Assembly (NCBI RefSeq): GCF_001561915.1
Contig: NZ_LSKU01000001.1
Coordinates: 1,089,216 to 1,153,215, forward strand
Origin: Tepidibacillus decaturensis
GTDB lineage: Bacteria > Bacillota > Bacilli > Tepidibacillales > Tepidibacillaceae
DNA length: 64,000 nt
Direction: 5' to 3'
Notes under the pieces: generated by a model
Seen by the model: the letters and a program-made list of their open reading frames with translations, nothing else
What the model was told of the DNA's origin: nothing
The model's database searches: none
In this document: positions 1-64,000 of the stretch, piece after piece
Layout: each line of letters starts with the position of its first letter
How positions within the stretch are numbered: position 1 is the stretch's first letter
Translations under genes and position numbers: made by a program

Positions 1-27
1 TCTCCTACTTTTTTTTGGACTTTGTAA

Positions 28-222
28 TCAACCGCCACCAACAACACTAACAATTTCTACTTTATCTGTTTCTTGAAGGATTCTTATATCATAATGATCT
101 TTGGGGATAATTTCCAAATTGATTTCTACGACTACAAGTGTTTGGTTTAGTTTAAGTTCATTTAACAACTCAGCCACCGTTTTTCCTGCAAATCCTGTGA
201 TTTCTTTACCATTAACAACCAA
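28..222 (-). CDS. thiS: Sulfur carrier protein ThiS
   Basis: Small ubiquitin-like sulfur carrier for thiazole synthesis in thiamine biosynthesis. The 64-residue product has the beta-grasp pattern (VNGKEI near the N-terminus) and ends in VVGGG; the terminal Gly-Gly is the site that is adenylated and thiocarboxylated in this family. The start is TTG at 222-220, chosen because GGGAGGCGG lies 7 bases upstream and no better start exists. It is the first gene after a TPP riboswitch and its terminator, so expression should fall when thiamine pyrophosphate is abundant. After the stop codon an AGGAGA sequence at the window edge looks like the ribosome site of a following gene, probably thiG, which lies outside the window. 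Confidence 0.93.
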   Translation of the reverse strand: MVVNGKEITGFAGKTVAELLNELKLNQTLVVVEINLEIIPKDHYDIRILQETDKVEIVSVVGGG

Positions 223-294
223 ATTACCGCCTCCCTATGCCTAAATTTTATTAAGATGAAAAAGTGCTATTTGGGAAATAAGAACAAGGCTATA

Positions 295-327
295 AAAAAG
301 CCAAAAACCGCCCAATAATGAGCGGTT
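295..327 (-). terminator. Intrinsic terminator of the thi leader
   Basis: Arms AACCGCTC and GGGCGGTT close a short loop and are followed on the minus strand by TTTTTGGCTTTTTT. It sits between the TPP aptamer and thiS, so it is the likely expression platform of the riboswitch (transcription attenuation). Confidence 0.85.
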
Positions 328-347
328 TAACTACGTTAAATTTAAAC

Positions 348-442
348 TTATGTTTTCCCTCCGCTGGCATTACCCAGATCAGGTTATTGGTCGATAGCGA
401 ATGATAGCTATCCTCTCAGCCTGTTTTCACAAGCTCCCATAA
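348..442 (-). promoter_or_regulatory. TPP riboswitch (THI element)
   Basis: The minus strand carries the invariant TPP aptamer blocks: GGCTGAGAGG, then ACCTGATCTGGGTAATGCC and AGCGGAGGGA. Closing stem P1 can be formed by TTATG (438-442) and CATAA (348-352). The aptamer is followed by a terminator hairpin and then thiS, the standard arrangement for thiamine-repressed thi operons in Firmicutes. Confidence 0.95.
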
Positions 443-643
443 CATATTAATTTTTTCATATATAAAAGTATCACAGTCAGATTTTATTAGCAATATTTTT
501 TAGTTCTTCGTTTGTGTCAAGTTTTTCTCGATCAACCTTTAACACTAGCAGTTACAGCAATCTATTATTGTACACTTTCCATAGCTACCACGCTATCGCT
601 TGGTGGTCTGGGTTAATTAGTTAGGTCTAAGGAACCTAACTAA
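443..643. other. Gap between thi leader and IS remnant
   Basis: No complete gene is visible. On the minus strand around 478-550 there is a short open stretch ending in the residues DTNEELKNIANKI and a stop; it may be the 3-prime tail of a gene destroyed by the adjacent insertion sequence. I do not recognise it. Confidence 0.3.
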
Positions 644-652
644 TTAACCCAG
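608..652. repeat. Perfect 19-bp inverted repeat at the end of the IS remnant
   Basis: CTGGGTTAATTAGTTAGGT at 608-626 is exactly complementary to 634-652, with a 7-base spacer. The stop codon of the truncated transposase lies inside the right arm. No T-run follows on either strand, so it is not a typical terminator. It may be a rearrangement scar or a folded-back element end. Confidence 0.8.
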
Positions 653-1643
653 GTATTTCGAATACTCACTTTCATATGTATCCAACCATAACGTAAAATC
701 ATCTAGATTGTGTTCTTTTAAAGCCTTTCTTATTGAATCCTTGTACTCGCTCTTCCCACCACCTATTGCCCTATTTAATGCCTGTGCAATATGATAGGGG
801 TCTAACTGGTTTAAAACAGCATAACGAGACTGTGAAAAGGCTTCTTGAAACTTCTCCGCAGTATAGCCTTGTCCTCCATCGCTATTTGAAACAATCTGTG
901 TATTTTCTAATGAATATTGATGTGCGGTAAATGCCTGAACTTCTTTCCAAAAATCTGCAGTTAATTGAGTCGTCATAATAACTTTTGGTTCGCGCAAAGC
1001 TACCCGTTTCCCGTTCTTTTCCCATCCTTCATGTACAACGGCATGGCGAACTTCTAAACTTTTTTTCTTCTCCGTTCCTTTAATAAATACGCCATCTGCC
1101 TCCACGTATAAATAAATCTACTTTTTTACTTTCTGGCAAAGATGCAGCTTCATCTAACTCGATAACCATTTCTTTATCCGCCTGTGCTTGTGCTTTTCCT
1201 ACACGTCTTACGATCCTTCCTAAGGTTTGATGACTAATGTTAACTGCTGTCCATTCCTGTAATATACGTGCGGATTCGCGATAGGTACTCTCACTTGCTA
1301 GTTCTGCTACTTTCACTTCAACTAAAGGACTATATCGCTGGTATTTCCGTATTCCTATCCACTCATCAAAAGTATAGTGAGAGTCCCCCTTTTTGTCACC
1401 CATTAATGTATGTTGGAAACGTACAGCGCCAAAGGTAAATTGAATCGTTTTCCAATCTTCCCTTTTTACGAACCAACCTTTTTCTTGTTGTTTTTCCTTA
1501 ATAACTTGGTTTAGCTGAGTAAAAATCTCCCCTATCAAAGAAGCAAATACTTCATGCATATAAATTTGAATGTTTTCCTCTAACTCAATTAAATTATTTG
1601 TATTCTTTATTAACTGATATAATCTTGATATAATATTATCCAT
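644..1643 (-). pseudogene. ISLre2-family transposase, frameshifted and C-terminally truncated
   Basis: Two overlapping frames together encode about 330 residues resembling ISLre2 (UPF0236) transposases, which are normally about 450-490 residues. The first part starts at ATG 1643 with AAAGAGG seven bases upstream and runs to ...ESKKVDLF; the reading then continues in another frame as VEADGVFIKG. The frame break is near 1090-1105. Family acidic positions can be seen in VEADG, in the SDGG segment and in VLNQLDPYHI. The protein stops early after SEYSKYLG, inside the 19-bp inverted repeat, so the C-terminal catalytic region is missing. The element cannot encode an active transposase. Confidence 0.85.
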
Positions 1644-1652
1644 GAGAAGGCC

Positions 1653-1707
1653 TCTTTCTAAAATGTATTTGCGTGGAAGCATACATTTATGATAGAACGC
1701 CTTCTCT
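1653..1707. repeat. Nested inverted repeat at the 5-prime side of the IS remnant
   Basis: GAGAAGGC pairs with GCCTTCTC at the outer ends and AAATGTAT pairs with ATACATTT inside. It lies just upstream of the transposase start and may include the terminal repeat of the ISLre2 element or its control region. Confidence 0.4.
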
Positions 1708-1869
1708 TTTTTGGCTAGTATTTCCTATTAAAATCCTCGAGAATTATTTTACACATAGTAGTTCTTCACTATTTCTTAAAATATTTTCAAACTCATATTG
1801 TTTAACGTGGAAACTAAATAATAAAATGGATGTAAAGAATTTAACTCAGAATTTTATAAGGAGCCAATT

Positions 1870-3663
1870 ATGATCGAGAAAGCACATCAAATACTAAAAG
1901 AATACTATGGCTATGATAATTTTAGAGGGGGCCAAGAGAATATTATAACTAGTATCCTAGAAAAAAAGGACACCGTTGCCATTATGCCTACGGGAGCAGG
2001 AAAATCGCTATGCTACCAAGTCCCTGCCCTATTATTTGAAGGAGTAACTATAGTGATTTCTCCATTGATCTCATTGATGAAAGACCAAGTAGATTCCCTT
2101 GAAGATATAGGAATTCCTGCTACCTTCATAAACAGTTCATTAAGTGTTTCGGAAACGAATAGAAGAATTGATGGTGTAAACCAAGGTAAGTATAAACTAT
2201 TATATATTGCCCCAGAAAGATTAGAAAATGAAGGCTTTGCTGAACTGATTAAAGGGCTTGAAATATCTCTTGTTGCAGTAGACGAAGCTCACTGTGTATC
2301 GCAATGGGGTCATGATTTTAGGCCAAGCTATCGTTATATTTTTTCTTTTATCAAGCAATTACCACAAAGACCTACGATTGCTGCTTTCACAGCTACTGCG
2401 ACTGAAGAAGTAAAAAATGATATTATTCATCTATTGAGGCTGTATAAGCCAAATCTGTTTGTTACGGGTTTTAACCGTGAAAATCTATTTTTTTCCGTTG
2501 TTAAAGGGGAAAACAAAAAAGATTATATACTGGATTATGCTCGGAGTCACAAAAATCAAGTAGGGATTATTTATGCAGCTACACGTAAAGAAGTAGAAAC
2601 AATCTATAAAGAATTAAAGCAAATAGGTTTAAAACCTGCAAAATATCATGCGGGATTAGGCACAGAAGAACGAAAGCGGAATCAGGATGCTTTTCTTTTT
2701 GATGATGCCAACATTATGGTCGCAACTAATGCTTTTGGTATGGGAATTGATAAATCAAATGTCCGGTATGTTATTCATTTTAATCTACCGAAAAATATGG
2801 AAGCTTACTATCAAGAAGCAGGACGTGCGGGTCGAGATGGTGAACCTAGTGAATGTATCTTATTATTTGGTCCACAGGATGTAATGATCCAAAAATTTAT
2901 GATTGAGCAAACAGTAATGGCTCCAGAGAGAAAAAGGAACGAATATAATAAGCTGCAGGAAATGGTAGATTATTGTTATACACCGAATTGTCTCCGTAAA
3001 TATATTTTAGAATATTTTGGTGAAGAAAATATACCTGATTCTTGTGGCTATTGTAGTACTTGTACTAATGATAGTGAGCTTGTGGATATTACTGAAGATG
3101 CATTAAAAATTTTCTCTTGTATTTTTCGCTTAAAAGAACGCTTTGGTAGTACCTTAGTGGCTCAAGTACTGAAAGGATCAAAGAATAAAAAAATAATTGA
3201 GTTGGGCTTTGATCGTTTATCCACCTATGGGATTATGAGTCAATATACAGAAAAAGAGATTAGAGATATTATAAATGTCTTAGTAGCAGATGGGTATCTA
3301 AATTTAACAAGTGGGCAATATCCTATATTAAAAATAACTGCAAAATCAGTTAATGTTCTAAAAAATGGCGAAAAGGTTTATCAAAAAGTACATAAGAAAA
3401 AGGATAATCTAATTGAGGATAATACATTATTTGATTTGCTGAGAAAGCTGAGAAAAGAGATTTCTTCTAAGGAAAACCTACCGCCTTATGTCATTTTTCC
3501 AGATAGTACGTTACTTGATATGGCTAGGTTATATCCAGTAGATGCTGAAGCATTATTAAATATTAAAGGTGTTGGCCAAAATAAACTGCAAAAATATGGT
3601 GATCTATTTTTAGCTGAGATTAGAAAGTATGTGGATGAAAATAAGATCAATATTAGTGTATAG
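1870..3663 (+). CDS. recQ: ATP-dependent DNA helicase RecQ
   Basis: 3-prime to 5-prime DNA helicase of the RecQ family, acting in recombination and restart of stalled forks. The 597 residues are of normal length. Visible features: Walker A TGAGKS at residues 41-46, motif II DEAH at about 138-141 followed by CVSQWGHDFR (the RecQ aromatic-rich loop), helicase motifs HAGLGTEERKR and GRAGRDGE, a four-cysteine zinc-binding segment around residues 370-405 (CYTPNCL...CGYCSTC), a winged-helix region, and a C-terminal HRDC domain (about 515-590) with IKGVGQNKLQKYG. The start has an AAGGAG site 7-8 bases upstream. It stands alone on the plus strand and is followed by a strong terminator. Confidence 0.96.
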   Translation: MIEKAHQILKEYYGYDNFRGGQENIITSILEKKDTVAIMPTGAGKSLCYQVPALLFEGVTIVISPLISLMKDQVDSLEDIGIPATFINSSLSVSETNRRIDGVNQGKYKLLYIAPERLENEGFAELIKGLEISLVAVDEAHCVSQWGHDFRPSYRYIFSFIKQLPQRPTIAAFTATATEEVKNDIIHLLRLYKPNLFVTGFNRENLFFSVVKGENKKDYILDYARSHKNQVGIIYAATRKEVETIYKELKQIGLKPAKYHAGLGTEERKRNQDAFLFDDANIMVATNAFGMGIDKSNVRYVIHFNLPKNMEAYYQEAGRAGRDGEPSECILLFGPQDVMIQKFMIEQTVMAPERKRNEYNKLQEMVDYCYTPNCLRKYILEYFGEENIPDSCGYCSTCTNDSELVDITEDALKIFSCIFRLKERFGSTLVAQVLKGSKNKKIIELGFDRLSTYGIMSQYTEKEIRDIINVLVADGYLNLTSGQYPILKITAKSVNVLKNGEKVYQKVHKKKDNLIEDNTLFDLLRKLRKEISSKENLPPYVIFPDSTLLDMARLYPVDAEALLNIKGVGQNKLQKYGDLFLAEIRKYVDENKINISV

Positions 3664-3678
3664 ATATCAATCATTAAG

Positions 3679-3730
3679 AGAACCCACTAGGCCTCAAAAA
3701 ACATTTAAGGCTATGGTGGGTTCTTTTTTA
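3679..3730 (+). terminator. Terminator of recQ
   Basis: AGAACCCAC pairs with GTGGGTTCT and is followed by a run of T. Confidence 0.85.
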
Positions 3731-3887
3731 CCTTTCTGAACCGTCATTTGAAGAAGAATAATTTTTTAAGATCATCGAGCGATCATATGAATCCTTCTCA
3801 ATTTTTCTTTCTTTTAAGATACAGATATGCTAATATTGTTTATCTTTATTTATCATTTATACCATTCAAAAATATAGAAGTTATTAT

Positions 3888-4412
3888 TTAATCAAGATTT
3901 TTTTTGGCTGCCTTTTGATCAATCACTTTGATAAATTGATCCTTACCCTTAATATATTCCTCAATATCATAGGGATACTTTTTGGCTAGTTCTTCTTTCA
4001 AATTAGAATAGAATTCTGCTTCATCTGGATGCTTGATAAGATAATCTCTAAACCGAATGTGCCGATCAATCTCTTTATTTCCTGTTTGAAAGATGTGAAC
4101 GTGATGTGTTCGATTAAATTCATCCCCCTTTATGAAAAATCTTCGATTCACAATTCCGTTTTCGCCTTTAGAAATATATCCTAATTGGTATAGCTTGTAA
4201 TTGAAATGATCAACTTCATCTATTTCTTTAACTTCGATTAACATGTCTATAATCGGTTTCGCTTTTATACCAGGAATAGCTGTACTACCGATATGGTGAA
4301 TATCACTAATAAGATTACCAAATACCTCTCTTAGGATGTTTGCTTCATGATCAAATTGTTGCTTCCATTCTGATTGATGACAAACAACTTCCACTTTTCT
4401 CTTAGTTTCCAT
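3888..4412 (-). CDS. GrpB family (UPF0157) protein
   Basis: About 174 residues of the GrpB/UPF0157 family, a member of the nucleotidyltransferase superfamily whose biochemical role is unsettled. Recognisable family features: IHHIGSTAIPGIKAKPIIDM in the first third, RRFFIKG, HHVHIFQ and the C-terminal KKYPYDIEEYIKGK segment. ATG at 4412 is preferred because TGAGGT lies 8 bases upstream; a start five codons earlier is possible. It sits upstream of recQ in convergent orientation and appears monocistronic. A fragment of another nucleotidyltransferase-type gene lies just upstream. Confidence 0.85.
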   Translation of the reverse strand: METKRKVEVVCHQSEWKQQFDHEANILREVFGNLISDIHHIGSTAIPGIKAKPIIDMLIEVKEIDEVDHFNYKLYQLGYISKGENGIVNRRFFIKGDEFNRTHHVHIFQTGNKEIDRHIRFRDYLIKHPDEAEFYSNLKEELAKKYPYDIEEYIKGKDQFIKVIDQKAAKKNLD

Positions 4413-4458
4413 TGTAAAATACCTCATTCCATTCTTCTTTCAATGAATCCCTAAACTA

Positions 4459-4660
4459 TCACTCCATCAGAGCAGGGTTCGATTTCCGAAAAAGATTCAA
4501 CCCCTTTCTTATATCCCATTCACTAATATTAAGCAGGTCATGAATTGGATATTCTAATACATCTCGTTTCTCATCTATGGACAAATACCACTAAGGTTGA
4601 TGTATATAGATAAATCGAACGTCATAATCACTGTCTTTTGAAGGGAAACCCCACGCTACG
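4459..4660 (-). pseudogene. Fragment of RlaP-like nucleotidyltransferase
   Basis: Minus-strand translation gives WGFPSKDSDYDVRFIYI, then an in-frame TAG, then WYLSIDEKRDVLEYPI and a stretch ending in FRKSNPALME. This is the N-terminal part (the DxD-bearing core) of the predicted nucleotidyltransferase family PF10127 (YcgL/RlaP type). The start, everything after about 65 residues, and an open frame are all missing, so it is a relic. It directly abuts the end of the flavoprotein gene at 4661. Confidence 0.8.
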
Positions 4661-5125
4661 TTATTTTCTGTTTTTCCCAGATAAATGATCAATCGTCAGC
4701 TTTAAGACCTTTGTCCTATCTTGATTTTTCTCTAAATATATCATACCCTTTTCCATATTTCCAGTCGCATACTTTTTTAGAAATGCAATTAAACTTTCCC
4801 TTTTCTCCTCGACTTCAACTTCTTCAATTTTCCCGAAAACAATGACACTTTGATATCTCATACTAAATTGTTCAGGCAATGGCTTGGTTTGTCCAACAAC
4901 GCAAAAAGATACCTTGTTATTACGGCCAAGAATCTCAAGCTTATGCCCCTCTGTTGCACAATGAAAATAGATAGCCCCATTTATGTACACATAACTAAGA
5001 GGAACACCATAGGCATAATCATTATTAGCAGCCATAGATAATACACCATAATCCCCCGATTTCAACAATTGTAGCGTAGCTTCTTGATCCATTTTTCTCT
5101 CTTTTCTTCTGATCTCTTTGAACAT
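4661..5125 (-). CDS. Pyridoxamine 5-phosphate oxidase family flavoprotein
   Basis: 154-residue protein of the FMN-binding split-barrel family that includes nitroimidazole reductase-like (NimA) proteins. Family pattern: the N-terminal basic helix MFKEIRRKERKMDQE, GVLSMA, YGVPLSYVYINGAIYFHCA, GHKLEILGRNNKVSFCVVG and the strand VIVFGKIEEVE. These proteins bind FMN; the substrate cannot be told from sequence. ATG at 5125 is chosen because GGGGGA lies 6 bases upstream; the frame is open for 30 more codons but without a ribosome site. It is monocistronic and unrelated to its neighbours. Confidence 0.82.
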   Translation of the reverse strand: MFKEIRRKERKMDQEATLQLLKSGDYGVLSMAANNDYAYGVPLSYVYINGAIYFHCATEGHKLEILGRNNKVSFCVVGQTKPLPEQFSMRYQSVIVFGKIEEVEVEEKRESLIAFLKKYATGNMEKGMIYLEKNQDRTKVLKLTIDHLSGKNRK

Positions 5126-5332
5126 GTCAGTTCCCCCATTTTTAGCATTTATGAATATCTCTTCATTGCCTTGAATATTTTCCAGTGTTAGTTCGCCATC
5201 TATTATCTCGCTCATGACAAAAACTTTAAGATTTTGAATTAGTTACGTTTTTGCATTATATTTAAAGTTCTTCTAATTTGTTAAATTCCCTTCAATATCT
5301 AAGTGGTTTTTCAATTTTTTAAACTTAAACAT

Positions 5333-5374
5333 TAAAAAAGCGTTAATAAGATTACAAGAATCTTAATAAACGCT
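5333..5374 (-). terminator. Terminator of the Cu/Zn SOD gene
   Basis: A 15-base imperfect stem (AGCGTT...AACGCT ends) is followed on the minus strand by TTTTTT. Confidence 0.8.
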
Positions 5375-5390
5375 CTATAGCTGTTCAATT

Positions 5391-5918
5391 TTATACCCCA
5401 ACAATTACTCCACAAGCCATTCGTTTTCCTGCATCTCCAGCTGGTTGTGTTCTATAGTCATCAGGATTAAGATGTAAAATAACTGACTTACCTATGACGT
5501 CATTCACTCTAAACTTATTGGTAAAAAAGTTCATTCTTGCATAACCGCCATTAGAGAAAATGACTGGAAAGTCTCCTGCATGATTGCCATGTGGCTGATT
5601 TGTAGGATTCCAATGGCCACCTGCTGCTTCAAATGGGGATTGTGGATCTCCTACTGTGCAGTTACCGTTCACATGAATGTGAAAACCATGAGGTCCAATT
5701 GGATCCTGGTCTCCTTTTGCAGGTTGATAGGGTGGAAGTCCACGAAGTTCCACAAAAACCTCCGTTCCATTTGCTACACTTATAAAAGCGACAAAACCAG
5801 AGATTGTAGGTGCTAAGGGTCCACCCTTGATTTGAGCATACGCACGCTTATAAACTCGTTGGTTGATATCGATAGGATAATAGGGATTGTAATAGAAGTA
5901 AGGATCAAAAACCGTCAT
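5391..5918 (-). CDS. Cu/Zn superoxide dismutase family protein, no signal peptide
   Basis: 175 residues with a full set of Cu/Zn SOD metal ligands: GFHIHVNGNC (His80, His82), GGHWNP (His102), HGNHAGDFP (His110, His113, Asp115), ILHLNPDDY (His149). The disulfide cysteines (Cys87, Cys169) and the active-site Arg in GKRMACG are also present, so it is predicted to dismutate superoxide. Unusually there is no signal peptide or lipobox. Instead the N-terminus is tyrosine-rich (FDPYFYYNPYYPID). Bacillus SodC-like proteins are usually exported or spore-associated, so this form may be a spore-coat or mother-cell protein; that is inference. It is monocistronic, with a terminator just downstream. Confidence 0.9.
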   Translation of the reverse strand: MTVFDPYFYYNPYYPIDINQRVYKRAYAQIKGGPLAPTISGFVAFISVANGTEVFVELRGLPPYQPAKGDQDPIGPHGFHIHVNGNCTVGDPQSPFEAAGGHWNPTNQPHGNHAGDFPVIFSNGGYARMNFFTNKFRVNDVIGKSVILHLNPDDYRTQPAGDAGKRMACGVIVGV

Positions 5919-5994
5919 AGTAAATACTAACCCTCCTTGTTATTTAAGATCCCTTTATCCTACGTCATGAATTGGGTATCTGTGTAAGTACAAT

Positions 5995-6023
5995 TTGACT
6001 TAATGCTTATCTTCTGTTATTAT
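5995..6023 (+). promoter_or_regulatory. Possible promoter of an unassigned RNA
   Basis: TTGACT, 17 bases, then TATTAT. No protein gene follows on this strand, but a folded segment and a terminator do. Confidence 0.4.
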
Positions 6024-6029
6024 ATATAG

Positions 6030-6289
6030 TTGTATTTAACTCAGAAATCATTTTTTTAAAGGTGAAAAGAAAAACTGGCGTTTTACTTAATTTTTCATAG
6101 AGACTTATTCACACTGGATCGGCTAAAGAGCCGTAAGGATGTTTGAGAGGCAGGGCTAACGTCGTTTAAGTTTAGAATAAATATGTGGAATATTGCCGCG
6201 GCAAGGATATTATTTATATGAGTTATTAAATACTTCATTCACAAACGAACTAGGTGATTCATCTAGTTCGTTTTCTATTTCCTTTTTTT
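6030..6289 (+). ncRNA. Candidate structured noncoding RNA with its own promoter and terminator
   Basis: A 470-base gap without a gene holds, on the plus strand, a promoter-like sequence, a compact series of foldable elements (CGGCT-AAAG-AGCCG hairpin at about 6120, a GGCAGGGCTAACGTCG stretch, the self-complementary TTGCCGCGGCAA at about 6194) and a strong terminator (AACGAACTAG/CTAGTTCGTT then T-rich). No open frame with a ribosome site is present. The size of roughly 200-260 nt would suit known Firmicutes RNAs such as the raiA motif, but I cannot confirm a family. Confidence 0.5.
6244..6289 (+). terminator. Terminator of the candidate RNA
   Basis: AACGAACTAG and CTAGTTCGTT form a perfect 10-bp stem followed by T-rich sequence ending in TTTTTTT. 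Confidence 0.8.
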
Positions 6290-6319
6290 AACTAATGATC
6301 TAATCTTAATTTTAATGTA

Positions 6320-6352
6320 AAAAATAAACATACCTATTCTTTAGGTATGCTT
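6320..6352 (-). terminator. Terminator of the YbjQ-like gene
   Basis: CATACCT/AGGTATG stem followed on the minus strand by TTTATTTTTT. Confidence 0.75.
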
Positions 6353-6390
6353 ATTCTTAATCCTAGAAATCATTTGTTCACCAAAACACA

Positions 6391-6705
6391 TTACTTTACT
6401 TTTACCGCGGTACCTGTTGCAATACACATCATCATTCCGTCTCGTAAAGTTTCAAAATCTAAATCTACTCCAATCACTGCATTAGCGCCTAAACTTCTAG
6501 CTTTTTCTTTCATCTCTTGAATGGCAATTGATCTACCTTCTGCTAATTTACTTTCATAAGCACTACTCCGGCCACCAATAATATCTGTAATACCAGCAAG
6601 AAAATCACGAACTACATTTGCTCCCATAATGGCTTCCCCAGTTACAATATCAATATATTCTTCGATGGTTTTCCCTTCTAATGAATGGGTGGTTGTAATA
6701 ATCAT
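6391..6705 (-). CDS. YbjQ/UPF0145 family protein
   Basis: 104 residues of the YbjQ family (UPF0145, a putative heavy-metal-binding domain that forms pentamers; role unknown). Family landmarks: [55 protein letters not shown] and [10 protein letters not shown]. The ATG at 6705 is chosen because AAGGAG sits at the right distance; upstream in-frame codons have no ribosome site. It is separated from the sulfur operon by a terminator, so it is transcribed alone. Confidence 0.88.
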
Positions 6706-6780
6706 AACAATCATCTCCTTATTTAAAATTTTCCCCTTACTTAGAATATTCATTTTCTTTTTCTGCATACATTGTATTTG

Positions 6781-6813
6781 AAAAAAGAACCAGAGACAAT
6801 ATCTCTAGTTCTT
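6781..6813 (-). terminator. Terminator of the sulfur operon
   Basis: AAGAAC-AGAGA stem pairing with TCTCT-GTTCTT, followed by TTTTTT on the minus strand. Confidence 0.85.
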
Positions 6814-6854
6814 TAGCTAAAGCTTTCATTTACTCATTTTTTATATTACTTATA

Positions 6855-7328
6855 TTACGTAAAAATAATTTGGCCACCTGCAGATAAATTGTAGAAATCT
6901 CCTACGGTAAGGATATCCTCTAATTGGTCACAAAAATCTTCTTTCTTAAGTTTAAACATTTCAACCGTAGCAAGACATGCATACAATTTACCACCAGCAT
7001 CGCTGATCATTTCAATAAATTCGGGAACAGGCGGAATATCTAATTCTTCCATCTGTTTTTTCATCATATTCGTTGCGATTGTTGACATCCCTGGAAGAGC
7101 ACCAATTAAAGTGGGAATGCCTAAGGCTGGGTTTCCTACCGTTGCAACCTTGATGTTATTCATTTTCTTTTTGGTAATGGCATCTAATCCGAAGAATGTG
7201 AAAAACACATTTACTTCTATACCTGCCATTCTAGCGCCATTTGCCATAATTAGTCCAGGATAAACACCTTCTAATGAACCTTTCGAGATGACAATAGATA
7301 ATTTTTTAATTTTTTCATTCTCAGCCAT
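6855..7328 (-). CDS. DsrE/DsrF/DrsH-like family protein (DsrE2 type)
   Basis: About 157 residues. The sequence MAENEKIKKLSIVISKGSLEG, LIMANGARMAGIEVNVFFTF and a C-terminal LYACLATVEMFKLKKEDF match the DsrE2-like branch (PF13686) of sulfurtransferases. In relatives a cysteine in the LYAC segment carries persulfide, and it is present here. The start at 7328 follows GGGGGA. The gene is the last of a three-gene operon after a sulfide:quinone oxidoreductase-like gene and a DsrC/TusE-like gene, so a role in receiving or passing on sulfane sulfur is likely by context. Confidence 0.85.
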   Translation of the reverse strand: MAENEKIKKLSIVISKGSLEGVYPGLIMANGARMAGIEVNVFFTFFGLDAITKKKMNNIKVATVGNPALGIPTLIGALPGMSTIATNMMKKQMEELDIPPVPEFIEMISDAGGKLYACLATVEMFKLKKEDFCDQLEDILTVGDFYNLSAGGQIIFT

Positions 7329-7341
7329 CCTGATCCCCCAT

Positions 7342-7659
7342 TTATACACAGCTTGCTGGTTTGCTTAATCCAGCAACTTTAGCTGCTTTTACTAGTGGAC
7401 CATCTGGATATAATTCGTACAATTCTTTTGTAGAAATACCCCCAACTTTATTTACCCTTCTAATGGTTGGAAGCTTCCCATTTTCTTGGAAGTCCTTTTG
7501 TAAAAACTCAATGACCTTCCAATGTCTTTCAGTTAATTCTTCGATACCCACTTCTTTTGCCAATTCTACAGCAATCTCTTTGTTCCACTGTGCTGGATTT
7601 GTTAAGTATCCCTCCTCGTTAACATCCACAGTAAATCCAGCAATTAATTTTTCAGCCAT
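7342..7659 (-). CDS. DsrC/TusE family sulfur carrier (single C-terminal Cys)
   Basis: 105 residues with the DsrC/TusE fold signature: GYLTNPAQWNKEIAVELAKE, ERHWKVIEFLQKDFQENGKLP, ELYPDGPLVKAAKVAGL and a C-terminal KPASCV. The penultimate cysteine (CysA of DsrC) is present, whereas the second DsrC cysteine, expected about 11 residues earlier, is replaced by Ala. A one-cysteine form resembles TusE or DsrC-like trafficking proteins rather than the two-cysteine DsrC that forms trisulfides with sulfite reductase. AGGGGAGG precedes the ATG. It lies between SQR-like and DsrE-like genes, overlapping the latter region closely. Confidence 0.9.
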   Translation of the reverse strand: MAEKLIAGFTVDVNEEGYLTNPAQWNKEIAVELAKEVGIEELTERHWKVIEFLQKDFQENGKLPTIRRVNKVGGISTKELYELYPDGPLVKAAKVAGLSKPASCV

Positions 7660-7734
7660 ATTTTTTACCTCCCCTTAAAAATTATTTTTTTATTTTTAAA
7701 AAAAGCTTAAAAACATTTGTATAGACCTCACCTG

Positions 7735-8964
7735 TTATAGTTTCTTTCCACTCGTTTTCATATGTGGTGGTACAGTTGGGATTGGAATACCCTTTAATAA
7801 CATATTCCAGTAAATAAATTTGAACGCCATTTTGCCAAGATGGTTAATTCTCGTTTCTTTTAGTAATGAAAATGGTCCAATGCCTGGCAATGGGAATGTG
7901 CCTTCTACTGGTTCAACATCATAGTTAAAATCAATTAAAAATGCTTTGTTATAACCAGATTCAATATAGCAATTGGCATGGCCATCAAACTTTGCTTCTA
8001 AAGGTTTATTATTGATAAAGCTAATGATATTTTCTGTTAAGATTTCTGCTTCAAAATGCGCTACAGAACCTGCTTTTGAAGCTGGAATATCCGTGGCATC
8101 ACCAATTACAAAAATATTATCATGTGCTTTAGACTGTAATGTGTGTTTATCTGTAGGCACAAAATTTAATTCGTCACCTAAATCAGATCGTTCGATTAAC
8201 TCATCACCCATATTGGTTGGGATTGTCACTAAGAGATCATAATTTACTTCTTTTCCGTCTAATGACACCAGTTTATTATTCTCTGACTCTATGTGGCTTA
8301 CATTAAAATTAGGAACAAGTTTAATGTTTTTTTCTTCAAATAGTTTTCCTAAGACTGCTGATGCTCTTGGTTTTGTAAATGCACTTCCGAGAGGTGTAAC
8401 ATAGGTAATTTCTACATCCTTTCGAATCCCTTTTTCAGTAAAGAACCAATCAGATAGGAAGAGAAATTCTAGTGGTGCAACAGGACATTTGATTGGCATT
8501 TCGGCTAGGTGAACGACTAATTTTCCACCATTCCATTCTTTGAATTTATCCCTTAAAGCGATTGAACCATCGAAGGTATAAAAGTCGAAAATATTCTTTC
8601 TCCAGCCCTCATCAAGCCCTTCTATTTCAGAAGGAACAATCCTACAACCCGTTGCAATGATTAAAATATCATAATGTAACGTAGTATTATTTTCTAGGAT
8701 AACTTGGTTTTTTTCCGCCTCAATTACTTGAATAGGAGATTGAATAAATTCAATTTGATTTGGAATAAATTGTTTTTTCTGTTTTACTACATCTTTCTCA
8801 GAATAAATTTCAAATGGAATAAAAAGGAAACCTGGTTGATAATAATGCTTTTCTTCTTGGTCAACAATTGTGATGGACCATTCATTATTGTTTAATTTCT
8901 TATTAAGATGGTTTGCCATCATGGTACCAGCTGTTCCAGCACCTAAGATTAATAGCTTCTTCAT
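7735..8964 (-). CDS. Sulfide:quinone oxidoreductase-like FAD protein
   Basis: 409-residue FAD/NAD(P)-type disulfide oxidoreductase. N-terminal dinucleotide fold LILGAGTAGTMMAN, a second site DILIIATGCRIVPSE, and FVIGDATDIPASKAGSVAHF near residue 295 are typical of sulfide:quinone oxidoreductases. Three candidate redox cysteines are visible: ATGC (about 107), IKCPVAP (about 160) and HANC (about 331). The C-terminal region (KFIYWNMLLKGIPIP) could be the membrane-contacting amphipathic part. It should oxidise sulfide to persulfide/sulfane sulfur and reduce quinone. It leads an operon with DsrC/TusE-like and DsrE-like carriers. AAGGGGAGG precedes the ATG. Confidence 0.88.
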   Translation of the reverse strand: MKKLLILGAGTAGTMMANHLNKKLNNNEWSITIVDQEEKHYYQPGFLFIPFEIYSEKDVVKQKKQFIPNQIEFIQSPIQVIEAEKNQVILENNTTLHYDILIIATGCRIVPSEIEGLDEGWRKNIFDFYTFDGSIALRDKFKEWNGGKLVVHLAEMPIKCPVAPLEFLFLSDWFFTEKGIRKDVEITYVTPLGSAFTKPRASAVLGKLFEEKNIKLVPNFNVSHIESENNKLVSLDGKEVNYDLLVTIPTNMGDELIERSDLGDELNFVPTDKHTLQSKAHDNIFVIGDATDIPASKAGSVAHFEAEILTENIISFINNKPLEAKFDGHANCYIESGYNKAFLIDFNYDVEPVEGTFPLPGIGPFSLLKETRINHLGKMAFKFIYWNMLLKGIPIPTVPPHMKTSGKKL

Positions 8965-9364
8965 TTGTACCTCCCCTTACTATCTAAAATGAATATCTGA
9001 ACTTATCATTTATTGTTCTTGTGATACACCCTCCTTAAATCAGAATTAAGTAACAAATATGTATGAAATTTTGGAAAAGGTTATTTATGAAGTGGATTAA
9101 GTATGTTGATTCTATTATTTGATAAATTAATATTATCATATAATTCTTTTTGTTTAAGATTCATTTTAAAACGTTTTGTGACAATAATTTGAATATTTTT
9201 TAATCTTTATACAATAAGAAAGGGACTTTTTTTGTTAAATATCATACGGAAATATAAACAGTTCTAGGCTTTGAAATATTCGTATGTGATGGTTTTACAT
9301 CCTCTTTTTTTTGGTAAACTCATTATTAGTGGATTTTAAAAACATTAGTGGAAAGGTGCGCAAA
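8965..9364. other. Divergent intergenic region
   Basis: AT-rich stretch between the sulfur operon (minus) and the ABC-F gene (plus). It presumably holds both promoters, but I see no convincing promoter pair, operator or RNA structure. Confidence 0.3.
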
Positions 9365-10915
9365 ATGAGTATTTTAACAGTCAAAAATTTAAGCCACGGA
9401 TTTGGAGATCGAGCAATTTTTAATGATGTTTCCTTCCGACTTTTAAAAGGTGAACATATAGGTTTAATTGGTGCAAATGGTGAAGGTAAATCTACTTTTA
9501 TGAATATCATTACAAGGAGACTAGAACCAGATGCAGGGCAAATCGAATGGGCTAAGAATGTTAGAGTTGGTTATCTTGACCAACACACTATACTTGAAAA
9601 AGGTATAACCATTCGCGATGTTCTAAAAAGTGCCTTTCAATATCTCTTTGATCTTGAAACTGATATGAACAGAATGTATGAAAAAATGGGAGAAGTAACA
9701 CCAGAAAAACTAGAACAGCTTTTAGAAAATGTTGGTGTGATTCAAGATATGTTAACAAATAATGACTTTTACATTATAGATTCCAAAATTGAGGAAATTG
9801 GCCGAGGACTTGGATTGACCGATATCGGACTCGATAAGGATGTACAGGAACTTAGTGGTGGACAAAGAACAAAAGTATTACTTGCAAAATTATTACTTGA
9901 AAAGCCTGACATTCTTTTGTTGGACGAACCTACAAACTATCTTGATGAACAACATATTGAATGGTTAAAACGCTATTTGCAAGAATATGAAAATGCTTTT
10001 ATCTTAATCTCACATGATATTCCGTTTCTTAATAGCGTAGTTAACTTAATTTATCATATGGAAAATCAAGAATTAAATCGTTATCCTGGTGATTATGATA
10101 ATTTTCTTCAAGTTTATGAAGTGAAGAAACAGCAGCAGGAATACAAAAAACAGCAACAAGAAATTGCAGAGCTTAAAGATTTTGTTGCTAGAAACAAAGC
10201 GCGTGTTTCTACGAGAAATATGGCAATGTCAAGGCAGAAAAAGCTAGATAAGATGGATGTAATTGAGCTCGCAAAAGAGAAACCAAAGCCGGAATTTCAT
10301 TTCAAGGAAGCAAGAACCTCTGGTAAATTGGTTTTTGAAACGAGGAATTTGATCATAGGATACGACGAACCACTTTCGAAGCCTTTAAATTTGCGAATGG
10401 AACGTGGACAGAAAATTGCATTGGTTGGTGCAAATGGAATTGGTAAAACCACACTGCTTAGAAGCATTCTTGGGGAAAATAAACCAATCTCAGGATCTGT
10501 TGAACTTGGTGAATATTTATCTATTGGATATTTTGAACAAGAGATAAATGAAACAAATAATAAAACGTGTATTGAAGAATTTTGGGATGAGTTTCCCTCC
10601 TATACACAGTATGAAGTACGTGCAGCTTTGGCAAAATGTGGCTTAACGACAAAGCATATTGAAAGTAAAATCGTTGTATTAAGTGGTGGAGAAAAAGCAA
10701 AAGTACGTTTATCTAAACTAATCAATAAAGAAACAAATTTATTAGTTTTAGACGAGCCTACGAACCACTTAGATATCGATGCAAAAGAAGAGCTGAAACG
10801 CGCTTTAAAGGAATATAAAGGTAGTATCCTTTTAATCAGTCATGAGCCTGAGTTTTATAAAGATATTGTAACAGATATTTGGAACGGGGAATCCTGGACA
10901 ACCAAATTGGTATAG
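9365..10915 (+). CDS. ABC-F family ATPase (YfmM-like length)
   Basis: 516-residue soluble protein with two ABC domains and no membrane segments. First domain: Walker A GANGEGKST, signature LSGGQRTKVLLAKLLL, Walker B ILLLDEPTNYLD. A charged linker of about 80 residues (KKQQQEYKKQQQEIAEL) is the P-site tRNA interaction motif region. Second domain: GANGIGKTT, LSGGEKAKVRLS, LLVLDEPTNHLD. ABC-F proteins act on ribosomes, relieving stalls or giving antibiotic resistance; the length matches the YfmM branch, but target specificity cannot be assigned. The start at 9365 is chosen because GGAAAGG lies just upstream. Confidence 0.92.
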   Translation: MSILTVKNLSHGFGDRAIFNDVSFRLLKGEHIGLIGANGEGKSTFMNIITRRLEPDAGQIEWAKNVRVGYLDQHTILEKGITIRDVLKSAFQYLFDLETDMNRMYEKMGEVTPEKLEQLLENVGVIQDMLTNNDFYIIDSKIEEIGRGLGLTDIGLDKDVQELSGGQRTKVLLAKLLLEKPDILLLDEPTNYLDEQHIEWLKRYLQEYENAFILISHDIPFLNSVVNLIYHMENQELNRYPGDYDNFLQVYEVKKQQQEYKKQQQEIAELKDFVARNKARVSTRNMAMSRQKKLDKMDVIELAKEKPKPEFHFKEARTSGKLVFETRNLIIGYDEPLSKPLNLRMERGQKIALVGANGIGKTTLLRSILGENKPISGSVELGEYLSIGYFEQEINETNNKTCIEEFWDEFPSYTQYEVRAALAKCGLTTKHIESKIVVLSGGEKAKVRLSKLINKETNLLVLDEPTNHLDIDAKEELKRALKEYKGSILLISHEPEFYKDIVTDIWNGESWTTKLV

Positions 10916-10944
10916 CAAAACACCCCTAGATTGTGAATAAGTAA

Positions 10945-10986
10945 AATGAATCCATTCCTATTTTTGGAAATGGCTTCATTGTTCTA
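10945..10986. terminator. Possible bidirectional terminator after the ABC-F gene
   Basis: Imperfect stem between AATGAATCCATT and AATGGCTTCATT; T-richness is weak on both sides. Confidence 0.45.
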
Positions 10987-10991
10987 ATCAA

Positions 10992-11285
10992 TTAAATCTT
11001 TTCTTTAACAGGTTCGTTCCAACATTCAACATTTTCCAAACCGGAAATATTTTTTTGATAAAATACAGGTTCTTTTCCTTCTTTCCTCTGCTTGAGATAA
11101 TCATTTAAGGCATCAAATGCATATTTACCTAAAAGTGTAATAGCGATTAAGTTAATCAAAGCCATTAAACCCATAAATAGATCTGCCATATCCCAAACGA
11201 TTTGAATTTTAGCAAAGGTACCCAATGATCAGTACAAAAAAAACAGCGATTACCTTCGCTATTTTTTTAATTGGAAAAGAAAGCT
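10992..11285 (-). pseudogene. C-terminal fragment of AGCS sodium:alanine symporter
   Basis: The final part reads GTFAKIQIVWDMADLFMGL and LINLIAITLLGKYAFDALND, the last transmembrane region of alanine/glycine:cation symporters (AGCS/AlsT). The preceding residues (FPIKKIAKVIAVFFVLIIG) are in another frame; one extra base in the GGG at about 11222-11226 explains the break. The other roughly 370 residues are absent, and a 12-bp imperfect inverted repeat (TCCCATAAAAGT/ACTTTTGTGGGA) lies just upstream. A relic. Confidence 0.8.
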
Positions 11286-11367
11286 TTCTTTTCATTATAT
11301 TATGATGGGACCCCATAAAAGTAATCGGAATACGCTTCGAAGGAGCTCGTCACTTTTGTGGGATATC

Positions 11368-12189
11368 TTATATTCGTGGAACGTTCTTACCATAAAAAAT
11401 TTCGATCATTTCTTTCTTTATTCTTTTCTTAATTTTTTTCCTTTCTCCTGGTGACAACTCTTTCTTAGCTGTCCCAAATAAATAATGATCCAGATCAAAT
11501 TCTTTTAGAATCATTTTTGTATGAAAAATTTTCTCCTGATAAACATTTACATCAATCATTTGATACATATCACGAGTTTTGCTTGTCATGAAGTTTTGTA
11601 TGGAATTAATTTTGTGATCGATATAATATTTTTTTCCATTTACATCACGAGTAAAACCTCTTACACGATAATCAATGGTTGCAATATCTGGCTCAAAACT
11701 TGTAATCAAATAATTAAGGGCTTTAAGTGGTGAAATTTCTCCACATGTAGAGACATCAATATCTGCACGAAGTGTACTAATTCCCTTGTCTGGGTGATTT
11801 TCAGGATAGGTATGAACCGTAATATGACTTTTGTCGAGGTGGCCTACGACCGCTTCAGACGATGGACCGGGCGATTCATTTTCGGTTAGCTTTATGGGCT
11901 CATCATTAAAAACCTCATTTTCAGCAACTAACATCGTAACACTCGCTCCCTGAGGATCATAATCCTGATTAGCAATATTTAAAATATTAGCACCTATTAT
12001 TTTCGATACGTCGGTTAATATTTTTACAAGTCGATCCGCATTATACTCTTCATCTATATATTGAATATATTCTTGATTTTTTGCCTGATTCAAAGCATAA
12101 GCAATATCATAAAAGTTGAAACTAAGCGTTTTTGTAAGATTGTTGAAACCATAAAGCTTTAACTTTTTGTTAATTGGTTTAATATCCAT
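11368..12189 (-). CDS. speD: S-adenosylmethionine decarboxylase proenzyme, E. coli type
   Basis: 273 residues, pyruvoyl enzyme making the aminopropyl donor for spermidine. The self-cleavage site is [14 protein letters not shown]; Ser121 becomes the pyruvoyl group. The protein is colinear with the enterobacterial (class 1A) enzyme: [55 protein letters not shown] and [13 protein letters not shown]. It is much longer than the 120-130 residue SpeH form of Bacillus subtilis. ATG 12189 is chosen because GAGGG lies 7 bases upstream. It stands alone; no spermidine synthase gene is in the window. Confidence 0.96.
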
Positions 12190-12339
12190 CTTTTCACCCT
12201 CAATATACAAAAATTGCTAAATCCAGTCCTAAAAATATTGTGTGATAAGAAACAAATAATATACCTTCTTTTGCGGAGATGAAATGGAATGATAAAACAA
12301 AAATACTAAAAGTAATACGTCAGGTAAATGGAAAGTAGA

Positions 12340-12476
12340 AGGTAAAATTTTTGTCGATTATTTTGTTCAGATTTAGCAATATTCTGTCATATCTTGCGCT
12401 TGCCCGGGAAAACTTTAGGAAACTGCGATGGTGTATTGCCCTTTACGGGAAAAATCCCGTCTCTTTTTTGAACGAT
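12340..12476 (+). ncRNA. Possible small RNA ending in a terminator
   Basis: The gap upstream of speD contains on the plus strand a GC-richer stretch (CTTGCCCGGGAAAACTTTAGG at 12399 onward is its first part) and a clean intrinsic terminator ACGGGA-AAAA-TCCCGT followed by CTCTTTTTT near 12450-12476. No gene reads into it on this strand. I cannot name it; a spurious hairpin is possible. Confidence 0.35.
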
Positions 12477-12567
12477 TCATACAATTTCTATTATAACAAT
12501 CTTTTGCGTTATGTGTATCAAAGCTGTCTACAGTATTAAATAATGAAGCAAAATGCTGATTTGAAAT

Positions 12568-13569
12568 TTATTTAGAAATTTTCACGATGGTTCTTCCACG
12601 AACTTTTCCTTTAACAATTTTATCTAAAGTATCTGGTAATTGAACAAGCGTTATTTCGTTAACCAATTGTTCAAACAGTCCTTCAGGTTTCCATTCGTTG
12701 GACATCTTTTTCCAAACTTCAACACGTACATCCATTGGACAGTAAACAGAATCAATACCAAGTAAGTTAACACCACGTAATATAAATGGGAAAACAGTTG
12801 TAGGAATTTCAACCCCTCCAGTAAGTCCAAAAGCTGCAACCGATCCACCGTATTTTGTTGTGCTTATAACATAAGCAAGTGTTTTCCCACCAACGGCATC
12901 AATTGCTCCTGCCCAGTTTTGTTTTCCTAAAGCTTTGATTTTTTCAGGGATTAACTCATTTCGATCTATGATTTTTTTTGCTCCAATTTTTTGTAAATAC
13001 TCGTGTTCTGTAGTTTTTCCGGTACTTGCTACCACTTCATATTTGAGTTTGGATAACATTGCAACTGCTATACTTCCTGCTCCACCGGTAGCGCCTGTGA
13101 CAAGTATTGGACCATTTTCAGGTTGGACACCATTTTCTTGCAAACGTTTAATCGCAAGAGCAGCAGTAAAACCAGCTGTTCCATATATCATCGCTTCTCT
13201 CATACTTAGGCCTTTAGGTAAAGGGACAATCCAATCCGCAGGAACTCTTGCATATTCACTAAATCCACCAAAATGTGAAACACCTAGTTCATAGCTTGTA
13301 ACGATCACCTCATCCCCCTCTTTAAAGCGGAAATCTTTTGATGAGATGACTACACCTACTAAATCTATTCCTGGAATGAAGGGATATGTTTGGACGATTT
13401 TTCCTTCTGGGATACTTGCTAACCCGTCCTTATAATTAACGCTTGAATAGTGTACTTTAATTAAAACATCACCTTCAGGAAGGTCTGTTAAAGCTAATTG
13501 CTTAACTTGTACTGAAAAAGATTCTTCTGTTTTGTCTACAACTAGAGCTTTAAATTGATTTTCCATCAT
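12568..13569 (-). CDS. YhdH/YhfP family quinone oxidoreductase (acrylyl-CoA reductase type)
   Basis: 333-residue zinc-independent MDR/alcohol dehydrogenase superfamily protein. Family pattern: FKALVVDKTE, VLIKVHYSSVNYKDGLA, TYPFIPGIDLVGVV, ELGVSHFGGFSEYARVPADW, NADPH-binding VTGATGGAGSIAVAMLSKLKY, and LLGIDSVYCPMDVR. It lacks the structural zinc cysteines. Relatives include acrylyl-CoA reductase AcuI/YhdH, so an NADPH-dependent enoyl reduction is the expected chemistry; the natural substrate is not known. GGAGG lies upstream of tandem ATG codons. Confidence 0.9.
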   Translation of the reverse strand: MMENQFKALVVDKTEESFSVQVKQLALTDLPEGDVLIKVHYSSVNYKDGLASIPEGKIVQTYPFIPGIDLVGVVISSKDFRFKEGDEVIVTSYELGVSHFGGFSEYARVPADWIVPLPKGLSMREAMIYGTAGFTAALAIKRLQENGVQPENGPILVTGATGGAGSIAVAMLSKLKYEVVASTGKTTEHEYLQKIGAKKIIDRNELIPEKIKALGKQNWAGAIDAVGGKTLAYVISTTKYGGSVAAFGLTGGVEIPTTVFPFILRGVNLLGIDSVYCPMDVRVEVWKKMSNEWKPEGLFEQLVNEITLVQLPDTLDKIVKGKVRGRTIVKISK

Positions 13570-13977
13570 AAAACCTCCGTTTTTTTGTTTTTAAAAGTGA
13601 TCTATTCAGGTAAATGTTCTGGATAGATGATCATATCTTCATCTATTTATTAATTGCTCTTTATTTAGCCACTTATTTTCATCTTACAAAATCATCACTT
13701 TCTAAAAGATTTGCTTTTTATTATAACAAGAAAGAATAAAATAAGGAAAGATGGTGATATTTAGCAATCTTTTCTTTATGTTTTTACCCGTTTTTAAAAT
13801 TAGTTTATTTCCACAATTACAGATGTTTTTAATTGACTATTAAGCGCAAAAGCATCCTGTTCTTCGCTCGAAATCCCTAAATCCTCCTCGTAATATATTG
13901 AAATGATTATAAAAACACAGGCATTTCTATAGCAAGAATCATGATGTGTTATAATGGTTCTATTGGAGGTGAGTAAC
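13570..13977. other. Gene-free stretch
   Basis: About 400 AT-rich bases between divergent genes. I see no RNA family, repeat or coding remnant here. Confidence 0.4.
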
Positions 13978-14253
13978 ATGGATCGGACAAAGCAAAAGGT
14001 AGTTTGTGACCTTTCATGGTGTCAATTAAATTTTTGGTTTGATGAAGATGGAGTAGGACAAGTCCTTCTCATCGATAAAAAAGATCCAAGTATGAATATA
14101 GAAACGACTGTAGTTTGGTTTGTAAGTAAATTTTTGAGATCGGCAGCATTTATCTTAACGAATATTCCAGAAATTGATGAGTTTCGTAAATGGGTTCTTC
14201 GTGGGAAGAAAGCCCTTGAAGAATATTATGATACGCTTCCTGAAGTGAAATAG
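13978..14253 (+). CDS. Hypothetical protein, 91 residues
   Basis: Small soluble protein, not recognised. The ATG at 13978 is preceded by GGAGGTGAG at proper spacing, and the codon use is like that of its neighbours, so it is likely real. It is mixed charged and aromatic (VCDLSWCQLNFWFDEDG, VVWFVSKFLRSAAFIL, FRKWVLRGKKALEEYYD), with two cysteines five residues apart. No transmembrane helix is convincing. It converges on the MFS gene, ending only 4 bases from it. Confidence 0.65.
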   Translation: MDRTKQKVVCDLSWCQLNFWFDEDGVGQVLLIDKKDPSMNIETTVVWFVSKFLRSAAFILTNIPEIDEFRKWVLRGKKALEEYYDTLPEVK

Positions 14254-14257
14254 AGAA

Positions 14258-15483
14258 TTAGGCCATACGATGATCATATTTTTCAAGCCATAACATGAAG
14301 AATGAAGAAATCCCTGCTACAATCCCTACCAAGACCCAACCATTTTCAATCGTGAAAGTTTTTAGTAATGTGCCCATGCCTAAAGGCCCAAGCGTGTGTC
14401 CTAAACCCATAATCATTGGTAAAACGGCATTCATTCTTCCACGGTGGGAAGCTGGCGTATGGTTTACGATAAAAGGGGTAACACTGATCGATAAAATGAT
14501 CTCCCCTAAGGTAAAAATAAAAGCTGAGACAAAGAAAAATACTAATGTATTTAACATGCTTAGCATTCCAAAGCCAAAAGCATAGAGAATCCCACCATAT
14601 ACAATTCGTCTAATCACTTTCATATGTTCAGATATTTTGGTGACGAATGGTGTAAAGAGCATAACGATAAGTCCATTAAATCCTGAAACGAGCCCAAAAT
14701 ATTGAGCACCTCTCTCTGCAAAATTCTCCATCATTTGCATAGGCATTAAAAATGACCATTGAGAATAGGCAAAATTATAACCAAATGCGAAGATGGAGAA
14801 ATAGATGAGGATTGGTCTTTTGGCTAAAACAGCAAAAATAGACCCTTCTTCTCTTTTTCTAACGATCTTTTTTCATCTGTAATTTCCTCTTTCGTTTTGC
14901 CAATGGTTTCTTTAATAAAAAATAGAATGAGACTTAAAGAAATCAAAGCAGTAAAGGCATCACCAATGAATACCCATGGAAGATGGTTTTTGTATAGAAT
15001 TCCACCAAGAACTGGCCCTACTGCAAATCCTATATTCCATCCCATGTAAGAAAGAGCAAAGGCCCCACTCCGATTTTCTGGGGTTGTTAAATCAGCAATT
15101 AAGGAATCGTGAGCTGGTCCAGCCGTAAACATGGCTAACCCTGCAAACATCAGAATATAGACCATTGTCATAGAAGGTTCTGTTAACCCCGCAACGATAT
15201 AAAGGATGATAGCAAAACTATCAAAAAATAGGATTACTTTTTTCCTTCCAATCGTATCAGCTAATTTTCCACCTAGTAAAGATGCAGGCATAAAAAACAA
15301 ACCAGACAGACTGATATAAAGTCCCGCTGTTTCTTTTGAAAGTCCAATTTTGTCAGTCAATATGATTGTTAATAATGGCATGACAAAGCTTCCAAGGGCG
15401 TTGATAATCCTTGCAACAAAAATAATATAAATTTCTTTTGGCAAACCTCTGTATGGACTTAATAAAGATTTAATACTAGCCAC
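14258..15483 (-). CDS. MFS multidrug-type exporter, interrupted by a one-base frameshift
   Basis: Two frames join to a 408-residue, 12-helix major facilitator. Part one starts at GTG 15483 (AAGGAGG upstream): SLLSPYRGLPKEIYIIF, the motif-A loop GGKLADTIGRKKVI, and MGWNIGFAVGPVLGGILY (motif C, an exporter signature). Part two continues as SIFAVLAKRPILIYFSIF and ends after 14258. The break is at 14854-14858: one more A in the A5 run (minus strand) restores the frame. The protein is otherwise intact, so this is a recent mutation or sequence error. Expression appears to be governed by the leader peptide and tandem terminators directly upstream, the architecture of antibiotic-inducible genes. Confidence 0.85.
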
Positions 15484-15538
15484 TTCATTTCCCTCCTTTG
15501 TCAATAAGAAACCACAAAAGCAATGATCTTGTATCATT

Positions 15539-15590
15539 AAAAAAAGTCATGGTCCTATATGCAAAAAGACATATAGAATTTCCATGACTT
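15539..15590 (-). terminator. Second terminator in the MFS leader
   Basis: AAGTCATGG and CTATATG pair with CATATAG and CCATGACTT; seven T follow on the minus strand. It lies about 60 bases before the GTG start, so transcription must pass it to reach the pump gene. Confidence 0.85.
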
Positions 15591-15627
15591 TATCGAACAT
15601 CGTTTAATCCTATAATAAAAAAGGCAT

Positions 15628-15659
15628 AAAAAAGTCACAGAATCGTTACGACCTGTGAC
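15628..15659 (-). terminator. First terminator (attenuator) in the MFS leader
   Basis: GTCACAG/CTGTGAC stem followed by TTTTTT. Its 5-prime arm overlaps a 9-base segment complementary to the end of the leader peptide coding region, so it can be disrupted by an antiterminator fold. Confidence 0.85.
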
Positions 15660-15695
15660 ACCCTTAATTTATCCTTAATTATTCATACGCATCTC

Positions 15696-15770
15696 TTAAA
15701 ACAGATTCAACAGGTCGTTATATGGGATTTTAGATACTTTATCAGTTTGAAAAAAGATTACAGTTCTCAT
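15696..15770 (-). CDS. 24-residue leader peptide of the MFS attenuator
   Basis: Short open frame starting MRTVIFFQTDKV and ending PYNDLLNLF. It has an excellent ribosome site (ACAAGGAGG nine bases upstream) and lies downstream of a sigma-A promoter. The sequence spanning its SD (AGGTCGTTAT) is perfectly complementary over 10 bases to its own 3-prime end (ATAACGACCT). That same end is complementary over 9 bases to the terminator arm downstream. This is the structure of ribosome-mediated attenuation: a ribosome stalled in the leader frees the 3-prime end to act as antiterminator. No similarity to a known leader peptide was recognised. Confidence 0.75.
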   Translation of the reverse strand: MRTVIFFQTDKVSKIPYNDLLNLF

Positions 15771-15824
15771 GGATAACGACCTCCTTGTAAGTAATATATA
15801 AAGCAAAACTTCAATTGCTAGTAA

Positions 15825-15854
15825 AATATACCATTGATTAAAGCTGTCTGTCAA
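15825..15854 (-). promoter_or_regulatory. Promoter of the MFS attenuator transcript
   Basis: TTGACA (15849-15854), 18 bases, TATATT (15825-15830) on the minus strand, giving a start near 15817 and a leader of about 335 bases. Confidence 0.75.
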
Positions 15855-15864
15855 TCCTTGTTTT

Positions 15865-16533
15865 TTAATTATTCAACTCCATTTCCTTATATTCGTTCCA
15901 ACGATCTCTAGCCATCTTCAATATTTTAGGGGTTACATTTTTATCCTCAAAGATCATGCTAAACCATCTTCTCATTTTTTCATAATCTCCTAAACGACCC
16001 TGTAGTTCACCAATGAGATAAATGAACGTATATTTGTCCATAGGAATTTTATCAAGATCCTCTGTTTCATAAATTTCATAGTAGGTATCAAGTGCATTTT
16101 TTAAGAAGCGAAGCTCTTCTTCTTTATTTTGTAAGTAGCGGTTTATCCAAGCTATTCTCATACATAGATTTGCTATGATAAAATTTTGTTCCTCCAAAAT
16201 CGTTGCAGTGTATAAAGCAAGTTTATAACTATATATTGCATCCTGAATACTTCTCTTCTTACATAATTGTGGAACTTGGATTTTATCAATATAGTCTTGT
16301 TTTATCCGATTATTTTTTAATTCCCGTATAGGGGAAAAACTATCTGTAAATGCAAAACCACAATGAGGACAAACATTCACTTCATAAAATAAAGGATTTA
16401 CTCCTTCATAATAAGGACAATAATCTGCATCTCTTTTGATTACTTTAGTTTTGCTTTGCCGCATTTTTAATGTTTTAAAATCTTCTTTACAATACAGGCA
16501 TTTTATTTTTTTCTCATAAAAAACTTCATCCAC
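15865..16533 (-). CDS. DUF2225 family protein
   Basis: 222-residue Firmicutes protein of unknown function. The N-terminal zinc-ribbon-like region has CLYC, then DYCPYYEGVNPLFYEV and CPHCGFAFTDSF, the DUF2225 signature. The remainder is helical and TPR-like (YSYKLALYTATILEE, GRLGDYEKMRRWFS). It is probably cytosolic. It is monocistronic; its 3-prime end abuts the promoter of the MFS leader. Confidence 0.88.
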   Translation of the reverse strand: MDEVFYEKKIKCLYCKEDFKTLKMRQSKTKVIKRDADYCPYYEGVNPLFYEVNVCPHCGFAFTDSFSPIRELKNNRIKQDYIDKIQVPQLCKKRSIQDAIYSYKLALYTATILEEQNFIIANLCMRIAWINRYLQNKEEELRFLKNALDTYYEIYETEDLDKIPMDKYTFIYLIGELQGRLGDYEKMRRWFSMIFEDKNVTPKILKMARDRWNEYKEMELNN

Positions 16534-16642
16534 AAAATCATACCCTTTCTTTTAAAACAAAACCTTTTTGAAAATTTTGCTTTCTAGCTACTTCGATAAC
16601 TAGCGTGAATTTCCTGCCATTTCACAAAATCAATTTTTATTT

Positions 16643-16657
16643 ATGCAAACGCTTGCG
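16643..16657 (+). promoter_or_regulatory. CcpA-type cre site before the maltose phosphorylase gene
   Basis: ATGCAAACGCTTGCG matches the consensus WTGNAANCGNWNNCW at 14 of 15 positions. It overlaps the probable -35 region, with a GATAAT -10 candidate further on, as expected for carbon catabolite repression. Confidence 0.75.
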
Positions 16658-16711
16658 CTTTTCTAGTTTTAAGGATAATATGGAGTTAGATGATTAAGGA
16701 GAGGTGCTAAC

Positions 16712-19006
16712 ATGAAACAATTTCAAGCAGATGAATGGAAAGTTATTGAAGATGGGTTACATCTCAAAGAAAATCGGCTTGCAGAGAGCATGATGAGTTT
16801 AGGTAATGGCCATATGGGAATGCGTGGCAACTTTGAGGAAGATTTTTCAGGTGATTCACTTCAAGGAACTTATGTTGCAGGAGTCTATTACCCAGATAAA
16901 ACCCGTGTTGGTTGGTGGAAAAATGGTTATCCAGAATATTTTGCAAAGGTATTAAATGCAACCAACTTTATCGGAATTCAAGTTGAAATCAATGGTCAAA
17001 ATCTTGATCTAGCAAAAGCAAACGTTAAGGATTTTAAACGAGAGCTTAATATGAAACATGGTTATCTTCTTCGTTCTTTTACTGTTACGGATGAACAAAA
17101 TCGGCAAACGCAAATCGAAGTAATTCGTTTTTTAAGTATTGATGACAAAGAAATAGCTGTCATTTCTTACAGAGTTACTCCACTTAATTATGTTGGAGAA
17201 ATTAAATTTACTCCATATCTTGATGGTGATGTGCGGAATGAAGATGCCAACTATGATGAGAAATTTTGGCTTGAAGTAAGTAAAGCGGTTACACCTTTTT
17301 CAGGAGTCTTGACCTTAAAAACTAAAAAACTTGATTTTCTGGTCACAACGGCGATGAAAGTTGCTATTGATGGTGATGTGATTGGGCAAGTTGAAGTTTA
17401 TGAAAAAGAGAAATACGTTAGTAATACGATTACTGTTAAAGCAAATGCGAATAAACCAGTGACTTTATTTAAATATGTTGCTGTTACTACCAATCGTGAT
17501 TATCAAAATGAAGAACTTGAAAAGATTGCAAATCTACGTGTAGAAGTTGCCTATAATCAAGGGTTTAACTCTTTATTCCAAGCACAACAACAGGCTTGGG
17601 AATCCCGTTGGAAAGAGAGTGATATTGTTATTGAAGGAGATATTGCCGCTCAACAAGGAATTCGTTTTAATATTTTTCAATTGTATCAAACCTATGATGG
17701 CGAAGACCCAAGATTGAATATCGGACCAAAAGGTTTTACTGGTGAAAAGTATGGTGGAAGTACCTATTGGGATACTGAGGCATACTGTCTTCCTTTTTAT
17801 TTAAGCACTTCTGATCCAAGCATTGCTAGAAATCTACTAATTTATCGTTACAATCATTTAGAAAAAGCAAAAGAAAATGCAGCAAAACTTGGATTAAAAG
17901 GTGCACTCTATCCGATGGTAACGATGAATGGTGAAGAATGTCATAATGAATGGGAAATCACCTTTGAAGAAATCCATCGAAATGGTGCTATTGCTCATGC
18001 GATTTACAACTATGTAAATTATACAGGTGATCAATCTTATCTTTCGGAATATGGATTTGAAGTATTAGCAGAAATAAGCCGTTTCTGGGCGGATCGGGTC
18101 AATTATCAGCCGCAAAAAGATGTGTATATGATCCTAGGTGTGACAGGTCCAAACGAATATGAAAACAACGTAAATAATAACTGGTATACCAATCGCATTG
18201 CTTCTTGGACTTTAGAATACACGTTAGAAGTTATGGACTACTTAAAAGCTAACTATCCATCCCGTCTAAAGGATCTAATCGAGAAACTTGCCTTACAGGA
18301 TCAAGAAATTGAAAAATGGAAAGAAATCATTGCGAAGATGTATTATCCTGTAGAAGAAAACTTAGGAATTTTCTTGCAACAGGATGGTTATTTAGATAAA
18401 GTACAACTATTTGTCAAAGATTTACCGAAAGAGGAGTTACCATTAAACCAACACTGGTCTTGGGATCGTATTTTACGTTCATGCTTTATTAAACAAGCAG
18501 ATGTTTTACAAGGTCTTTACTTCTTAAATGATCAATATACTTTAGAACAGAAAAAAAATAACTTTGATTTTTATGAACCGCGGACAGTTCATGAATCTTC
18601 TCTTTCTCCTTGTGTTCATTCTATTCTTGCAGCTGAAATCGGTTATGAAGATAAAGCCTATGAATTGTATTTACGGACAGCTCGTCTAGATCTAGATAAT
18701 TATAATAATGATACAGATGACGGGTTGCACATTACGAGTATGGCTGGATCCTGGCTTTCTATTGTCCATGGCTTTGCAGGAATGAGAGTCCGGAGTGGAA
18801 TGATTACCTTTAAACCCTTTATTCCAAAAGCTTGGGAAGCCTACTCATTTAAAATCTTATTCCGTGGCCATTTATTAAAGGTTTCTGTCAATAAAGACGA
18901 AGTCATAATTACACAGGAACAAGGTCAATCTTTTGAAGTAAAAGTATATGATCAAATGGTTACCATTCTTGAAAATAATTCTGTAAAGATTACTACTCAA
19001 GCCTAA
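16712..19006 (+). CDS. Glycoside hydrolase family 65 phosphorylase, probably maltose phosphorylase
   Basis: 764 residues, the usual size for GH65 disaccharide phosphorylases, which convert maltose (or a relative) plus phosphate into beta-glucose 1-phosphate and glucose. Features: N-terminal beta-sandwich with SLGNGHMGMRGNFEED; (alpha/alpha)6 barrel with GGSTYWDTEAYCLPFYL, MNGEECHNEWEITFEEIHRN and VTGPNEYENNVNNNWYTN, whose Glu is the general acid in family members; then EPRTVHESSLSPC. These loops are those of maltose phosphorylase, but kojibiose or trehalose specificity cannot be excluded. A cre site and an AGGAGAGG ribosome site precede it. It complements the starch/glycogen enzymes elsewhere in the window. 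Confidence 0.88.
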   Translation: MKQFQADEWKVIEDGLHLKENRLAESMMSLGNGHMGMRGNFEEDFSGDSLQGTYVAGVYYPDKTRVGWWKNGYPEYFAKVLNATNFIGIQVEINGQNLDLAKANVKDFKRELNMKHGYLLRSFTVTDEQNRQTQIEVIRFLSIDDKEIAVISYRVTPLNYVGEIKFTPYLDGDVRNEDANYDEKFWLEVSKAVTPFSGVLTLKTKKLDFLVTTAMKVAIDGDVIGQVEVYEKEKYVSNTITVKANANKPVTLFKYVAVTTNRDYQNEELEKIANLRVEVAYNQGFNSLFQAQQQAWESRWKESDIVIEGDIAAQQGIRFNIFQLYQTYDGEDPRLNIGPKGFTGEKYGGSTYWDTEAYCLPFYLSTSDPSIARNLLIYRYNHLEKAKENAAKLGLKGALYPMVTMNGEECHNEWEITFEEIHRNGAIAHAIYNYVNYTGDQSYLSEYGFEVLAEISRFWADRVNYQPQKDVYMILGVTGPNEYENNVNNNWYTNRIASWTLEYTLEVMDYLKANYPSRLKDLIEKLALQDQEIEKWKEIIAKMYYPVEENLGIFLQQDGYLDKVQLFVKDLPKEELPLNQHWSWDRILRSCFIKQADVLQGLYFLNDQYTLEQKKNNFDFYEPRTVHESSLSPCVHSILAAEIGYEDKAYELYLRTARLDLDNYNNDTDDGLHITSMAGSWLSIVHGFAGMRVRSGMITFKPFIPKAWEAYSFKILFRGHLLKVSVNKDEVIITQEQGQSFEVKVYDQMVTILENNSVKITTQA

Positions 19007-19011
19007 TTGAT

Positions 19012-19050
19012 TTAGAAAAAGAAGCAACCGTCATTGGTTGCTTCTTAGAT
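19012..19050. terminator. Bidirectional terminator between GH65 and kinase genes
   Basis: AAGAAGCAACC and GGTTGCTTCTT form an 11-bp stem; T-runs follow on both strands (stronger on minus). It serves the two convergent genes. Confidence 0.85.
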
Positions 19051-19051
19051 T

Positions 19052-20995
19052 TTAATTTTCATTAGAAAATGCCGGTAAGAAAATGTGAACGATAGTTCCA
19101 AGTCCTTGCTTACTTTTGAACTCCATTCTTCCTTGATGATTTTTAATAATACGATGACTAACCATGAGACCTAACCCAGTTCCTTTTTCTTTCGTCGTAT
19201 AGAAGGGCTCACCTAGTTTAGATAACAATTGCTCTGGAATGCCTTGCCCTTCATCGATAAAAGTAACTAGGATTTCATTCGTGTTCTCTACCCTGTTTAG
19301 TTTTATCGTAATTTTTCCACCATCTGGCATTGCTTCTATGGCATTTTTCACTAAATTGATAAAAACTTGTTTTAACTGATTTTCTTCACATCGGATCATC
19401 GGTAGATCTGATTCAAAGTCGGTGACGATTTCAACATTCGCCATAATGGCTTTAGACCCAAGTAAGGTAATTACATGCTGTAATAATTCTTCCACAGATT
19501 TCTTTTGTAATTGAATTTCTTGAGGTTTTGCTAGCATCAATAGCTCACTGATAATCGTTTCAATTCGTTTTAATTCAGAGAGCATAATCTGATAGTATTC
19601 TTCTTTTTCTGTTGCACTTGACTGTAAAATCTGTGTAAATCCTTTAAGAGAAGTTAAAGGATTACGAATCTCATGTGCGATTCCTGCTGCTAATTGACTA
19701 ATGGCTGATAGTTTTTCGGATTTTCTAATCATCTCTTCCGCTTTTTTTCGTTCAAAAATATCTCGAGCAACAATTTGAATGCTGGATTTACCTTCATATT
19801 GAATGGGAATAGCAAGAACTTCTACATAAATAACTCGTCCATCTAATGAAATAAATCTTCTTTCTATGTAATCAACGTAATCAACGCAAGGTTTTTCTGT
19901 CATGACCTGTTTCATTTTCTTTGCGAATATTTGATGTTCATCTGGGTGAATAAAATCGTAGATAGATCTTCCGATTATTTCTTTCTCTTTTCCTATTGCA
20001 CCAAGTAATTGTCGGCCCGTGGTATTTACATAGGACCATACCCCATCAGTAGAAACAGCAATCATATCAGGGGAATGTTCTATTAAGAGCCGATATCGTT
20101 CTTTACTATTTCTAAGTTCCCTTTCTATTCTCTTTCTCTCTATCATCTCTCTTCGTAATTTTTTATACATAATGGTGATTTGGCTTTTACTTACTTCAGC
20201 TTGGGAAAATAATTGGTGCATATTTTGAATGAGCCCGATTAATACGATGAAATAGCTCAAATTTTTTAAAATATGAGAAATAGCTAAATCAATGATTTCG
20301 TCTGAAAATAGTAAAATAAGTTCAGCTTTAAAACTAAAAATAAAGGATAAAATGAGCCAATGATCAAAGTTCTTGTTCTTCCATTCTCCTTTTTGAATAT
20401 AGCCAAGGATGAGAAAAAAATACAAAAATGTTGGAGAATTATTTAAGATGTCAAATGGAAGAGTGGTCTTCTCGATATTCCCTAATATGAAATGATCTTT
20501 TAGAAAAAACGAATGAGGAGAAAAAATAGAAAAAATTAAACTTGTGATAATCATAATAAAAGCGATCACATATATATAATAATTTTTAAGTTTTCCTCTG
20601 TCCCAAAGCTTGTACTCTTTTTGCCAGGAAAAATAACTGAGTAGTAAAAGGATAGGCAAAAAAATGCGTGAGGTCAAGTAACACCATGTTGTAATGGAAG
20701 GTAATTTATCAATATGTTTGATGAAAAATGTAGAAGTTAGAATTCCATGAATACCTTGTAAAAATGCAGTACCAATATATCCTGTGCTTAACAAAAGAAA
20801 TGTATTATTTTTTTTGCTATAAAATCTTGTCAATGCGATAACTCCAACGAAAAAGGATAGAATTGATCCAAATGTCTCTATATGAGTGTGAAGATTTATG
20901 TTTCTTTCCATATGCAGTTTACTAATAATAAAGTAGAATATAGTTTGAAAGATATAGGTAAACAAATAAATATTTAGCCTAATTACAGTGTTCAT
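19052..20995 (-). CDS. Membrane histidine kinase (MASE3-like, PAS, HisKA, HATPase)
   Basis: 647 residues. The N-terminal 270 residues hold about seven or eight hydrophobic helices of the MASE3 type; then a charged coiled coil (IMYKKLRREMIERKRIERELR), a PAS domain (YRLLIEHSPDMIAVSTDGVW to ARDIFERK), HisKA with H-box GIAHEIRNPLTSLKGFTQIL, and HATPase_c with N-box NLVKNAIEAMP, EGQGIPEQLL and GTGLGLMVSHRII. The arrangement resembles sporulation kinases of the KinB/KinD/KinE kind that feed Spo0F, but no cognate response regulator is adjacent (orphan kinase), so the pathway is inferred. It is monocistronic. Confidence 0.88.
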   Translation of the reverse strand: MNTVIRLNIYLFTYIFQTIFYFIISKLHMERNINLHTHIETFGSILSFFVGVIALTRFYSKKNNTFLLLSTGYIGTAFLQGIHGILTSTFFIKHIDKLPSITTWCYLTSRIFLPILLLLSYFSWQKEYKLWDRGKLKNYYIYVIAFIMIITSLIFSIFSPHSFFLKDHFILGNIEKTTLPFDILNNSPTFLYFFLILGYIQKGEWKNKNFDHWLILSFIFSFKAELILLFSDEIIDLAISHILKNLSYFIVLIGLIQNMHQLFSQAEVSKSQITIMYKKLRREMIERKRIERELRNSKERYRLLIEHSPDMIAVSTDGVWSYVNTTGRQLLGAIGKEKEIIGRSIYDFIHPDEHQIFAKKMKQVMTEKPCVDYVDYIERRFISLDGRVIYVEVLAIPIQYEGKSSIQIVARDIFERKKAEEMIRKSEKLSAISQLAAGIAHEIRNPLTSLKGFTQILQSSATEKEEYYQIMLSELKRIETIISELLMLAKPQEIQLQKKSVEELLQHVITLLGSKAIMANVEIVTDFESDLPMIRCEENQLKQVFINLVKNAIEAMPDGGKITIKLNRVENTNEILVTFIDEGQGIPEQLLSKLGEPFYTTKEKGTGLGLMVSHRIIKNHQGRMEFKSKQGLGTIVHIFLPAFSNEN

Positions 20996-21120
20996 TCTTT
21001 TATTTCCTCATCCTTTATAGCTAGTAAGTAAGACCTATGACAAAAAGACTATTTTAAGTATATCTTCGACAAGATCCTTCAAAATCCTTTTAATTTTTAA
21101 TTAAAGGAAATATTTAAAAT

Positions 21121-21155
21121 AGAATAGACCACAGCTTCTAGCTATGGTCTATATT
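21121..21155 (-). terminator. Terminator of the DUF2935-like gene
   Basis: TAGACCA-AGCT stem with AGCT-TGGTCTA, T-rich after it on the minus strand. Confidence 0.7.
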
Positions 21156-21175
21156 TAAAGGTAAGAAGTATAATT

Positions 21176-21607
21176 TTAATAGCGATCGAATAAAGAATGT
21201 ACAATCCCAATGTAATACTCTGATTCACGCCGGATATGATTTATAACCGTTATGGCGATTTGATTGTCGGCAATTGCCTTGCTATTGGTGAGTAGTTGAT
21301 TCAATAACATCACAAATTGTTGACTTTGATTTTGCGAGAAATGAATAAGTTGCATGATTTCCTGATGTGTCTGTGGTGGAATATTTGGCCCTGATCTAAC
21401 AACAGTTTCTACATACTTTACAACTTTCCCCTCGGTCTCTGCAAAGGACTCTTCCCACTTTCTTAAAGCTTCAATATATTGTAATTCTAAACCCGGTGCA
21501 ATTTGTCGAATAACCACAGTATGTTCTGTTTCTTGTCTTTTCCAAAATTCAGCTTCATCTAATATTCTTAATGGCATCATATCTCCATAATAGAATTGCA
21601 TGATCAT
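21176..21607 (-). CDS. DUF2935-like helical protein
   Basis: 143-residue, all-helical, cytosolic protein. The WKRQETEHTVVIRQIAPGLE and LNQLLTNSKAIADNQIA segments, followed by HIRRESEYYIGIVHSLFDRY, resemble one repeat of DUF2935 proteins of Bacillales, which usually have two such repeats over about 260 residues. The HxxE-type His and Glu residues (QETEHT, RRESEYY) may bind metal in this family. So it would be a half-length version. The start could be MIMQFY or the internal MMPLRI; GGGAGAGG precedes the first. Confidence 0.65.
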   Translation of the reverse strand: MIMQFYYGDMMPLRILDEAEFWKRQETEHTVVIRQIAPGLELQYIEALRKWEESFAETEGKVVKYVETVVRSGPNIPPQTHQEIMQLIHFSQNQSQQFVMLLNQLLTNSKAIADNQIAITVINHIRRESEYYIGIVHSLFDRY

Positions 21608-21792
21608 CCTCTCCCTTTTTAAAAAATGGATTCCAATTCATTCTATTTCATGACTTTACTATTCTTACCTCTTCTCTTCAATATTTTTAAAATTGTCTCA
21701 AAAATTCCACTAGTAAGATAATACTTGTACATATAAAATATAAAGATGTCATGGATTAGGAACCATTTTTTAATCAAATTTTTTAACCAAAT

Positions 21793-21857
21793 AAAAAAAG
21801 CATATAATATACTATGCTTTTTGAAATTAACCCCCTTCTTTAGAAGAGGGTTTTTGT
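21793..21857. terminator. Two adjacent terminator hairpins
   Basis: AAAAAGCATA/TATGCTTTTT (T7 on the minus strand, serving the aminotransferase gene) next to an ACCCCCTTC/GAAGAGGGT hairpin with T5 on the plus strand. Confidence 0.8.
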
Positions 21858-21880
21858 TTATACGTTAACTAAAAATAGAA

Positions 21881-23053
21881 TTAAAAAATCCCACTTGCTT
21901 CAATGCGTTGAATTGCTTCTTTTAAACGTTTTATTTCTTGTACTAAGCCAATACGAACATATCCTTCACCATGAATACCAAACGCATCACCAGGAATAAC
22001 AACGACACCTGTTTTATCCAAAAGCTCTATGGCAAAGCGATATGAAGTCCATCCTTTTGGAATTGGCGCCCATACAAACATCGTTGCTTTTGGTTTATCC
22101 ATTTTCCAACCTAATTGATTTAATCCATCAACTAGAACGTCTCTTCTTTCTTGGTAAACTTTGTAGGATTGATTTGGTGATTGGATGTCACGTTGTAAAG
22201 CTTTTGTAGCCAAGATCTGCACCGCTTCAAAAACACCAAAATCAATATTGGATTTAATCATCATTAAAGGATTGATGATTTCAGCATTTCCTACCACATA
22301 GCCAACTCTTACACCAGCCAAATTAAAGCTTTTAGACAAAGAATTAAACTCAATTCCTACCTCTTTTGCTCCCTCAACTTCTAAAAAACTGTGTGGTCGA
22401 TATCCATCAAAAGATAATTCGGAATAAGCCATATCATGTGCGACAATGATGTCATATTGCTTAGCTAATGCAACAACTTCTTGGAAAAAATCAATAGGCG
22501 CTACAGCAGACATTGGATTACTTGGATAATTAAGGATCATAAGCTTTGCCTTTTGTAAAACTTCTTTTGGAATATTAGAGAAATCAGGAAGGAAATCATT
22601 TTCTTGGAGTAAAGGCATTGGATATAAGGTTCCTCCAGCTAAATGAACACTCCCTGAATAAATAGGATAACCAGGATCTGGGACTAACACAATATCTCCA
22701 TCATCAACAAACCCTTGTGCTAAATGAGCTAGGCCATCTTGAGAGCCCATTAAAACTAAAACCTCTCCATGAGATGGGTCGATTTGAACTCCGAAGCGAA
22801 ATTGATACCAATCAGCAATGGCTTGCTTGAATTGATCATTTCCTTGAAAGCTAGGATAGCCATAGACTTCAGGTTTCTTTACAGCTTCTATCAATTCTTT
22901 TATTAACTCTGGATCAGGTGGCCGATCTGGACTTCCTATTCCAAGATCAATGATATCTATTCCTTTTTTTATTAAATCTTTTATTCTATTTGCCATTTCC
23001 GTAAAAATGGCTGATGAAAGTTTTTCAATGCGTTTTGAAGGAATAATCTTCAT
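21881..23053 (-). CDS. PLP-dependent aminotransferase, LL-diaminopimelate aminotransferase-like
   Basis: 390 residues, class I/II fold-type I aminotransferase. Landmarks: IDLGIGSPDRPPDPELI near the N-terminus, YGYPSFQGNDQFKQAIADWY, NYPSNPMSAVAP, VAHDMAYSELSFDGYRP, and the PLP lysine in FNSLSKSFNLAGVRVGYVVG; the C-terminal Arg is in GYVRIGLV. Length and motifs match DapL-type enzymes that make LL-diaminopimelate from tetrahydrodipicolinate. However, close relatives include alanine/aspartate-type transaminases, so substrate is moderately certain. AGGGGAGAG precedes the ATG. It is monocistronic. Confidence 0.82.
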   Translation of the reverse strand: MKIIPSKRIEKLSSAIFTEMANRIKDLIKKGIDIIDLGIGSPDRPPDPELIKELIEAVKKPEVYGYPSFQGNDQFKQAIADWYQFRFGVQIDPSHGEVLVLMGSQDGLAHLAQGFVDDGDIVLVPDPGYPIYSGSVHLAGGTLYPMPLLQENDFLPDFSNIPKEVLQKAKLMILNYPSNPMSAVAPIDFFQEVVALAKQYDIIVAHDMAYSELSFDGYRPHSFLEVEGAKEVGIEFNSLSKSFNLAGVRVGYVVGNAEIINPLMMIKSNIDFGVFEAVQILATKALQRDIQSPNQSYKVYQERRDVLVDGLNQLGWKMDKPKATMFVWAPIPKGWTSYRFAIELLDKTGVVVIPGDAFGIHGEGYVRIGLVQEIKRLKEAIQRIEASGIF

Positions 23054-23283
23054 AACATCTTTCTCTCCCCTTTTTTTACTCTCTTTAGCCTAGAGTTGTG
23101 AGTTTTTTTAATATTTTACCTGTTACTTAGTAGAAATGCACGATAAATTTTTATTTTTTAAGAGGTGGAATCTGAAAGCTCTTTCACCTTTAATTGAAGT
23201 GCAAGAAACTATTTTCCCACGATCCATATAGTTATCATATGTATAGCGCTTATAATTTTTCCATTTTGGCTTTTTATCAATAT

Positions 23284-24192
23284 TTATGATCTACTTTTTA
23301 CTAGGATCGATTGGGATGTTTTTATTAAATTTGTTTTAGACAAAGAGTAGATCAACAAAGCGGCCCAGATAAAAATAAAACCCCAAGAGTGCGCTTGAGT
23401 AAAAGTTTCTTTAAAAACAAATATTCCAAGAATCAAGGTAATGGTTGGTGAAATATATTGCAAGAAACCAAGAGTTGATAGTTCAATACGTTCAGCACTT
23501 TTTGCAAACCATAATAAAGGTGTAGCAGTGGCGACTCCAGAAGCTAACAGTAAAAAAGTTGTAGTTAATGATATGTTACCTAAGGCACCAATTCCTTCTG
23601 ATTGCTTTAATATAATATAGCTAAGAGCGACTGGGAACAAAACGGTAGTTTCTACTGCAAGCCCGACTGTTGAATCGACATGCACCATTTTCTTTAACAA
23701 ACCGTAAAAACCGAAGCTTAATGCCAACGTAAATGCAATCCATGGTATACGACCATATTGAATGGTTATGATGGAAACACCAATAATAGCGAATGCCAAT
23801 GCGATTCCTTGCGAACGATTCAATCTTTCTCTTAACACGATAACACCTAACAAAACAGTAATTAATGGGTTGATATAATAGCCTAAGCTTGCTTCAACTA
23901 CATGATCAGCATTCACTGCCCAAATATAAGTAAACCAATTGATTCCAATTAAAATTGAAGCAAGAGAAATGAAGAGAATATTTCGTTTATTAGAAAGTGT
24001 AGTCTTAATCATCTGCAGATTTCTATAAACAAGTAGTAGTCCTATTACAAAAACAAAAGACCAGACGATTCGATGTGCTAATATTTCGGAAGCAGGTACT
24101 TGCTTTAGTAATTTCCAATACAACGGTAGAATTCCCCATGCTGTATAAGCTAAGATACCATATATCATTCCAGCCTCTTTTTGATTATTCAT
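23284..24192 (-). CDS. rarD: EamA-family permease RarD
   Basis: 302-residue inner-membrane protein with ten predicted helices, two EamA repeats. RarD landmarks: GILAYTAWGILPLYWKLLK, SEILAHRIVWSF, LIGINWFTYIWAVN, EASLGYYINPL, RIELSTLGFLQYISPT. RarD proteins belong to the drug/metabolite transporter superfamily; the substrate is not established. It has a GGAGC-type ribosome site. No obvious operon partner. Confidence 0.9.
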   Translation of the reverse strand: MNNQKEAGMIYGILAYTAWGILPLYWKLLKQVPASEILAHRIVWSFVFVIGLLLVYRNLQMIKTTLSNKRNILFISLASILIGINWFTYIWAVNADHVVEASLGYYINPLITVLLGVIVLRERLNRSQGIALAFAIIGVSIITIQYGRIPWIAFTLALSFGFYGLLKKMVHVDSTVGLAVETTVLFPVALSYIILKQSEGIGALGNISLTTTFLLLASGVATATPLLWFAKSAERIELSTLGFLQYISPTITLILGIFVFKETFTQAHSWGFIFIWAALLIYSLSKTNLIKTSQSILVKSRS

Positions 24193-24296
24193 TTATAATT
24201 TGCTCCTTTTAATTCAATTTACATATATAGATGATAACGCTACTCTATCTCCTTCAAAAATTATACCACTTTCAGGCAAATCATAAATAAATATTT

Positions 24297-24431
24297 TTAA
24301 CCGATTGGTATATTCGGGACAATTGGATGTAATTTACCAAAAAAACCAAGGGCAATTAATATAAGGAGGAGAACAAAAACTGAAAAATGATTGTCAGGTG
24401 TTGGAATGAGATACCGATCTTTCTGGGCCAT
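24297..24431 (-). CDS. Small membrane protein, 44 residues
   Basis: Short open frame starting MAQKDRYLIPTPDNHF followed by one hydrophobic helix (VFVLLLILIALGFFG) and a short tail ending PNIPIG. A strong ribosome site, TTAGGAGG, lies 8 bases before the ATG, and the gene starts 12 bases after the stop of the upstream 90-residue gene, so the two are probably cotranscribed. The form (short polar N-terminus and single helix) resembles small Bacillales sporulation membrane proteins, but I recognise no family. Confidence 0.65.
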   Translation of the reverse strand: MAQKDRYLIPTPDNHFSVFVLLLILIALGFFGKLHPIVPNIPIG

Positions 24432-24442
24432 TTTTCTTCCTC

Positions 24443-24715
24443 CTAACGCTTAGATTTCTTTTGAAATAGAGAAATAAATTCTTGAAACGTGTGATCATCC
24501 ATATTGATAATTTGACCAATATCCTCTAGAAATTCACCGTATAAAATGACAGAGAGTGTCCCTTTTCGAGTAATTTGAATACTATTTACACTTAATATTC
24601 CAGATAACAATAGAGCTGCAGTTATCATTTCTAAACGATTATACTTCCATAAGTTTTTCGTATTAAAAGGGTTTTGATGCCTAGGATTTTGTTTTTTGTT
24701 TTGTCGTCGCGCCAT
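24443..24715 (-). CDS. Hypothetical protein, 90 residues
   Basis: Begins with a very basic, Asn/Gln-rich tail (MARRQNKKQNPRHQNPFN), followed by a possible hydrophobic helix (EMITAALLLSGILSVNSIQI) and an acidic end. The ATG at 24715 has AAGGAG ten bases upstream; earlier in-frame codons lack one. Not recognised. It precedes the 44-residue membrane protein gene by 12 bases and the pair forms a small operon divergent from nfo. Confidence 0.65.
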   Translation of the reverse strand: MARRQNKKQNPRHQNPFNTKNLWKYNRLEMITAALLLSGILSVNSIQITRKGTLSVILYGEFLEDIGQIINMDDHTFQEFISLFQKKSKR

Positions 24716-24869
24716 CCTATTCACTCTCCTTACTAAAAGGATATGCAATAAAAAGTGAATTTGTTTTGAATAAAACATCTGATTTGAATATCAGATCCTT
24801 TCTGAAGGTATAATATTTTGGTAATATCTAGATTTTATTTTATGTAGAAATTTAGAAGGAAAATAGAGG

Positions 24870-25715
24870 GTGAAACTATTGTATTTTGGTAGTCATGTGA
24901 GCATTCGTAAAGGATATCTAGGGGCAGCGGTTGCAGCAAAAACGATTGGAGCCAAAGCCTTTCAATATTTTCCGAAAAACCCTCGAGGTTTAACGATTAA
25001 GAAATTTGATCGAACCGATGCAGAACGCTGCGCAGCCTTCACAAAAGTGCATGGTCTAATAACGATCGCCCATACTTCCTATCCTGTAAATTTGGCAGCA
25101 GAAGGAGACAAACAGAAAAAGATTATTCAATCTATTCTCAATGATTTAGAGATTGTAGAAGCTTGTCAATCGATTGGATTAGTGGTTCATTTTGGTGTCT
25201 ACAAAGGAAAAGATCTATTACAGGGATATAAAAATATCATATCATCACTAAATATGGTGTTGAATCAATGGAATGGGAAAGCCTTGATTTTATTAGAAAA
25301 TCAAGCAGGACAAAGTGCAAAAATGGGAATGACGTTAGAAGAATTGGTTTACATTCGTAATTTGGCTGATTCCCCTGAAAAAATAGGGTTTTGCTTGGAT
25401 ACTTGTCATGCATTTGCAAGTGGTTTATGGAATGGGGAAAACTGGGATGCATTACTTGAAAAAGGAAAACATCTGGGTTACTTTGATCACTTGAAAGCCA
25501 TTCACCTGAATGATTCCATGTTTCCTACCGGTTCTTATCGGGATCGCCATGCAAATATTGGCAAAGGATATGTTGGAGAAAAAGGTTTTAAGCAATTTCT
25601 GAATACTAATTTGCTAAACAACTTACCCTTTATCCTAGAAACTCCTGAGTCTTCTCAATATACTCATCAACAAGAGATTGACTATTTAAAGAAATTAGTC
25701 AGTAAAGATAAATAA
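24870..25715 (+). CDS. nfo: Endonuclease IV (AP endonuclease)
   Basis: 281-residue TIM-barrel nuclease that cleaves DNA 5-prime to abasic sites in base excision repair. Zinc-ligand motifs are visible: GSHVSIRKG, YPVNLAA, LVVHFGV, LLENQAGQ (Glu), GFCLDTCHAFASG (Asp and His), AIHLNDS and RDRHANIGKG. The start is GTG at 24870 with GAAGGAAAATAGAGG upstream. It is slightly divergent from canonical Nfo but all catalytic positions are there. It is monocistronic and divergent from the small-protein operon. Confidence 0.93.
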   Translation: MKLLYFGSHVSIRKGYLGAAVAAKTIGAKAFQYFPKNPRGLTIKKFDRTDAERCAAFTKVHGLITIAHTSYPVNLAAEGDKQKKIIQSILNDLEIVEACQSIGLVVHFGVYKGKDLLQGYKNIISSLNMVLNQWNGKALILLENQAGQSAKMGMTLEELVYIRNLADSPEKIGFCLDTCHAFASGLWNGENWDALLEKGKHLGYFDHLKAIHLNDSMFPTGSYRDRHANIGKGYVGEKGFKQFLNTNLLNNLPFILETPESSQYTHQQEIDYLKKLVSKDK

Positions 25716-25766
25716 CAAAAGTGAAGCATGATTTCAACTACGATTCCTTTTGTGGGTCATACTTTC

Positions 25767-25985
25767 CTATTTAACATATTCCCTATTGCGAATAAAAAGT
25801 CGCCAATGCCAGATGAATCCTGGTAGGAGTATTAAGGTACTAATAATATAAGAATAAATCAAGGCCCGATACATGGCTTCATTGGTAATGCTTTCGCTAA
25901 TGGTTGCTGGAAAGATTAAGTATGGTAAGTGACCAGTCCCATAGGCATAGCTGGCTAGTAAATATTGAAAAATAGTACCAATTAC
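25767..25985 (-). pseudogene. C-terminal remnant of cytochrome bd oxidase subunit II (CydB/YthB type)
   Basis: Minus-strand translation gives QYLLASYAYGTGHLPYLIFP, then SITNEAMYRALIYSYIIS and LILLPGFIWHWRLFIRNREY with a stop at 25767. This is the last two helices of CydB-like proteins. The N-terminal roughly 270 residues and any start are absent, so only a relic remains between nfo and the DUF218 gene. Confidence 0.75.
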
Positions 25986-26015
25986 ATCATTTTATCTCTT
26001 TAATTAGAACAACAT

Positions 26016-26789
26016 TTAACGATCGAAAAGAAAAGATTTCACAACAGCGAAGTATTCGCGAATATAAAGATTGGGCAATACATAAATAGGTGTCTTAGCA
26101 GGTAGTCCAGTAGGTTCAAATCCAATTCGTCTAGCTAAAAGCTTTGCACGGAATAGATGAAAATCACTGGTCACAATCAGAATTTTAAGAGGTTCCTTTT
26201 CACCCTTTTTTAATAACATATCCTTGCTAAATCGGAAATTTTCCATTGTGCTTGTGGATTGATCTTCGGTCAGAATTCGCTCTTTGTTAATCCCTTGTTC
26301 CACCAGATACTTTTTCATTGCCTCTGCTTCTGATATTGTTTCTCCAAAACCTTTTCCTCCAGTTACAACAACGGGAAGGTCAGGATACTTGCTTAGGTAA
26401 TCAATACTGGTGTTAAGGCGTTCCAACAACGTTAAAGTGAGTTGATCATCATGTAGCCCAGATCCTAGGACAATCATATAATCTGCATCTACCTTATTTG
26501 TAGGATGTGCTGACATAAAAATTAAGGTTACTATCCAAATAAAGGAGGCCAACCAAATCATGATGAAGAGGGTTACTATTTTTTCAAAACGTTTAAACAT
26601 AGAATACCAAGAACTTCTCTCATGAACCGAGTACTGGATCTTTAACTTGAAATATCCCCAAGCAACTAGGAGGATTCCCGCCCCAGCAGGAAAAAGGGTT
26701 CCAAAATTAATTCCACCGCCAACCAAGAGTAAGAAGATAAAATCCAATATACCAATCAAACCAATGATGATTAAAGTTCTACCTGCCAT
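26016..26789 (-). CDS. YdcF/DUF218 family membrane protein
   Basis: 257 residues. Three N-terminal hydrophobic helices (residues 4-25, 30-45, 68-92) anchor an extracytoplasmic DUF218 domain: YMIVLGSGLHDDQLTLTLLERL, VVVTGGKGFGETISEAEAM, EDQSTSTMENFRFSKDML, LIVTSDFHLFRAKLLARRIGF. DUF218 proteins (SanA/YdcF) are linked to envelope functions, but their reaction is not established. It starts 47 bases after the formate dehydrogenase gene and may be transcribed from that operon. Confidence 0.87.
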   Translation of the reverse strand: MAGRTLIIIGLIGILDFIFLLLVGGGINFGTLFPAGAGILLVAWGYFKLKIQYSVHERSSWYSMFKRFEKIVTLFIMIWLASFIWIVTLIFMSAHPTNKVDADYMIVLGSGLHDDQLTLTLLERLNTSIDYLSKYPDLPVVVTGGKGFGETISEAEAMKKYLVEQGINKERILTEDQSTSTMENFRFSKDMLLKKGEKEPLKILIVTSDFHLFRAKLLARRIGFEPTGLPAKTPIYVLPNLYIREYFAVVKSFLFDR

Positions 26790-26836
26790 TTCTTTTTATA
26801 ACAACCTTTCTACTTTTTCTGTTTTTATTTTTTAGA

Positions 26837-29521
26837 TTAATCTTCGTATTTGTCAATTTTTACAGCAGCCACTTTATATTCTCCAGTATGACTAATAGGA
26901 TCAAATGCACCATTCGTTAAAACATTGGTAGGTACTTCCCGATGATGAAAAGACATCCAGATCATCTTTTCAGAAACCTTATCAGTTACTTCGATAGCAG
27001 TGACTAATTCTCCTCTTCTTGATACAATTTTAATTCTATCACCCGTTTTTACATCTAATTTCATAGCATCCTTCGGATGAATCATCGCTCTTTCCTCTGG
27101 ATGATAGGTTTTAAGGCTAGGCGAATATTGTGATGTTACATTATAATGATGAAGCCTTCGACCTGTAGAAAGAAGAAATGGATATTCTTCATCAGTTTCC
27201 TCTGCAGGAGAAAGGTGTTCGATTCCTTTAAATGTTCCTTTTCCTTTACTAAATTGGCCTATATGTAATACGGGTGTTCCAGGATGAGCCTTCGTTGGAC
27301 AAGGCCATTGTAGCCCTTTCTCTTCTAAACGAGTATAATCCATTCCCCTATAAATTGGCGTAAGAGCAGCCATCTCGACAAAAATTTGTGATGGTGAATC
27401 ATAGTTCATTGGGTATCCCATCCTAGTTGAAAGCTCGGAAATGATTTGCCAGTCAGGTTTAGAATTGCCGATGGGTTCAATTGCTTTTCTTACTCTTTGT
27501 ACACGTCTTTCTGAATTAGTAAATGTGCCATCTTTTTCAGCAAAACTAGAGGCAGGTAAAATTACATTAGCCAACTGAGCAGTTTCTGTCATAAACAGGT
27601 CTTGAACCACGAGGAAATCAAGGCTTTCTAGAACTTTACGAACATGATTTCCATCTGGATCTGTTAAGACTGGATCCTCGCCTATAATATACATTGCTCG
27701 AATAGACCCTAAAATCACAGCATCAAACATCTCTGGTATGGTTAATCCAACCTTACTAGAAATCTCTACTCCCCAGCTTTTAGAAAATTGTTTTCTTGCT
27801 TCCTCATTAAATACTTTCTGATAACCGGGTAATACATCAGGTAATGCTCCCATATCACAGGCTCCTTGAACATTATTCTGACCTCGTAATGGGTTTACTC
27901 CTACTCTTTCTCTTCCTAAATGACCCGTCAACATGGCTAAATTGGCTATATTCATTACATTCATGGTTCCTACAATATGTTCTGTAATACCAAGTGTATA
28001 ACAAATGATTGCATCGCGATTAGAAGCATATAAGCGAGCAGCTTCTTCAATTAGTTCTATAGATATCCCAGTAATTTGAGCTACTTTTTCAGGTGTATAT
28101 TCTGAAACAACTTCAATTAATTCTGCAAGATTTTCCGTACGTTGATTGACGAAGTCTTTATCCCATAGCTCTTCTTTAAGAATCGTATGCATGATACCGT
28201 TTAACAAGGCAATGTCTGTTCCAGGCTTAATGGGAAGCCATAGTTCAGCCATCTCTGCCATTTCCGTTCTTCTTGGATCGATCACAATTAGTTTGGCACC
28301 ATTTCGTATCGCTTTTTTCATTTTCACACCTAAAATTGGATGTGCTTCTGTAGGATTAGAACCAATTAAAAAAATGAGATTTGTATTTTCAATATCCTCG
28401 AATGAGTTTGTCATTGCTCCACTACCAAATGAAGTGGCAAGACCTGCCACTGTTGGAGCATGTCAAGTACGGGCACAGTGATCGATGTTGTTGTTGCCAA
28501 TCACTGCTCTAATCCATTTTTGCATCAGGTAGTTTTCCTCGTTCGTGCAACGAGCTGAACTTAAAGCGCCAATTGAATCGCTCCCATATTTATTTTTAAT
28601 CGCACTTAATTTTTCAGCCACTAGGGATAGTGCCTCATCCCAACTCGCTTCTACAAAAACACCATCTATTTTAATTAAAGGAGATGTAAGTCTTTCTTCA
28701 CTATGAATAAAATCTGTACCAAAACGCCCTTTTACACAAAGATGGCGACCATTGACAATGCTTGTGGGATTGGAAGTAACACCAATCACTTTGCCATCTT
28801 TCACATTTAAATCAAAGTTGCAGCCTACCCCACAAAAGGGGCAAGTCGTTTTTACTTTTTCAATTTCCCAACTACGCCCTTTACCAATCATGTTTTTTTC
28901 TAAAAGGGATCCTGTTGGACAAACGGCGACGCAACTTCCACAAAAGACACAATCTGATTCGGCTAACGTCGTATCCATTGCAGTGGAAATTTTCGTATCA
29001 AAACCACGATAAGCAAAATGTAAGATACTTCTACCTTGCACTTCGGAACAGACCCTTACACATTTACCGCAAACAATACATTTATTCATATCTCTTACAA
29101 TGAATGGATTATCGTCCTCAATGGGGTACTGATGTTTTCTGCCTTCAAAACTACTATGTTTAACTTGGTATTCATAGGCATATTGCTGAAGCAAGCAATC
29201 CCCATTCTTTTGACAAGTCATACAATCTAGTGGATGATCAGTTAGGTATAAGTCAAGAATCATTTTTCTAGATTCTACGACAGCTTCTGAGTGAGTCTTA
29301 ACGATCATCCCTTCTGTTACTATTGTGCTACAAGAGGTTGGTAGATTCCTCATCCCTTCTATTTCTACGACACACATCCGACAAGAACCAGACAAGCTTA
29401 ATTCTGGATCATAACATAGGGCAGGAATATGGATCCCTACTTGTTTTGCTGCTTGCATCACAGTGGTCCCTGATGGAACGGTTACCTTTCTACCATCAAT
29501 CGTTAATGTGATATGATTCAT
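26837..29521 (-). CDS. Formate dehydrogenase catalytic subunit, selenocysteine-containing
   Basis: Continuous 894-residue molybdopterin protein if the in-frame TGA at 28463-28465 is read as Sec353 (DHCART-U-HAPTVAG). Domain order: 2Fe-2S ferredoxin (CYDPELSLSGSCRMC), the His/Cys cluster of NuoG type (HPLDCMTCQKNGDC), two 4Fe-4S clusters (CIVCGKCVRVC; CVFCGSCVAVCP), the Mo-protein 4Fe-4S motif (CPFCGVGCNFDL), then molybdopterin domains (IGSNPTEAHPILG, PLRGQNNVQGACDMG, TGRRLHHYN). A SECIS hairpin follows the TGA. Homologues carry Cys or Sec at this Mo ligand. It is the third gene of the complex, 16 bases after the NuoF-like gene. Substrate assignment as formate is by family. Gene-finders will split it in two. 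Confidence 0.93.
28433..28451 (-). promoter_or_regulatory. Bacterial SECIS hairpin
   Basis: AGTGGCA and TGCCACT form a perfect 7-bp stem around the loop GGTCT. The loop begins 18 bases after the TGA, the same spacing and loop sequence as in Escherichia coli fdhF. This is the binding site expected for SelB. Confidence 0.9.
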
Positions 29522-29537
29522 ACAGTTAAGCCTCCCC

Positions 29538-31349
29538 CTATAATCGAATTACCGCATCAAATTTGCAGGTCTCCATACAAACTCCACATTGAATACACAC
29601 ATTTGGATCAATTATATGAGGTTTCTTTACCGAACCAGAAATGGCATGAACAGGGCAGTTTCGAGCACAAGCGGTACAACCAATACATTTTTCCTGATCA
29701 ATCTGGTAGGTTAATAGACTCATACATACACCTGCCGGACAGCGTTTTTGCTCAATATGGGCAATATATTCGTCGCGAAAATATCTTAATGTTGACAACA
29801 CAGGATTTGGAGCGGTTTGGCCTAGACCACATAAGGAAGTGGTCTTCATCACTTCTGCCAGTTTTTCTAAAGTATACAAATCTTCTATTTTTCCTTCTCC
29901 TGTAGTAATTCGGGTTAAAATTTCAAGCATTCTCGTTGTTCCTTCGCGACATGGGGTACATTTACCACATGATTCACTTTGGGTGAATGTAAGAAAATAC
30001 CTTGCGACATCGACCATACAGGTTGTTTCATCCATCACTACAAGTCCACCTGATCCCATCATAGCTCCAACTTCAATTAAAGAGTCATAATCAACAGGGA
30101 GGTCTAGTTGTTCTTCCGGCAAACATCCTCCTGAGGGACCACCGATTTGAACTGCTTTAAAACGTTTATTGTTTTGAACACCCCCACCAATATCAAAGAT
30201 AATTTGTCTAAGGGTAGTACCCATTGGGACTTCGGCTAATCCAGTTCTTGCTATTTTACCTGTCAGACTAAATACCTTGGTTCCTTTACTATTCTCTGTT
30301 CCTATTGAAGTGTACCAGTCTACTCCTTTACGAAAGATAAGAGCTACATTCGCATAGGTCTCCACATTGTTATTATTCGTAGGGGATAGCCATAGGCCTT
30401 TTACAGCTGGAAAAGGAGGACGAAGTCGAGGCATTCCCCTTTTTCCTTCAATTGAATTTAGTAATGCTGTTTCTTCTCCACAGACAAACGCTCCAGCCCC
30501 CATTTTGATATGAATCTGGAAGTCAAAAGAGGTATTTAATAGATGGTCCCCTAAAAATCCGTGCTGTTCAGCGTTAGAGATAGCTGTTTTTAACCGTTTT
30601 ATAGCCAAAGGATATTCTGCACGGACATAGATATATCCTTCATTGGCTCCAATGGCATATCCAGCAATGATCATTCCTTCTATTACAGCATGGGGATCTC
30701 CTTCAAGGATGCTTCTGTCCATAAAGGCTCCTGGATCTCCTTCATCGGCATTACAAACAATATACTTTTGTTCTCCCTTCGCATCTTTGGTAAACTGCCA
30801 TTTCAATCCAGTGGGAAATCCTCCACCACCACGTCCACGAAGACCAGATTTTTTTACCTGTTCAATTACTTCGTCTGGGTTCATTTGAAGTACTCTTTTT
30901 AGTCCTTTATAGCCACCAGTTAAGAGATACTCCTCAATAAGTTCAGGGTTCATTCTTCCACAACGAGCAGTGACCTCACGGCTTTGGTTGATATAGAACT
31001 TCGATTCTTCCATGAGTGGAATTTCATGAATGGTTGAAACTTGATCGACTTGAAATTGAAATTCTGCCCATTCTATGATGGGTTGGCCACCTATAATATG
31101 GTCATCAATGATTCGTTCTACTTTGTCAGGGGTTATATTACCATACATAATGGCAGGATGGTTCGGCAAAGCAACTTCTACATTAACCTCCCGATAACAC
31201 ATACCAATACAGCTTGTAAAGTCTATATCTAAATCTAAGCCCCTTCTTAGAACTTCTTTCTCGATAGCCTCTTTCACCTTCTCAGCCCCCGCTGCAATTC
31301 CACAGGTCCCCATTCCTATGGTAATCCGAGGCTTAATTGGATCTTTCAA
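29538..31349 (-). CDS. NuoF-like NAD/FMN subunit of formate dehydrogenase
   Basis: 603 residues. Domains in order: N-terminal thioredoxin-like 2Fe-2S domain (MGTCGIAAGAEKV, FTSCIGMCYREV); 51-kDa NADH dehydrogenase core with FMN/NAD loops (GLRGRGGGGFPTGLKW, CNADEGDPGAFMDR, GAGAFVCGEETALL) and 4Fe-4S site ESCGKCTPCREGTTR...TSLCGLGQ; C-terminal two-cluster ferredoxin (CIGCTACARNCP, CIQCGVCMETCK). This is the HndC/HydB/FdsB architecture. It should pass electrons from the formate-oxidising subunit to NAD, or bifurcate with ferredoxin. It lies 14 bases after the NuoE-like gene and has its own GGAG site. Confidence 0.93.
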   Translation of the reverse strand: MKDPIKPRITIGMGTCGIAAGAEKVKEAIEKEVLRRGLDLDIDFTSCIGMCYREVNVEVALPNHPAIMYGNITPDKVERIIDDHIIGGQPIIEWAEFQFQVDQVSTIHEIPLMEESKFYINQSREVTARCGRMNPELIEEYLLTGGYKGLKRVLQMNPDEVIEQVKKSGLRGRGGGGFPTGLKWQFTKDAKGEQKYIVCNADEGDPGAFMDRSILEGDPHAVIEGMIIAGYAIGANEGYIYVRAEYPLAIKRLKTAISNAEQHGFLGDHLLNTSFDFQIHIKMGAGAFVCGEETALLNSIEGKRGMPRLRPPFPAVKGLWLSPTNNNNVETYANVALIFRKGVDWYTSIGTENSKGTKVFSLTGKIARTGLAEVPMGTTLRQIIFDIGGGVQNNKRFKAVQIGGPSGGCLPEEQLDLPVDYDSLIEVGAMMGSGGLVVMDETTCMVDVARYFLTFTQSESCGKCTPCREGTTRMLEILTRITTGEGKIEDLYTLEKLAEVMKTTSLCGLGQTAPNPVLSTLRYFRDEYIAHIEQKRCPAGVCMSLLTYQIDQEKCIGCTACARNCPVHAISGSVKKPHIIDPNVCIQCGVCMETCKFDAVIRL

Positions 31350-31363
31350 TGGTACTCTCCCCT

Positions 31364-31837
31364 TTATTCGTAATAATTTAGTATTTCATTGATCTTATCT
31401 CGCGTTAATCTCCCAAATGTCTCATCATTGATCATCATGACAGGAGCTAGTCCACATGCTCCCAAACATGCGACAGACTCTAATGTGAACCTTTCGTCCT
31501 GTGTTATTTCCCCTTTCTTAATGCCTAGTTCTTGTTCAAGGATTTCTAGAAGGTGTGTTCCCCTGCTAACATGACAAGCTGTTCCTGAACAAATACGAAT
31601 AAGATGGCGACCATGTGGTTGTAATTTAAATTGGGCATAAAAGGTAGCTACTCCAAACACTTCGCTAAATGGGATACGAAGCGATTTTGCTATTTTTTCC
31701 ATTGCCTTTTTTGGTAAATAGCCATAGAGTTCTTGTGTGGCCTGTAAAGTTGGAATTAACGCCCCTTTTTGTTTCTTATACTGTTGCAGAATTTGATCAA
31801 GTTCTCTTTCTTTTTGATCCAACATCTCCCCTAACAC
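31364..31837 (-). CDS. NuoE-like 2Fe-2S subunit of formate dehydrogenase
   Basis: 157-residue 24-kDa-type subunit with a thioredoxin-like 2Fe-2S domain. Landmarks: ALIPTLQATQELYGYLP, SEVFGVATFYAQFKLQP, and cluster ligands in CSGTACHVSRG and ACLGACGLAPVMMIND. It is the first gene of the operon nuoE-like, nuoF-like, fdhA-like, giving a soluble three-subunit NAD-linked formate dehydrogenase. GGAGGGAGTAAAGG-type sequence precedes the start. Confidence 0.92.
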   Translation of the reverse strand: MLGEMLDQKERELDQILQQYKKQKGALIPTLQATQELYGYLPKKAMEKIAKSLRIPFSEVFGVATFYAQFKLQPHGRHLIRICSGTACHVSRGTHLLEILEQELGIKKGEITQDERFTLESVACLGACGLAPVMMINDETFGRLTRDKINEILNYYE

Positions 31838-31886
31838 CTTTACTCCCTCCTATAATCTTGACTAGCAAAAATGATATAATCTAAAA

Positions 31887-31901
31887 TTGTTAACGCTTAC
31901 A
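31887..31901 (-). promoter_or_regulatory. cre-like site upstream of the formate dehydrogenase operon
   Basis: TTGTTAACGCTTACA (plus-strand reading) matches WTGNAANCGNWNNCW at 14 of 15 positions and lies about 50 bases before the first gene, suggesting control by CcpA. Confidence 0.6.
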
Positions 31902-31982
31902 TTTACCTACATATTAGTTCGTTTGTTGAGAAATAATTCCTGCATTTTTCTAAAAATAAAAAAATCATGATAATGTTGAGTA

Positions 31983-32019
31983 AATAAAAAACAGGCTATC
32001 AGTAGTGCGATGCCTGTTT
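31983..32019 (-). terminator. Terminator of trpS
   Basis: AAACAGGC pairs with GCCTGTTT and is followed by T-rich sequence on the minus strand. Confidence 0.75.
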
Positions 32020-32056
32020 ATATGTTATTTTGTTATTTGTTATTTGTTATTTGTTA
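32020..32056. repeat. Short tandem repeat of TTATTTG
   Basis: About five near-perfect copies of a 7-base unit lie directly after the trpS stop codon and before its terminator. A simple slippage-prone repeat. Confidence 0.85.
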
Positions 32057-33028
32057 TTTGTCCCAGTAATAAAGGCCAACATTTTTACGAGCTAATTGAA
32101 CATAATGCGAAGCAGTCTCCCTTGCTTTGTTTGCTCCTTTTTGCAAGATGTTCATCACTTCTCCTCTGTCGTTTGCATACCCCTTACGTTTTTCACGATA
32201 GGGGCGGAAATATTCCCAAATCATGCCGAATAGCTCTTTTTTTACTTCTCCATATTTTAATCCAGGGGTAAGGAAACGATCTTTTAATTCTTCTTTTTCA
32301 GCTGGATTTAGAAATAAGGAATAAATCTCATATAAGGTATTGTTTTCAATTGGCTTTGGTTCATCAACAGGAGTTGTATCTGTTACGATAGACATTACTT
32401 TTTTTCTTAATGTTTCTTCATCTGCAAAGATCTCAATCGTATTGCCGTAGGATTTGGACATTTTTTGTCCATCGATTCCTGGAACGGTAGCGATCTCTTC
32501 TTCAATATCTTCCTCTGGTAAAACAAATGTTTCTCCATAGGTGGCATTAAAGCGTTCTGCAATATCTCTAGCAATCTCAATATGTTGTTTCTGGTCTTTT
32601 CCAACAGGAACCCTTTCTCCACCATAAGCTAGAATATCTGCTGCCATTAAGACAGGGTAAGAAAACAATCCATGTGTGGCTGGAATTCCTTTTACTACTT
32701 TATCTTTATAAGCATGTGCTCTTTCTAAAAGTCCCATACTTGTTACATTTGATAACAACCATGTAAGCTCCGTGACTTCTGGTACATCGGACTGTACCCA
32801 AAAAGTTGACTTTTCTGGATCCATTCCTAAAGCTAAAAAATCACAAGCGGCATTAAAAGTTCCCTCTTGTAACTTCTTAGCATCAAAGACGGAAGTTAAC
32901 GCATGATAATTTACAATAAAAGCATATAATTCATTGTTTTCCTGATAGTCAACCATTCGTTTCATCATGCCAAAATAATTTCCTAGATGAAGTTTACCTG
33001 ATGGTTGAATTCCCGATAAAATTCGCAT
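32054..33028 (-). CDS. trpS: Tryptophanyl-tRNA synthetase
   Basis: 324-residue class Ic synthetase charging tRNA-Trp. The ATP-binding HIGH-type motif is in PSGKLHLGNYFG (residues 9-20) and KMSKS lies in DGQKMSKSYGNT; PVGKDQKQHIEIARDIAERF is typical. Length is normal. It is transcribed alone, and I see no T-box leader in the 170 bases upstream. The C-terminus ends WDK immediately before a heptamer tandem repeat. Confidence 0.97.
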   Translation of the reverse strand: MRILSGIQPSGKLHLGNYFGMMKRMVDYQENNELYAFIVNYHALTSVFDAKKLQEGTFNAACDFLALGMDPEKSTFWVQSDVPEVTELTWLLSNVTSMGLLERAHAYKDKVVKGIPATHGLFSYPVLMAADILAYGGERVPVGKDQKQHIEIARDIAERFNATYGETFVLPEEDIEEEIATVPGIDGQKMSKSYGNTIEIFADEETLRKKVMSIVTDTTPVDEPKPIENNTLYEIYSLFLNPAEKEELKDRFLTPGLKYGEVKKELFGMIWEYFRPYREKRKGYANDRGEVMNILQKGANKARETASHYVQLARKNVGLYYWDK

Positions 33029-33203
33029 CTAATCGTCACTCCTCAACAATCCTATCTTTTCCACTTTATAGCTTATTATTATATCGCAATTTTTGTTTTT
33101 TAAAAACCTAAATTGTCGGAGATTCGTTTTCCTTTTATAAAGTTTAGGATGACATGTGCTCCAATTCGACTTGTAACAGGACAGTAAGGTGCATAGGCTT
33201 GAT

Positions 33204-33605
33204 CTAATACATCCGTCTAGAGAAATATAGATGATGTCGACTCGTGGCTAGATGGTTCTCTCCTCTTACTTCTACAGCTTGCAAAGCACAAATTGCCTCA
33301 ATTGCTAGAACCCGTCTCGTATTGGTAATGATCAGATAGGCGTGTCGTGCGCTAATAGTTCCCATACTTACATGGTCTTCTTGGTTGGCTGAAGAAGGAA
33401 TAGAATCAAGGCTTGCTGGATGGGCCAAGGTTTTATTCTCTGAAACAAGGGAAGCTGCCACATACTGCATAATCATGGCTCCAGATTGTAAGCCTGGTTC
33501 AGGACTTAAGAAAGGGGGTCAATGATCATTTAGCTGTGGATTAACTAATCTTTCTATACGACGTTTAGAGATATTGGCTAATTCTGCGATGGCAATCGGT
33601 TGCCG
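33204..33605 (-). pseudogene. Histidine ammonia-lyase remnant
   Basis: Reading on the minus strand gives QPIAIAELANISKRRIERL, an in-frame TGA at 33519-33521, then [20 protein letters not shown] and [20 protein letters not shown], followed by [19 protein letters not shown]. This is the C-terminal half of HutH. The N-terminal half with the MIO-forming Ala-Ser-Gly is absent; its upstream end is fused at about 33605 to a Tn3 transposase fragment. A further open stretch at about 33095-33195 may be its decayed tail. Non-functional. Confidence 0.85.
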
Positions 33606-33911
33606 CATTGATTTCAATTTCTAATTTTTCTTTCACATTTAGTATATCATCAAAGTTTTCTTTAATTATTTTAGTGTTAATTTTTTCCTCGAATCATACC
33701 TTTTAAATTTTGGAAATCATTAGGAGAAGAAATGGTAAATATTTTTGTATCACTTATATCTCTTAGACTTGGTGCAAAGCGAAACCTAACAAATGACTTA
33801 ACCCAAAAACTTGATCCGTATATCCTGCTGTATCAGTGTAATGTTCTTCAATTGAAAGATTAGATTCATGATGTAATAACTTATTTGAGTCTGCATGTAA
33901 GATTAAAAAAT
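33606..33911 (-). pseudogene. Tn3-family transposase fragment
   Basis: Minus-strand translation gives [20 protein letters not shown] and [13 protein letters not shown], then after a one-base shift [16 protein letters not shown]. This is the highly conserved catalytic region of Tn3-family transposases (HYTDTAGY). The rest of the about 1000-residue protein is gone. It lies between the hutH and matrixin remnants, implicating transposition in breaking them up. Confidence 0.85.
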
Positions 33912-34279
33912 ATTATATTTAAAATTACAGGAGTTATAGCAGTTGCAGCAGCATTATCATTATCTTTTAATACTAATCTGGAATAATTAGACCTGACAGT
34001 GCTTGGGTAATAGAAGATGTATATTTAAATGATTTTAATGAAGTTAGTACAACCATGGCTGTGACTAGTTCAGCTGGCACTATGAAATTTAATGATTATC
34101 ATTACTTTGATATGACAACTGATGAAAAAACAAAAACTACTACACATGAATTTAGTCACGCTTTAGGTTTAGACCATACTAGTGGTACAGATGATATTAT
34201 GCAACAAGGAAAACTTTCTATTACAAGTTTGTCTTCTACTGATAAGAGTTCATATGATGAAGCGTACGATACATATTAA
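33903..34279 (+). pseudogene. Matrixin-type metalloprotease remnant
   Basis: A signal-peptide-like stretch without a start codon (KITGVIAVAAALSLSFN) is followed by a stop and then by RPDSAWVIEDVYLNDFNEVS, FNDYHYFDMTTDEKTKTT and the zinc motif HEFSHALGLDHTSG with a Met-turn-like DDIMQQGK. It parallels the intact secreted matrixin at 60314-60814 (APDSAWVIEDLSF, YNDYYFYDFSPEQRKHT, HELGHALGIDH), but the segment between signal peptide and PDSAWV is deleted. Probably inactive, though an internal ATG at 34055 leaves the zinc-binding part open. Confidence 0.8.
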
Positions 34280-34300
34280 AAAAAGGATGTGTAATTATTT

Positions 34301-34498
34301 ATGAAAAAAATCTTAATAGTTTTAATGCTTTTAACTACGTTGATTTTAGGTGCATGTTCTAATAAAAATGTAAGTATGAGTGATTTACCCATAAAAATAA
34401 GCGTAAACCTTGGGGTGTTTACTGTGCGATGCAAGACAAAAGCACGAGGGTCACAAGGCCCACCACGCGCCCGCCATATCGTACCGAAGTGTACATAA
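34301..34498 (+). CDS. Truncated lipoprotein
   Basis: Starts MKKILIVLMLLTTLILGACSNK, a clear lipoprotein signal with lipobox LGAC. After about residue 35 the sequence turns abruptly GC-rich and Arg/Pro-rich (KTKARGSQGPPRARHI), unlike the start, so the original gene was probably cut here. It follows the matrixin remnant by 20 bases in the same direction, perhaps once its operon partner. Function unknown. Confidence 0.5.
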   Translation: MKKILIVLMLLTTLILGACSNKNVSMSDLPIKISVNLGVFTVRCKTKARGSQGPPRARHIVPKCT

Positions 34499-34526
34499 TG
34501 TTTGTGACGATCTCTATTTGAACAAG

Positions 34527-34579
34527 CAACCTAAAAAAAGTCGGTTCCTTAAAGTAAGGAAATCGACTTTTTTAGGTTG
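34527..34579. terminator. Strong bidirectional terminator hairpin
   Basis: CAACCTAAAAAAAGTCG and CGACTTTTTTAGGTTG with inner TTCCTT/AAGGAA. T-runs are built into both arms. Confidence 0.8.
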
Positions 34580-34725
34580 AAATTCGCTTAGCATACAAAA
34601 TTTTCGAATGACGACGGTACCCCTATATCATGAATTAGATCACGATATAGTCCCTATTTGCTTGGTTATTATGAACTTTTAAAACCATCATAAAACCATC
34701 ACTCACTTTATGATTTTAGATAAAA

Positions 34726-36153
34726 TTATTTTATTTGTCTGTTGATTTGATGTATCGCTTGTCCTAAAGCGCCTTCTGCTGCTTCCATCACCATTTCTCC
34801 TAAGGTTGGGTGAGCATGAATTGTTAAGGCAATATCCTCCAAAGTTGCTCCCATCTCAATGGCTAATCCGATCTCAGCTATCAGGTTTGATGCCTCTGGT
34901 CCAACGACTTGTCCTCCTAACAACAAACCAGTTTCCTGATTGGCAACCAATTTTACAAAACCTGCATCTCCGGCATTCATTGATAAAGATCTACCATTTG
35001 CAGCATATGGGAATTTGCCAGTGATCACTTTTAATCCTTGCTCTTTTGCTTCTGTTTCATTTAGGCCTACACTTGCAATTTCTGGATCAGAGAAAACGAC
35101 GGCAGGAATGGCTTTATAATCAATGGCACTTGGGTGACCTGCAATAGTTTCAGCTGCAACTTTCCCTTCGTAAGAAGCTTTATGTGCCAGTGCTGGTCCA
35201 GGTACAATGTCTCCAATCGCGTACACATTTGGTACGCTTGTTTTGCATTGATGGTCGATTTCAATTAGACCCTTATCGGTCATTTTCATATTGATCGCAT
35301 CAAGTCCAATCTCATCTGTATTTGGACGACGGCCGACAGTTACTAACACATAATCTGCAGTGATTTGTTTTTCTTCATTGTTTCTCGTCGTAAATGTGAC
35401 CGTGATGTCATGATCTGTCTGCTTTGCCTCTTTTGCCATCGCATTGGTGTAGACCTCAACTCCAAGCTTTTTAAGGTTGCGAGTAACAAGTCGAGACATT
35501 TCGGCTTCAAATCCGGGTAAAATTGAATCTAATCCCTCGATGACTGTGACCTTGGTTCCTAATTTTGCATAAGTTTGCCCTAACTCAATCCCTATATAAC
35601 CGCCACCGATCACCATCATAGTTTTTGGTATCTCTTTTAGGGAAAGTGCTTCAGTTGAGGAGATAATTCTGCCACCATAAGGAAACGGTTTTAATTCAAT
35701 TGGTCTTGAACCGGTAGCGATGATACAATGATTAAAACGATACCTACTACCTTCATAGCCACTGACGACACGGATTTCTTTTTCATTAACAAAAATCGCT
35801 TCACCTTTAACCCTTTCAACTTTGTTCCCTTTAAATAAAGAGCTTACCCCATCAGTCAGCTTTTTAACAACGCTTTCTTTCCATTCCTGAACTTTCCCAT
35901 AGTCTATACTTATTCCTTCAGCCTGAATACCTATATTTGAGGCATGAGTCATTATTTCGTAATGATGAGCCGCAGAAATTAAAGCCTTTGATGGAATACA
36001 TCCTCTATTTAAGCAAACGCCACCTACTTCATCTTTTTCTACAACGACAACTTTTTTTCCCAATTGAGCAGCTCGTATTGCAGCAACATATCCACCAGGC
36101 CCTGCGCCAATGACAACTACATCAACATCTTGTGTAAATTCACCAACAACCAA
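34726..36153 (-). CDS. lpdA: Dihydrolipoyl dehydrogenase (E3)
   Basis: 475 residues, FAD flavoprotein reoxidising dihydrolipoamide with NAD in the pyruvate dehydrogenase complex. FAD site VVVIGAGPGGYVAAIRAAQ, redox disulfide GGVCLNRGCIPSKAL, NAD site MVIGGGYIGIELGQTYA, FAD site VYAIGDIVPGPALAHKA, and the C-terminal His-Glu pair in TIHAHPTLGE are all present. It begins at TTG 36153 with GGAGGTG from the last codons of the E2 gene as ribosome site. Last gene of the pdh operon. Confidence 0.97.
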   Translation of the reverse strand: MVVGEFTQDVDVVVIGAGPGGYVAAIRAAQLGKKVVVVEKDEVGGVCLNRGCIPSKALISAAHHYEIMTHASNIGIQAEGISIDYGKVQEWKESVVKKLTDGVSSLFKGNKVERVKGEAIFVNEKEIRVVSGYEGSRYRFNHCIIATGSRPIELKPFPYGGRIISSTEALSLKEIPKTMMVIGGGYIGIELGQTYAKLGTKVTVIEGLDSILPGFEAEMSRLVTRNLKKLGVEVYTNAMAKEAKQTDHDITVTFTTRNNEEKQITADYVLVTVGRRPNTDEIGLDAINMKMTDKGLIEIDHQCKTSVPNVYAIGDIVPGPALAHKASYEGKVAAETIAGHPSAIDYKAIPAVVFSDPEIASVGLNETEAKEQGLKVITGKFPYAANGRSLSMNAGDAGFVKLVANQETGLLLGGQVVGPEASNLIAEIGLAIEMGATLEDIALTIHAHPTLGEMVMEAAEGALGQAIHQINRQIK

Positions 36154-36156
36154 GTT

Positions 36157-37485
36157 TTACACCTCCATCACTAATAACTGTGGATCTTCTAAAAGATCTT
36201 TGACATAGTTTAGGGCATATTGTGCCGTTGCCCCATCAATAATTCGATGATCAAAGCTTAAAGATAATGCCATCACATCTGCAGGCATCACTTCACCATG
36301 TTTGACTACTGGTTTCTTTGAAATGCGACCCGTTCCTAAGATTGCAACTTCCGGATAGTTGATAACTGGAGTAAAGAACATTCCACCAGCAGATCCAATG
36401 TTTGTTATGCTAATAGAACTACCTTTCATTTCGTTTGCTGCCAATTTTCCTTCTCTTCCTCTTGTTGCTAAATCCTTAATTTCAGCAGCAATGGTAAAAA
36501 TACTCTTACGATCGGCATCTTTTACTACAGGTACGATTAAACCGTTCTCCGTATCAGTTGCAATTCCTATATGGTAATAGTTTTTATATACAATCTCTTC
36601 TTTCTCATCATCAACAGATGCCCTCAAAATTGGGTATTGGCGAACTGCGGCAACTAAAGCCTTTACAATGAATGGCAAATAAGTGACCTTAACTCCTTTT
36701 TTCTCCGCCAATGGTTTGATTTTCTCTCTAAATGCAACTAATTCTGTTACATCTACTTCATCCATTACGGTGACATGTGGCGCGGTATATACCGACTTCA
36801 CCATAGCATTTGCGATGACTTTACGAATACCTTTTAATGGCACTCTTTCTTCTAAACCCTCAACTTGTACCGCTTGAGAAACAGCTGTTGACGTTTTTGT
36901 TGGTTCAGCTGCTTTTGCAACAAATTGTTCAGTGGTTTGTACTGCTGTTTTACCAGCTATAAAATTCAAAATATCTTCGCTTGTTACTTGCCCATTACGC
37001 CCTGTGCCAGGAACTTGAGCAATGGAAATCCCTTTTTCCCTAGCAAATTTACGGACACTTGGTGTAGCTAATACTTTGCGATCATCAATTGATGGTGAAA
37101 CAGCATTAGGTGTAGGAGTGTCTTGTTCCATTTTTTCCTTTTTAGGGACTCGTGGTTCATCGGCTATTTCTTTCTTAACATCATTATCAATGACTTCTTG
37201 ATCTACAGCTTTTTTGTCTGCTGTTTCTGCAACGTTTCCTTGACCTTCTACTTTAAAAGTGATTAAGACATCGCCTACTACTGCTATTGCGCCTTCTTCC
37301 ATCTTTAGCTCTAATACTTTTCCTTTGACAGGTGAAGGAATTTCAACAACAGCTTTATCATTTTGTACTTCCAATATGACTTGATCTTCTTCTACGATAT
37401 CTCCTGGCTTTACATGCCATTTCATGATCTCCCCCTCATGGATACCTTCACCGATATCGGGGAGCTTAAATTCAAATACACCCAT
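36157..37485 (-). CDS. pdhC: Dihydrolipoamide acetyltransferase (E2) of pyruvate dehydrogenase
   Basis: 442 residues from ATG 37485 (GGAGG upstream). One N-terminal lipoyl domain with the lipoyl-lysine in [14 protein letters not shown], a charged/proline-rich linker, a peripheral-subunit-binding domain ([14 protein letters not shown]...[14 protein letters not shown]), and the catalytic core with [17 protein letters not shown] near the end. It transfers the acetyl group from E1 to CoA. It lies between pdhB and lpdA; lipoyl attachment may use the LipL-type enzyme encoded 4 kb upstream. Confidence 0.96.
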
Positions 37486-37513
37486 TTTTTTTAACCTCCT
37501 TTTTTCTTTCCAA

Positions 37514-38494
37514 TTAAAAATCAAGTACTTGTTCAATACCTTCGATGACCCGTGTTGGGTCTGGCAACCATTCATCTTCAATCATGCCAAACGGATATAC
37601 GGTATCAGGTGAAGTCACACGAAGAACTGGAGCTTCTAAATACAGAATCCCTTTTTCAGTAATTTGAGCAATGATTTCTGCTGCTGCTCCTGATGTTCTT
37701 TGGGCTTCCTGTACAACAATTGCGCGATTTGTTTTTTCTACCGATTTTAAAACGGTCTCTGTATCGATTGGATTGATGGTACGAAGATCTATTACCTCAA
37801 CCTTTACTCCACGTTTCTTCTCAATTTCCTCTGCCGCTTTTAATGAGGTGTGAACCATCGCTCCATATGTAATAATCGTTATATCTGTACCCTCACGAAC
37901 GATATTGGCCTTGCCAATTGGAACGGTATATTCGCCTTCAGGTACTTCTTGACGGAAAGAACGATATAGTTTCATATGCTCCATAAAAAAGACAGGATCA
38001 TTATCACGAATGGCTGAAATCAATAAGCCTTTGGCATCATAGGGGTTGGATGGAATAACTACCTTCAATCCAGGAGTTTGCATTAAATACCCCTCTAAAC
38101 TGTCTGCATGTAATTCTGGTGTTTTTACTCCACCACCAAAAGGAGCTCTGAAGGTTATGGGGCTATGGAATCTACCATTGGTACGGTATCGAATGCGTGG
38201 AGCTTGTGCACAAATGGAGTCCATCGCTTCAAAAATAAAACCAATAAACTGAATTTCGGCAATTGGGCGATATCCCATTAATCCTAAACCGATTGCTAAC
38301 CCTGCAATTCCTGATTCTGATAAGGGGGTGTCAAAAACACGGTCTTCTCCAAATTCATCTTGCAATCCAGCTGTTGCCCGGAAAACACCTCCGTATTTTC
38401 CTACATCTTCCCCAAATAATAAGACGTTGGTATCTCTTGCTAATTCAACACGCATTGCATCAGTTATCGCTTGAATCATTGTCATTTGTGGCAT
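37514..38494 (-). CDS. pdhB: Pyruvate dehydrogenase E1 component, beta subunit
   Basis: 326 residues from ATG 38494 (AGGGAGG upstream). Typical E1-beta motifs: [57 protein letters not shown] and [20 protein letters not shown]. With the alpha subunit it forms the ThDP-dependent decarboxylase. The gene overlaps the end of pdhA by about 2 bases, indicating translational coupling. Confidence 0.96.
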
Positions 38495-38495
38495 T

Positions 38496-39667
<1,172 letters not shown>

Positions 39668-39706
39668 TCAAAAACAGACAAACTCATACTAAAGGAGAGA
39701 TCATCA

Positions 39707-40444
39707 ATGAACGATCAACGATATTACAAACGAATAATTATTAAGGAAAAAGTAGAATCAAAGTATTTAGGAGAAAGTAGAACCGCAATCATTTATCTTC
39801 CACCAGGTTATAACGAACTTTTGACTTACCCTGTCGTTTATTGTCAGGATGGTGAACAATTTTTCAACTTTGGTCGGATTGCGACTCAAGCTACTCGCCT
39901 GATATTAGATGAAAATATTGAACCGATGATTATTATTGGAGTAGAAATGAAAAAAAACGTAAGAACTTCAGAATATCATCCTGAAGGCTCACGTTTTCCA
40001 AATTATACTCGTTTTTTTGTGGAGGAATTTGTTCCTTTTGTAGAAAATCGTTTTCCCATTAGACAAGAGGCAGATCAAAGAACTTTGGCTGGCGATTCTT
40101 TAGGTGGAACGGTTTCACTCCAACTTGCTTTAGACCACCCAAATCGATTTCGCAACATCCTTTCATTGTCAGGGGCCTTTTTTGAACCAAGTTTTGTCCG
40201 CATTCAGGCGGAACAAGATCTATCATGGCTTACGATGTATATGGTGGCTGGACTCGATGAAACGGCTGTACAAACTGATGCTGGAACCTTTAACTTTTTG
40301 GAAATCAATCGAAAGACAAAAAAGCTTCTTGAGGAAAAAAAAGCTAACATTCATTATATTGAAAGACCTGGAACCCATATTTGGGGATTTTGGCAAAGAG
40401 AAATCCCAGATGCATTACGTTTCTTTTTTGGTTCTATTGTGTAA
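39707..40444 (+). CDS. Alpha/beta-hydrolase esterase (esterase D / Fes-like)
   Basis: 245 residues. Fold landmarks: TAIIYLPPGYNELLTYPVVY, the nucleophile elbow LAGDSLGGTVSLQLALD (Ser in GDSLGG), and a late His in RPGTHIWGFWQ. This is the putative esterase family PF00756 that includes enterochelin esterase Fes and esterase D-like proteins; substrate unknown. No signal peptide, so it is cytosolic. ATG 39707 is chosen because AAAGGAGAG lies 8 bases upstream. It converges with lipL (overlap of about 10 bases at the 3-prime ends). Confidence 0.85.
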   Translation: MNDQRYYKRIIIKEKVESKYLGESRTAIIYLPPGYNELLTYPVVYCQDGEQFFNFGRIATQATRLILDENIEPMIIIGVEMKKNVRTSEYHPEGSRFPNYTRFFVEEFVPFVENRFPIRQEADQRTLAGDSLGGTVSLQLALDHPNRFRNILSLSGAFFEPSFVRIQAEQDLSWLTMYMVAGLDETAVQTDAGTFNFLEINRKTKKLLEEKKANIHYIERPGTHIWGFWQREIPDALRFFFGSIV

Positions 40445-41240
40445 TATCGTATTTTGTTTTTAATTCAATCATCATTTGATTGATTTCATTTTCATATAAA
40501 GTATCAAAGGATTGGGCGTTTTCATAGATAAGTTTATCACCATATTTATTCTTTAGTGCGATTTTCAAGTGAAAAAGAAACTCTTCTATGGATGAAACAT
40601 TGGCTAACTCTTTTAAAGTACCTATTTTTTCTAGCTGAATCGAGGGTACATTGAATTCCTCTATTCTCCCTCCTGAAGCGATCTCATAAAATTGTTGAAC
40701 GAGTTTAGCCTTTTCCGCCCCAATTCCTAAAACATTGATGAAGGCATGGGCAATAAAAGCCTTCAATTGGCGTCGTTGAGCAATTCCACAGAACTTTCTA
40801 TGATTGATACTTAAGTCGTAGTCTCCTGGACAGTAGGAACCTTTTATCTCACCCTTTTCAATTCTTACAGGGTAGGATTGAAGGGTATCCTTAATCAGTT
40901 GAAAGATGATTTCAAAATCTTGCTGAAAACGGTATATTTGGCCTTTGATTGGCTGGATCAACGATATGTTTATAACACCATTGTCTAAAGGCACAGCTGC
41001 ACCACCTGAGTGGCGAACCATCACTTCATACCCTTGATCATGAAGCCATAATTTTGCTTTACCTGCATGAGGTAATCGACTATCTCGTAATCCCATTACA
41101 AATGCTTTGGGATGTTGCCAAATATGGATTATTGGTTCATGTCCATCCCCGACTTTTTGGCATAACTCTTCTTCAAACGCAAAAGGATAGAGAATAGAAG
41201 GTATTCTTTCGTTTTTTATACGATCTATCACAATCGGCAT
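40434..41240 (-). CDS. lipL: Octanoyl-[GcvH]:protein N-octanoyltransferase LipL-like
   Basis: 268-residue member of the BPL/LplA/LipB superfamily. Motifs: RHSGGAAVPLDNGVINISL, the catalytic-cysteine segment GSYCPGDYDLSINHRKFCGIAQRR, and a small C-terminal region. The GSYCPGxYDLS pattern is that of LipL, which moves octanoyl groups from GcvH to E2 subunits by amidotransfer in Bacillus. That fits its location next to the pdh operon. It could also be another lipoate-protein ligase-like enzyme, but the cysteine supports LipL. Confidence 0.87.
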   Translation of the reverse strand: MPIVIDRIKNERIPSILYPFAFEEELCQKVGDGHEPIIHIWQHPKAFVMGLRDSRLPHAGKAKLWLHDQGYEVMVRHSGGAAVPLDNGVINISLIQPIKGQIYRFQQDFEIIFQLIKDTLQSYPVRIEKGEIKGSYCPGDYDLSINHRKFCGIAQRRQLKAFIAHAFINVLGIGAEKAKLVQQFYEIASGGRIEEFNVPSIQLEKIGTLKELANVSSIEEFLFHLKIALKNKYGDKLIYENAQSFDTLYENEINQMMIELKTKYDITQ

Positions 41241-41297
41241 CTTTAGCTCTCGTCTCCTACTGTTGCTTTTCTAAAGCAACTTCATTTTTTAATTCCT

Positions 41298-42208
41298 TTA
41301 TGAAGTGAAAAATAAACTTTTGGTTAAAAGGTCTTCACCCAACTTTGTATTAGGGAAAATCGTTTGAGTATCCTCTAAAAAATCTTCAGGATTTGTCAAG
41401 GATGGGCTAAAATGAGTTAACCAAAGTTCTTTCACTTGTCCATTCTTAGCCAATGTGGCGGCTTCAGAAAAAAGCATATGTTTATGTTCTTCTGCTTTAT
41501 GAAGATATGCATCCGATCCATACATTCCTTCAGCGATCAACAAGTCTGCATCACGAACAAATTCTATTAAGTCATCAGTTGGTCTTGTGTCTGTACAATA
41601 AGCGACTTTTAAACCTTTTCTTGGTTCATCAAGTACCATATCTGGTGTAAAATGTTTCCCCTCAAAATAGACCTCCTCTTCCTTCTGTAGTTTTTTCCAG
41701 AATTCAAGAGGAACATCATTTTTTTGGCCTTTTCCGGATTAAATTTTCTCCCACGCTTTACCTCTAAGGTGTAGGCTAGGCATGGGATGGTATGCTCAAC
41801 TGGAAGTGCATGAATGATTAGATGATTGATTTTTACTGTCTGTATTTTATCTAGCGGAAGTTCAATCAGATGAAGTTCATAAGGAAGATTCGGGGCGATC
41901 ACGATTAGACCCCTAATTACTTCATTCAACCCTGTTGGTCCTATCAATGTAAGTGGTTCTGTTCTGCCAGAATTTCCAATAGTCAGAAGTAGTCCTGGCA
42001 AACCTACTACGTGGTCTGCATGGTAATGAGTAAAACATATGGCTTCAATTGCTTTCAGTCCCCATCCTAACCTTTTTAAAGGAATTTGTGTTCCTTCACC
42101 ACAATCAATAAGTATCAATTTTCCTAGATAGGAGGCAATCATAGAGGTTAACCATCGGTTTGGAATCGGCATGGTTCCTCCATTGCCTAATAGGCAGATA
42201 TCTAGCAT
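41298..42208 (-). CDS. rnz: Ribonuclease Z, with one-base frameshift
   Basis: Two frames join to 303 residues, the normal length of tRNA 3-prime processing endonuclease RNase Z. Part one: LLGNGGTMPIPNRWLTSM, LIDCGEGTQIPLKR, the metallo-beta-lactamase zinc motif FTHYHADHVVGLPGLL. Part two: VAYCTDTRPTDDLIEFV (Asp ligand) and LWLTHFSPS (His ligand). Between them the second frame reads DVPLEFWKKLQKEEEVYFEG. The break is at an A7 tract (41719-41725); eight A restore the frame. RNase Z is essential in B. subtilis, so a true knockout would be surprising unless another copy exists. Confidence 0.9.
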
Positions 42209-42263
42209 ACTAATCTCCTCTACAAATGGATTTCATTCATTCTTAGTTTTTCTCTTTTTTGAA

Positions 42264-42292
42264 GAAAAAACCTACCGTTTTGCAGGTAGGTT
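42264..42292 (-). terminator. Terminator of the YajQ gene
   Basis: ACCTACC/GGTAGGT stem followed by TTTTTT on the minus strand. Confidence 0.85.
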
Positions 42293-42302
42293 ATACTTTA
42301 GG

Positions 42303-42794
42303 CTATCTGTAGTTTGTAAATTGTAGCTCTAAGCCATAGTCTTTTCCTTTTAATAGTTGTATGACAGATTGTAAATCATCTCTACTTTTGCCAGATACGC
42401 GAATTTGTTCACTCGTGATCTGCGCTTGGACTTTGATCTTAGAGTCTTTGATATCTTTTATGATTTTTTTTGCAACATCGGTTTCTATACCTTGTTTTAT
42501 TTTGATCATTTGGCGAACCGTTCCACCAGATGCCTGCTCTATCTTACCATAATCTAAGTTTTTAATCGATACTTTTCGATTGATTAACTTGGTTTGAAGA
42601 ACATCGATTACACTTTTTAACTTATATTCATCATCTGAGACCATTTTGATTTCTTCCCCTTGAAGGCTTACTTCAGATTTGCTATTTTTGAAATCGTAAC
42701 GTTGAATGATTTCTCTCACTGTTTGATTGATTGCATTATCTACCTCTTGCATATTGACCTCGGAAACAATGTCAAATGAATTATCTTTTGCCAT
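42303..42794 (-). CDS. YajQ family nucleotide-binding protein
   Basis: 163 residues of the YajQ family (UPF0234). Family features: [75 protein letters not shown] and [15 protein letters not shown]. Some proteobacterial members bind cyclic di-GMP; for Firmicutes the ligand is not established, but it is worth noting since a c-di-GMP riboswitch lies elsewhere in this window. Cytosolic, monocistronic. Confidence 0.92.
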
Positions 42795-42861
42795 AAATCA
42801 TCATCCTTTCTACTTGTAACTTTTATCACTTATGTACTCTTACATTATACAATAATCACGA

Positions 42862-44025
42862 TTATACGTGGTTTGATTCCCCATCAGAATTTTTTTTCTT
42901 TCGTGGACGTGGGCCAAAGTACTGATAATAGTCAACTTTTAAATTCCCATTGTATAGTTTTCTTTTTTTCGTTGCGGGCTTTCCGAACAACGTTTCAAAC
43001 TTTTCATAGGAAGTCAAGATATAATAGGACCATGTATCCAGTTTAGTAAAAACTCTCCCCATGTCTATGTATAATTGCTCAACTTCTCGCCGATCACTTA
43101 AACGCTCCCCATAAGGAGGATTGCAGATAATGGCTCCATATTTTTGCTCACTCATTATTTGTCTTACATCCATGCGCTGAAAATGAATCTGTTCATCTAC
43201 TCCTGCTTCATATGCATTTCTTTTAGCCACTTTCAAAATTTCCCCATCTATATCGCTACCGAGAATCTCTAAAGGGCGATCATATTGTGCCAAATCATGG
43301 GTTTCTGCCCTAGCTTGCCGCCAGATGTCTCGGGGAATAATAGGCCAGCTTTCTGAAACAAATTCACGATTCATACCTGGGGCAATATTCTGACCAATTA
43401 AAGCTGCTTCAATAGGAATGGTACCTGACCCGCAAAAGGGGTCAATTAAGGGTAAATCAGGATTCCATTTTGTAATTTGGATCAATGCGGCAGCCATGGT
43501 TTCTTTCAATGGTGCTGCTCCAATCCAATCTCGATATCCTCTTTTATGCAATCCAGGACCAGACGTATCGATCGTTAGGGTTGCAATATCCTTTAATAAG
43601 GCAACTTCCACCTTAAATATAGGCCCATTTTCCTCAAACCACTCCACTTTATATGTTTTTTTCAGGCTTTCAACGATTGCTTTTTTAGTGATGGCTTGTA
43701 CATCTGGCACACTAAAGAGTTTGGATTTTACAGATTTTCCTTCAACAGGAAATTGTCCGTTTTTCGGAATCCAATCCGCCCAAGGAAGAGACTTTGTTTT
43801 CTCAAACAATTCTTCAAATGTCGTTACTTTAAATTCACCGATCTTTAATCGGATACGATCGGAGGTACGCAACCAAAGATTAGTCTTAGCTATTGCTGAT
43901 AAATCGGTGGTAAATTCAACCTTGCCATTATCTACTTTGACTTCATATCCTAACTTTTTGACTTCGTCTGCTACAACAGCTTCAAGTCCAAAGGTGGAGG
44001 TAGCAATTAAGTTCACTTTCTGCAT
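42862..44025 (-). CDS. THUMP-domain class I rRNA methyltransferase (YpsC/RlmL-like)
   Basis: 387 residues. Ferredoxin-like/THUMP N-terminal half (LIATSTFGLEAVVADEVKKL ... ATLTIDTSGPGLHKRGYR) and a SAM-dependent methyltransferase half with LPLIDPFCGSGTIPIEAAL (SAM loop), ILGSDIDGEILKVAKRN and the N6/N2-type catalytic motif CNPPYGERL. The family modifies guanine N2 in 23S rRNA (RlmL N-terminal half) or related targets. The C-terminus is lysine-rich (RPRKKKNSDG). It is transcribed alone, divergent from the cold-shock gene. Confidence 0.92.
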   Translation of the reverse strand: MQKVNLIATSTFGLEAVVADEVKKLGYEVKVDNGKVEFTTDLSAIAKTNLWLRTSDRIRLKIGEFKVTTFEELFEKTKSLPWADWIPKNGQFPVEGKSVKSKLFSVPDVQAITKKAIVESLKKTYKVEWFEENGPIFKVEVALLKDIATLTIDTSGPGLHKRGYRDWIGAAPLKETMAAALIQITKWNPDLPLIDPFCGSGTIPIEAALIGQNIAPGMNREFVSESWPIIPRDIWRQARAETHDLAQYDRPLEILGSDIDGEILKVAKRNAYEAGVDEQIHFQRMDVRQIMSEQKYGAIICNPPYGERLSDRREVEQLYIDMGRVFTKLDTWSYYILTSYEKFETLFGKPATKKRKLYNGNLKVDYYQYFGPRPRKKKNSDGESNHV

Positions 44026-44202
44026 CGTAAAAAAACTCCTTTCACTATTGGAAAGTTTACCCTTTTTTCTGATTGAAATCCAGTGTTTAATTATTTATAG
44101 ATTCATAAAAAATTTTTCTAAAAATATTTTACAACAGGAACTTTTTAGTATATAATCTAAATTGACCATTGAACTTAAAAGAATAGTTTAGGATTGAGTA
44201 AT

Positions 44203-44270
44203 AAATCGTAACTTCATTAGAAGCGGAGCGAATTTTTTTACGATTCCTACGCTTTTATGAATTACGATTT
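44203..44270 (+). repeat. Long imperfect hairpin upstream of the cold-shock promoter
   Basis: AAATCGTAACTTCAT and ATGAATTACGATTT can pair (one bulge), with AGCG/CGCT inside, followed by TTTTTTGTTTTT on the plus strand. It lies before the csp promoter, so it may be a terminator or the end of a short RNA. Confidence 0.55.
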
Positions 44271-44291
44271 TTTGTTTTTCCAAAATATTTT

Positions 44292-44321
44292 TTGAGAACG
44301 TGGTTAAATTAATTTTATACA
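44292..44321 (+). promoter_or_regulatory. Promoter of the cold-shock gene
   Basis: TTGAGA, 18 bases, TATACA; the start codon lies about 30 bases beyond the predicted transcription start. Confidence 0.6.
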
Positions 44322-44353
44322 ATGTGTATAAGGAAGACTTAGGAGGTTTCACA

Positions 44354-44551
44354 ATGCAAGGTAAAGTAAAATGGTTTAATTCAGAAAAAGGTTTTGGATT
44401 CATCGAAGTTGATGGCGGAGACGATGTATTCGTTCACTTCTCAGCAATTCAAGGTGACGGTTTCAAAACATTAGAAGAAGGACAAAAAGTTACATTTGAT
44501 ATCGTTGAAGGTAACCGTGGTCCTCAAGCTGCTAACGTTATTAAGCTATAA
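44354..44551 (+). CDS. Cold-shock protein (CspA/CspB family)
   Basis: 65-residue OB-fold RNA chaperone. RNP1 KGFGFIEV and RNP2 DVFVHFSAI are intact, and the sequence starts [16 protein letters not shown] as in Bacillus CspB/CspD. ATG 44354 has TAGGAGG eight bases upstream. Codon use is strongly biased toward frequent codons, as expected for a highly expressed gene. A clear terminator follows. Confidence 0.96.
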
Positions 44552-44584
44552 TTCTTATAGAATATAGAAAATATCAGAAGCGAA

Positions 44585-44614
44585 AGTCTCTCTTACAACA
44601 GAGAGACTTTTTTT
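44585..44614 (+). terminator. Terminator of the cold-shock gene
   Basis: AGTCTCTCT/AGAGAGACT stem followed by T7. Confidence 0.9.
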
Positions 44615-44641
44615 GACCAAATATAACCTTTGTGTGTTAAA

Positions 44642-45451
44642 TTAGTGCTGGCAAACGTTACAAAAGAATGTTTTTCTTGAAGAGACTTCTTCTCTAAGGA
44701 TTGGATTCCCACAGCGAACACACGGCTCTTCTTCCCGATCGTATACTTTACATCTTGGATCAAATTGTCCTGTGATTTGATCGCCAACGTAAAGGGGATT
44801 TTCCATATACCCTCCATAAGCGATCGCTTCTTGTAATACTTCACGTATTCCTTTGAATAGCTTTGATCTTTCATCTATTGAAAGGTCTTGTATCTGTCTC
44901 ATAGGCTTGATTTCTGCTGAAAAGCAAATTTCATCAGAATAGCAATTTCCGATACCAGAGATAAAGTGTTGATCCACTAATGAAGTTTTTAAGATACCTC
45001 TCTTTTTTTCAATATGTTGAAGAAACTTAGCCTCTGTAAAATCAGAGGCTAAAGGTTCAGGTCCTAATTTTTGTAAGACTTGATTAGCCTCCTCAAAATT
45101 TAATAGGTGTAAATACCCTAATCTTAGGCCAATAAAATAAAGATGATGATCTCCAAAGGAAAGACGTACCTGAATAGTTCTTTTCGGTTTTTCTGCTTCT
45201 GTTCCATAAAACATCCATCCTCCTAACATAAGGTGTAATAGAAGAACTTTGTTATCGTTTAAATGGAATAGGAGATGTTTAGCACTCCGTTCAATTCTAA
45301 TCACCTGTTTCCCTTTTACCTCTTCTATAAACTTCACAACGGGTATATTAATGGAGTTGGCCCGATTCACTTCGACATTGGTAATTGGTTTTCCGATGAT
45401 TTTTTCTGTAAGCAATCTTTTATAGGTTTCCATTTCTGGTAGTTCTGGCAT
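44642..45451 (-). CDS. Fpg/Nei family DNA glycosylase
   Basis: 269 residues from MPELPEMETY, where Pro1 is the catalytic Schiff-base nucleophile after Met removal. Other features: Lys in SAKHLLFHL, the H2TH region (ISGIGNCYSDEICF), and a C-terminal zinc finger with two CxxC pairs (CVRCGNP, CNVC). It excises oxidised bases and nicks the abasic site. It is more divergent than typical MutM (PELPEM rather than PELPEV), so it may be a second Fpg/Nei paralogue. ATG 45451 is fixed by the required Met-Pro. Confidence 0.88.
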   Translation of the reverse strand: MPELPEMETYKRLLTEKIIGKPITNVEVNRANSINIPVVKFIEEVKGKQVIRIERSAKHLLFHLNDNKVLLLHLMLGGWMFYGTEAEKPKRTIQVRLSFGDHHLYFIGLRLGYLHLLNFEEANQVLQKLGPEPLASDFTEAKFLQHIEKKRGILKTSLVDQHFISGIGNCYSDEICFSAEIKPMRQIQDLSIDERSKLFKGIREVLQEAIAYGGYMENPLYVGDQITGQFDPRCKVYDREEEPCVRCGNPILREEVSSRKTFFCNVCQH

Positions 45452-45487
45452 ACTCATCCCTCATTCATTCAATGTTATTTCTTAATA

Positions 45488-47457
45488 TTATTTACTTTGA
45501 ATGAGTACTTTACCCTTTAATGGTTGTAAAGAGAGATGTATGATGCCATCATCAATCTTAATCTCTTGCCCTTGCAATAGGTCATAGAGAGAACAGGCCA
45601 ACCAAGAGTTTTGCTCAGAACAAGTAGAAGGATCAACGAAAGAAGCCAAATTGATTTTGATATCTCTGATTTCGAAAAGGTTTTGGTTAAAGATAACTAT
45701 CGCTAACTGATGCCCATTCCCCTTCCCCTCACCAAATACATCTTTACCATTTTCAAAGAATCGAAGATAACCGAAAACGTCAGGATTTTGGTAGATCGGT
45801 GTCCATTGACCTGTCTTAAATACGTCATATTGATGACGATATTGGATAATAGTTTGATACCATCTAAGTAGTCCAACGTTTTCTTTTCCCCACGGGTAGG
45901 TGGCTCGATTTATTGGCTCTTCTCTTCCCTCTAAGCCTACCTCGTCTCCATATAGAATAGTTGGCACACCAGGAAAGGTTATTTGCCATAAGGAGATAAG
46001 CTTTAATCGTTTAATCGCTAATTCTTTTTTTTCAGAAATAGAAAGATTTGCTGGTAAGTGATCTTGCAGCAGAGTGAGGATTCGTGGGGTATCATGACTG
46101 CCAATGATATTCATTAAACTATAGAAATGGTGTATGGGATAGTTTTCATATAAGCTCATTAAAGCTTGTTTCGTCTGTTGTGAATCTTTTAAGCCTAATA
46201 TAAATTGAATCATGATGTTTCTTAGAGGATAATTGGTAACAGAATCTAATTCCTCTCCATAAAGGTATTGACGTCTTTTTTCATAACTAATTTTATTTGC
46301 TGCATCTTCCCACACTTCGCCAATTAACACAGAGTCAGGGTCAATTTCTTTCATTGTTTGATAAAAATGTTGAATAAATTCATCTGGAAGTTCATCGGCA
46401 ACATCTAAACGCCACCCTTTTATTCCCATACGTTGCCAGTATTTTAAAACACTATTTTGATCATCAATGATGAAATTTAAATAGGAAGGGTCTAATTCAT
46501 TCACATTGGGAAGAACTTCAATACCCCACCATCTTTCATAAGAATGAGGATACTCTTTAAAACGATACCATGAGTAGTAGGGAGAATCTTTGGATTGATA
46601 GGCTCCCAAAGAAGGATAATTCCCTTTTTTATTAAAATAGAGGCTGTCACTTCCTGTATGACTAAATACCCCATCTAAAATGATTGAGATGCCCATTTGT
46701 TTAGCTTCTTCACATAGTTGCTGAAAGTCTTCTAAATCTCCATACATTGGATCGATCTTATGGTAATCTCCAGTATCGTATTTGTGGTTACTTGGGGATT
46801 CAAAAATTGGATTGAAATAGATAACATTGATACCTAATTGATTTAAGTAAGGTAGTTTTTTCTTGACCCCTAACAAGTTTCCGCCAAAAAAATCCCACCT
46901 CACTACTTTCCCTTTTTCATCCTTGATATAGATCGGGGTATTTTCCCAATGAGAATGAATCAAGCTATTCTTTTTAGGGTTTAGAATTTTCCCTTCTGGA
47001 TGGCCATTACAAAAACGATCGACAAATATTTGGTAGATGATCGCTTCTTTAAACCATTGTGGTGGAACAAACTTTTGGGAATAGACCGTGATCTGATACG
47101 CTGGCGGAATCTCTTGAGTGATTTCCCCAATTCCCCCGTAATGGTTTTTATTATTTCCATAATAAAAAGTTTTCCCTTCTACTAAAACGCGAAAATGGTA
47201 CCAAAGAAGTCCAGGTTGTTCTGGTGTTTTTATTTTTCCTTGATACCATCGATTGTTTGCATTCGTCTGAATAAGGTTCATCAATTGTACCTTCATTTTT
47301 TTTCTGATTCTTGCCAAACGTAAAGGATTACTTCATCAGGTTTTACAGAACTATTGATCCTCAAATGCAAAATAATTTCTTTGTTACAAGCTACAGCACC
47401 AAATGGTTTCCGATAAGATGGATGATAAGAATGATGATAGATCCATTCTTCTGCCAA
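45488..47457 (-). CDS. GH13 alpha-amylase-family enzyme (neopullulanase/cyclomaltodextrinase-like), with one-base frameshift
   Basis: Main frame carries the GH13 barrel: WFKEAIIYQIFVDRFCNG, DGVFSHTG (region I), GWRLDVADELP (nucleophile Asp, region II), IGEVWED (acid Glu, region III), IIGSHDTPRI (region IV). Upstream of the obvious start, another frame encodes EEWIYHHSYHPSYRKPFGAV and a beta-rich segment typical of the N-terminal domain of this subfamily, starting at TTG 47457 with GGGGGTGAA upstream. One more A in the A8 tract at 47296-47303 joins them into 656 residues. It starts 39 bases after glgP and is the last gene of the glycogen operon, likely debranching or hydrolysing maltodextrins. 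No signal peptide. Confidence 0.85.
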
Positions 47458-47495
47458 GGTTTCACCCCCAGTCTTCCTATCTAGCTATGGTCGAA

Positions 47496-49913
47496 TCATG
47501 ACCCGATGGATTCCCCAAATTCCTGAGGAGTATTCAGAAATGGTTCGATCAGATGCGAATTTACCTGAATGAGCGATATTGATGATACTTTTTTCATCCA
47601 ACTGCTTCTACTTTTATATGCCTGATCTATCTTTTTTTGTATTTCGGCATAGGAAGAAAAATCTTTTAAGACAAAAAATTCATCATGATCAAGTAGGCTG
47701 TAATAAATGGGTTTAAAGTCTACATCTCCTTTTGCAAAAAATCCATTGATCATTTGCTCAAAAATGGTACGAATCCGCTGATCCTGATTATATAAATCAC
47801 GGGCCTGATAGTCTCTAAATTGATAATGACGTAAGACATCATTTGGCTTCAACCCAAACATAAAAATATTCTCATCACCTACTTCTTCCTTCATCTCTAT
47901 GTTGGCTCCGTCATAGGTGCCAAGAGTAATGGCCCCATTCATCATAAACTTCATATTCCCTGTTCCTGAAGCTTCTTTACTCGCTGTTGAAATTTGTTCA
48001 CTGATATCTGCAGCAGGAATCACTTTTTCTGCTAAAGATACACCATAGTTTTCAAGAAAAACCACCTTGATTTTATCGTTCACCCTTCGATCTTGATTCA
48101 CCACATCTGCCACACTATTGATCAATTTAATTACGTTTTTAGCTAAATGATAGCTTGGAGCTGCTTTTCCTCCAAAGATAAATGTCCTAGGGTGTATAGA
48201 AAGGTTAGGATTTTCTTGTAAGCGATTGTATAGGTCAATGACATGAAAGATATTAAGGAGTTGGCGTTTATACGCATGCATTCGTTTGATCTGCACATCA
48301 AAGATAGAGGTAGGATCGACAACTAATCCAGATTTTTCTTTAATCCAATTGGCTAGGTGTTGTTTGTTCCTTTGTTTGATAGAAAAAACTTGTTCTTGAA
48401 AAGACTCATCTAATACGAAACGAAGAAGATAAATTAAATCAGTAGGATGTTCAATCCAACTACGTCCTATTCGTTTCGTAATGGATTCTGCTAAGAAGGG
48501 ATTAGCGATTAGTAGCCATCGACGATGGGAAATCCCGTTTGTCTTATTATTAAATTTGTAAGGTGTATGATGATAAAATTTGTCCATTACTTGTTTTTTT
48601 AATATCTCTGTATGAACCTTCGAAACCCCATTTACGCTATAGCTGCCTACAATTGCGAGATGGCCCATCTTTACAAAACCGTCAGCAAGGATCGCCATTT
48701 GATGAATTCTTTCCCAATCTTCGGGATACTTGTTCCATAGCTCACGACAATAGCGCTGGTTGATTTCTTCAATAATCATATAGATTCTTGGTAACAAAGT
48801 TTTAAAAAGCTCAATCGGCCATTTTTCTAATGCTTCAGAAAGGGTTGTATGATTGGTATAAGAGATCGTATTTGTGGTGATATGCCATGCTTCATCCCAA
48901 TCTAGTCCTTCACCATCCATCAGAATTCTCATCAATTCTGGAATGGCAAGAACTGGATGCGTGTCATTAATATGGATGGCAATCTTATTGGGTAGATCTA
49001 CTAAATGATGATGCTTATTTTTAAATCTACGAATAATACTTTGTATTCCAGCGGAGACCAAAAAATATTGTTGTTTTAAACGAAGAATTTTCCCTTCAAC
49101 AAAGGTATCATCAGGATAAAGGTATTCAGAGATCGCTTCTGTTGATCGCTTGTAATCAATCATTTTATGATAGTCTTTGTGATTGAGTAAGTGAAAATCA
49201 AAATCTTTAATTGCTGATTCAGCACTCCATAATCGTAATGTGTTCACTGTATTATTATTATAGCCAACAATAGGAATGTCATATGGAACTGCTAGGACAG
49301 GTTCATATTGTTGATGGTGAAAAATAAGTCTTCCGTCTTTTTCTTCAGCCCAAACCTTTCCTCCAAACCGGACTTCTACTGCTCTGTCAAACTTGCGTAT
49401 TTCCCAAACATTTCCTTCCCGTAACCAAAAATCAGGTAATTCTACTTGATACCCATCTACGATTTTTTGTTCAAATAGGCCATATTGATAACGGATTCCA
49501 CAACCATGACCAGGTAATTGTAGTGATGCTAAGGAGTCTAAGAAATCAGCGGCTAGTCTTCCTAGTCCTCCATTTCCTAATCCTGGCTCAGGTTCTTCTT
49601 TTTTTAAAGTTTCTAGGTCAATGTCTAATTCCTCAAGTCCTTGTTTACAAACTTCACGAATTCCTAAATGTATTAAATTGCTCTTTAGAAGTTTCCCGAT
49701 TAAGAATTCCATAGAAAAATAGTAAACTTGTTTATCACATTTTTCCCTATATTGTGTATTTGTTGCGATCAAGTTTTTACTAATATATTCTCGAACCATA
49801 CTACCTAATGTTTTATATTTATCCGAATCAGTTGCATCTTCTAAGGTTTTGCCATGCATGTTTTCTAATCTTTCCAGAAATGCATGCTTAAAGACCTCTT
49901 TATTTGTAAACAT
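47496..49913 (-). CDS. glgP: Glycogen/maltodextrin phosphorylase
   Basis: 805 residues, GT35 family, releasing glucose 1-phosphate from alpha-1,4-glucan ends. Landmarks: [60 protein letters not shown] and the PLP lysine in [23 protein letters not shown] 49913 is chosen because AGGGG lies upstream and the homologous N-terminus starts here; the start codon falls 12 bases inside the region just after glgA stop, so translation is coupled. Part of the operon glgB-glgC-glgD-glgA-glgP-GH13. Confidence 0.96.
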
Positions 49914-49924
49914 TTTTTCAACCC

Positions 49925-51331
49925 CTATCTCTGAAGCACAAGTTGATATAAACTTACATATTCTTCTGCCGACTTCTTCCAAGTGAAATCAGAAGCCTTT
50001 ATGTTCTCTTTAATCTTATTCCAAAGTGGTGGTTGATGATAAATAGAAAGAGCTCGTTTAATGGTATAAAGCATATCGTGAGCATTATAATGGGTAAAGC
50101 TAAAACCGTTTCCCTCCCCATTATATTCATTAAAGGATTGAACAGTATCTTTAAGTCCACCAGTTTCCCTTACAATGGGTATCGCACCATAATGAAGAGC
50201 AATGAGTTGGCTTAAGCCACAAGGTTCGAATAATGAAGGCATTAAAAATAAATCGGATGCGGCATAAATCATATGAGAAAAGGGTTCATCAAAGGTAATA
50301 TGGACAGAAAGTTTTTTAGGGTAACGGTTGGAAGCTTCGAGAAAGATTTGCTCGTATTTCTGCTCCCCTGTGCCTAATACGACAAACTGGAGATTCTGTT
50401 GAAGTATTTCATCCAAAACATGGACGACTAGGTCTATCCCTTTTTGAGAGACAAGTCTAGAAATGAGTGAAATCATTGGAATATGGGGATCTGTAGGTAA
50501 ACGTAACATCTCTTGTAATTTGACTTTGTTTTCTTGTTTGCTTTGTTGTCGAGGGAAACGCTCTACATCTATTCCATTGATGATGCCATATAGATCCTGG
50601 TTTCTATTTCGCAAAAGTCCATCTAGCCCCTCGCCAAAAAAAGGATATTGAATTTCTTTTGCATAGGTTTCACTAACGGTAGTAATCAAATTGGCATAAT
50701 TAAGGCCAGCCTTCATAAAGTTTACTCTTCCGTAATATTCAATTCCATCAACGCTAAATTCAGGGTCTGATGGATCAATATCCAATAAATCTTTTAAGAT
50801 ATCCTGTTGAAAAATTCCTTGATATTTTAAATTGTGGATGGTAAATATCGTACGAATCTTCATGTAATCATCATGGTTTACATAGTGAGTTTTTAAAAAT
50901 AAAGGAATTAACGCAGTTTGCCAATCGTTGAGATGTAAAATCTCAGGTTGAAATTGAAGGTATGGTAAAGATTCTAAAACAGCTTGACTAAAAAAAGTAA
51001 ATCGTTCTGCTTCATCAAAGGAATCACCATATCCATATATGCTCTCACGGTAAAAATAATTCTGGTTATCAATAAAATAAAAAGGAACGCCATCCTCTTC
51101 AAGATGTTCAATTCCACAATAAAGATTTCGCCATCCTAATTGAAGATTAAAATGAGTAAGATGGACCATTTTTTCTCTGTAATGATTAGGAATTGCCTTA
51201 TATTTTGGTAGGATTACCCTTGCATCTATTCCTAGTTTTCTTAGTTCTTTAGGGAGGGAGCCGATTACATCTGCCAAACCACCTGTTTTAATAAAGGGAA
51301 CACATTCGGAAGCGATAAATAATACCTTCAT
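49925..51331 (-). CDS. glgA: Glycogen synthase (ADP-glucose)
   Basis: 468 residues, GT5 family. N-terminal ADP-glucose binding MKVLFIASECVPFIKTGGLADVIG, then LHLNDWQTALIPLFLKTHY, TIHNLKYQGIFQ, and the C-terminal ALMPSLFEPCGLSQLIALHYG-type segment (read as LFEPCGLSQLIALHYGAIPI here). It elongates alpha-1,4-glucan chains. ATG 51331 follows GAAAGG. It lies 20 bases after glgD. Confidence 0.96.
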   Translation of the reverse strand: MKVLFIASECVPFIKTGGLADVIGSLPKELRKLGIDARVILPKYKAIPNHYREKMVHLTHFNLQLGWRNLYCGIEHLEEDGVPFYFIDNQNYFYRESIYGYGDSFDEAERFTFFSQAVLESLPYLQFQPEILHLNDWQTALIPLFLKTHYVNHDDYMKIRTIFTIHNLKYQGIFQQDILKDLLDIDPSDPEFSVDGIEYYGRVNFMKAGLNYANLITTVSETYAKEIQYPFFGEGLDGLLRNRNQDLYGIINGIDVERFPRQQSKQENKVKLQEMLRLPTDPHIPMISLISRLVSQKGIDLVVHVLDEILQQNLQFVVLGTGEQKYEQIFLEASNRYPKKLSVHITFDEPFSHMIYAASDLFLMPSLFEPCGLSQLIALHYGAIPIVRETGGLKDTVQSFNEYNGEGNGFSFTHYNAHDMLYTIKRALSIYHQPPLWNKIKENIKASDFTWKKSAEEYVSLYQLVLQR

Positions 51332-51350
51332 CTTTATCAACCTTTCTTCT

Positions 51351-52445
51351 TTAAACCGTCATCCTTTTTCCAACCACGATTGGAGATTCCACGTTTCCTT
51401 TTAAATGTTGCCCCATTGTTACCCTTACTTCTTTGTCCAAAATAACATTTTCTAACCTAGCATTTTCGCCAATTTCACACTTTTGTAGAATAATACTATT
51501 TTTGATCTGAGCGCCTTTATGAACTTTTACACCTCTAAACAAAATGCTATTTTCAATTGTTCCTTCAATGACACAACCATTGGCGACGATCGTATTAGTT
51601 ACGTTAGACTCTCTAAGGTATTTGGTTGGAGGTTCATTTTTTACTTTTGTACTAATTTGATGTGGTTCAAAGAACAGACTTTTCCATAACTGTGGATTTA
51701 ATAGATCCATATTACGTTGATGGTAGGTCTGAATTGAATCAATATTTGCTAAATATCCTTGATAAGGATAACCATATACCTGTAATTGAGATAAATTTCG
51801 GCCAATTCCATCAATTATTAGATGGTAAAGCCCTTTCTCTATGTTAGATTTAATAAGGTCTAAAAGAAGGGATTTTTCTAGGATTATTACTTCCATAAAT
51901 ACTTTATTAGAGGGTTCAAAGGAAAGTAGGCGGTTCTGTTCATTGACTTGAATCCTTCTGCAATTCTTAAATTCGTCGATCTCATTTTCTATTTCTTTAT
52001 ACAGAATCGTTATATCTGCTCCTACTTTTTGATGAAATTCAAATGCAGAACGATAATCCATATTAAAAATAAGATGGCCATTGGAAAGCAAGACGTAGTC
52101 TTGCTTTCCACGGTAAAAGTAATCAAAGTGTTCGTAAAAATATTGTAAATCTCCCTTCAACTGATCTGATGATTGATTAAAGGGTGGAAGCAGATATAAG
52201 CCACCCCGATTTCGATCTAAATCCCAGTCCTTTCCTTTTCCTAAATGGTCTATGAGTGCGCGATACTTGCCCTTTGTAAATACAGCTACATCATTTATTC
52301 CCGAATTAACCATATTAGATAAAGGAAAATCAATGAGACGATAGCGCCCACCAAAAGGCACTGCAGATAAATGGCGATGTAAGGTAAGTTCTTTTAACCC
52401 TTCTTTTTCGTTAACTAAGTTAATAACTCCCATGACATTTTCCAT
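51351..52445 (-). CDS. glgD: Glucose-1-phosphate adenylyltransferase regulatory subunit GlgD
   Basis: 364 residues, ADP-glucose pyrophosphorylase family but with altered catalytic loop typical of GlgD: SAVPFGGRYRLIDFPLSNMV, DVAVFTKGKYRALIDHLG, GKDWDLDRNRGGLYLLPPF; C-terminal left-handed beta-helix repeats (ENSILFRGVKVHKGAQIKNS). GlgD partners GlgC in Firmicutes and raises its activity. ATG 52445 follows AAGGAG. It begins about 20 bases after glgC. Confidence 0.94.
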   Translation of the reverse strand: MENVMGVINLVNEKEGLKELTLHRHLSAVPFGGRYRLIDFPLSNMVNSGINDVAVFTKGKYRALIDHLGKGKDWDLDRNRGGLYLLPPFNQSSDQLKGDLQYFYEHFDYFYRGKQDYVLLSNGHLIFNMDYRSAFEFHQKVGADITILYKEIENEIDEFKNCRRIQVNEQNRLLSFEPSNKVFMEVIILEKSLLLDLIKSNIEKGLYHLIIDGIGRNLSQLQVYGYPYQGYLANIDSIQTYHQRNMDLLNPQLWKSLFFEPHQISTKVKNEPPTKYLRESNVTNTIVANGCVIEGTIENSILFRGVKVHKGAQIKNSIILQKCEIGENARLENVILDKEVRVTMGQHLKGNVESPIVVGKRMTV

Positions 52446-52466
52446 TCTTATTTCTCCTTCTTTCAC

Positions 52467-53636
52467 TTAATAGTTGGAACTTACCAGTTTTTCTTTTATT
52501 TTATTATGAATAATCGTTTGTTCCTCAATTAAGGTAATGTCGCCGCTTATATTTCCAATGTTGGAGCCTGCTTTAATGATCGTTCCTTCACCAATAATTG
52601 ACTTTTGAATCACTACATTGTCCTCAATGATCACATTTGGCATGATCACTGAGTCTTTGATGATACTTCCTTTCCCCACCTGAACACCATGAAAAAGTAC
52701 AGAATGTTCGATCTGACCATAAATTGAACAACCTTCATTGATTAGGGAACAATGGACTTGAGCGTTTGGAGCAATATATTGAGGGGGTTGGTAAGAATTG
52801 ACTGAATAAATTCGCCATTGGTAATCGTTTAAATCTAGTTCGGGTTGATCCTTAATCAAATCCATATTAGCCTTCCACAAACTCTCGATGGTTCCAACAT
52901 CCCGCCAATACCCTTTATAAGGATATGCAAACATCTTCCGACCTTCTTTAAGCATCATTGGAATCACATCTTTACCAAAATCATGAGTAGAATCATGGAT
53001 CTGTTCATCTTTTAATAAAGCTTCTTTCAATACATTCCAATTGAAAATATAAATGCCCATAGAGGCTAAATTATTTTTGGGAACTTGTGGTTTTTCTTCA
53101 AATTCTGTAATCCTTAGTTGCCTATCTGTATTCATAATGCCAAATCGACTTGCTTCGTCCCAAGGTACTTCGATTACGGCAATCGTTGCATCTGCACCTT
53201 TTTCAATATGATTCTTTAATATATGTTGGTAATTCATTTTGTAGATATGGTCACCGGAAAGAATGAGAACATATTCAGGTTGAAATTGATCAATATAGGC
53301 TATATTTTGATAGATAGAATTAGCTGTTCCTTTATACCACTTAGCTCCATTCTTTTCCATATAAGGTGGAAGGACTGTAACCCCGCCATCTCTCCGATCC
53401 AGATCCCATGAACTTCCGATTCCAATATAGGAATGTAATACAAGGGGTTCATATTGAGTAAGCACACCAACTGTATCGATTCCAGAGTTTGCACAATTAC
53501 TTAAAGCAAAATCAATGATGCGATATTTACCTCCAAACAAAACGGCAGGTTTGGCCAGATTTTTTGTTAATAGTCCTAATCTTTTTCCTTCGCCTCCGGC
53601 AAGAAGCATTGCAATACACTCTTTTTTTCGCATCAT
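52467..53636 (-). CDS. glgC: Glucose-1-phosphate adenylyltransferase catalytic subunit GlgC
   Basis: 389 residues. Nucleotide-binding [63 protein letters not shown]-like [29 protein letters not shown] (catalytic Asp), FEEKPQVP, and C-terminal beta-helix repeats. Makes ADP-glucose, the committed step of glycogen synthesis. The tandem ATG start overlaps the end of glgB. AAAGGGG precedes it. Confidence 0.96.
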
Positions 53637-55523
53637 TCATTCCCCTTTTCCCTTCCAAATTTATTCGTTTAAACATCACTGTTGCCAGTGGTGGAATTTT
53701 TATCACTAAGTGATAAGGTTGGTTATGCCACTTTTCTTTTACTGCCTGTATAGGTTTAAAATTACCCTTACCAGAGCCACCATATTTATCATCATCACTA
53801 TTCCATACCTCAACATACTCACCGAGATGTGGAACTCCAATTCGGTAATGATCATAATAGGATGGTGTAAAATTACAAACAATGATCAATTCAATTTGAG
53901 CTTGATCTTTACGCATAAAGGTAATGATACTTTGATTGGTATCATGGGGATCAATCCACTCAAAACCCATTGCATGATGATCAAGCTGCCAAAGGATTGG
54001 TTCTTCTTTGTAAAAATGGTTTAAATCTTTTACATATTGCTGTAATTTACGATGTAGATCGTTGTCAACTAGATTCCAATCCACTTCAGCTTCATCTTTC
54101 CACTCATCAAACTGACCTAGTTCTCCCCCCATAAAGAGAAGCTTTTTCCCAGGATGAGCGATCATATAGCCATAAAACAATCTTAATCCTGCAAATTTCT
54201 GCCAATAATCGCCAAATATTTTATTCAGCATAGATCTTTTCCCATGTACCACTTCGTCGTGTGATAAAGGAAGAACAAAATTTTCTGAAAAGGTATAAAA
54301 AAATGAGAAGGTTAATAAATGATGATGGTACTTACGATAAATAGGATCTAGTTCCATATACTTTAGCATGTCATTCATCCAACCCATATTCCATTTAAAG
54401 TTAAACCCTAATCCACCAAGATAGGTTGGTGAGGTCACTAATGGCCAGGAAGTCGATTCTTCAGCAATCATCAATGCATTTGGATAATAACGAAACACAA
54501 CTTCATTCAGCTTTTTTAAAAAAGCTATAGCTTCCAGATTTTCTCTTCCACCATATTGGTTTGGTTCCCATTCCCCATCTCTTTTACCAAAATCCAAATA
54601 GAGCATACTAGCTACAGCATCAACTCTTAGTCCATCAATATGAAAGATGTCCAGCAAAAATATTGCATTTGAGATCAGAAAGCTTTGTACTTCAGGTTTT
54701 CCAAGGTCAAAGCCTAAAGTCCCCCAATCCGTTTTTTCTGCTCTATTAGGATTTTCATACTCATATAAGGGGGTTCCATCAAATCTCATAAGTCCATGTT
54801 CATCTTTGCAAAAATGACCTGGCACCCAATCAAGGATCACCCCAATTCCTTTTTGATGACACTGATCTACAAAATACATAAAATCATGAGGTGTACCAAA
54901 TCGACTCGTGATAGAGTAATAACCGGTTCCTTGATAGCCCCATGAGCGATCAAATGGGTGCTCATTCAGTGGTAAAATTTCAATATGGGTATAGCCCATA
55001 TCAACTACATAAGATATCAATTCATTTGCTAATTCTCGATAGGTATAAAAACTGCCATCCTTTTTTTTTTCCAAGATCCAAAGTGTACCTCATAAATATT
55101 AAGGGGATTGTTGTACACACTTTTTATTTGAGTTTGCCAATCTTGATCATGCCATTTATAGCCATGCAAATCATAAATAATAGATGCAGTATTGGGTCGT
55201 AATTCTGAATAAAAAGCATAGGGATCTGCTTTAAGAAGGGTTTTCCCTTGATCCGTTTTAATCTCGTATTTGTATAATGTACCTTCCCCTAGCTCTGGAA
55301 TAAACAATTCCCAGATACCTGTGTCTTTCACCCTCTTCATTCGATGAGCGTTCCCATTCCATTGGTTAAAATCCCCAACTACACTTACAGCTCTTGCATG
55401 TGGTGCCCAAACAGAGAATCTAACGTTTATTCTTCCTTCTTGTTCTTTTCGGTGAGCTCCTAATAACTGATAACTGTGAAATAGGTTCCCTTCATGAAAA
55501 AGATAGAGATCGTGTTCGGTCAT
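53633..55523 (-). CDS. glgB: 1,4-alpha-glucan branching enzyme, with one-base frameshift(s)
   Basis: Two frames join to about 630 residues, the normal GlgB length. N-terminal CBM48 part: [33 protein letters not shown], then [12 protein letters not shown]. After an A10 tract (55061-55070), where eleven A restore frame, comes [18 protein letters not shown] and the GH13 barrel: [27 protein letters not shown] (nucleophile), IAEESTSWP (acid), [12 protein letters not shown]. The second frame runs past the natural end ([12 protein letters not shown]) to 53527 inside glgC; another single A in GGGAAAAGGGG would end it at TGA 53633-53635, overlapping the glgC ATGATG. First gene of the glycogen operon. 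Confidence 0.92.
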
Positions 55524-55642
55524 TTATTTCAACCCTTTCAGCTCATTTCCATAGTAACGAGGTGCAGTGCTAGATTTATGTTTACAGAATTTATGAATAT
55601 GATAATAAGACAATAAATAGAACCTATTAGATTTTTAAACAC

Positions 55643-55674
55643 AAAAAAACCTCTACTGGAAATATCCGTAGAGG
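55643..55674 (-). terminator. Terminator of aceA
   Basis: CCTCTAC/GTAGAGG stem followed by TTTTTTT on the minus strand. Confidence 0.9.
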
Positions 55675-55693
55675 TATATGGGGCTGGGGTTTG

Positions 55694-56980
55694 TTATATT
55701 GAAAGCGTAAATTGCGCTTCTTCTGTTGAACCTTTTAAAGCAGCTGTTGATGCCTTTCCGCTAGTAATAGTCATTGTTACTTCATCAAAGTAACCTGCCC
55801 CAACTTCCCTTTGATGACGAGTTGCGGTGTATCCATGTCGTTCGCTCTCGAATTCTTTTTGTTGAAAATCTGAGTAGGCAGCCATTCCTCGTTCTCTATA
55901 ATCTCGTGCTAATTCAAACATACTATGATTTAAAGAGTGGAAACCTGCGAGTGTCACAAATTGAAATTTATAACCCATTTTCCCAAGCTCATCTTGGAAC
56001 TCGGCAATCGTCTTTTCATCTAATTTCATTTTCCAATTAAATGAAGGGGAACAATTATAAGCTAATAGCTTATTTGGATATTTTTCGTGGATCGCCTCAG
56101 CAAAACGCCTTGCCTCTTCAACATTTGGTTCAGCTGTTTCTACCCATACTAAATCAGCATAAGGAGCAAAAGCTAATCCTCTAGCAATTGCCATCTCCAG
56201 TCCACCAGTAATTCGGTAAAAACCTTCTTCTGTTCTTTCCCCTGTAATAAAATGCTGATCCTGATCATCGATGTCACTAGTAATGAGTTGTGCTCCATTT
56301 GCATCTGTCCTTGCTATAATCACCGTGGGTACCCCCATGATATCGGCAGCTAATCTCGCTGATATTAAATTACGAATAGCCGTTTGCGTAGGAACAAGGA
56401 CTTTGCCACCCATGTGACCGCATTTCTTCTCAGATGATAATTGATCTTCAAGGTGAACACCTGCAGCACCTGCTTCTATCATCGCCTTTGTTAATTCAAA
56501 GACATTTAAATGGCCACCAAAGCCTGACTCTGCATCTGCAACGATCGGAGCATACCAATCAATCCCATCTTTTCCCTCCGAATGATAAATTTGATCTGCT
56601 CTTTGAAAAGCTTGATTGATTCGCTTTACAACATGGGGTACACTATTCGCAGGATATAAACTTTGGTCAGGATACATCTGTCCGCTTAGATTGGCATCTG
56701 CTGCCACTTGCCATCCACTTAAATAAATCGCTTGTAAACCCGCTTTAACCTGTTGTACTGCCTGATTTCCCGTTAAAGCTCCTAAAGCTTTAATATGATC
56801 TTTAGCATGTAGTAAATTCCATAACCGTTCCGCACCTCGTTTTGCTAAAGTATATTCAATCTGCACTGATCCTCTTAACCGAATTACATCTTTCGCTGTA
56901 TAAGTTCTTGTTATTCCTTGCCATCTAGGATCTTCTTGCCAACTTTTTTGTAATTGATTGATTTCCTCCAGATTTCTCAT
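55694..56980 (-). CDS. aceA: Isocitrate lyase
   Basis: 428 residues. Catalytic signature [14 protein letters not shown], with [39 protein letters not shown] and [20 protein letters not shown]. Cleaves isocitrate to glyoxylate and succinate, allowing growth on acetate or fatty acids through the glyoxylate shunt. ATG 56980 gives good spacing from AAAGAGG; an ATG three codons earlier sits too close. It follows aceB by about 17 bases in one operon and ends before a terminator. Confidence 0.97.
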
Positions 56981-56997
56981 TGTTTCCATCCTCTTTT

Positions 56998-58575
56998 CTA
57001 TAAGTAATGATAACCAGGTATTGTTAAAAATTCTACAAATTCATGACTTAGTGATAAATGTTTAAACAAATCACTTGCTAACTGATATTTCCCTATTTCA
57101 TATTGATCATGACCAACCATGATCTTAATTTTTTCTAATTCTTCTTCAAGGAATTGATCGAACAACTGCACGTTCACTTTTCTTCCATCATGCAAGATTC
57201 CATTCGGATTGTGAAGCCATTGCCAAACCTGTGCTCGGGAAATTTCTGCTGTTGCAGCATCTTCCATCAAATGATAAATTGGGACAGCCCCTTTTCCGCG
57301 TAACCAAGATTCAAGGTATTGGACACCGACACTAATATTGGTTCGTAGTCCCTGTTCAGTAATATGGCCTTCTGGCACTTGAAGAAGATCTTCAGCTGTG
57401 ATTTGGATATCCTCTAATTTCTTTTCAATTTGATTAGGTTGAGGCATGAAGTGATTAAACACCTCTAGTGCAACTGGAACTAATCCTGGATGGGCTACCC
57501 ATGTTCCATCATGACCATCTCTTGCCTCTCGTTCTTTATCTATACGAACTTTCGCAAATGCATCTTCATTGATTTGAGAGTTATCTTTCACTGGAATATT
57601 GGCTGCCATTCCCCCAATGGCATGAGCATTACGGCGGTGGCTAGTTTTAATAGCTAGTAATGAATAGGAACGCATAAAAGGAACTGTCATGGTGATAACA
57701 CTACGATCTGGTAGAATAAAGTCTGGTTTGTTGCGAAATTTCTTGATAAAGCTAAAAATATAATCCCATCTACCACAGTTAAGACCAGCAGAATGTTCTC
57801 GTAATTCATATAAGATTTCATCCATTTCAAACGCAGCAAAAATCGTTTCGATTAGTACAGTTGCTTTGATCGTTCCCAACGGAATTCCCAGCTCTCGTTG
57901 TGAAAAAATGAACACATCATTCCAAAGACGTGCTTCTAAATGGCTTTCAAGTTTAGGTAGATAAAAATAGGGGCCACTCCCATTAGCGATCAATTGTTTG
58001 GCATTATGAAAAAAATAAAGACCAAAATCAAATAAACTAGCTGAGATCGGTTTGCCATCGAATAATACATGTTTTTCTTCAAGGTGCCATCCTCTTGGGC
58101 GAACAAATAACGTAGCAACTTTTTCGTTTAATTGATAATGTTTACCATCTGGGCTGTCATACGTGATCGTACGGTTAATCGCATCTCGAAGATTCACTTG
58201 TCCTTGTATCATGTTATTCCAACTGGGAGAATTGGCATCTTCAAAATCTGCCATAAAGACATTCGCACCTGAGTTCAATGCATTGATCATCATTTTACGA
58301 TCAACTGGTCCAGTAATTTCTACCCGACGATCTTGAAGATGATCTGGTACAAGTGCAATCGTCCAATCACTATTACGAATCGATTCTGTTTCTGGTAGAA
58401 ATGCAGGCATTACACCATTGTTAATCTGCTCCTGTCTTTCTTCTCTTCTCCGTAAAAGCTTTTCTCTTCTAGCTGAAAATTGTTGCACCAATGATTCAAC
58501 AAAATCAAGTGCTTCCTCTGTTAAAATTTGTGCAAAATCTGGACTGATTTCTCCAATCACTTGAAGCTTTGTCAT
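56998..58575 (-). CDS. aceB: Malate synthase A
   Basis: 525 residues. Motifs: [74 protein letters not shown], and the C-terminal [15 protein letters not shown]. Condenses glyoxylate with acetyl-CoA to malate. ATG 58575 has GAGAGGAG eight to ten bases upstream. With aceA it completes the glyoxylate bypass; the preceding region has palindromic AT-rich sequence (TGTTAT-ATA-ATAACA near 58630-58645) that could be an operator. Confidence 0.97.
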
Positions 58576-58703
58576 TTTTGATAATCTCCTCTCTGTTACA
58601 TTTGTTATATTACAATAGATCATTATGTTAGTGTTATTATATAACAGATAAAACAAAAAAGGAACAATTTATTTCTAAATTTTTAGATAATATTTTATGA
58701 ACT

Positions 58704-58736
58704 AAAAAGACTCAAAGCACATATACGCTTTGAGTC
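58704..58736 (-). terminator. Terminator-like hairpin
   Basis: GACTCAAAGC/GCTTTGAGTC 10-bp stem followed by TTTTTAG on the minus strand. It overlaps the end of a membrane-protein fragment. Confidence 0.75.
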
Positions 58737-58914
58737 ACTTTTGTGGCTTTCAAACTGTACCCACTAAACCATTTATCTATAAAGGATAAGAAAACGAATG
58801 TAATGGCTAATGAGTAAATTGCGATAAGTAAAGTGCAAATAACATCAAATAACGGAAAATTAAATGCAATATGCAAAAGTAATAAAATTAAATAAATTAG
58901 GATTATTCGTTTTT
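58712..58914 (-). pseudogene. Membrane-protein C-terminal fragment
   Basis: About 66 open codons without a start: LIYLILLLHIAFNFPLFDVI, then LAITFVFLSFIDKWFSGYSL and a stop at the terminator hairpin. Two hydrophobic helices are visible. I do not recognise the family. The presence of its own terminator suggests the tail of a once-complete gene. Confidence 0.35.
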
Positions 58915-59024
58915 ATGAACATCTATATTAAACAAAAATATTGATGAAGGGGATTATTCTTTCATATAATGAACATGTTTGTGATTACTTATCTTTACTA
59001 AGACAAAGCGTTGAGGTGATTAAA

Positions 59025-59147
59025 TTGAATCATTTTTTTAAACTTCAGGAACGGGGTACAACCGTTTCTACAGAATTTTTAGCAGGGTTAACTACATATT
59101 TGACAATGGTATATATTGTTATCGTGAATCCTGCCATCTTGGGGTAA
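59025..59147 (+). pseudogene. N-terminal fragment of an NCS2 purine permease (AzgA/PbuG type)
   Basis: Starts at TTG 59025 with GAGGTGA upstream and reads NHFFKLQERGTTVSTEFLAG followed by LTTYLTMVYIVIVNPAILG, the conserved N-terminus of adenine/guanine permeases. It stops after 40 residues and the other roughly 390 are absent. A relic. Confidence 0.8.
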
Positions 59148-59692
59148 TACCAGCGAAGCTGTTACCACCCGCAAACTATTGGCATAATATGTATTTTTAA
59201 TTCACCCATGCTATCATAAAAATATTGAGTAACTAGGAAGTGTTGAAAAAATTAATTTAACACAGATTTTAGCTAGATAATAAAAATATGCTTCCTTAAT
59301 CTTCCACTTAACCGCTCTTAATTAACTCTATCACAAATTAAGTCTTTTCTCTTATTTCACGACAATGTAAATTAACTAAAAAAGAAAGATTTAGTGTAAA
59401 AAGAATCGTAAAAAAAGTCGATAAGGACTGCCCTCGGGTATTGCTAATACGGTTTTTAGATTTCTCCGGAAGCCTGGACACAAATTATTGTTCGTATTCG
59501 CCCTTGAAAGTAGCAAAAAATCCCTATCATGAAAGAAAGGAATGAAATTAAACGATATATAGCAGCCAAAGAGAATGAACTCCCAGCTGCTATATAAATC
59601 GAGCATTATTTTTGTGTTTCGCTAAATAAGGAATTCATTGTTGCATAGTACACTAGAGGAATTCTTGATGGAAAATACCAATTTATCTCTAT
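59148..59692. other. Gene-free stretch with one hairpin
   Basis: No gene is recognised. The only clear structure is an 11-bp perfect inverted repeat TATATAGCAGC/GCTGCTATATA at about 59557-59597 without a good T-run. The stretch lies between a truncated permease and the matrixin operon and is probably decayed sequence. Confidence 0.4.
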
Positions 59693-60289
59693 CTACTCAC
59701 CATTTTTTTCCAAATCTTCTTTTGATAATTGTCCTCTATTATTGTAATTATCTTTATTTTTTAATGCCTCTGGAATTATTTCATATTTATAAGCAGAAGC
59801 AAACTCCTTTATTAACTGTGCCTTTTGCGCCTCATCATCAATCTTTAGATCGCCGAACTTGTTAATAAGAGTATGCCAATCCTGAGATTCAAGATACCTT
59901 GTCGCAAAAAGATATGTTTCACCAGGAACCAATAATTCATCTTCGTTATATATTAGCAAATATTTCTTTCCCTCTTTTTCATAAAATCCTCCCTGTTGAT
60001 TAACAGTTACATTTCCATTTAAGTTCCCCTTAATATTTTGAAGGACTTTCACTGAAAATTGAGTTTCGGGTGTACCATCTAATGATTTTTGATCAGTCTC
60101 TTCAATAACTTTTCCAACAAAAACATTATGTGAAGCACCAACTAATTTCCGCTTATCGGTAAAATCATCAATGTAATTGTTATGCCCGTTAATAACTTGA
60201 ACATCATCGTCACCACTGACATTTATACCAATGAAGCCGGCAACGAAAATAAACATTACAGCCAAACTCATATATAGATATTTCCTCAC
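59693..60289 (-). CDS. Exported protein with NTR/TIMP-like sequence pattern, partner of the matrixin
   Basis: 198 residues from GTG 60289 (GAGGTGA upstream). One N-terminal hydrophobic segment (YMSLAVMFIFVAGFIGI) acts as signal or anchor; no lipobox. The mature part reads VGASHNVFVGKVIEETDQKS, QFSVKVLQNIKGN, VTVNQQGGFY and GETYLFATRYLESQDWHTL. The spacing of VFVGKV, FxVxxxxKG and GxxYLFA strands is that of netrin-like/TIMP-like OB-fold domains, here without cysteines. That fold call is inference. It begins 25 bases after the matrixin gene in the same operon, so a role as inhibitor, chaperone or substrate-binding partner of the protease is plausible. Its tail is charged and helical. Confidence 0.75.
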   Translation of the reverse strand: MRKYLYMSLAVMFIFVAGFIGINVSGDDDVQVINGHNNYIDDFTDKRKLVGASHNVFVGKVIEETDQKSLDGTPETQFSVKVLQNIKGNLNGNVTVNQQGGFYEKEGKKYLLIYNEDELLVPGETYLFATRYLESQDWHTLINKFGDLKIDDEAQKAQLIKEFASAYKYEIIPEALKNKDNYNNRGQLSKEDLEKNGE

Positions 60290-60313
60290 TTGATTCACCT
60301 CGTTTTTAGATTT

Positions 60314-60814
60314 TTAGTTACCCCATAAAGAGTTATAGTCTTCTTTATCATGGGTACCTAGTTCAGTATAGCTATGGAACCCTGATCTCATGACATTATC
60401 AACTAAATCATGATGATCAATCCCTAAGGCGTGTCCGAGTTCATGTAAAGCAGTGTGCTTCCTTTGTTCAGGAGAAAAATCATAGAAATAATAATCATTG
60501 TACTTAATTAGGTCTGAATCATTAGACCACCAAGAATATTGCCCACTCCAAGTAACATCATCACGATTAACATCTGTAAATGAAAGATCTTCGATAACCC
60601 ACGCACTATCAGGAGCTATATTAATAATCCCCATGTCATTCCATTTAGTAATTGAATGATCCCTAGTTACTGTCCATCCCGTTGTTCCTTTAGCATCTCC
60701 CCAGCGAATTTCCGAACCGTCAACTGAACTGTACCCTTGATCATGAGCGAATACAGCAGAAGGTGTGATGGCTATTAAAAACGCTAAACCCAATAAAAAT
60801 AAAATCTTTTTCAT
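60314..60814 (-). CDS. Secreted matrixin-like zinc metalloprotease
   Basis: 166 residues from ATG 60814 (AAGGAGATG upstream). Signal peptide MKKILFLLGLAFLIAITPSA ending VFA, then a compact catalytic domain with the metzincin zinc motif HELGHALGIDHHD (three His and the catalytic Glu) and a Met-turn in DNVMRSG. No propeptide cysteine switch is visible and the domain is close to the minimal matrixin size. It should be an extracellular protease; substrate unknown. It is the first gene of a two-gene operon and has a class-I c-di-GMP riboswitch about 410 bases upstream on the same strand. A decayed paralogue lies at 33.9-34.3 kb. Confidence 0.88.
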   Translation of the reverse strand: MKKILFLLGLAFLIAITPSAVFAHDQGYSSVDGSEIRWGDAKGTTGWTVTRDHSITKWNDMGIINIAPDSAWVIEDLSFTDVNRDDVTWSGQYSWWSNDSDLIKYNDYYFYDFSPEQRKHTALHELGHALGIDHHDLVDNVMRSGFHSYTELGTHDKEDYNSLWGN

Positions 60815-61190
60815 TTCGCATCTCCTTTTCATGAATATAATTGAGCAGAATAGATCCAAATACTTTCAGACGATGCAAGTAATATTATGAATACAAAAGA
60901 CCCCTCCTGTTTTTGCTGATTGACCACTTTTCTTTATTGCCAAAGTTACCGTGATGTTTTAATATTAATTTGGACATGGCTTTGATCAATAAAAGAAATG
61001 GTCATGCTGGGCCGTTTCCAATAGCGTCCTCGAAAAGTAGATTGGTTTCGGCTCATTTATTGTAAATAGGAGAGCCATATCATCGCTCTCCCATTTAACA
61101 ATCTAGTCCCAATAGCAAATCATCCTGTCTATAACTTTGACGTTATAAGTCTTGAAAAAGTTCCTTTCCCCTTTTACAAACTTCAATAAC
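60815..61190 (-). other. Leader between the c-di-GMP riboswitch and the matrixin gene
   Basis: About 375 bases. They contain a hairpin GGGAGAGC/GCTCTCC at about 61068-61095 and a 36-codon open frame (60946-61056, starting MSRNQSTFRGRYW) without a ribosome site. No convincing second promoter is seen. The stretch may be an unusually long leader or a scar of a lost gene. Confidence 0.4.
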
Positions 61191-61218
61191 AAAATGCTAC
61201 CCGAATAGGATAGCATTT
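61191..61218 (-). terminator. Terminator of the c-di-GMP riboswitch
   Basis: AAATGCTA-CC pairs with GG-TAGCATTT and is followed by TTGTTATT on the minus strand, directly after the aptamer. Confidence 0.75.
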
Positions 61219-61227
61219 CTCTCCAAC

Positions 61228-61304
61228 TCGGCAACCTGTCAACCATAGCATAAAATGCCTTAGGTCATGGCTTTGCGTCCCAACGTTTCCGAAGGTTTGC
61301 CCTT
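61228..61304 (-). promoter_or_regulatory. Cyclic-di-GMP-I riboswitch (GEMM-I)
   Basis: The minus strand has the class-I aptamer blocks in order: GGGCAAACC, a GGAAAC tetraloop-type turn, GGGACGCAAAGCC, ACCTAAG (tetraloop receptor), then ATGGTTGACAGGTTGCC closing the aptamer. A terminator hairpin follows at once, so the switch probably works by transcription termination. The downstream genes on this strand are the matrixin and its partner. Confidence 0.92.
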
Positions 61305-61341
61305 AACTTTATTATTTTTTCAATATTTTAAACTTTATTTT

Positions 61342-61371
61342 ATTATAAGGAAAAAACATCCAGTTTGTCCA
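61342..61371 (-). promoter_or_regulatory. Promoter of the riboswitch transcript
   Basis: TGGACA (61366-61371), 18 bases, TATAAT (61342-61347) on the minus strand; the start would be near 61335, about 30 bases before the aptamer. Confidence 0.7.
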
Positions 61372-61555
61372 CAGTGAAACTTGACTAACTTTGTCGAATG
61401 CAATTCTTTTTACTAGAATTTCCATCAATCTCTTATTTTAAGACTATCAAATAGAAGATAATCTTGTGTTTAACCTCAACAATCTTTAATTTTCTTTTTG
61501 AGTTGATCCGCATAAGAAGGATTTACTTCTGCATTTCCGACCTTGCTATAATTCT

Positions 61556-61702
61556 TCATTCACTTGCATTTAACAATTTAAGAGGATTCGTAGAAACAAT
61601 AATATTGGAACCAACGAATACTTTGAGCACATTATGTTTTCGCTCAGTCCACATTTCCTCCCGGATTTGTTCCAGATCGTCTAGTAATATTTCTTCTGTC
61701 AT
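61556..61702 (-). CDS. Small open frame, 48 residues
   Basis: Starts MTEEILLDDLEQIREEMW and ends NPLKLLNASE. AAAAGGA directly precedes the ATG and AAGGAGG lies further upstream. After its stop another frame continues with NAEVNPSYADQLKKKIKD, so it may be the 5-prime part of a frameshifted gene. It lies divergent from the Tn3 transposase, where a recombinase or accessory gene would be expected, but I recognise no family. Confidence 0.35.
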   Translation of the reverse strand: MTEEILLDDLEQIREEMWTERKHNVLKVFVGSNIIVSTNPLKLLNASE

Positions 61703-61913
61703 TCCTTTTCTTGTGCCTCCTTGCTAAAGTGGCCATTATTGAAGGATCGGAAAAAATGTAATTACAAAATCGAGTATAGTGAATATTTACGTATTGCTTT
61801 TATCCTTTTGAACCAACTCTAGAAACTTCCATATTCATAAGGAACCTCCCTCTCATTTTACTTACTTTCTATAGATTTCAATACATCATGACATAATAAA
61901 TGCCTTAACAATG

Positions 61914-62035
61914 AAGTTCCGAAAAATAATTTGTAAATGGAACTTGGATAGTATTTCATCTTATATTGTTTAAAACAGTAGGCTCATATATACTAGTTTT
62001 AACTATAATGTTCCGATACTCATCATTTTAGGAAC
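61914..62035. repeat. Two related inverted repeats upstream of the Tn3 transposase (possible resolution site)
   Basis: First repeat: AAGTTCC (61914-61920) and GGAACTT (61939-61945). Second: GTTCC (62010-62014) and GGAAC (62031-62035). Both left arms continue GTTCCGA. Such paired motifs in the divergent region of Tn3-family transposons are typical of recombinase core sites, but this is inference. Confidence 0.45.
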
Positions 62036-62062
62036 TTTTAATTTTAGAGAGGATGTGATGCA

Positions 62063-64000
62063 ATGAAGAGGAACTGGGAACTTGATGAACTCATTGAGCA
62101 TTTCACGATATTACCCGATGAGATGAAGGTGGTTGAAAACAAAAAAGGGGAAACGAGACTTGGGTTTGCTGTACTGCTAAAGTTTTTTCAAAACGAAGCA
62201 AGATTTCCCAATCATAAGTATGAAGTTCCAAAATCAATTATTGCGTATATTGCGAAGCAGGTTTTTGTGGAACCTGAACTCTACACTAGATACGATTGGA
62301 ATTCAAGATCAATTACATATCATCGATCACAAGTCAGAGAATACTTTGGATTTAGAGAAGCTACTGTTCAAGATGCTGAAGAGATGTCCAACTGGCTCTG
62401 TCAGCATGTTCTATATCATAATCATGACGTAGATCATGTAGAAGCACAAGTGTATGCTCGATTTCGTGAGCTACATATCGAACCGTCGTCACCTGAACGA
62501 GTGGAACGATTGGTTCGCTCTGCGATCCGTTCCTATGAAAACCGCTTTTTTCAGAAAACCTTTGAAAAGATCCCTCAAACCTCTTTAGAAAAGTTAGATG
62601 CCTTAATTGATAGTATTGCCGACTTAGAAGTAGATATAGATGAACCTAATGAATCTGGAAATGATCAACTAACCTTTCATGAGTTAAAATCGGATCCTGG
62701 ACGTCCTGGATTAGAAAGTGTGTTCAAAGAGTTAAATAAGCTTCGAACCATTCGAAATTTACAGCTTCCAACTGATTTATTTAAAGACGTTCCACAAAAG
62801 GTCATTAAAAAATACCGACAGAGAACAGCTACAGAAGATCTTCGTGAGTTAAGACGCCATCCTGAACCGATTCGCTATACCCTTCTTTCCTCTTTCTTTT
62901 GGCAACGTAGCTTAGAGATTACAGATAATTTAGTAGAACTCTTGATTCAAATCATTCACCGAATTGGTGTACGAGCTGAACGAAAAGTACAAAAAGAGAT
63001 ACTGAATGATTTAAGACGAGTTAGTGGCAAAACTTCGATCCTTTTCAATATGGCCGAGACAGCATTAAATCACCCTGATGGTCTAATTAAGGAAGTTTTA
63101 TACCCTGTTGTTAGCGAGCAAACCTTGAGAGATTTAGTCAAAGAATTTAAACATACAGGACCTGCCTACCGAGAGAAAATCCATACCGTAATCAGAGCGT
63201 CTTATGGCAGCCATTATCGACGAATGGTTCCGGAAATATTAAATATACTTGATTTTCGCTCGAATAATGAGGTTCACCGCCCGGTGATCGAAGCTTTGGA
63301 ACTGATCAAGAAGTACGCAAATACAGGACTTCATTATTTTTCTATGACCGATAATATCCCCAATGATGGTGTCATTCGCTCTGTAAATAAAGATATTATT
63401 ATCGAAAAGGATGACAAAGGGCAAGAAAGAATTAATCGGATTAACTATGAAATTAGTGCCCTTCAAGCACTCCGTGATAAACTCCGGTGTAAAGAGATCT
63501 GGGTGGTTGGTGCTAACCGTTACCGGAACCCTGATGAGGATTTACCTGCTGATTTTGAACAGCGTCGAGAAGAAAATTATAAGGCATTGAAACAACCACT
63601 TGATGCAGACTCTTTTGTTGATGCTTTAAAACAAAAACTGAGTCAGTCACTCGAACGTTTGGATGCTAATATGCCTAGAAATCCAAAAGTGAGAATTACG
63701 AGCAAAGGAAACGGATGGATATCTCTGTCTCCGATCGAAGCACAACCTGAACCTATGAATTTATCACGACTCAAAGGAGAGGTCATGCGACGCTGGCCTA
63801 TGACAAGTTTATTAGATATTTTAAAAGAAACGGATTTACGTATAAACTTTACAGATCACTTTAAGACGGCTGGTGTTCGTGAAACATTAGATCGTGCAAC
63901 CTTACAAAAGCGCATGATTCTTGCTCTTTATGGATTGGGAACGAATACAGGACTTAAACGAGTATCCGCAGGCGATCACGGAGAATCCTATAAAAACTTA
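62063..64000 (+). CDS. Tn3-family transposase, 5-prime part (runs off the window)
   Basis: 646 open codons without interruption, from ATG 62063 with GAGAGGATG upstream; no stop before the window ends. N-terminal DUF4158-type domain (KRNWELDELIEHFTILPDEM, KSIIAYIAKQVFVEPELYTR), followed by the Tn3 core start (IVVGANRYRNPDEDLPADF-like VVGANRYRNPDEDLP, DLRINFTDHFKTAGVRETLD, ILALYGLGTNTGLKR). Full-length relatives have about 960-1010 residues, so roughly 340 remain outside. Catalytic residues partly lie beyond the edge. It appears intact, unlike the Tn3 fragment at 33.6 kb, so it could be an active element. Confidence 0.92.
   Translation, partial: MKRNWELDELIEHFTILPDEMKVVENKKGETRLGFAVLLKFFQNEARFPNHKYEVPKSIIAYIAKQVFVEPELYTRYDWNSRSITYHRSQVREYFGFREATVQDAEEMSNWLCQHVLYHNHDVDHVEAQVYARFRELHIEPSSPERVERLVRSAIRSYENRFFQKTFEKIPQTSLEKLDALIDSIADLEVDIDEPNESGNDQLTFHELKSDPGRPGLESVFKELNKLRTIRNLQLPTDLFKDVPQKVIKKYRQRTATEDLRELRRHPEPIRYTLLSSFFWQRSLEITDNLVELLIQIIHRIGVRAERKVQKEILNDLRRVSGKTSILFNMAETALNHPDGLIKEVLYPVVSEQTLRDLVKEFKHTGPAYREKIHTVIRASYGSHYRRMVPEILNILDFRSNNEVHRPVIEALELIKKYANTGLHYFSMTDNIPNDGVIRSVNKDIIIEKDDKGQERINRINYEISALQALRDKLRCKEIWVVGANRYRNPDEDLPADFEQRREENYKALKQPLDADSFVDALKQKLSQSLERLDANMPRNPKVRITSKGNGWISLSPIEAQPEPMNLSRLKGEVMRRWPMTSLLDILKETDLRINFTDHFKTAGVRETLDRATLQKRMILALYGLGTNTGLKRVSAGDHGESYKNL

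Follow-up and report, generated by a model that had tools for sequence, protein, structure and literature searches.

A c-di-GMP-I riboswitch in the genome of Tepidibacillus decaturensis lies upstream of two genes, encoding a secreted matrixin and its exported partner, that we identify as homologues of Mtz-Tim, a mobile pair of a protease and a TIMP-like protein. The explanation that we favour, with a probability of about 0.58, is that a horizontally acquired Mtz-Tim module sits in a riboswitch-led transcript that would be off at high c-di-GMP. All coordinates below refer to the window, that is, the whole 64,000-nucleotide stretch of DNA that was analysed.

Identification of a putative Mtz-Tim pair

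The mtz-like gene (60814-60314, minus strand), preceded by the ribosome-binding site AGGAG (60826-60822, minus strand, read from the sequence), encodes a secreted matrixin of 166 aa. Its signal peptide is followed directly by the catalytic domain, with no pro-domain, and the protein carries the metzincin motif HExxHxxGxxH/D in the form HELGHALGIDH, with the Met-turn methionine later in the sequence (NVM). The matrixin alone scored 22.7 bits against Pfam Peptidase_M10 (PF00413; curated cut-off 24), and its family profile matched human MMP-1 (E 6e-10), consistent with the secreted matrixin named in the original prediction. A first scan of genome contigs with the protease alone gave no match, and the AlphaFold model of the matrixin (pLDDT 37) was set aside. 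In the window (60317-60814) and in many Mtz homologues, a conserved His directly follows the predicted signal cleavage site (AHD/AHF), possibly serving as an N-terminal zinc ligand or a latency device.

The tim-like gene (60289-59693, minus strand; alternative start 60298) encodes a membrane-anchored or secreted protein with a hydrophobic N-terminal signal, in agreement with the exported partner that had been proposed. Searches of Pfam, NCBIfam, PHROG and PDB with its sequence returned no match, including none to Pfam TIMP, so that its likeness to TIMP is one of fold only. The AlphaFold model of the partner reached a pLDDT of 82 overall and 95-98 in the core, and Foldseek with this model retrieved agrin NtA (E 2.8e-5), NTR domains and TIMP-1/MMP complexes (~5e-4 to 1e-3), indicating that the modelled core has a TIMP/NTR fold. 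The predicted fold is shared with vertebrate TIMP/NTR domains (N-TIMP-1, agrin NtA), but no sequence similarity to them was detected, and the partner has neither their disulphide pattern nor an N-terminal cysteine.

Mtz-Tim of Listeria monocytogenes (LMRG_00713-00714, also found in prophages) was described by Boichis et al. 2021 (PMC8235301). In Listeria, Mtz cleaves the lipoprotein Tim, and the pair alters the cell wall and sensitises cells to wall-targeting agents; over-expression of Mtz-Tim reduced biofilm, while its deletion had no biofilm effect (PMC8235301). We based our identification on gene order, fold and homologues in Listeria phages, with phage contig OR848502 rather than LMRG_00713/00714 themselves as the reference. 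Against this contig, hhalign gave E 2.3e-15 for Mtz and E 2.7e-19 for Tim, and mtz and tim stand side by side in the Listeria phage contigs. In the window, too, the gene for the exported protein of TIMP-like predicted structure follows immediately downstream of the secreted metzincin gene, the two features by which Mtz-Tim is recognised. Gene order, a secreted metzincin, a TIMP-fold surface partner and a mobile context are thus common to the Listeria and Tepidibacillus pairs. The profile of the partner matched 26 of 400 Bacilli genomes, in many of which a protease gene lies upstream, and the pair also occurs on plasmids of Exiguobacterium, Planococcus, Rhodococcus and Gordonia.

Two differences from Listeria were found. 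Listeria Tim is a lipoprotein, whereas the window's Tim has no lipobox; since Tim without a lipobox is also reported for other, related Firmicutes (PMC8235301), the lipobox is not a defining feature of the pair. Moreover, Listeria Mtz-Tim is under a CI/Cro switch, and probably under Agr in prophages, and a riboswitch is not mentioned in PMC8235301. A riboswitch is found in another system, PPEP-1/Zmp1 of Clostridioides difficile, a secreted zinc metalloprotease under a c-di-GMP riboswitch (PMC6366702), to which the original prediction had likened the present locus. The parallel holds for the logic of a secreted metalloprotease controlled by c-di-GMP, but not for the protease: the Pfam search of the matrixin found matrixin-type metzincins only and no PPEP-type family, the closest relative of the two genes is Mtz-Tim of Listeria, and PPEP-1, which cleaves adhesins near their wall anchors, has no TIMP-like partner. 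Adhesin release, suggested earlier as the parallel function, gives way to the Tim partner and the cell wall as the likely site of action, given the likeness to Mtz-Tim (PMC8235301).

The role of the partner can be read in a second way. Potempins and AprI restrain other bacterial metzincins, and the potempins of Tannerella forsythia, encoded together with the KLIKK proteases, are surface lipoproteins adjoining a metalloprotease, although they belong to a different phylum and a different protease architecture. TIMP/N-TIMP structures were among the best fold matches of the window's partner, and proteins of its kind, membrane-anchored or lipoproteins, are nearly always encoded next to the protease, so it is conceivable, if not our first choice, that the partner acts mainly as a TIMP-like inhibitor or immunity protein restraining the protease at the producer's surface. 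However, in Listeria Mtz uses Tim as a substrate, and the phenotype needs both active Mtz and Tim (PMC8235301). An inhibitory role would concern the partner alone and is compatible with riboswitch control of the pair.

At other loci (L137 4376-5498, L139, L063, L064, L066 and L069), an ECF sigma factor gene, Pfam-confirmed in L137, L064 and L069, is directly followed by the gene of a membrane protein whose outer domain is likewise a Tim (TIMP-fold) domain. This membrane protein resembles an anti-sigma factor that uses the Tim domain as its sensor, and it might be a target of metzincin-triggered signalling.

The c-di-GMP-I riboswitch and its predicted expression platform

The c-di-GMP-I (GEMM-I) riboswitch claimed for the minus strand was confirmed by the Rfam RF01051 covariance model: the aptamer (61311-61227, minus strand) matched at 73.2 bits (E 1.8e-12) against a gathering cut-off of 35, over the full length of the model (positions 1-87), and was found again in a whole-genome search. 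Its P2 stem contains two U-U mismatches. No other Rfam family of note was found in 59300-62100, even at a relaxed E. Upstream lies the expected promoter, a sigma-A-like site TGGACA-18-TATAAT (61371-61342, minus strand) with 11 of 12 consensus bases, which with a score of 11.8 is the best site of 61420-60815; transcription is predicted to start at ~61335.

Downstream of the aptamer, as had also been predicted, is an intrinsic terminator hairpin, AAAUGCUAUCC-UAUUC-GGGUAGCAUUU followed by UGUUAUU (61218-61192, minus strand, -13.2 kcal/mol). Its tail is U-rich but imperfect, and a strict terminator scan of the region did not include this hairpin among its calls. In the MFE structure of the transcript ending after the terminator 5' arm, the aptamer strand GGCAUUU (61259-61253, minus strand) pairs with that arm (AAAUGCU, 61218-61212) as a predicted antiterminator. 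The region thus has the parts of an expression platform in silico, a terminator hairpin downstream of the aptamer that overlaps a predicted antiterminator.

The gap between terminator and protease gene

Between the terminator end and the ATG of the mtz-like gene lies a gap of 377 nt (61191-60815, minus strand) with no ORF of note and no recognised promoter. No remnant of another gene was found between riboswitch and mtz, consistent with the earlier statement that nothing else intact separates them. The gap, previously given as 375 bases with one further hairpin, is indeed long, but it holds two inverted-repeat structures, a hairpin at ~61099-61056 and an inverted repeat at ~61002-60921, both lacking a U-tract, and it folds more stably than shuffled sequences (z -3.0). 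It is present as a single copy in the genome, and no homologue was found in the genomes of 201 relatives or in plasmids. Given its single copy and its lack of homologues and coding remnants, we rejected the idea that the gap is a pseudogene or a mobile repeat; a second RNA element within it was rejected because Rfam gave no match. In a scan for sigma-A-like sites, the best site in the gap scored 6.8, a value matched by 69% of shuffles; a separate sigma-A promoter in the gap, including the position just before 60814 that the original prediction had singled out, was therefore rejected.

Five GEMM-I riboswitches were found in this 2.96 Mb Bacilli genome, the other four preceding a secreted protein, a PAS/histidine kinase-type gene, a gene without assignment and a GGDEF/HD protein. 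The last of these riboswitches stands ~490 nt upstream of its GGDEF/HD gene, indicating that a long leader is not unusual in this genome. Since the promoter before the aptamer is far better than any site in the gap and no gene lies in the gap, control of mtz-tim by the riboswitch is likely though unproven, the same caution with which the linkage had first been proposed; control by transcription termination in particular we consider probable.

Riboswitch linkage in other genomes

To place this arrangement among related loci, we ran Rfam on about 60 loci with Mtz/Tim or a related matrixin. A GEMM-I riboswitch stands by the pair in three of them, namely the window, G170 and Bacillus sp. ISL-45, and about 57 of the 60 have none, showing that riboswitch linkage of matrixin/Tim pairs is rare. 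No riboswitch-matrixin pair was found in viral contigs and plasmids.

G170, a genome from another family, has an aptamer (80.2 bits), a terminator (-18.6 kcal/mol), a ribosome-binding site, a secreted matrixin of 210 aa and a Tim-like partner of 282 aa, with profile matches of E 8.8e-9 and 1.7e-6 for the pair. The matrixin gene starts 72 nt after the aptamer and 37 nt after the terminator. This is an unambiguous riboswitch-protease-partner arrangement, and it shows that there are pairs of this kind under direct riboswitch control. Rough counts for GEMM-I genomes put the number of Mtz-Tim pairs that chance alone would place within 500 nt downstream of such a riboswitch at ~0.003, a figure that serves only as a guide because G170 was found through the resemblance of its aptamer to that of the window, in a search that was not blind.

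Bacillus sp. ISL-45 (L131) was rejected as a second clean case. Its riboswitch stands directly before the gene of a conserved 45-aa membrane protein, followed by a terminator and only then by the protease, and the same combination of riboswitch and 45-aa gene is found in G095 and G256 without mtz-tim. The riboswitch therefore serves the 45-aa gene, which has its own terminator, and ISL-45 does not speak for direct control of the pair and calls for caution in reading the window. The synteny looked for in relatives is thus seen in G170, with its aptamer 72 nt before a matrixin-like gene, and not in ISL-45. A GEMM-I right before this conserved protein (WLTPEE...LANQI) was recorded at L131 3891-4175, L181 ~1500-1740 and L182 (ISL-45, G095 and G256).

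The riboswitch of the window may have lost its former target gene in a rearrangement of mobile DNA, of which a degraded Tn3 and mtz-tim are the traces, leaving mtz-tim to use its own, undetected promoter in the gap. Besides the ISL-45 riboswitch, whose 45-aa gene also occurs without the pair, several observations would suit such a history. In the related genome G002 the locus is absent: aceB and aceA have no riboswitch, Tn3 or mtz-tim alongside, and aceB is flanked by other genes with no GEMM-I. Next to the riboswitch of the window, a Tn3-family transposase gene starting at 62063 (plus strand) is degraded, broken before its C-terminal end. The pairs of other relatives travel without a riboswitch, and the Exiguobacterium pair adjoins its own helix-turn-helix regulator. 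Yet a sigma-A-like promoter in the gap would have to be sought among sites at shuffle level, no remnant of a lost gene lies before mtz, and G170 shows that such a pair can be directly controlled. We regard the loss of a former target as less likely than riboswitch control. Counting against control of mtz-tim by the riboswitch, nevertheless, are the long structured gap, a possible promoter for an alternative sigma factor, the rarity of GEMM-I linkage, ISL-45, the U-U mismatches in P2 and the imperfect U-tract.

Predicted polarity of the switch

For a transcript starting at 61320 whose terminator 5' arm has just been made, the antiterminator is the MFE fold (-20.6 kcal/mol) and the aptamer is broken. 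As synthesis of the terminator 3' arm proceeds, a structure forced to keep the antiterminator lies 6-8 kcal/mol above the unconstrained one. When more 5' sequence was included, the aptamer fold became the minimum at about the same transcript stage, suggesting that the two states differ little in energy. Aptamer and terminator occupy separate stretches of the leader, as is usual for an OFF switch, and both coexist in the full-length MFE fold. Because only the antiterminator excludes the aptamer, in silico folding predicts that the switch is OFF at high c-di-GMP. c-di-GMP-I riboswitches are known with either sign, but an ON switch, in which c-di-GMP binding would block the terminator and mtz-tim would be made in the biofilm state, is very improbable here given that the MFE fold holds aptamer and terminator together.

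Proposed mechanism and its meaning

In the mechanism that we propose, the promoter at 61371-61342 would transcribe mtz-tim with a leader carrying the c-di-GMP-I riboswitch. At low c-di-GMP, GGCAUUU would pair with the terminator 5' arm to form the antiterminator, allowing RNA polymerase to pass through the long leader and transcribe mtz and tim; when c-di-GMP is high, the ligand would be bound and stabilise the aptamer, the terminator would form and the operon would be off. Exported Mtz would then cut the membrane-proximal stalk of Tim, as predicted for this organism from Listeria, releasing the TIMP-like domain, and together Mtz and Tim may modify the cell envelope and favour the planktonic state. 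Any phenotype of mtz-tim in Tepidibacillus decaturensis is speculative.

Extending this to several Bacilli, we tentatively suggest that c-di-GMP-I riboswitches captured the mobile, wall-altering protease/TIMP-like pair at least twice independently as a biofilm-exit device, in which low c-di-GMP would release Mtz to shed Tim and remodel the envelope. A pair known to alter the cell wall may thus have come under the control of a biofilm signal in these bacteria. In the open-licence literature searched, Mtz-Tim is experimentally known from Listeria only, and the combination of GEMM-I with Mtz-Tim was not found in that literature, though it may have been described earlier elsewhere. The proposed arrangement would link a protease/TIMP-like pair on which little work has been done to c-di-GMP, the principal signal in the choice between biofilm and free life, offers a testable reason for the reduction of biofilm on Mtz-Tim expression, and provides a further system for asking what bacterial TIMP-like proteins do. 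It also suggests that secreted metalloproteases unrelated to each other came under c-di-GMP riboswitch control, as known for PPEP-1 of C. difficile, on more than one occasion.

Mobile context and other features of the window

The window also contains a second, decayed mtz-tim pair (~33953-34498, plus strand). Its matrixin is reduced to the C-terminal half (HEFSHALGLDH), preceded by stops, and is followed by the lipobox signal of a truncated Tim-like lipoprotein. The Tn3 remnant, this second pair and the absence of the locus from G002 fit a mobile habit of mtz-tim. No Tn3-type terminal repeat was found by pattern search, and mtz-tim as Tn3 cargo was provisionally set aside on this ground. The sequence at 61911-62060, upstream of the transposase gene, matches Tn3 elements of other Bacilli.

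At 58941-59147 (plus strand), a short ORF resembles by eye the start of an NCS2-type nucleobase permease, apparently cut off at ~59147. Elsewhere in the window, Rfam detected a TPP riboswitch (338-450, minus strand), a BsrC small RNA (6089-6174, minus strand) and a cspA-type leader (44227-44613, plus strand). An apparent glycogen branching enzyme gene (53527-55523, minus strand) is split into two overlapping frames of 164 aa and 515 aa, possibly reflecting a frameshift or a sequencing error.
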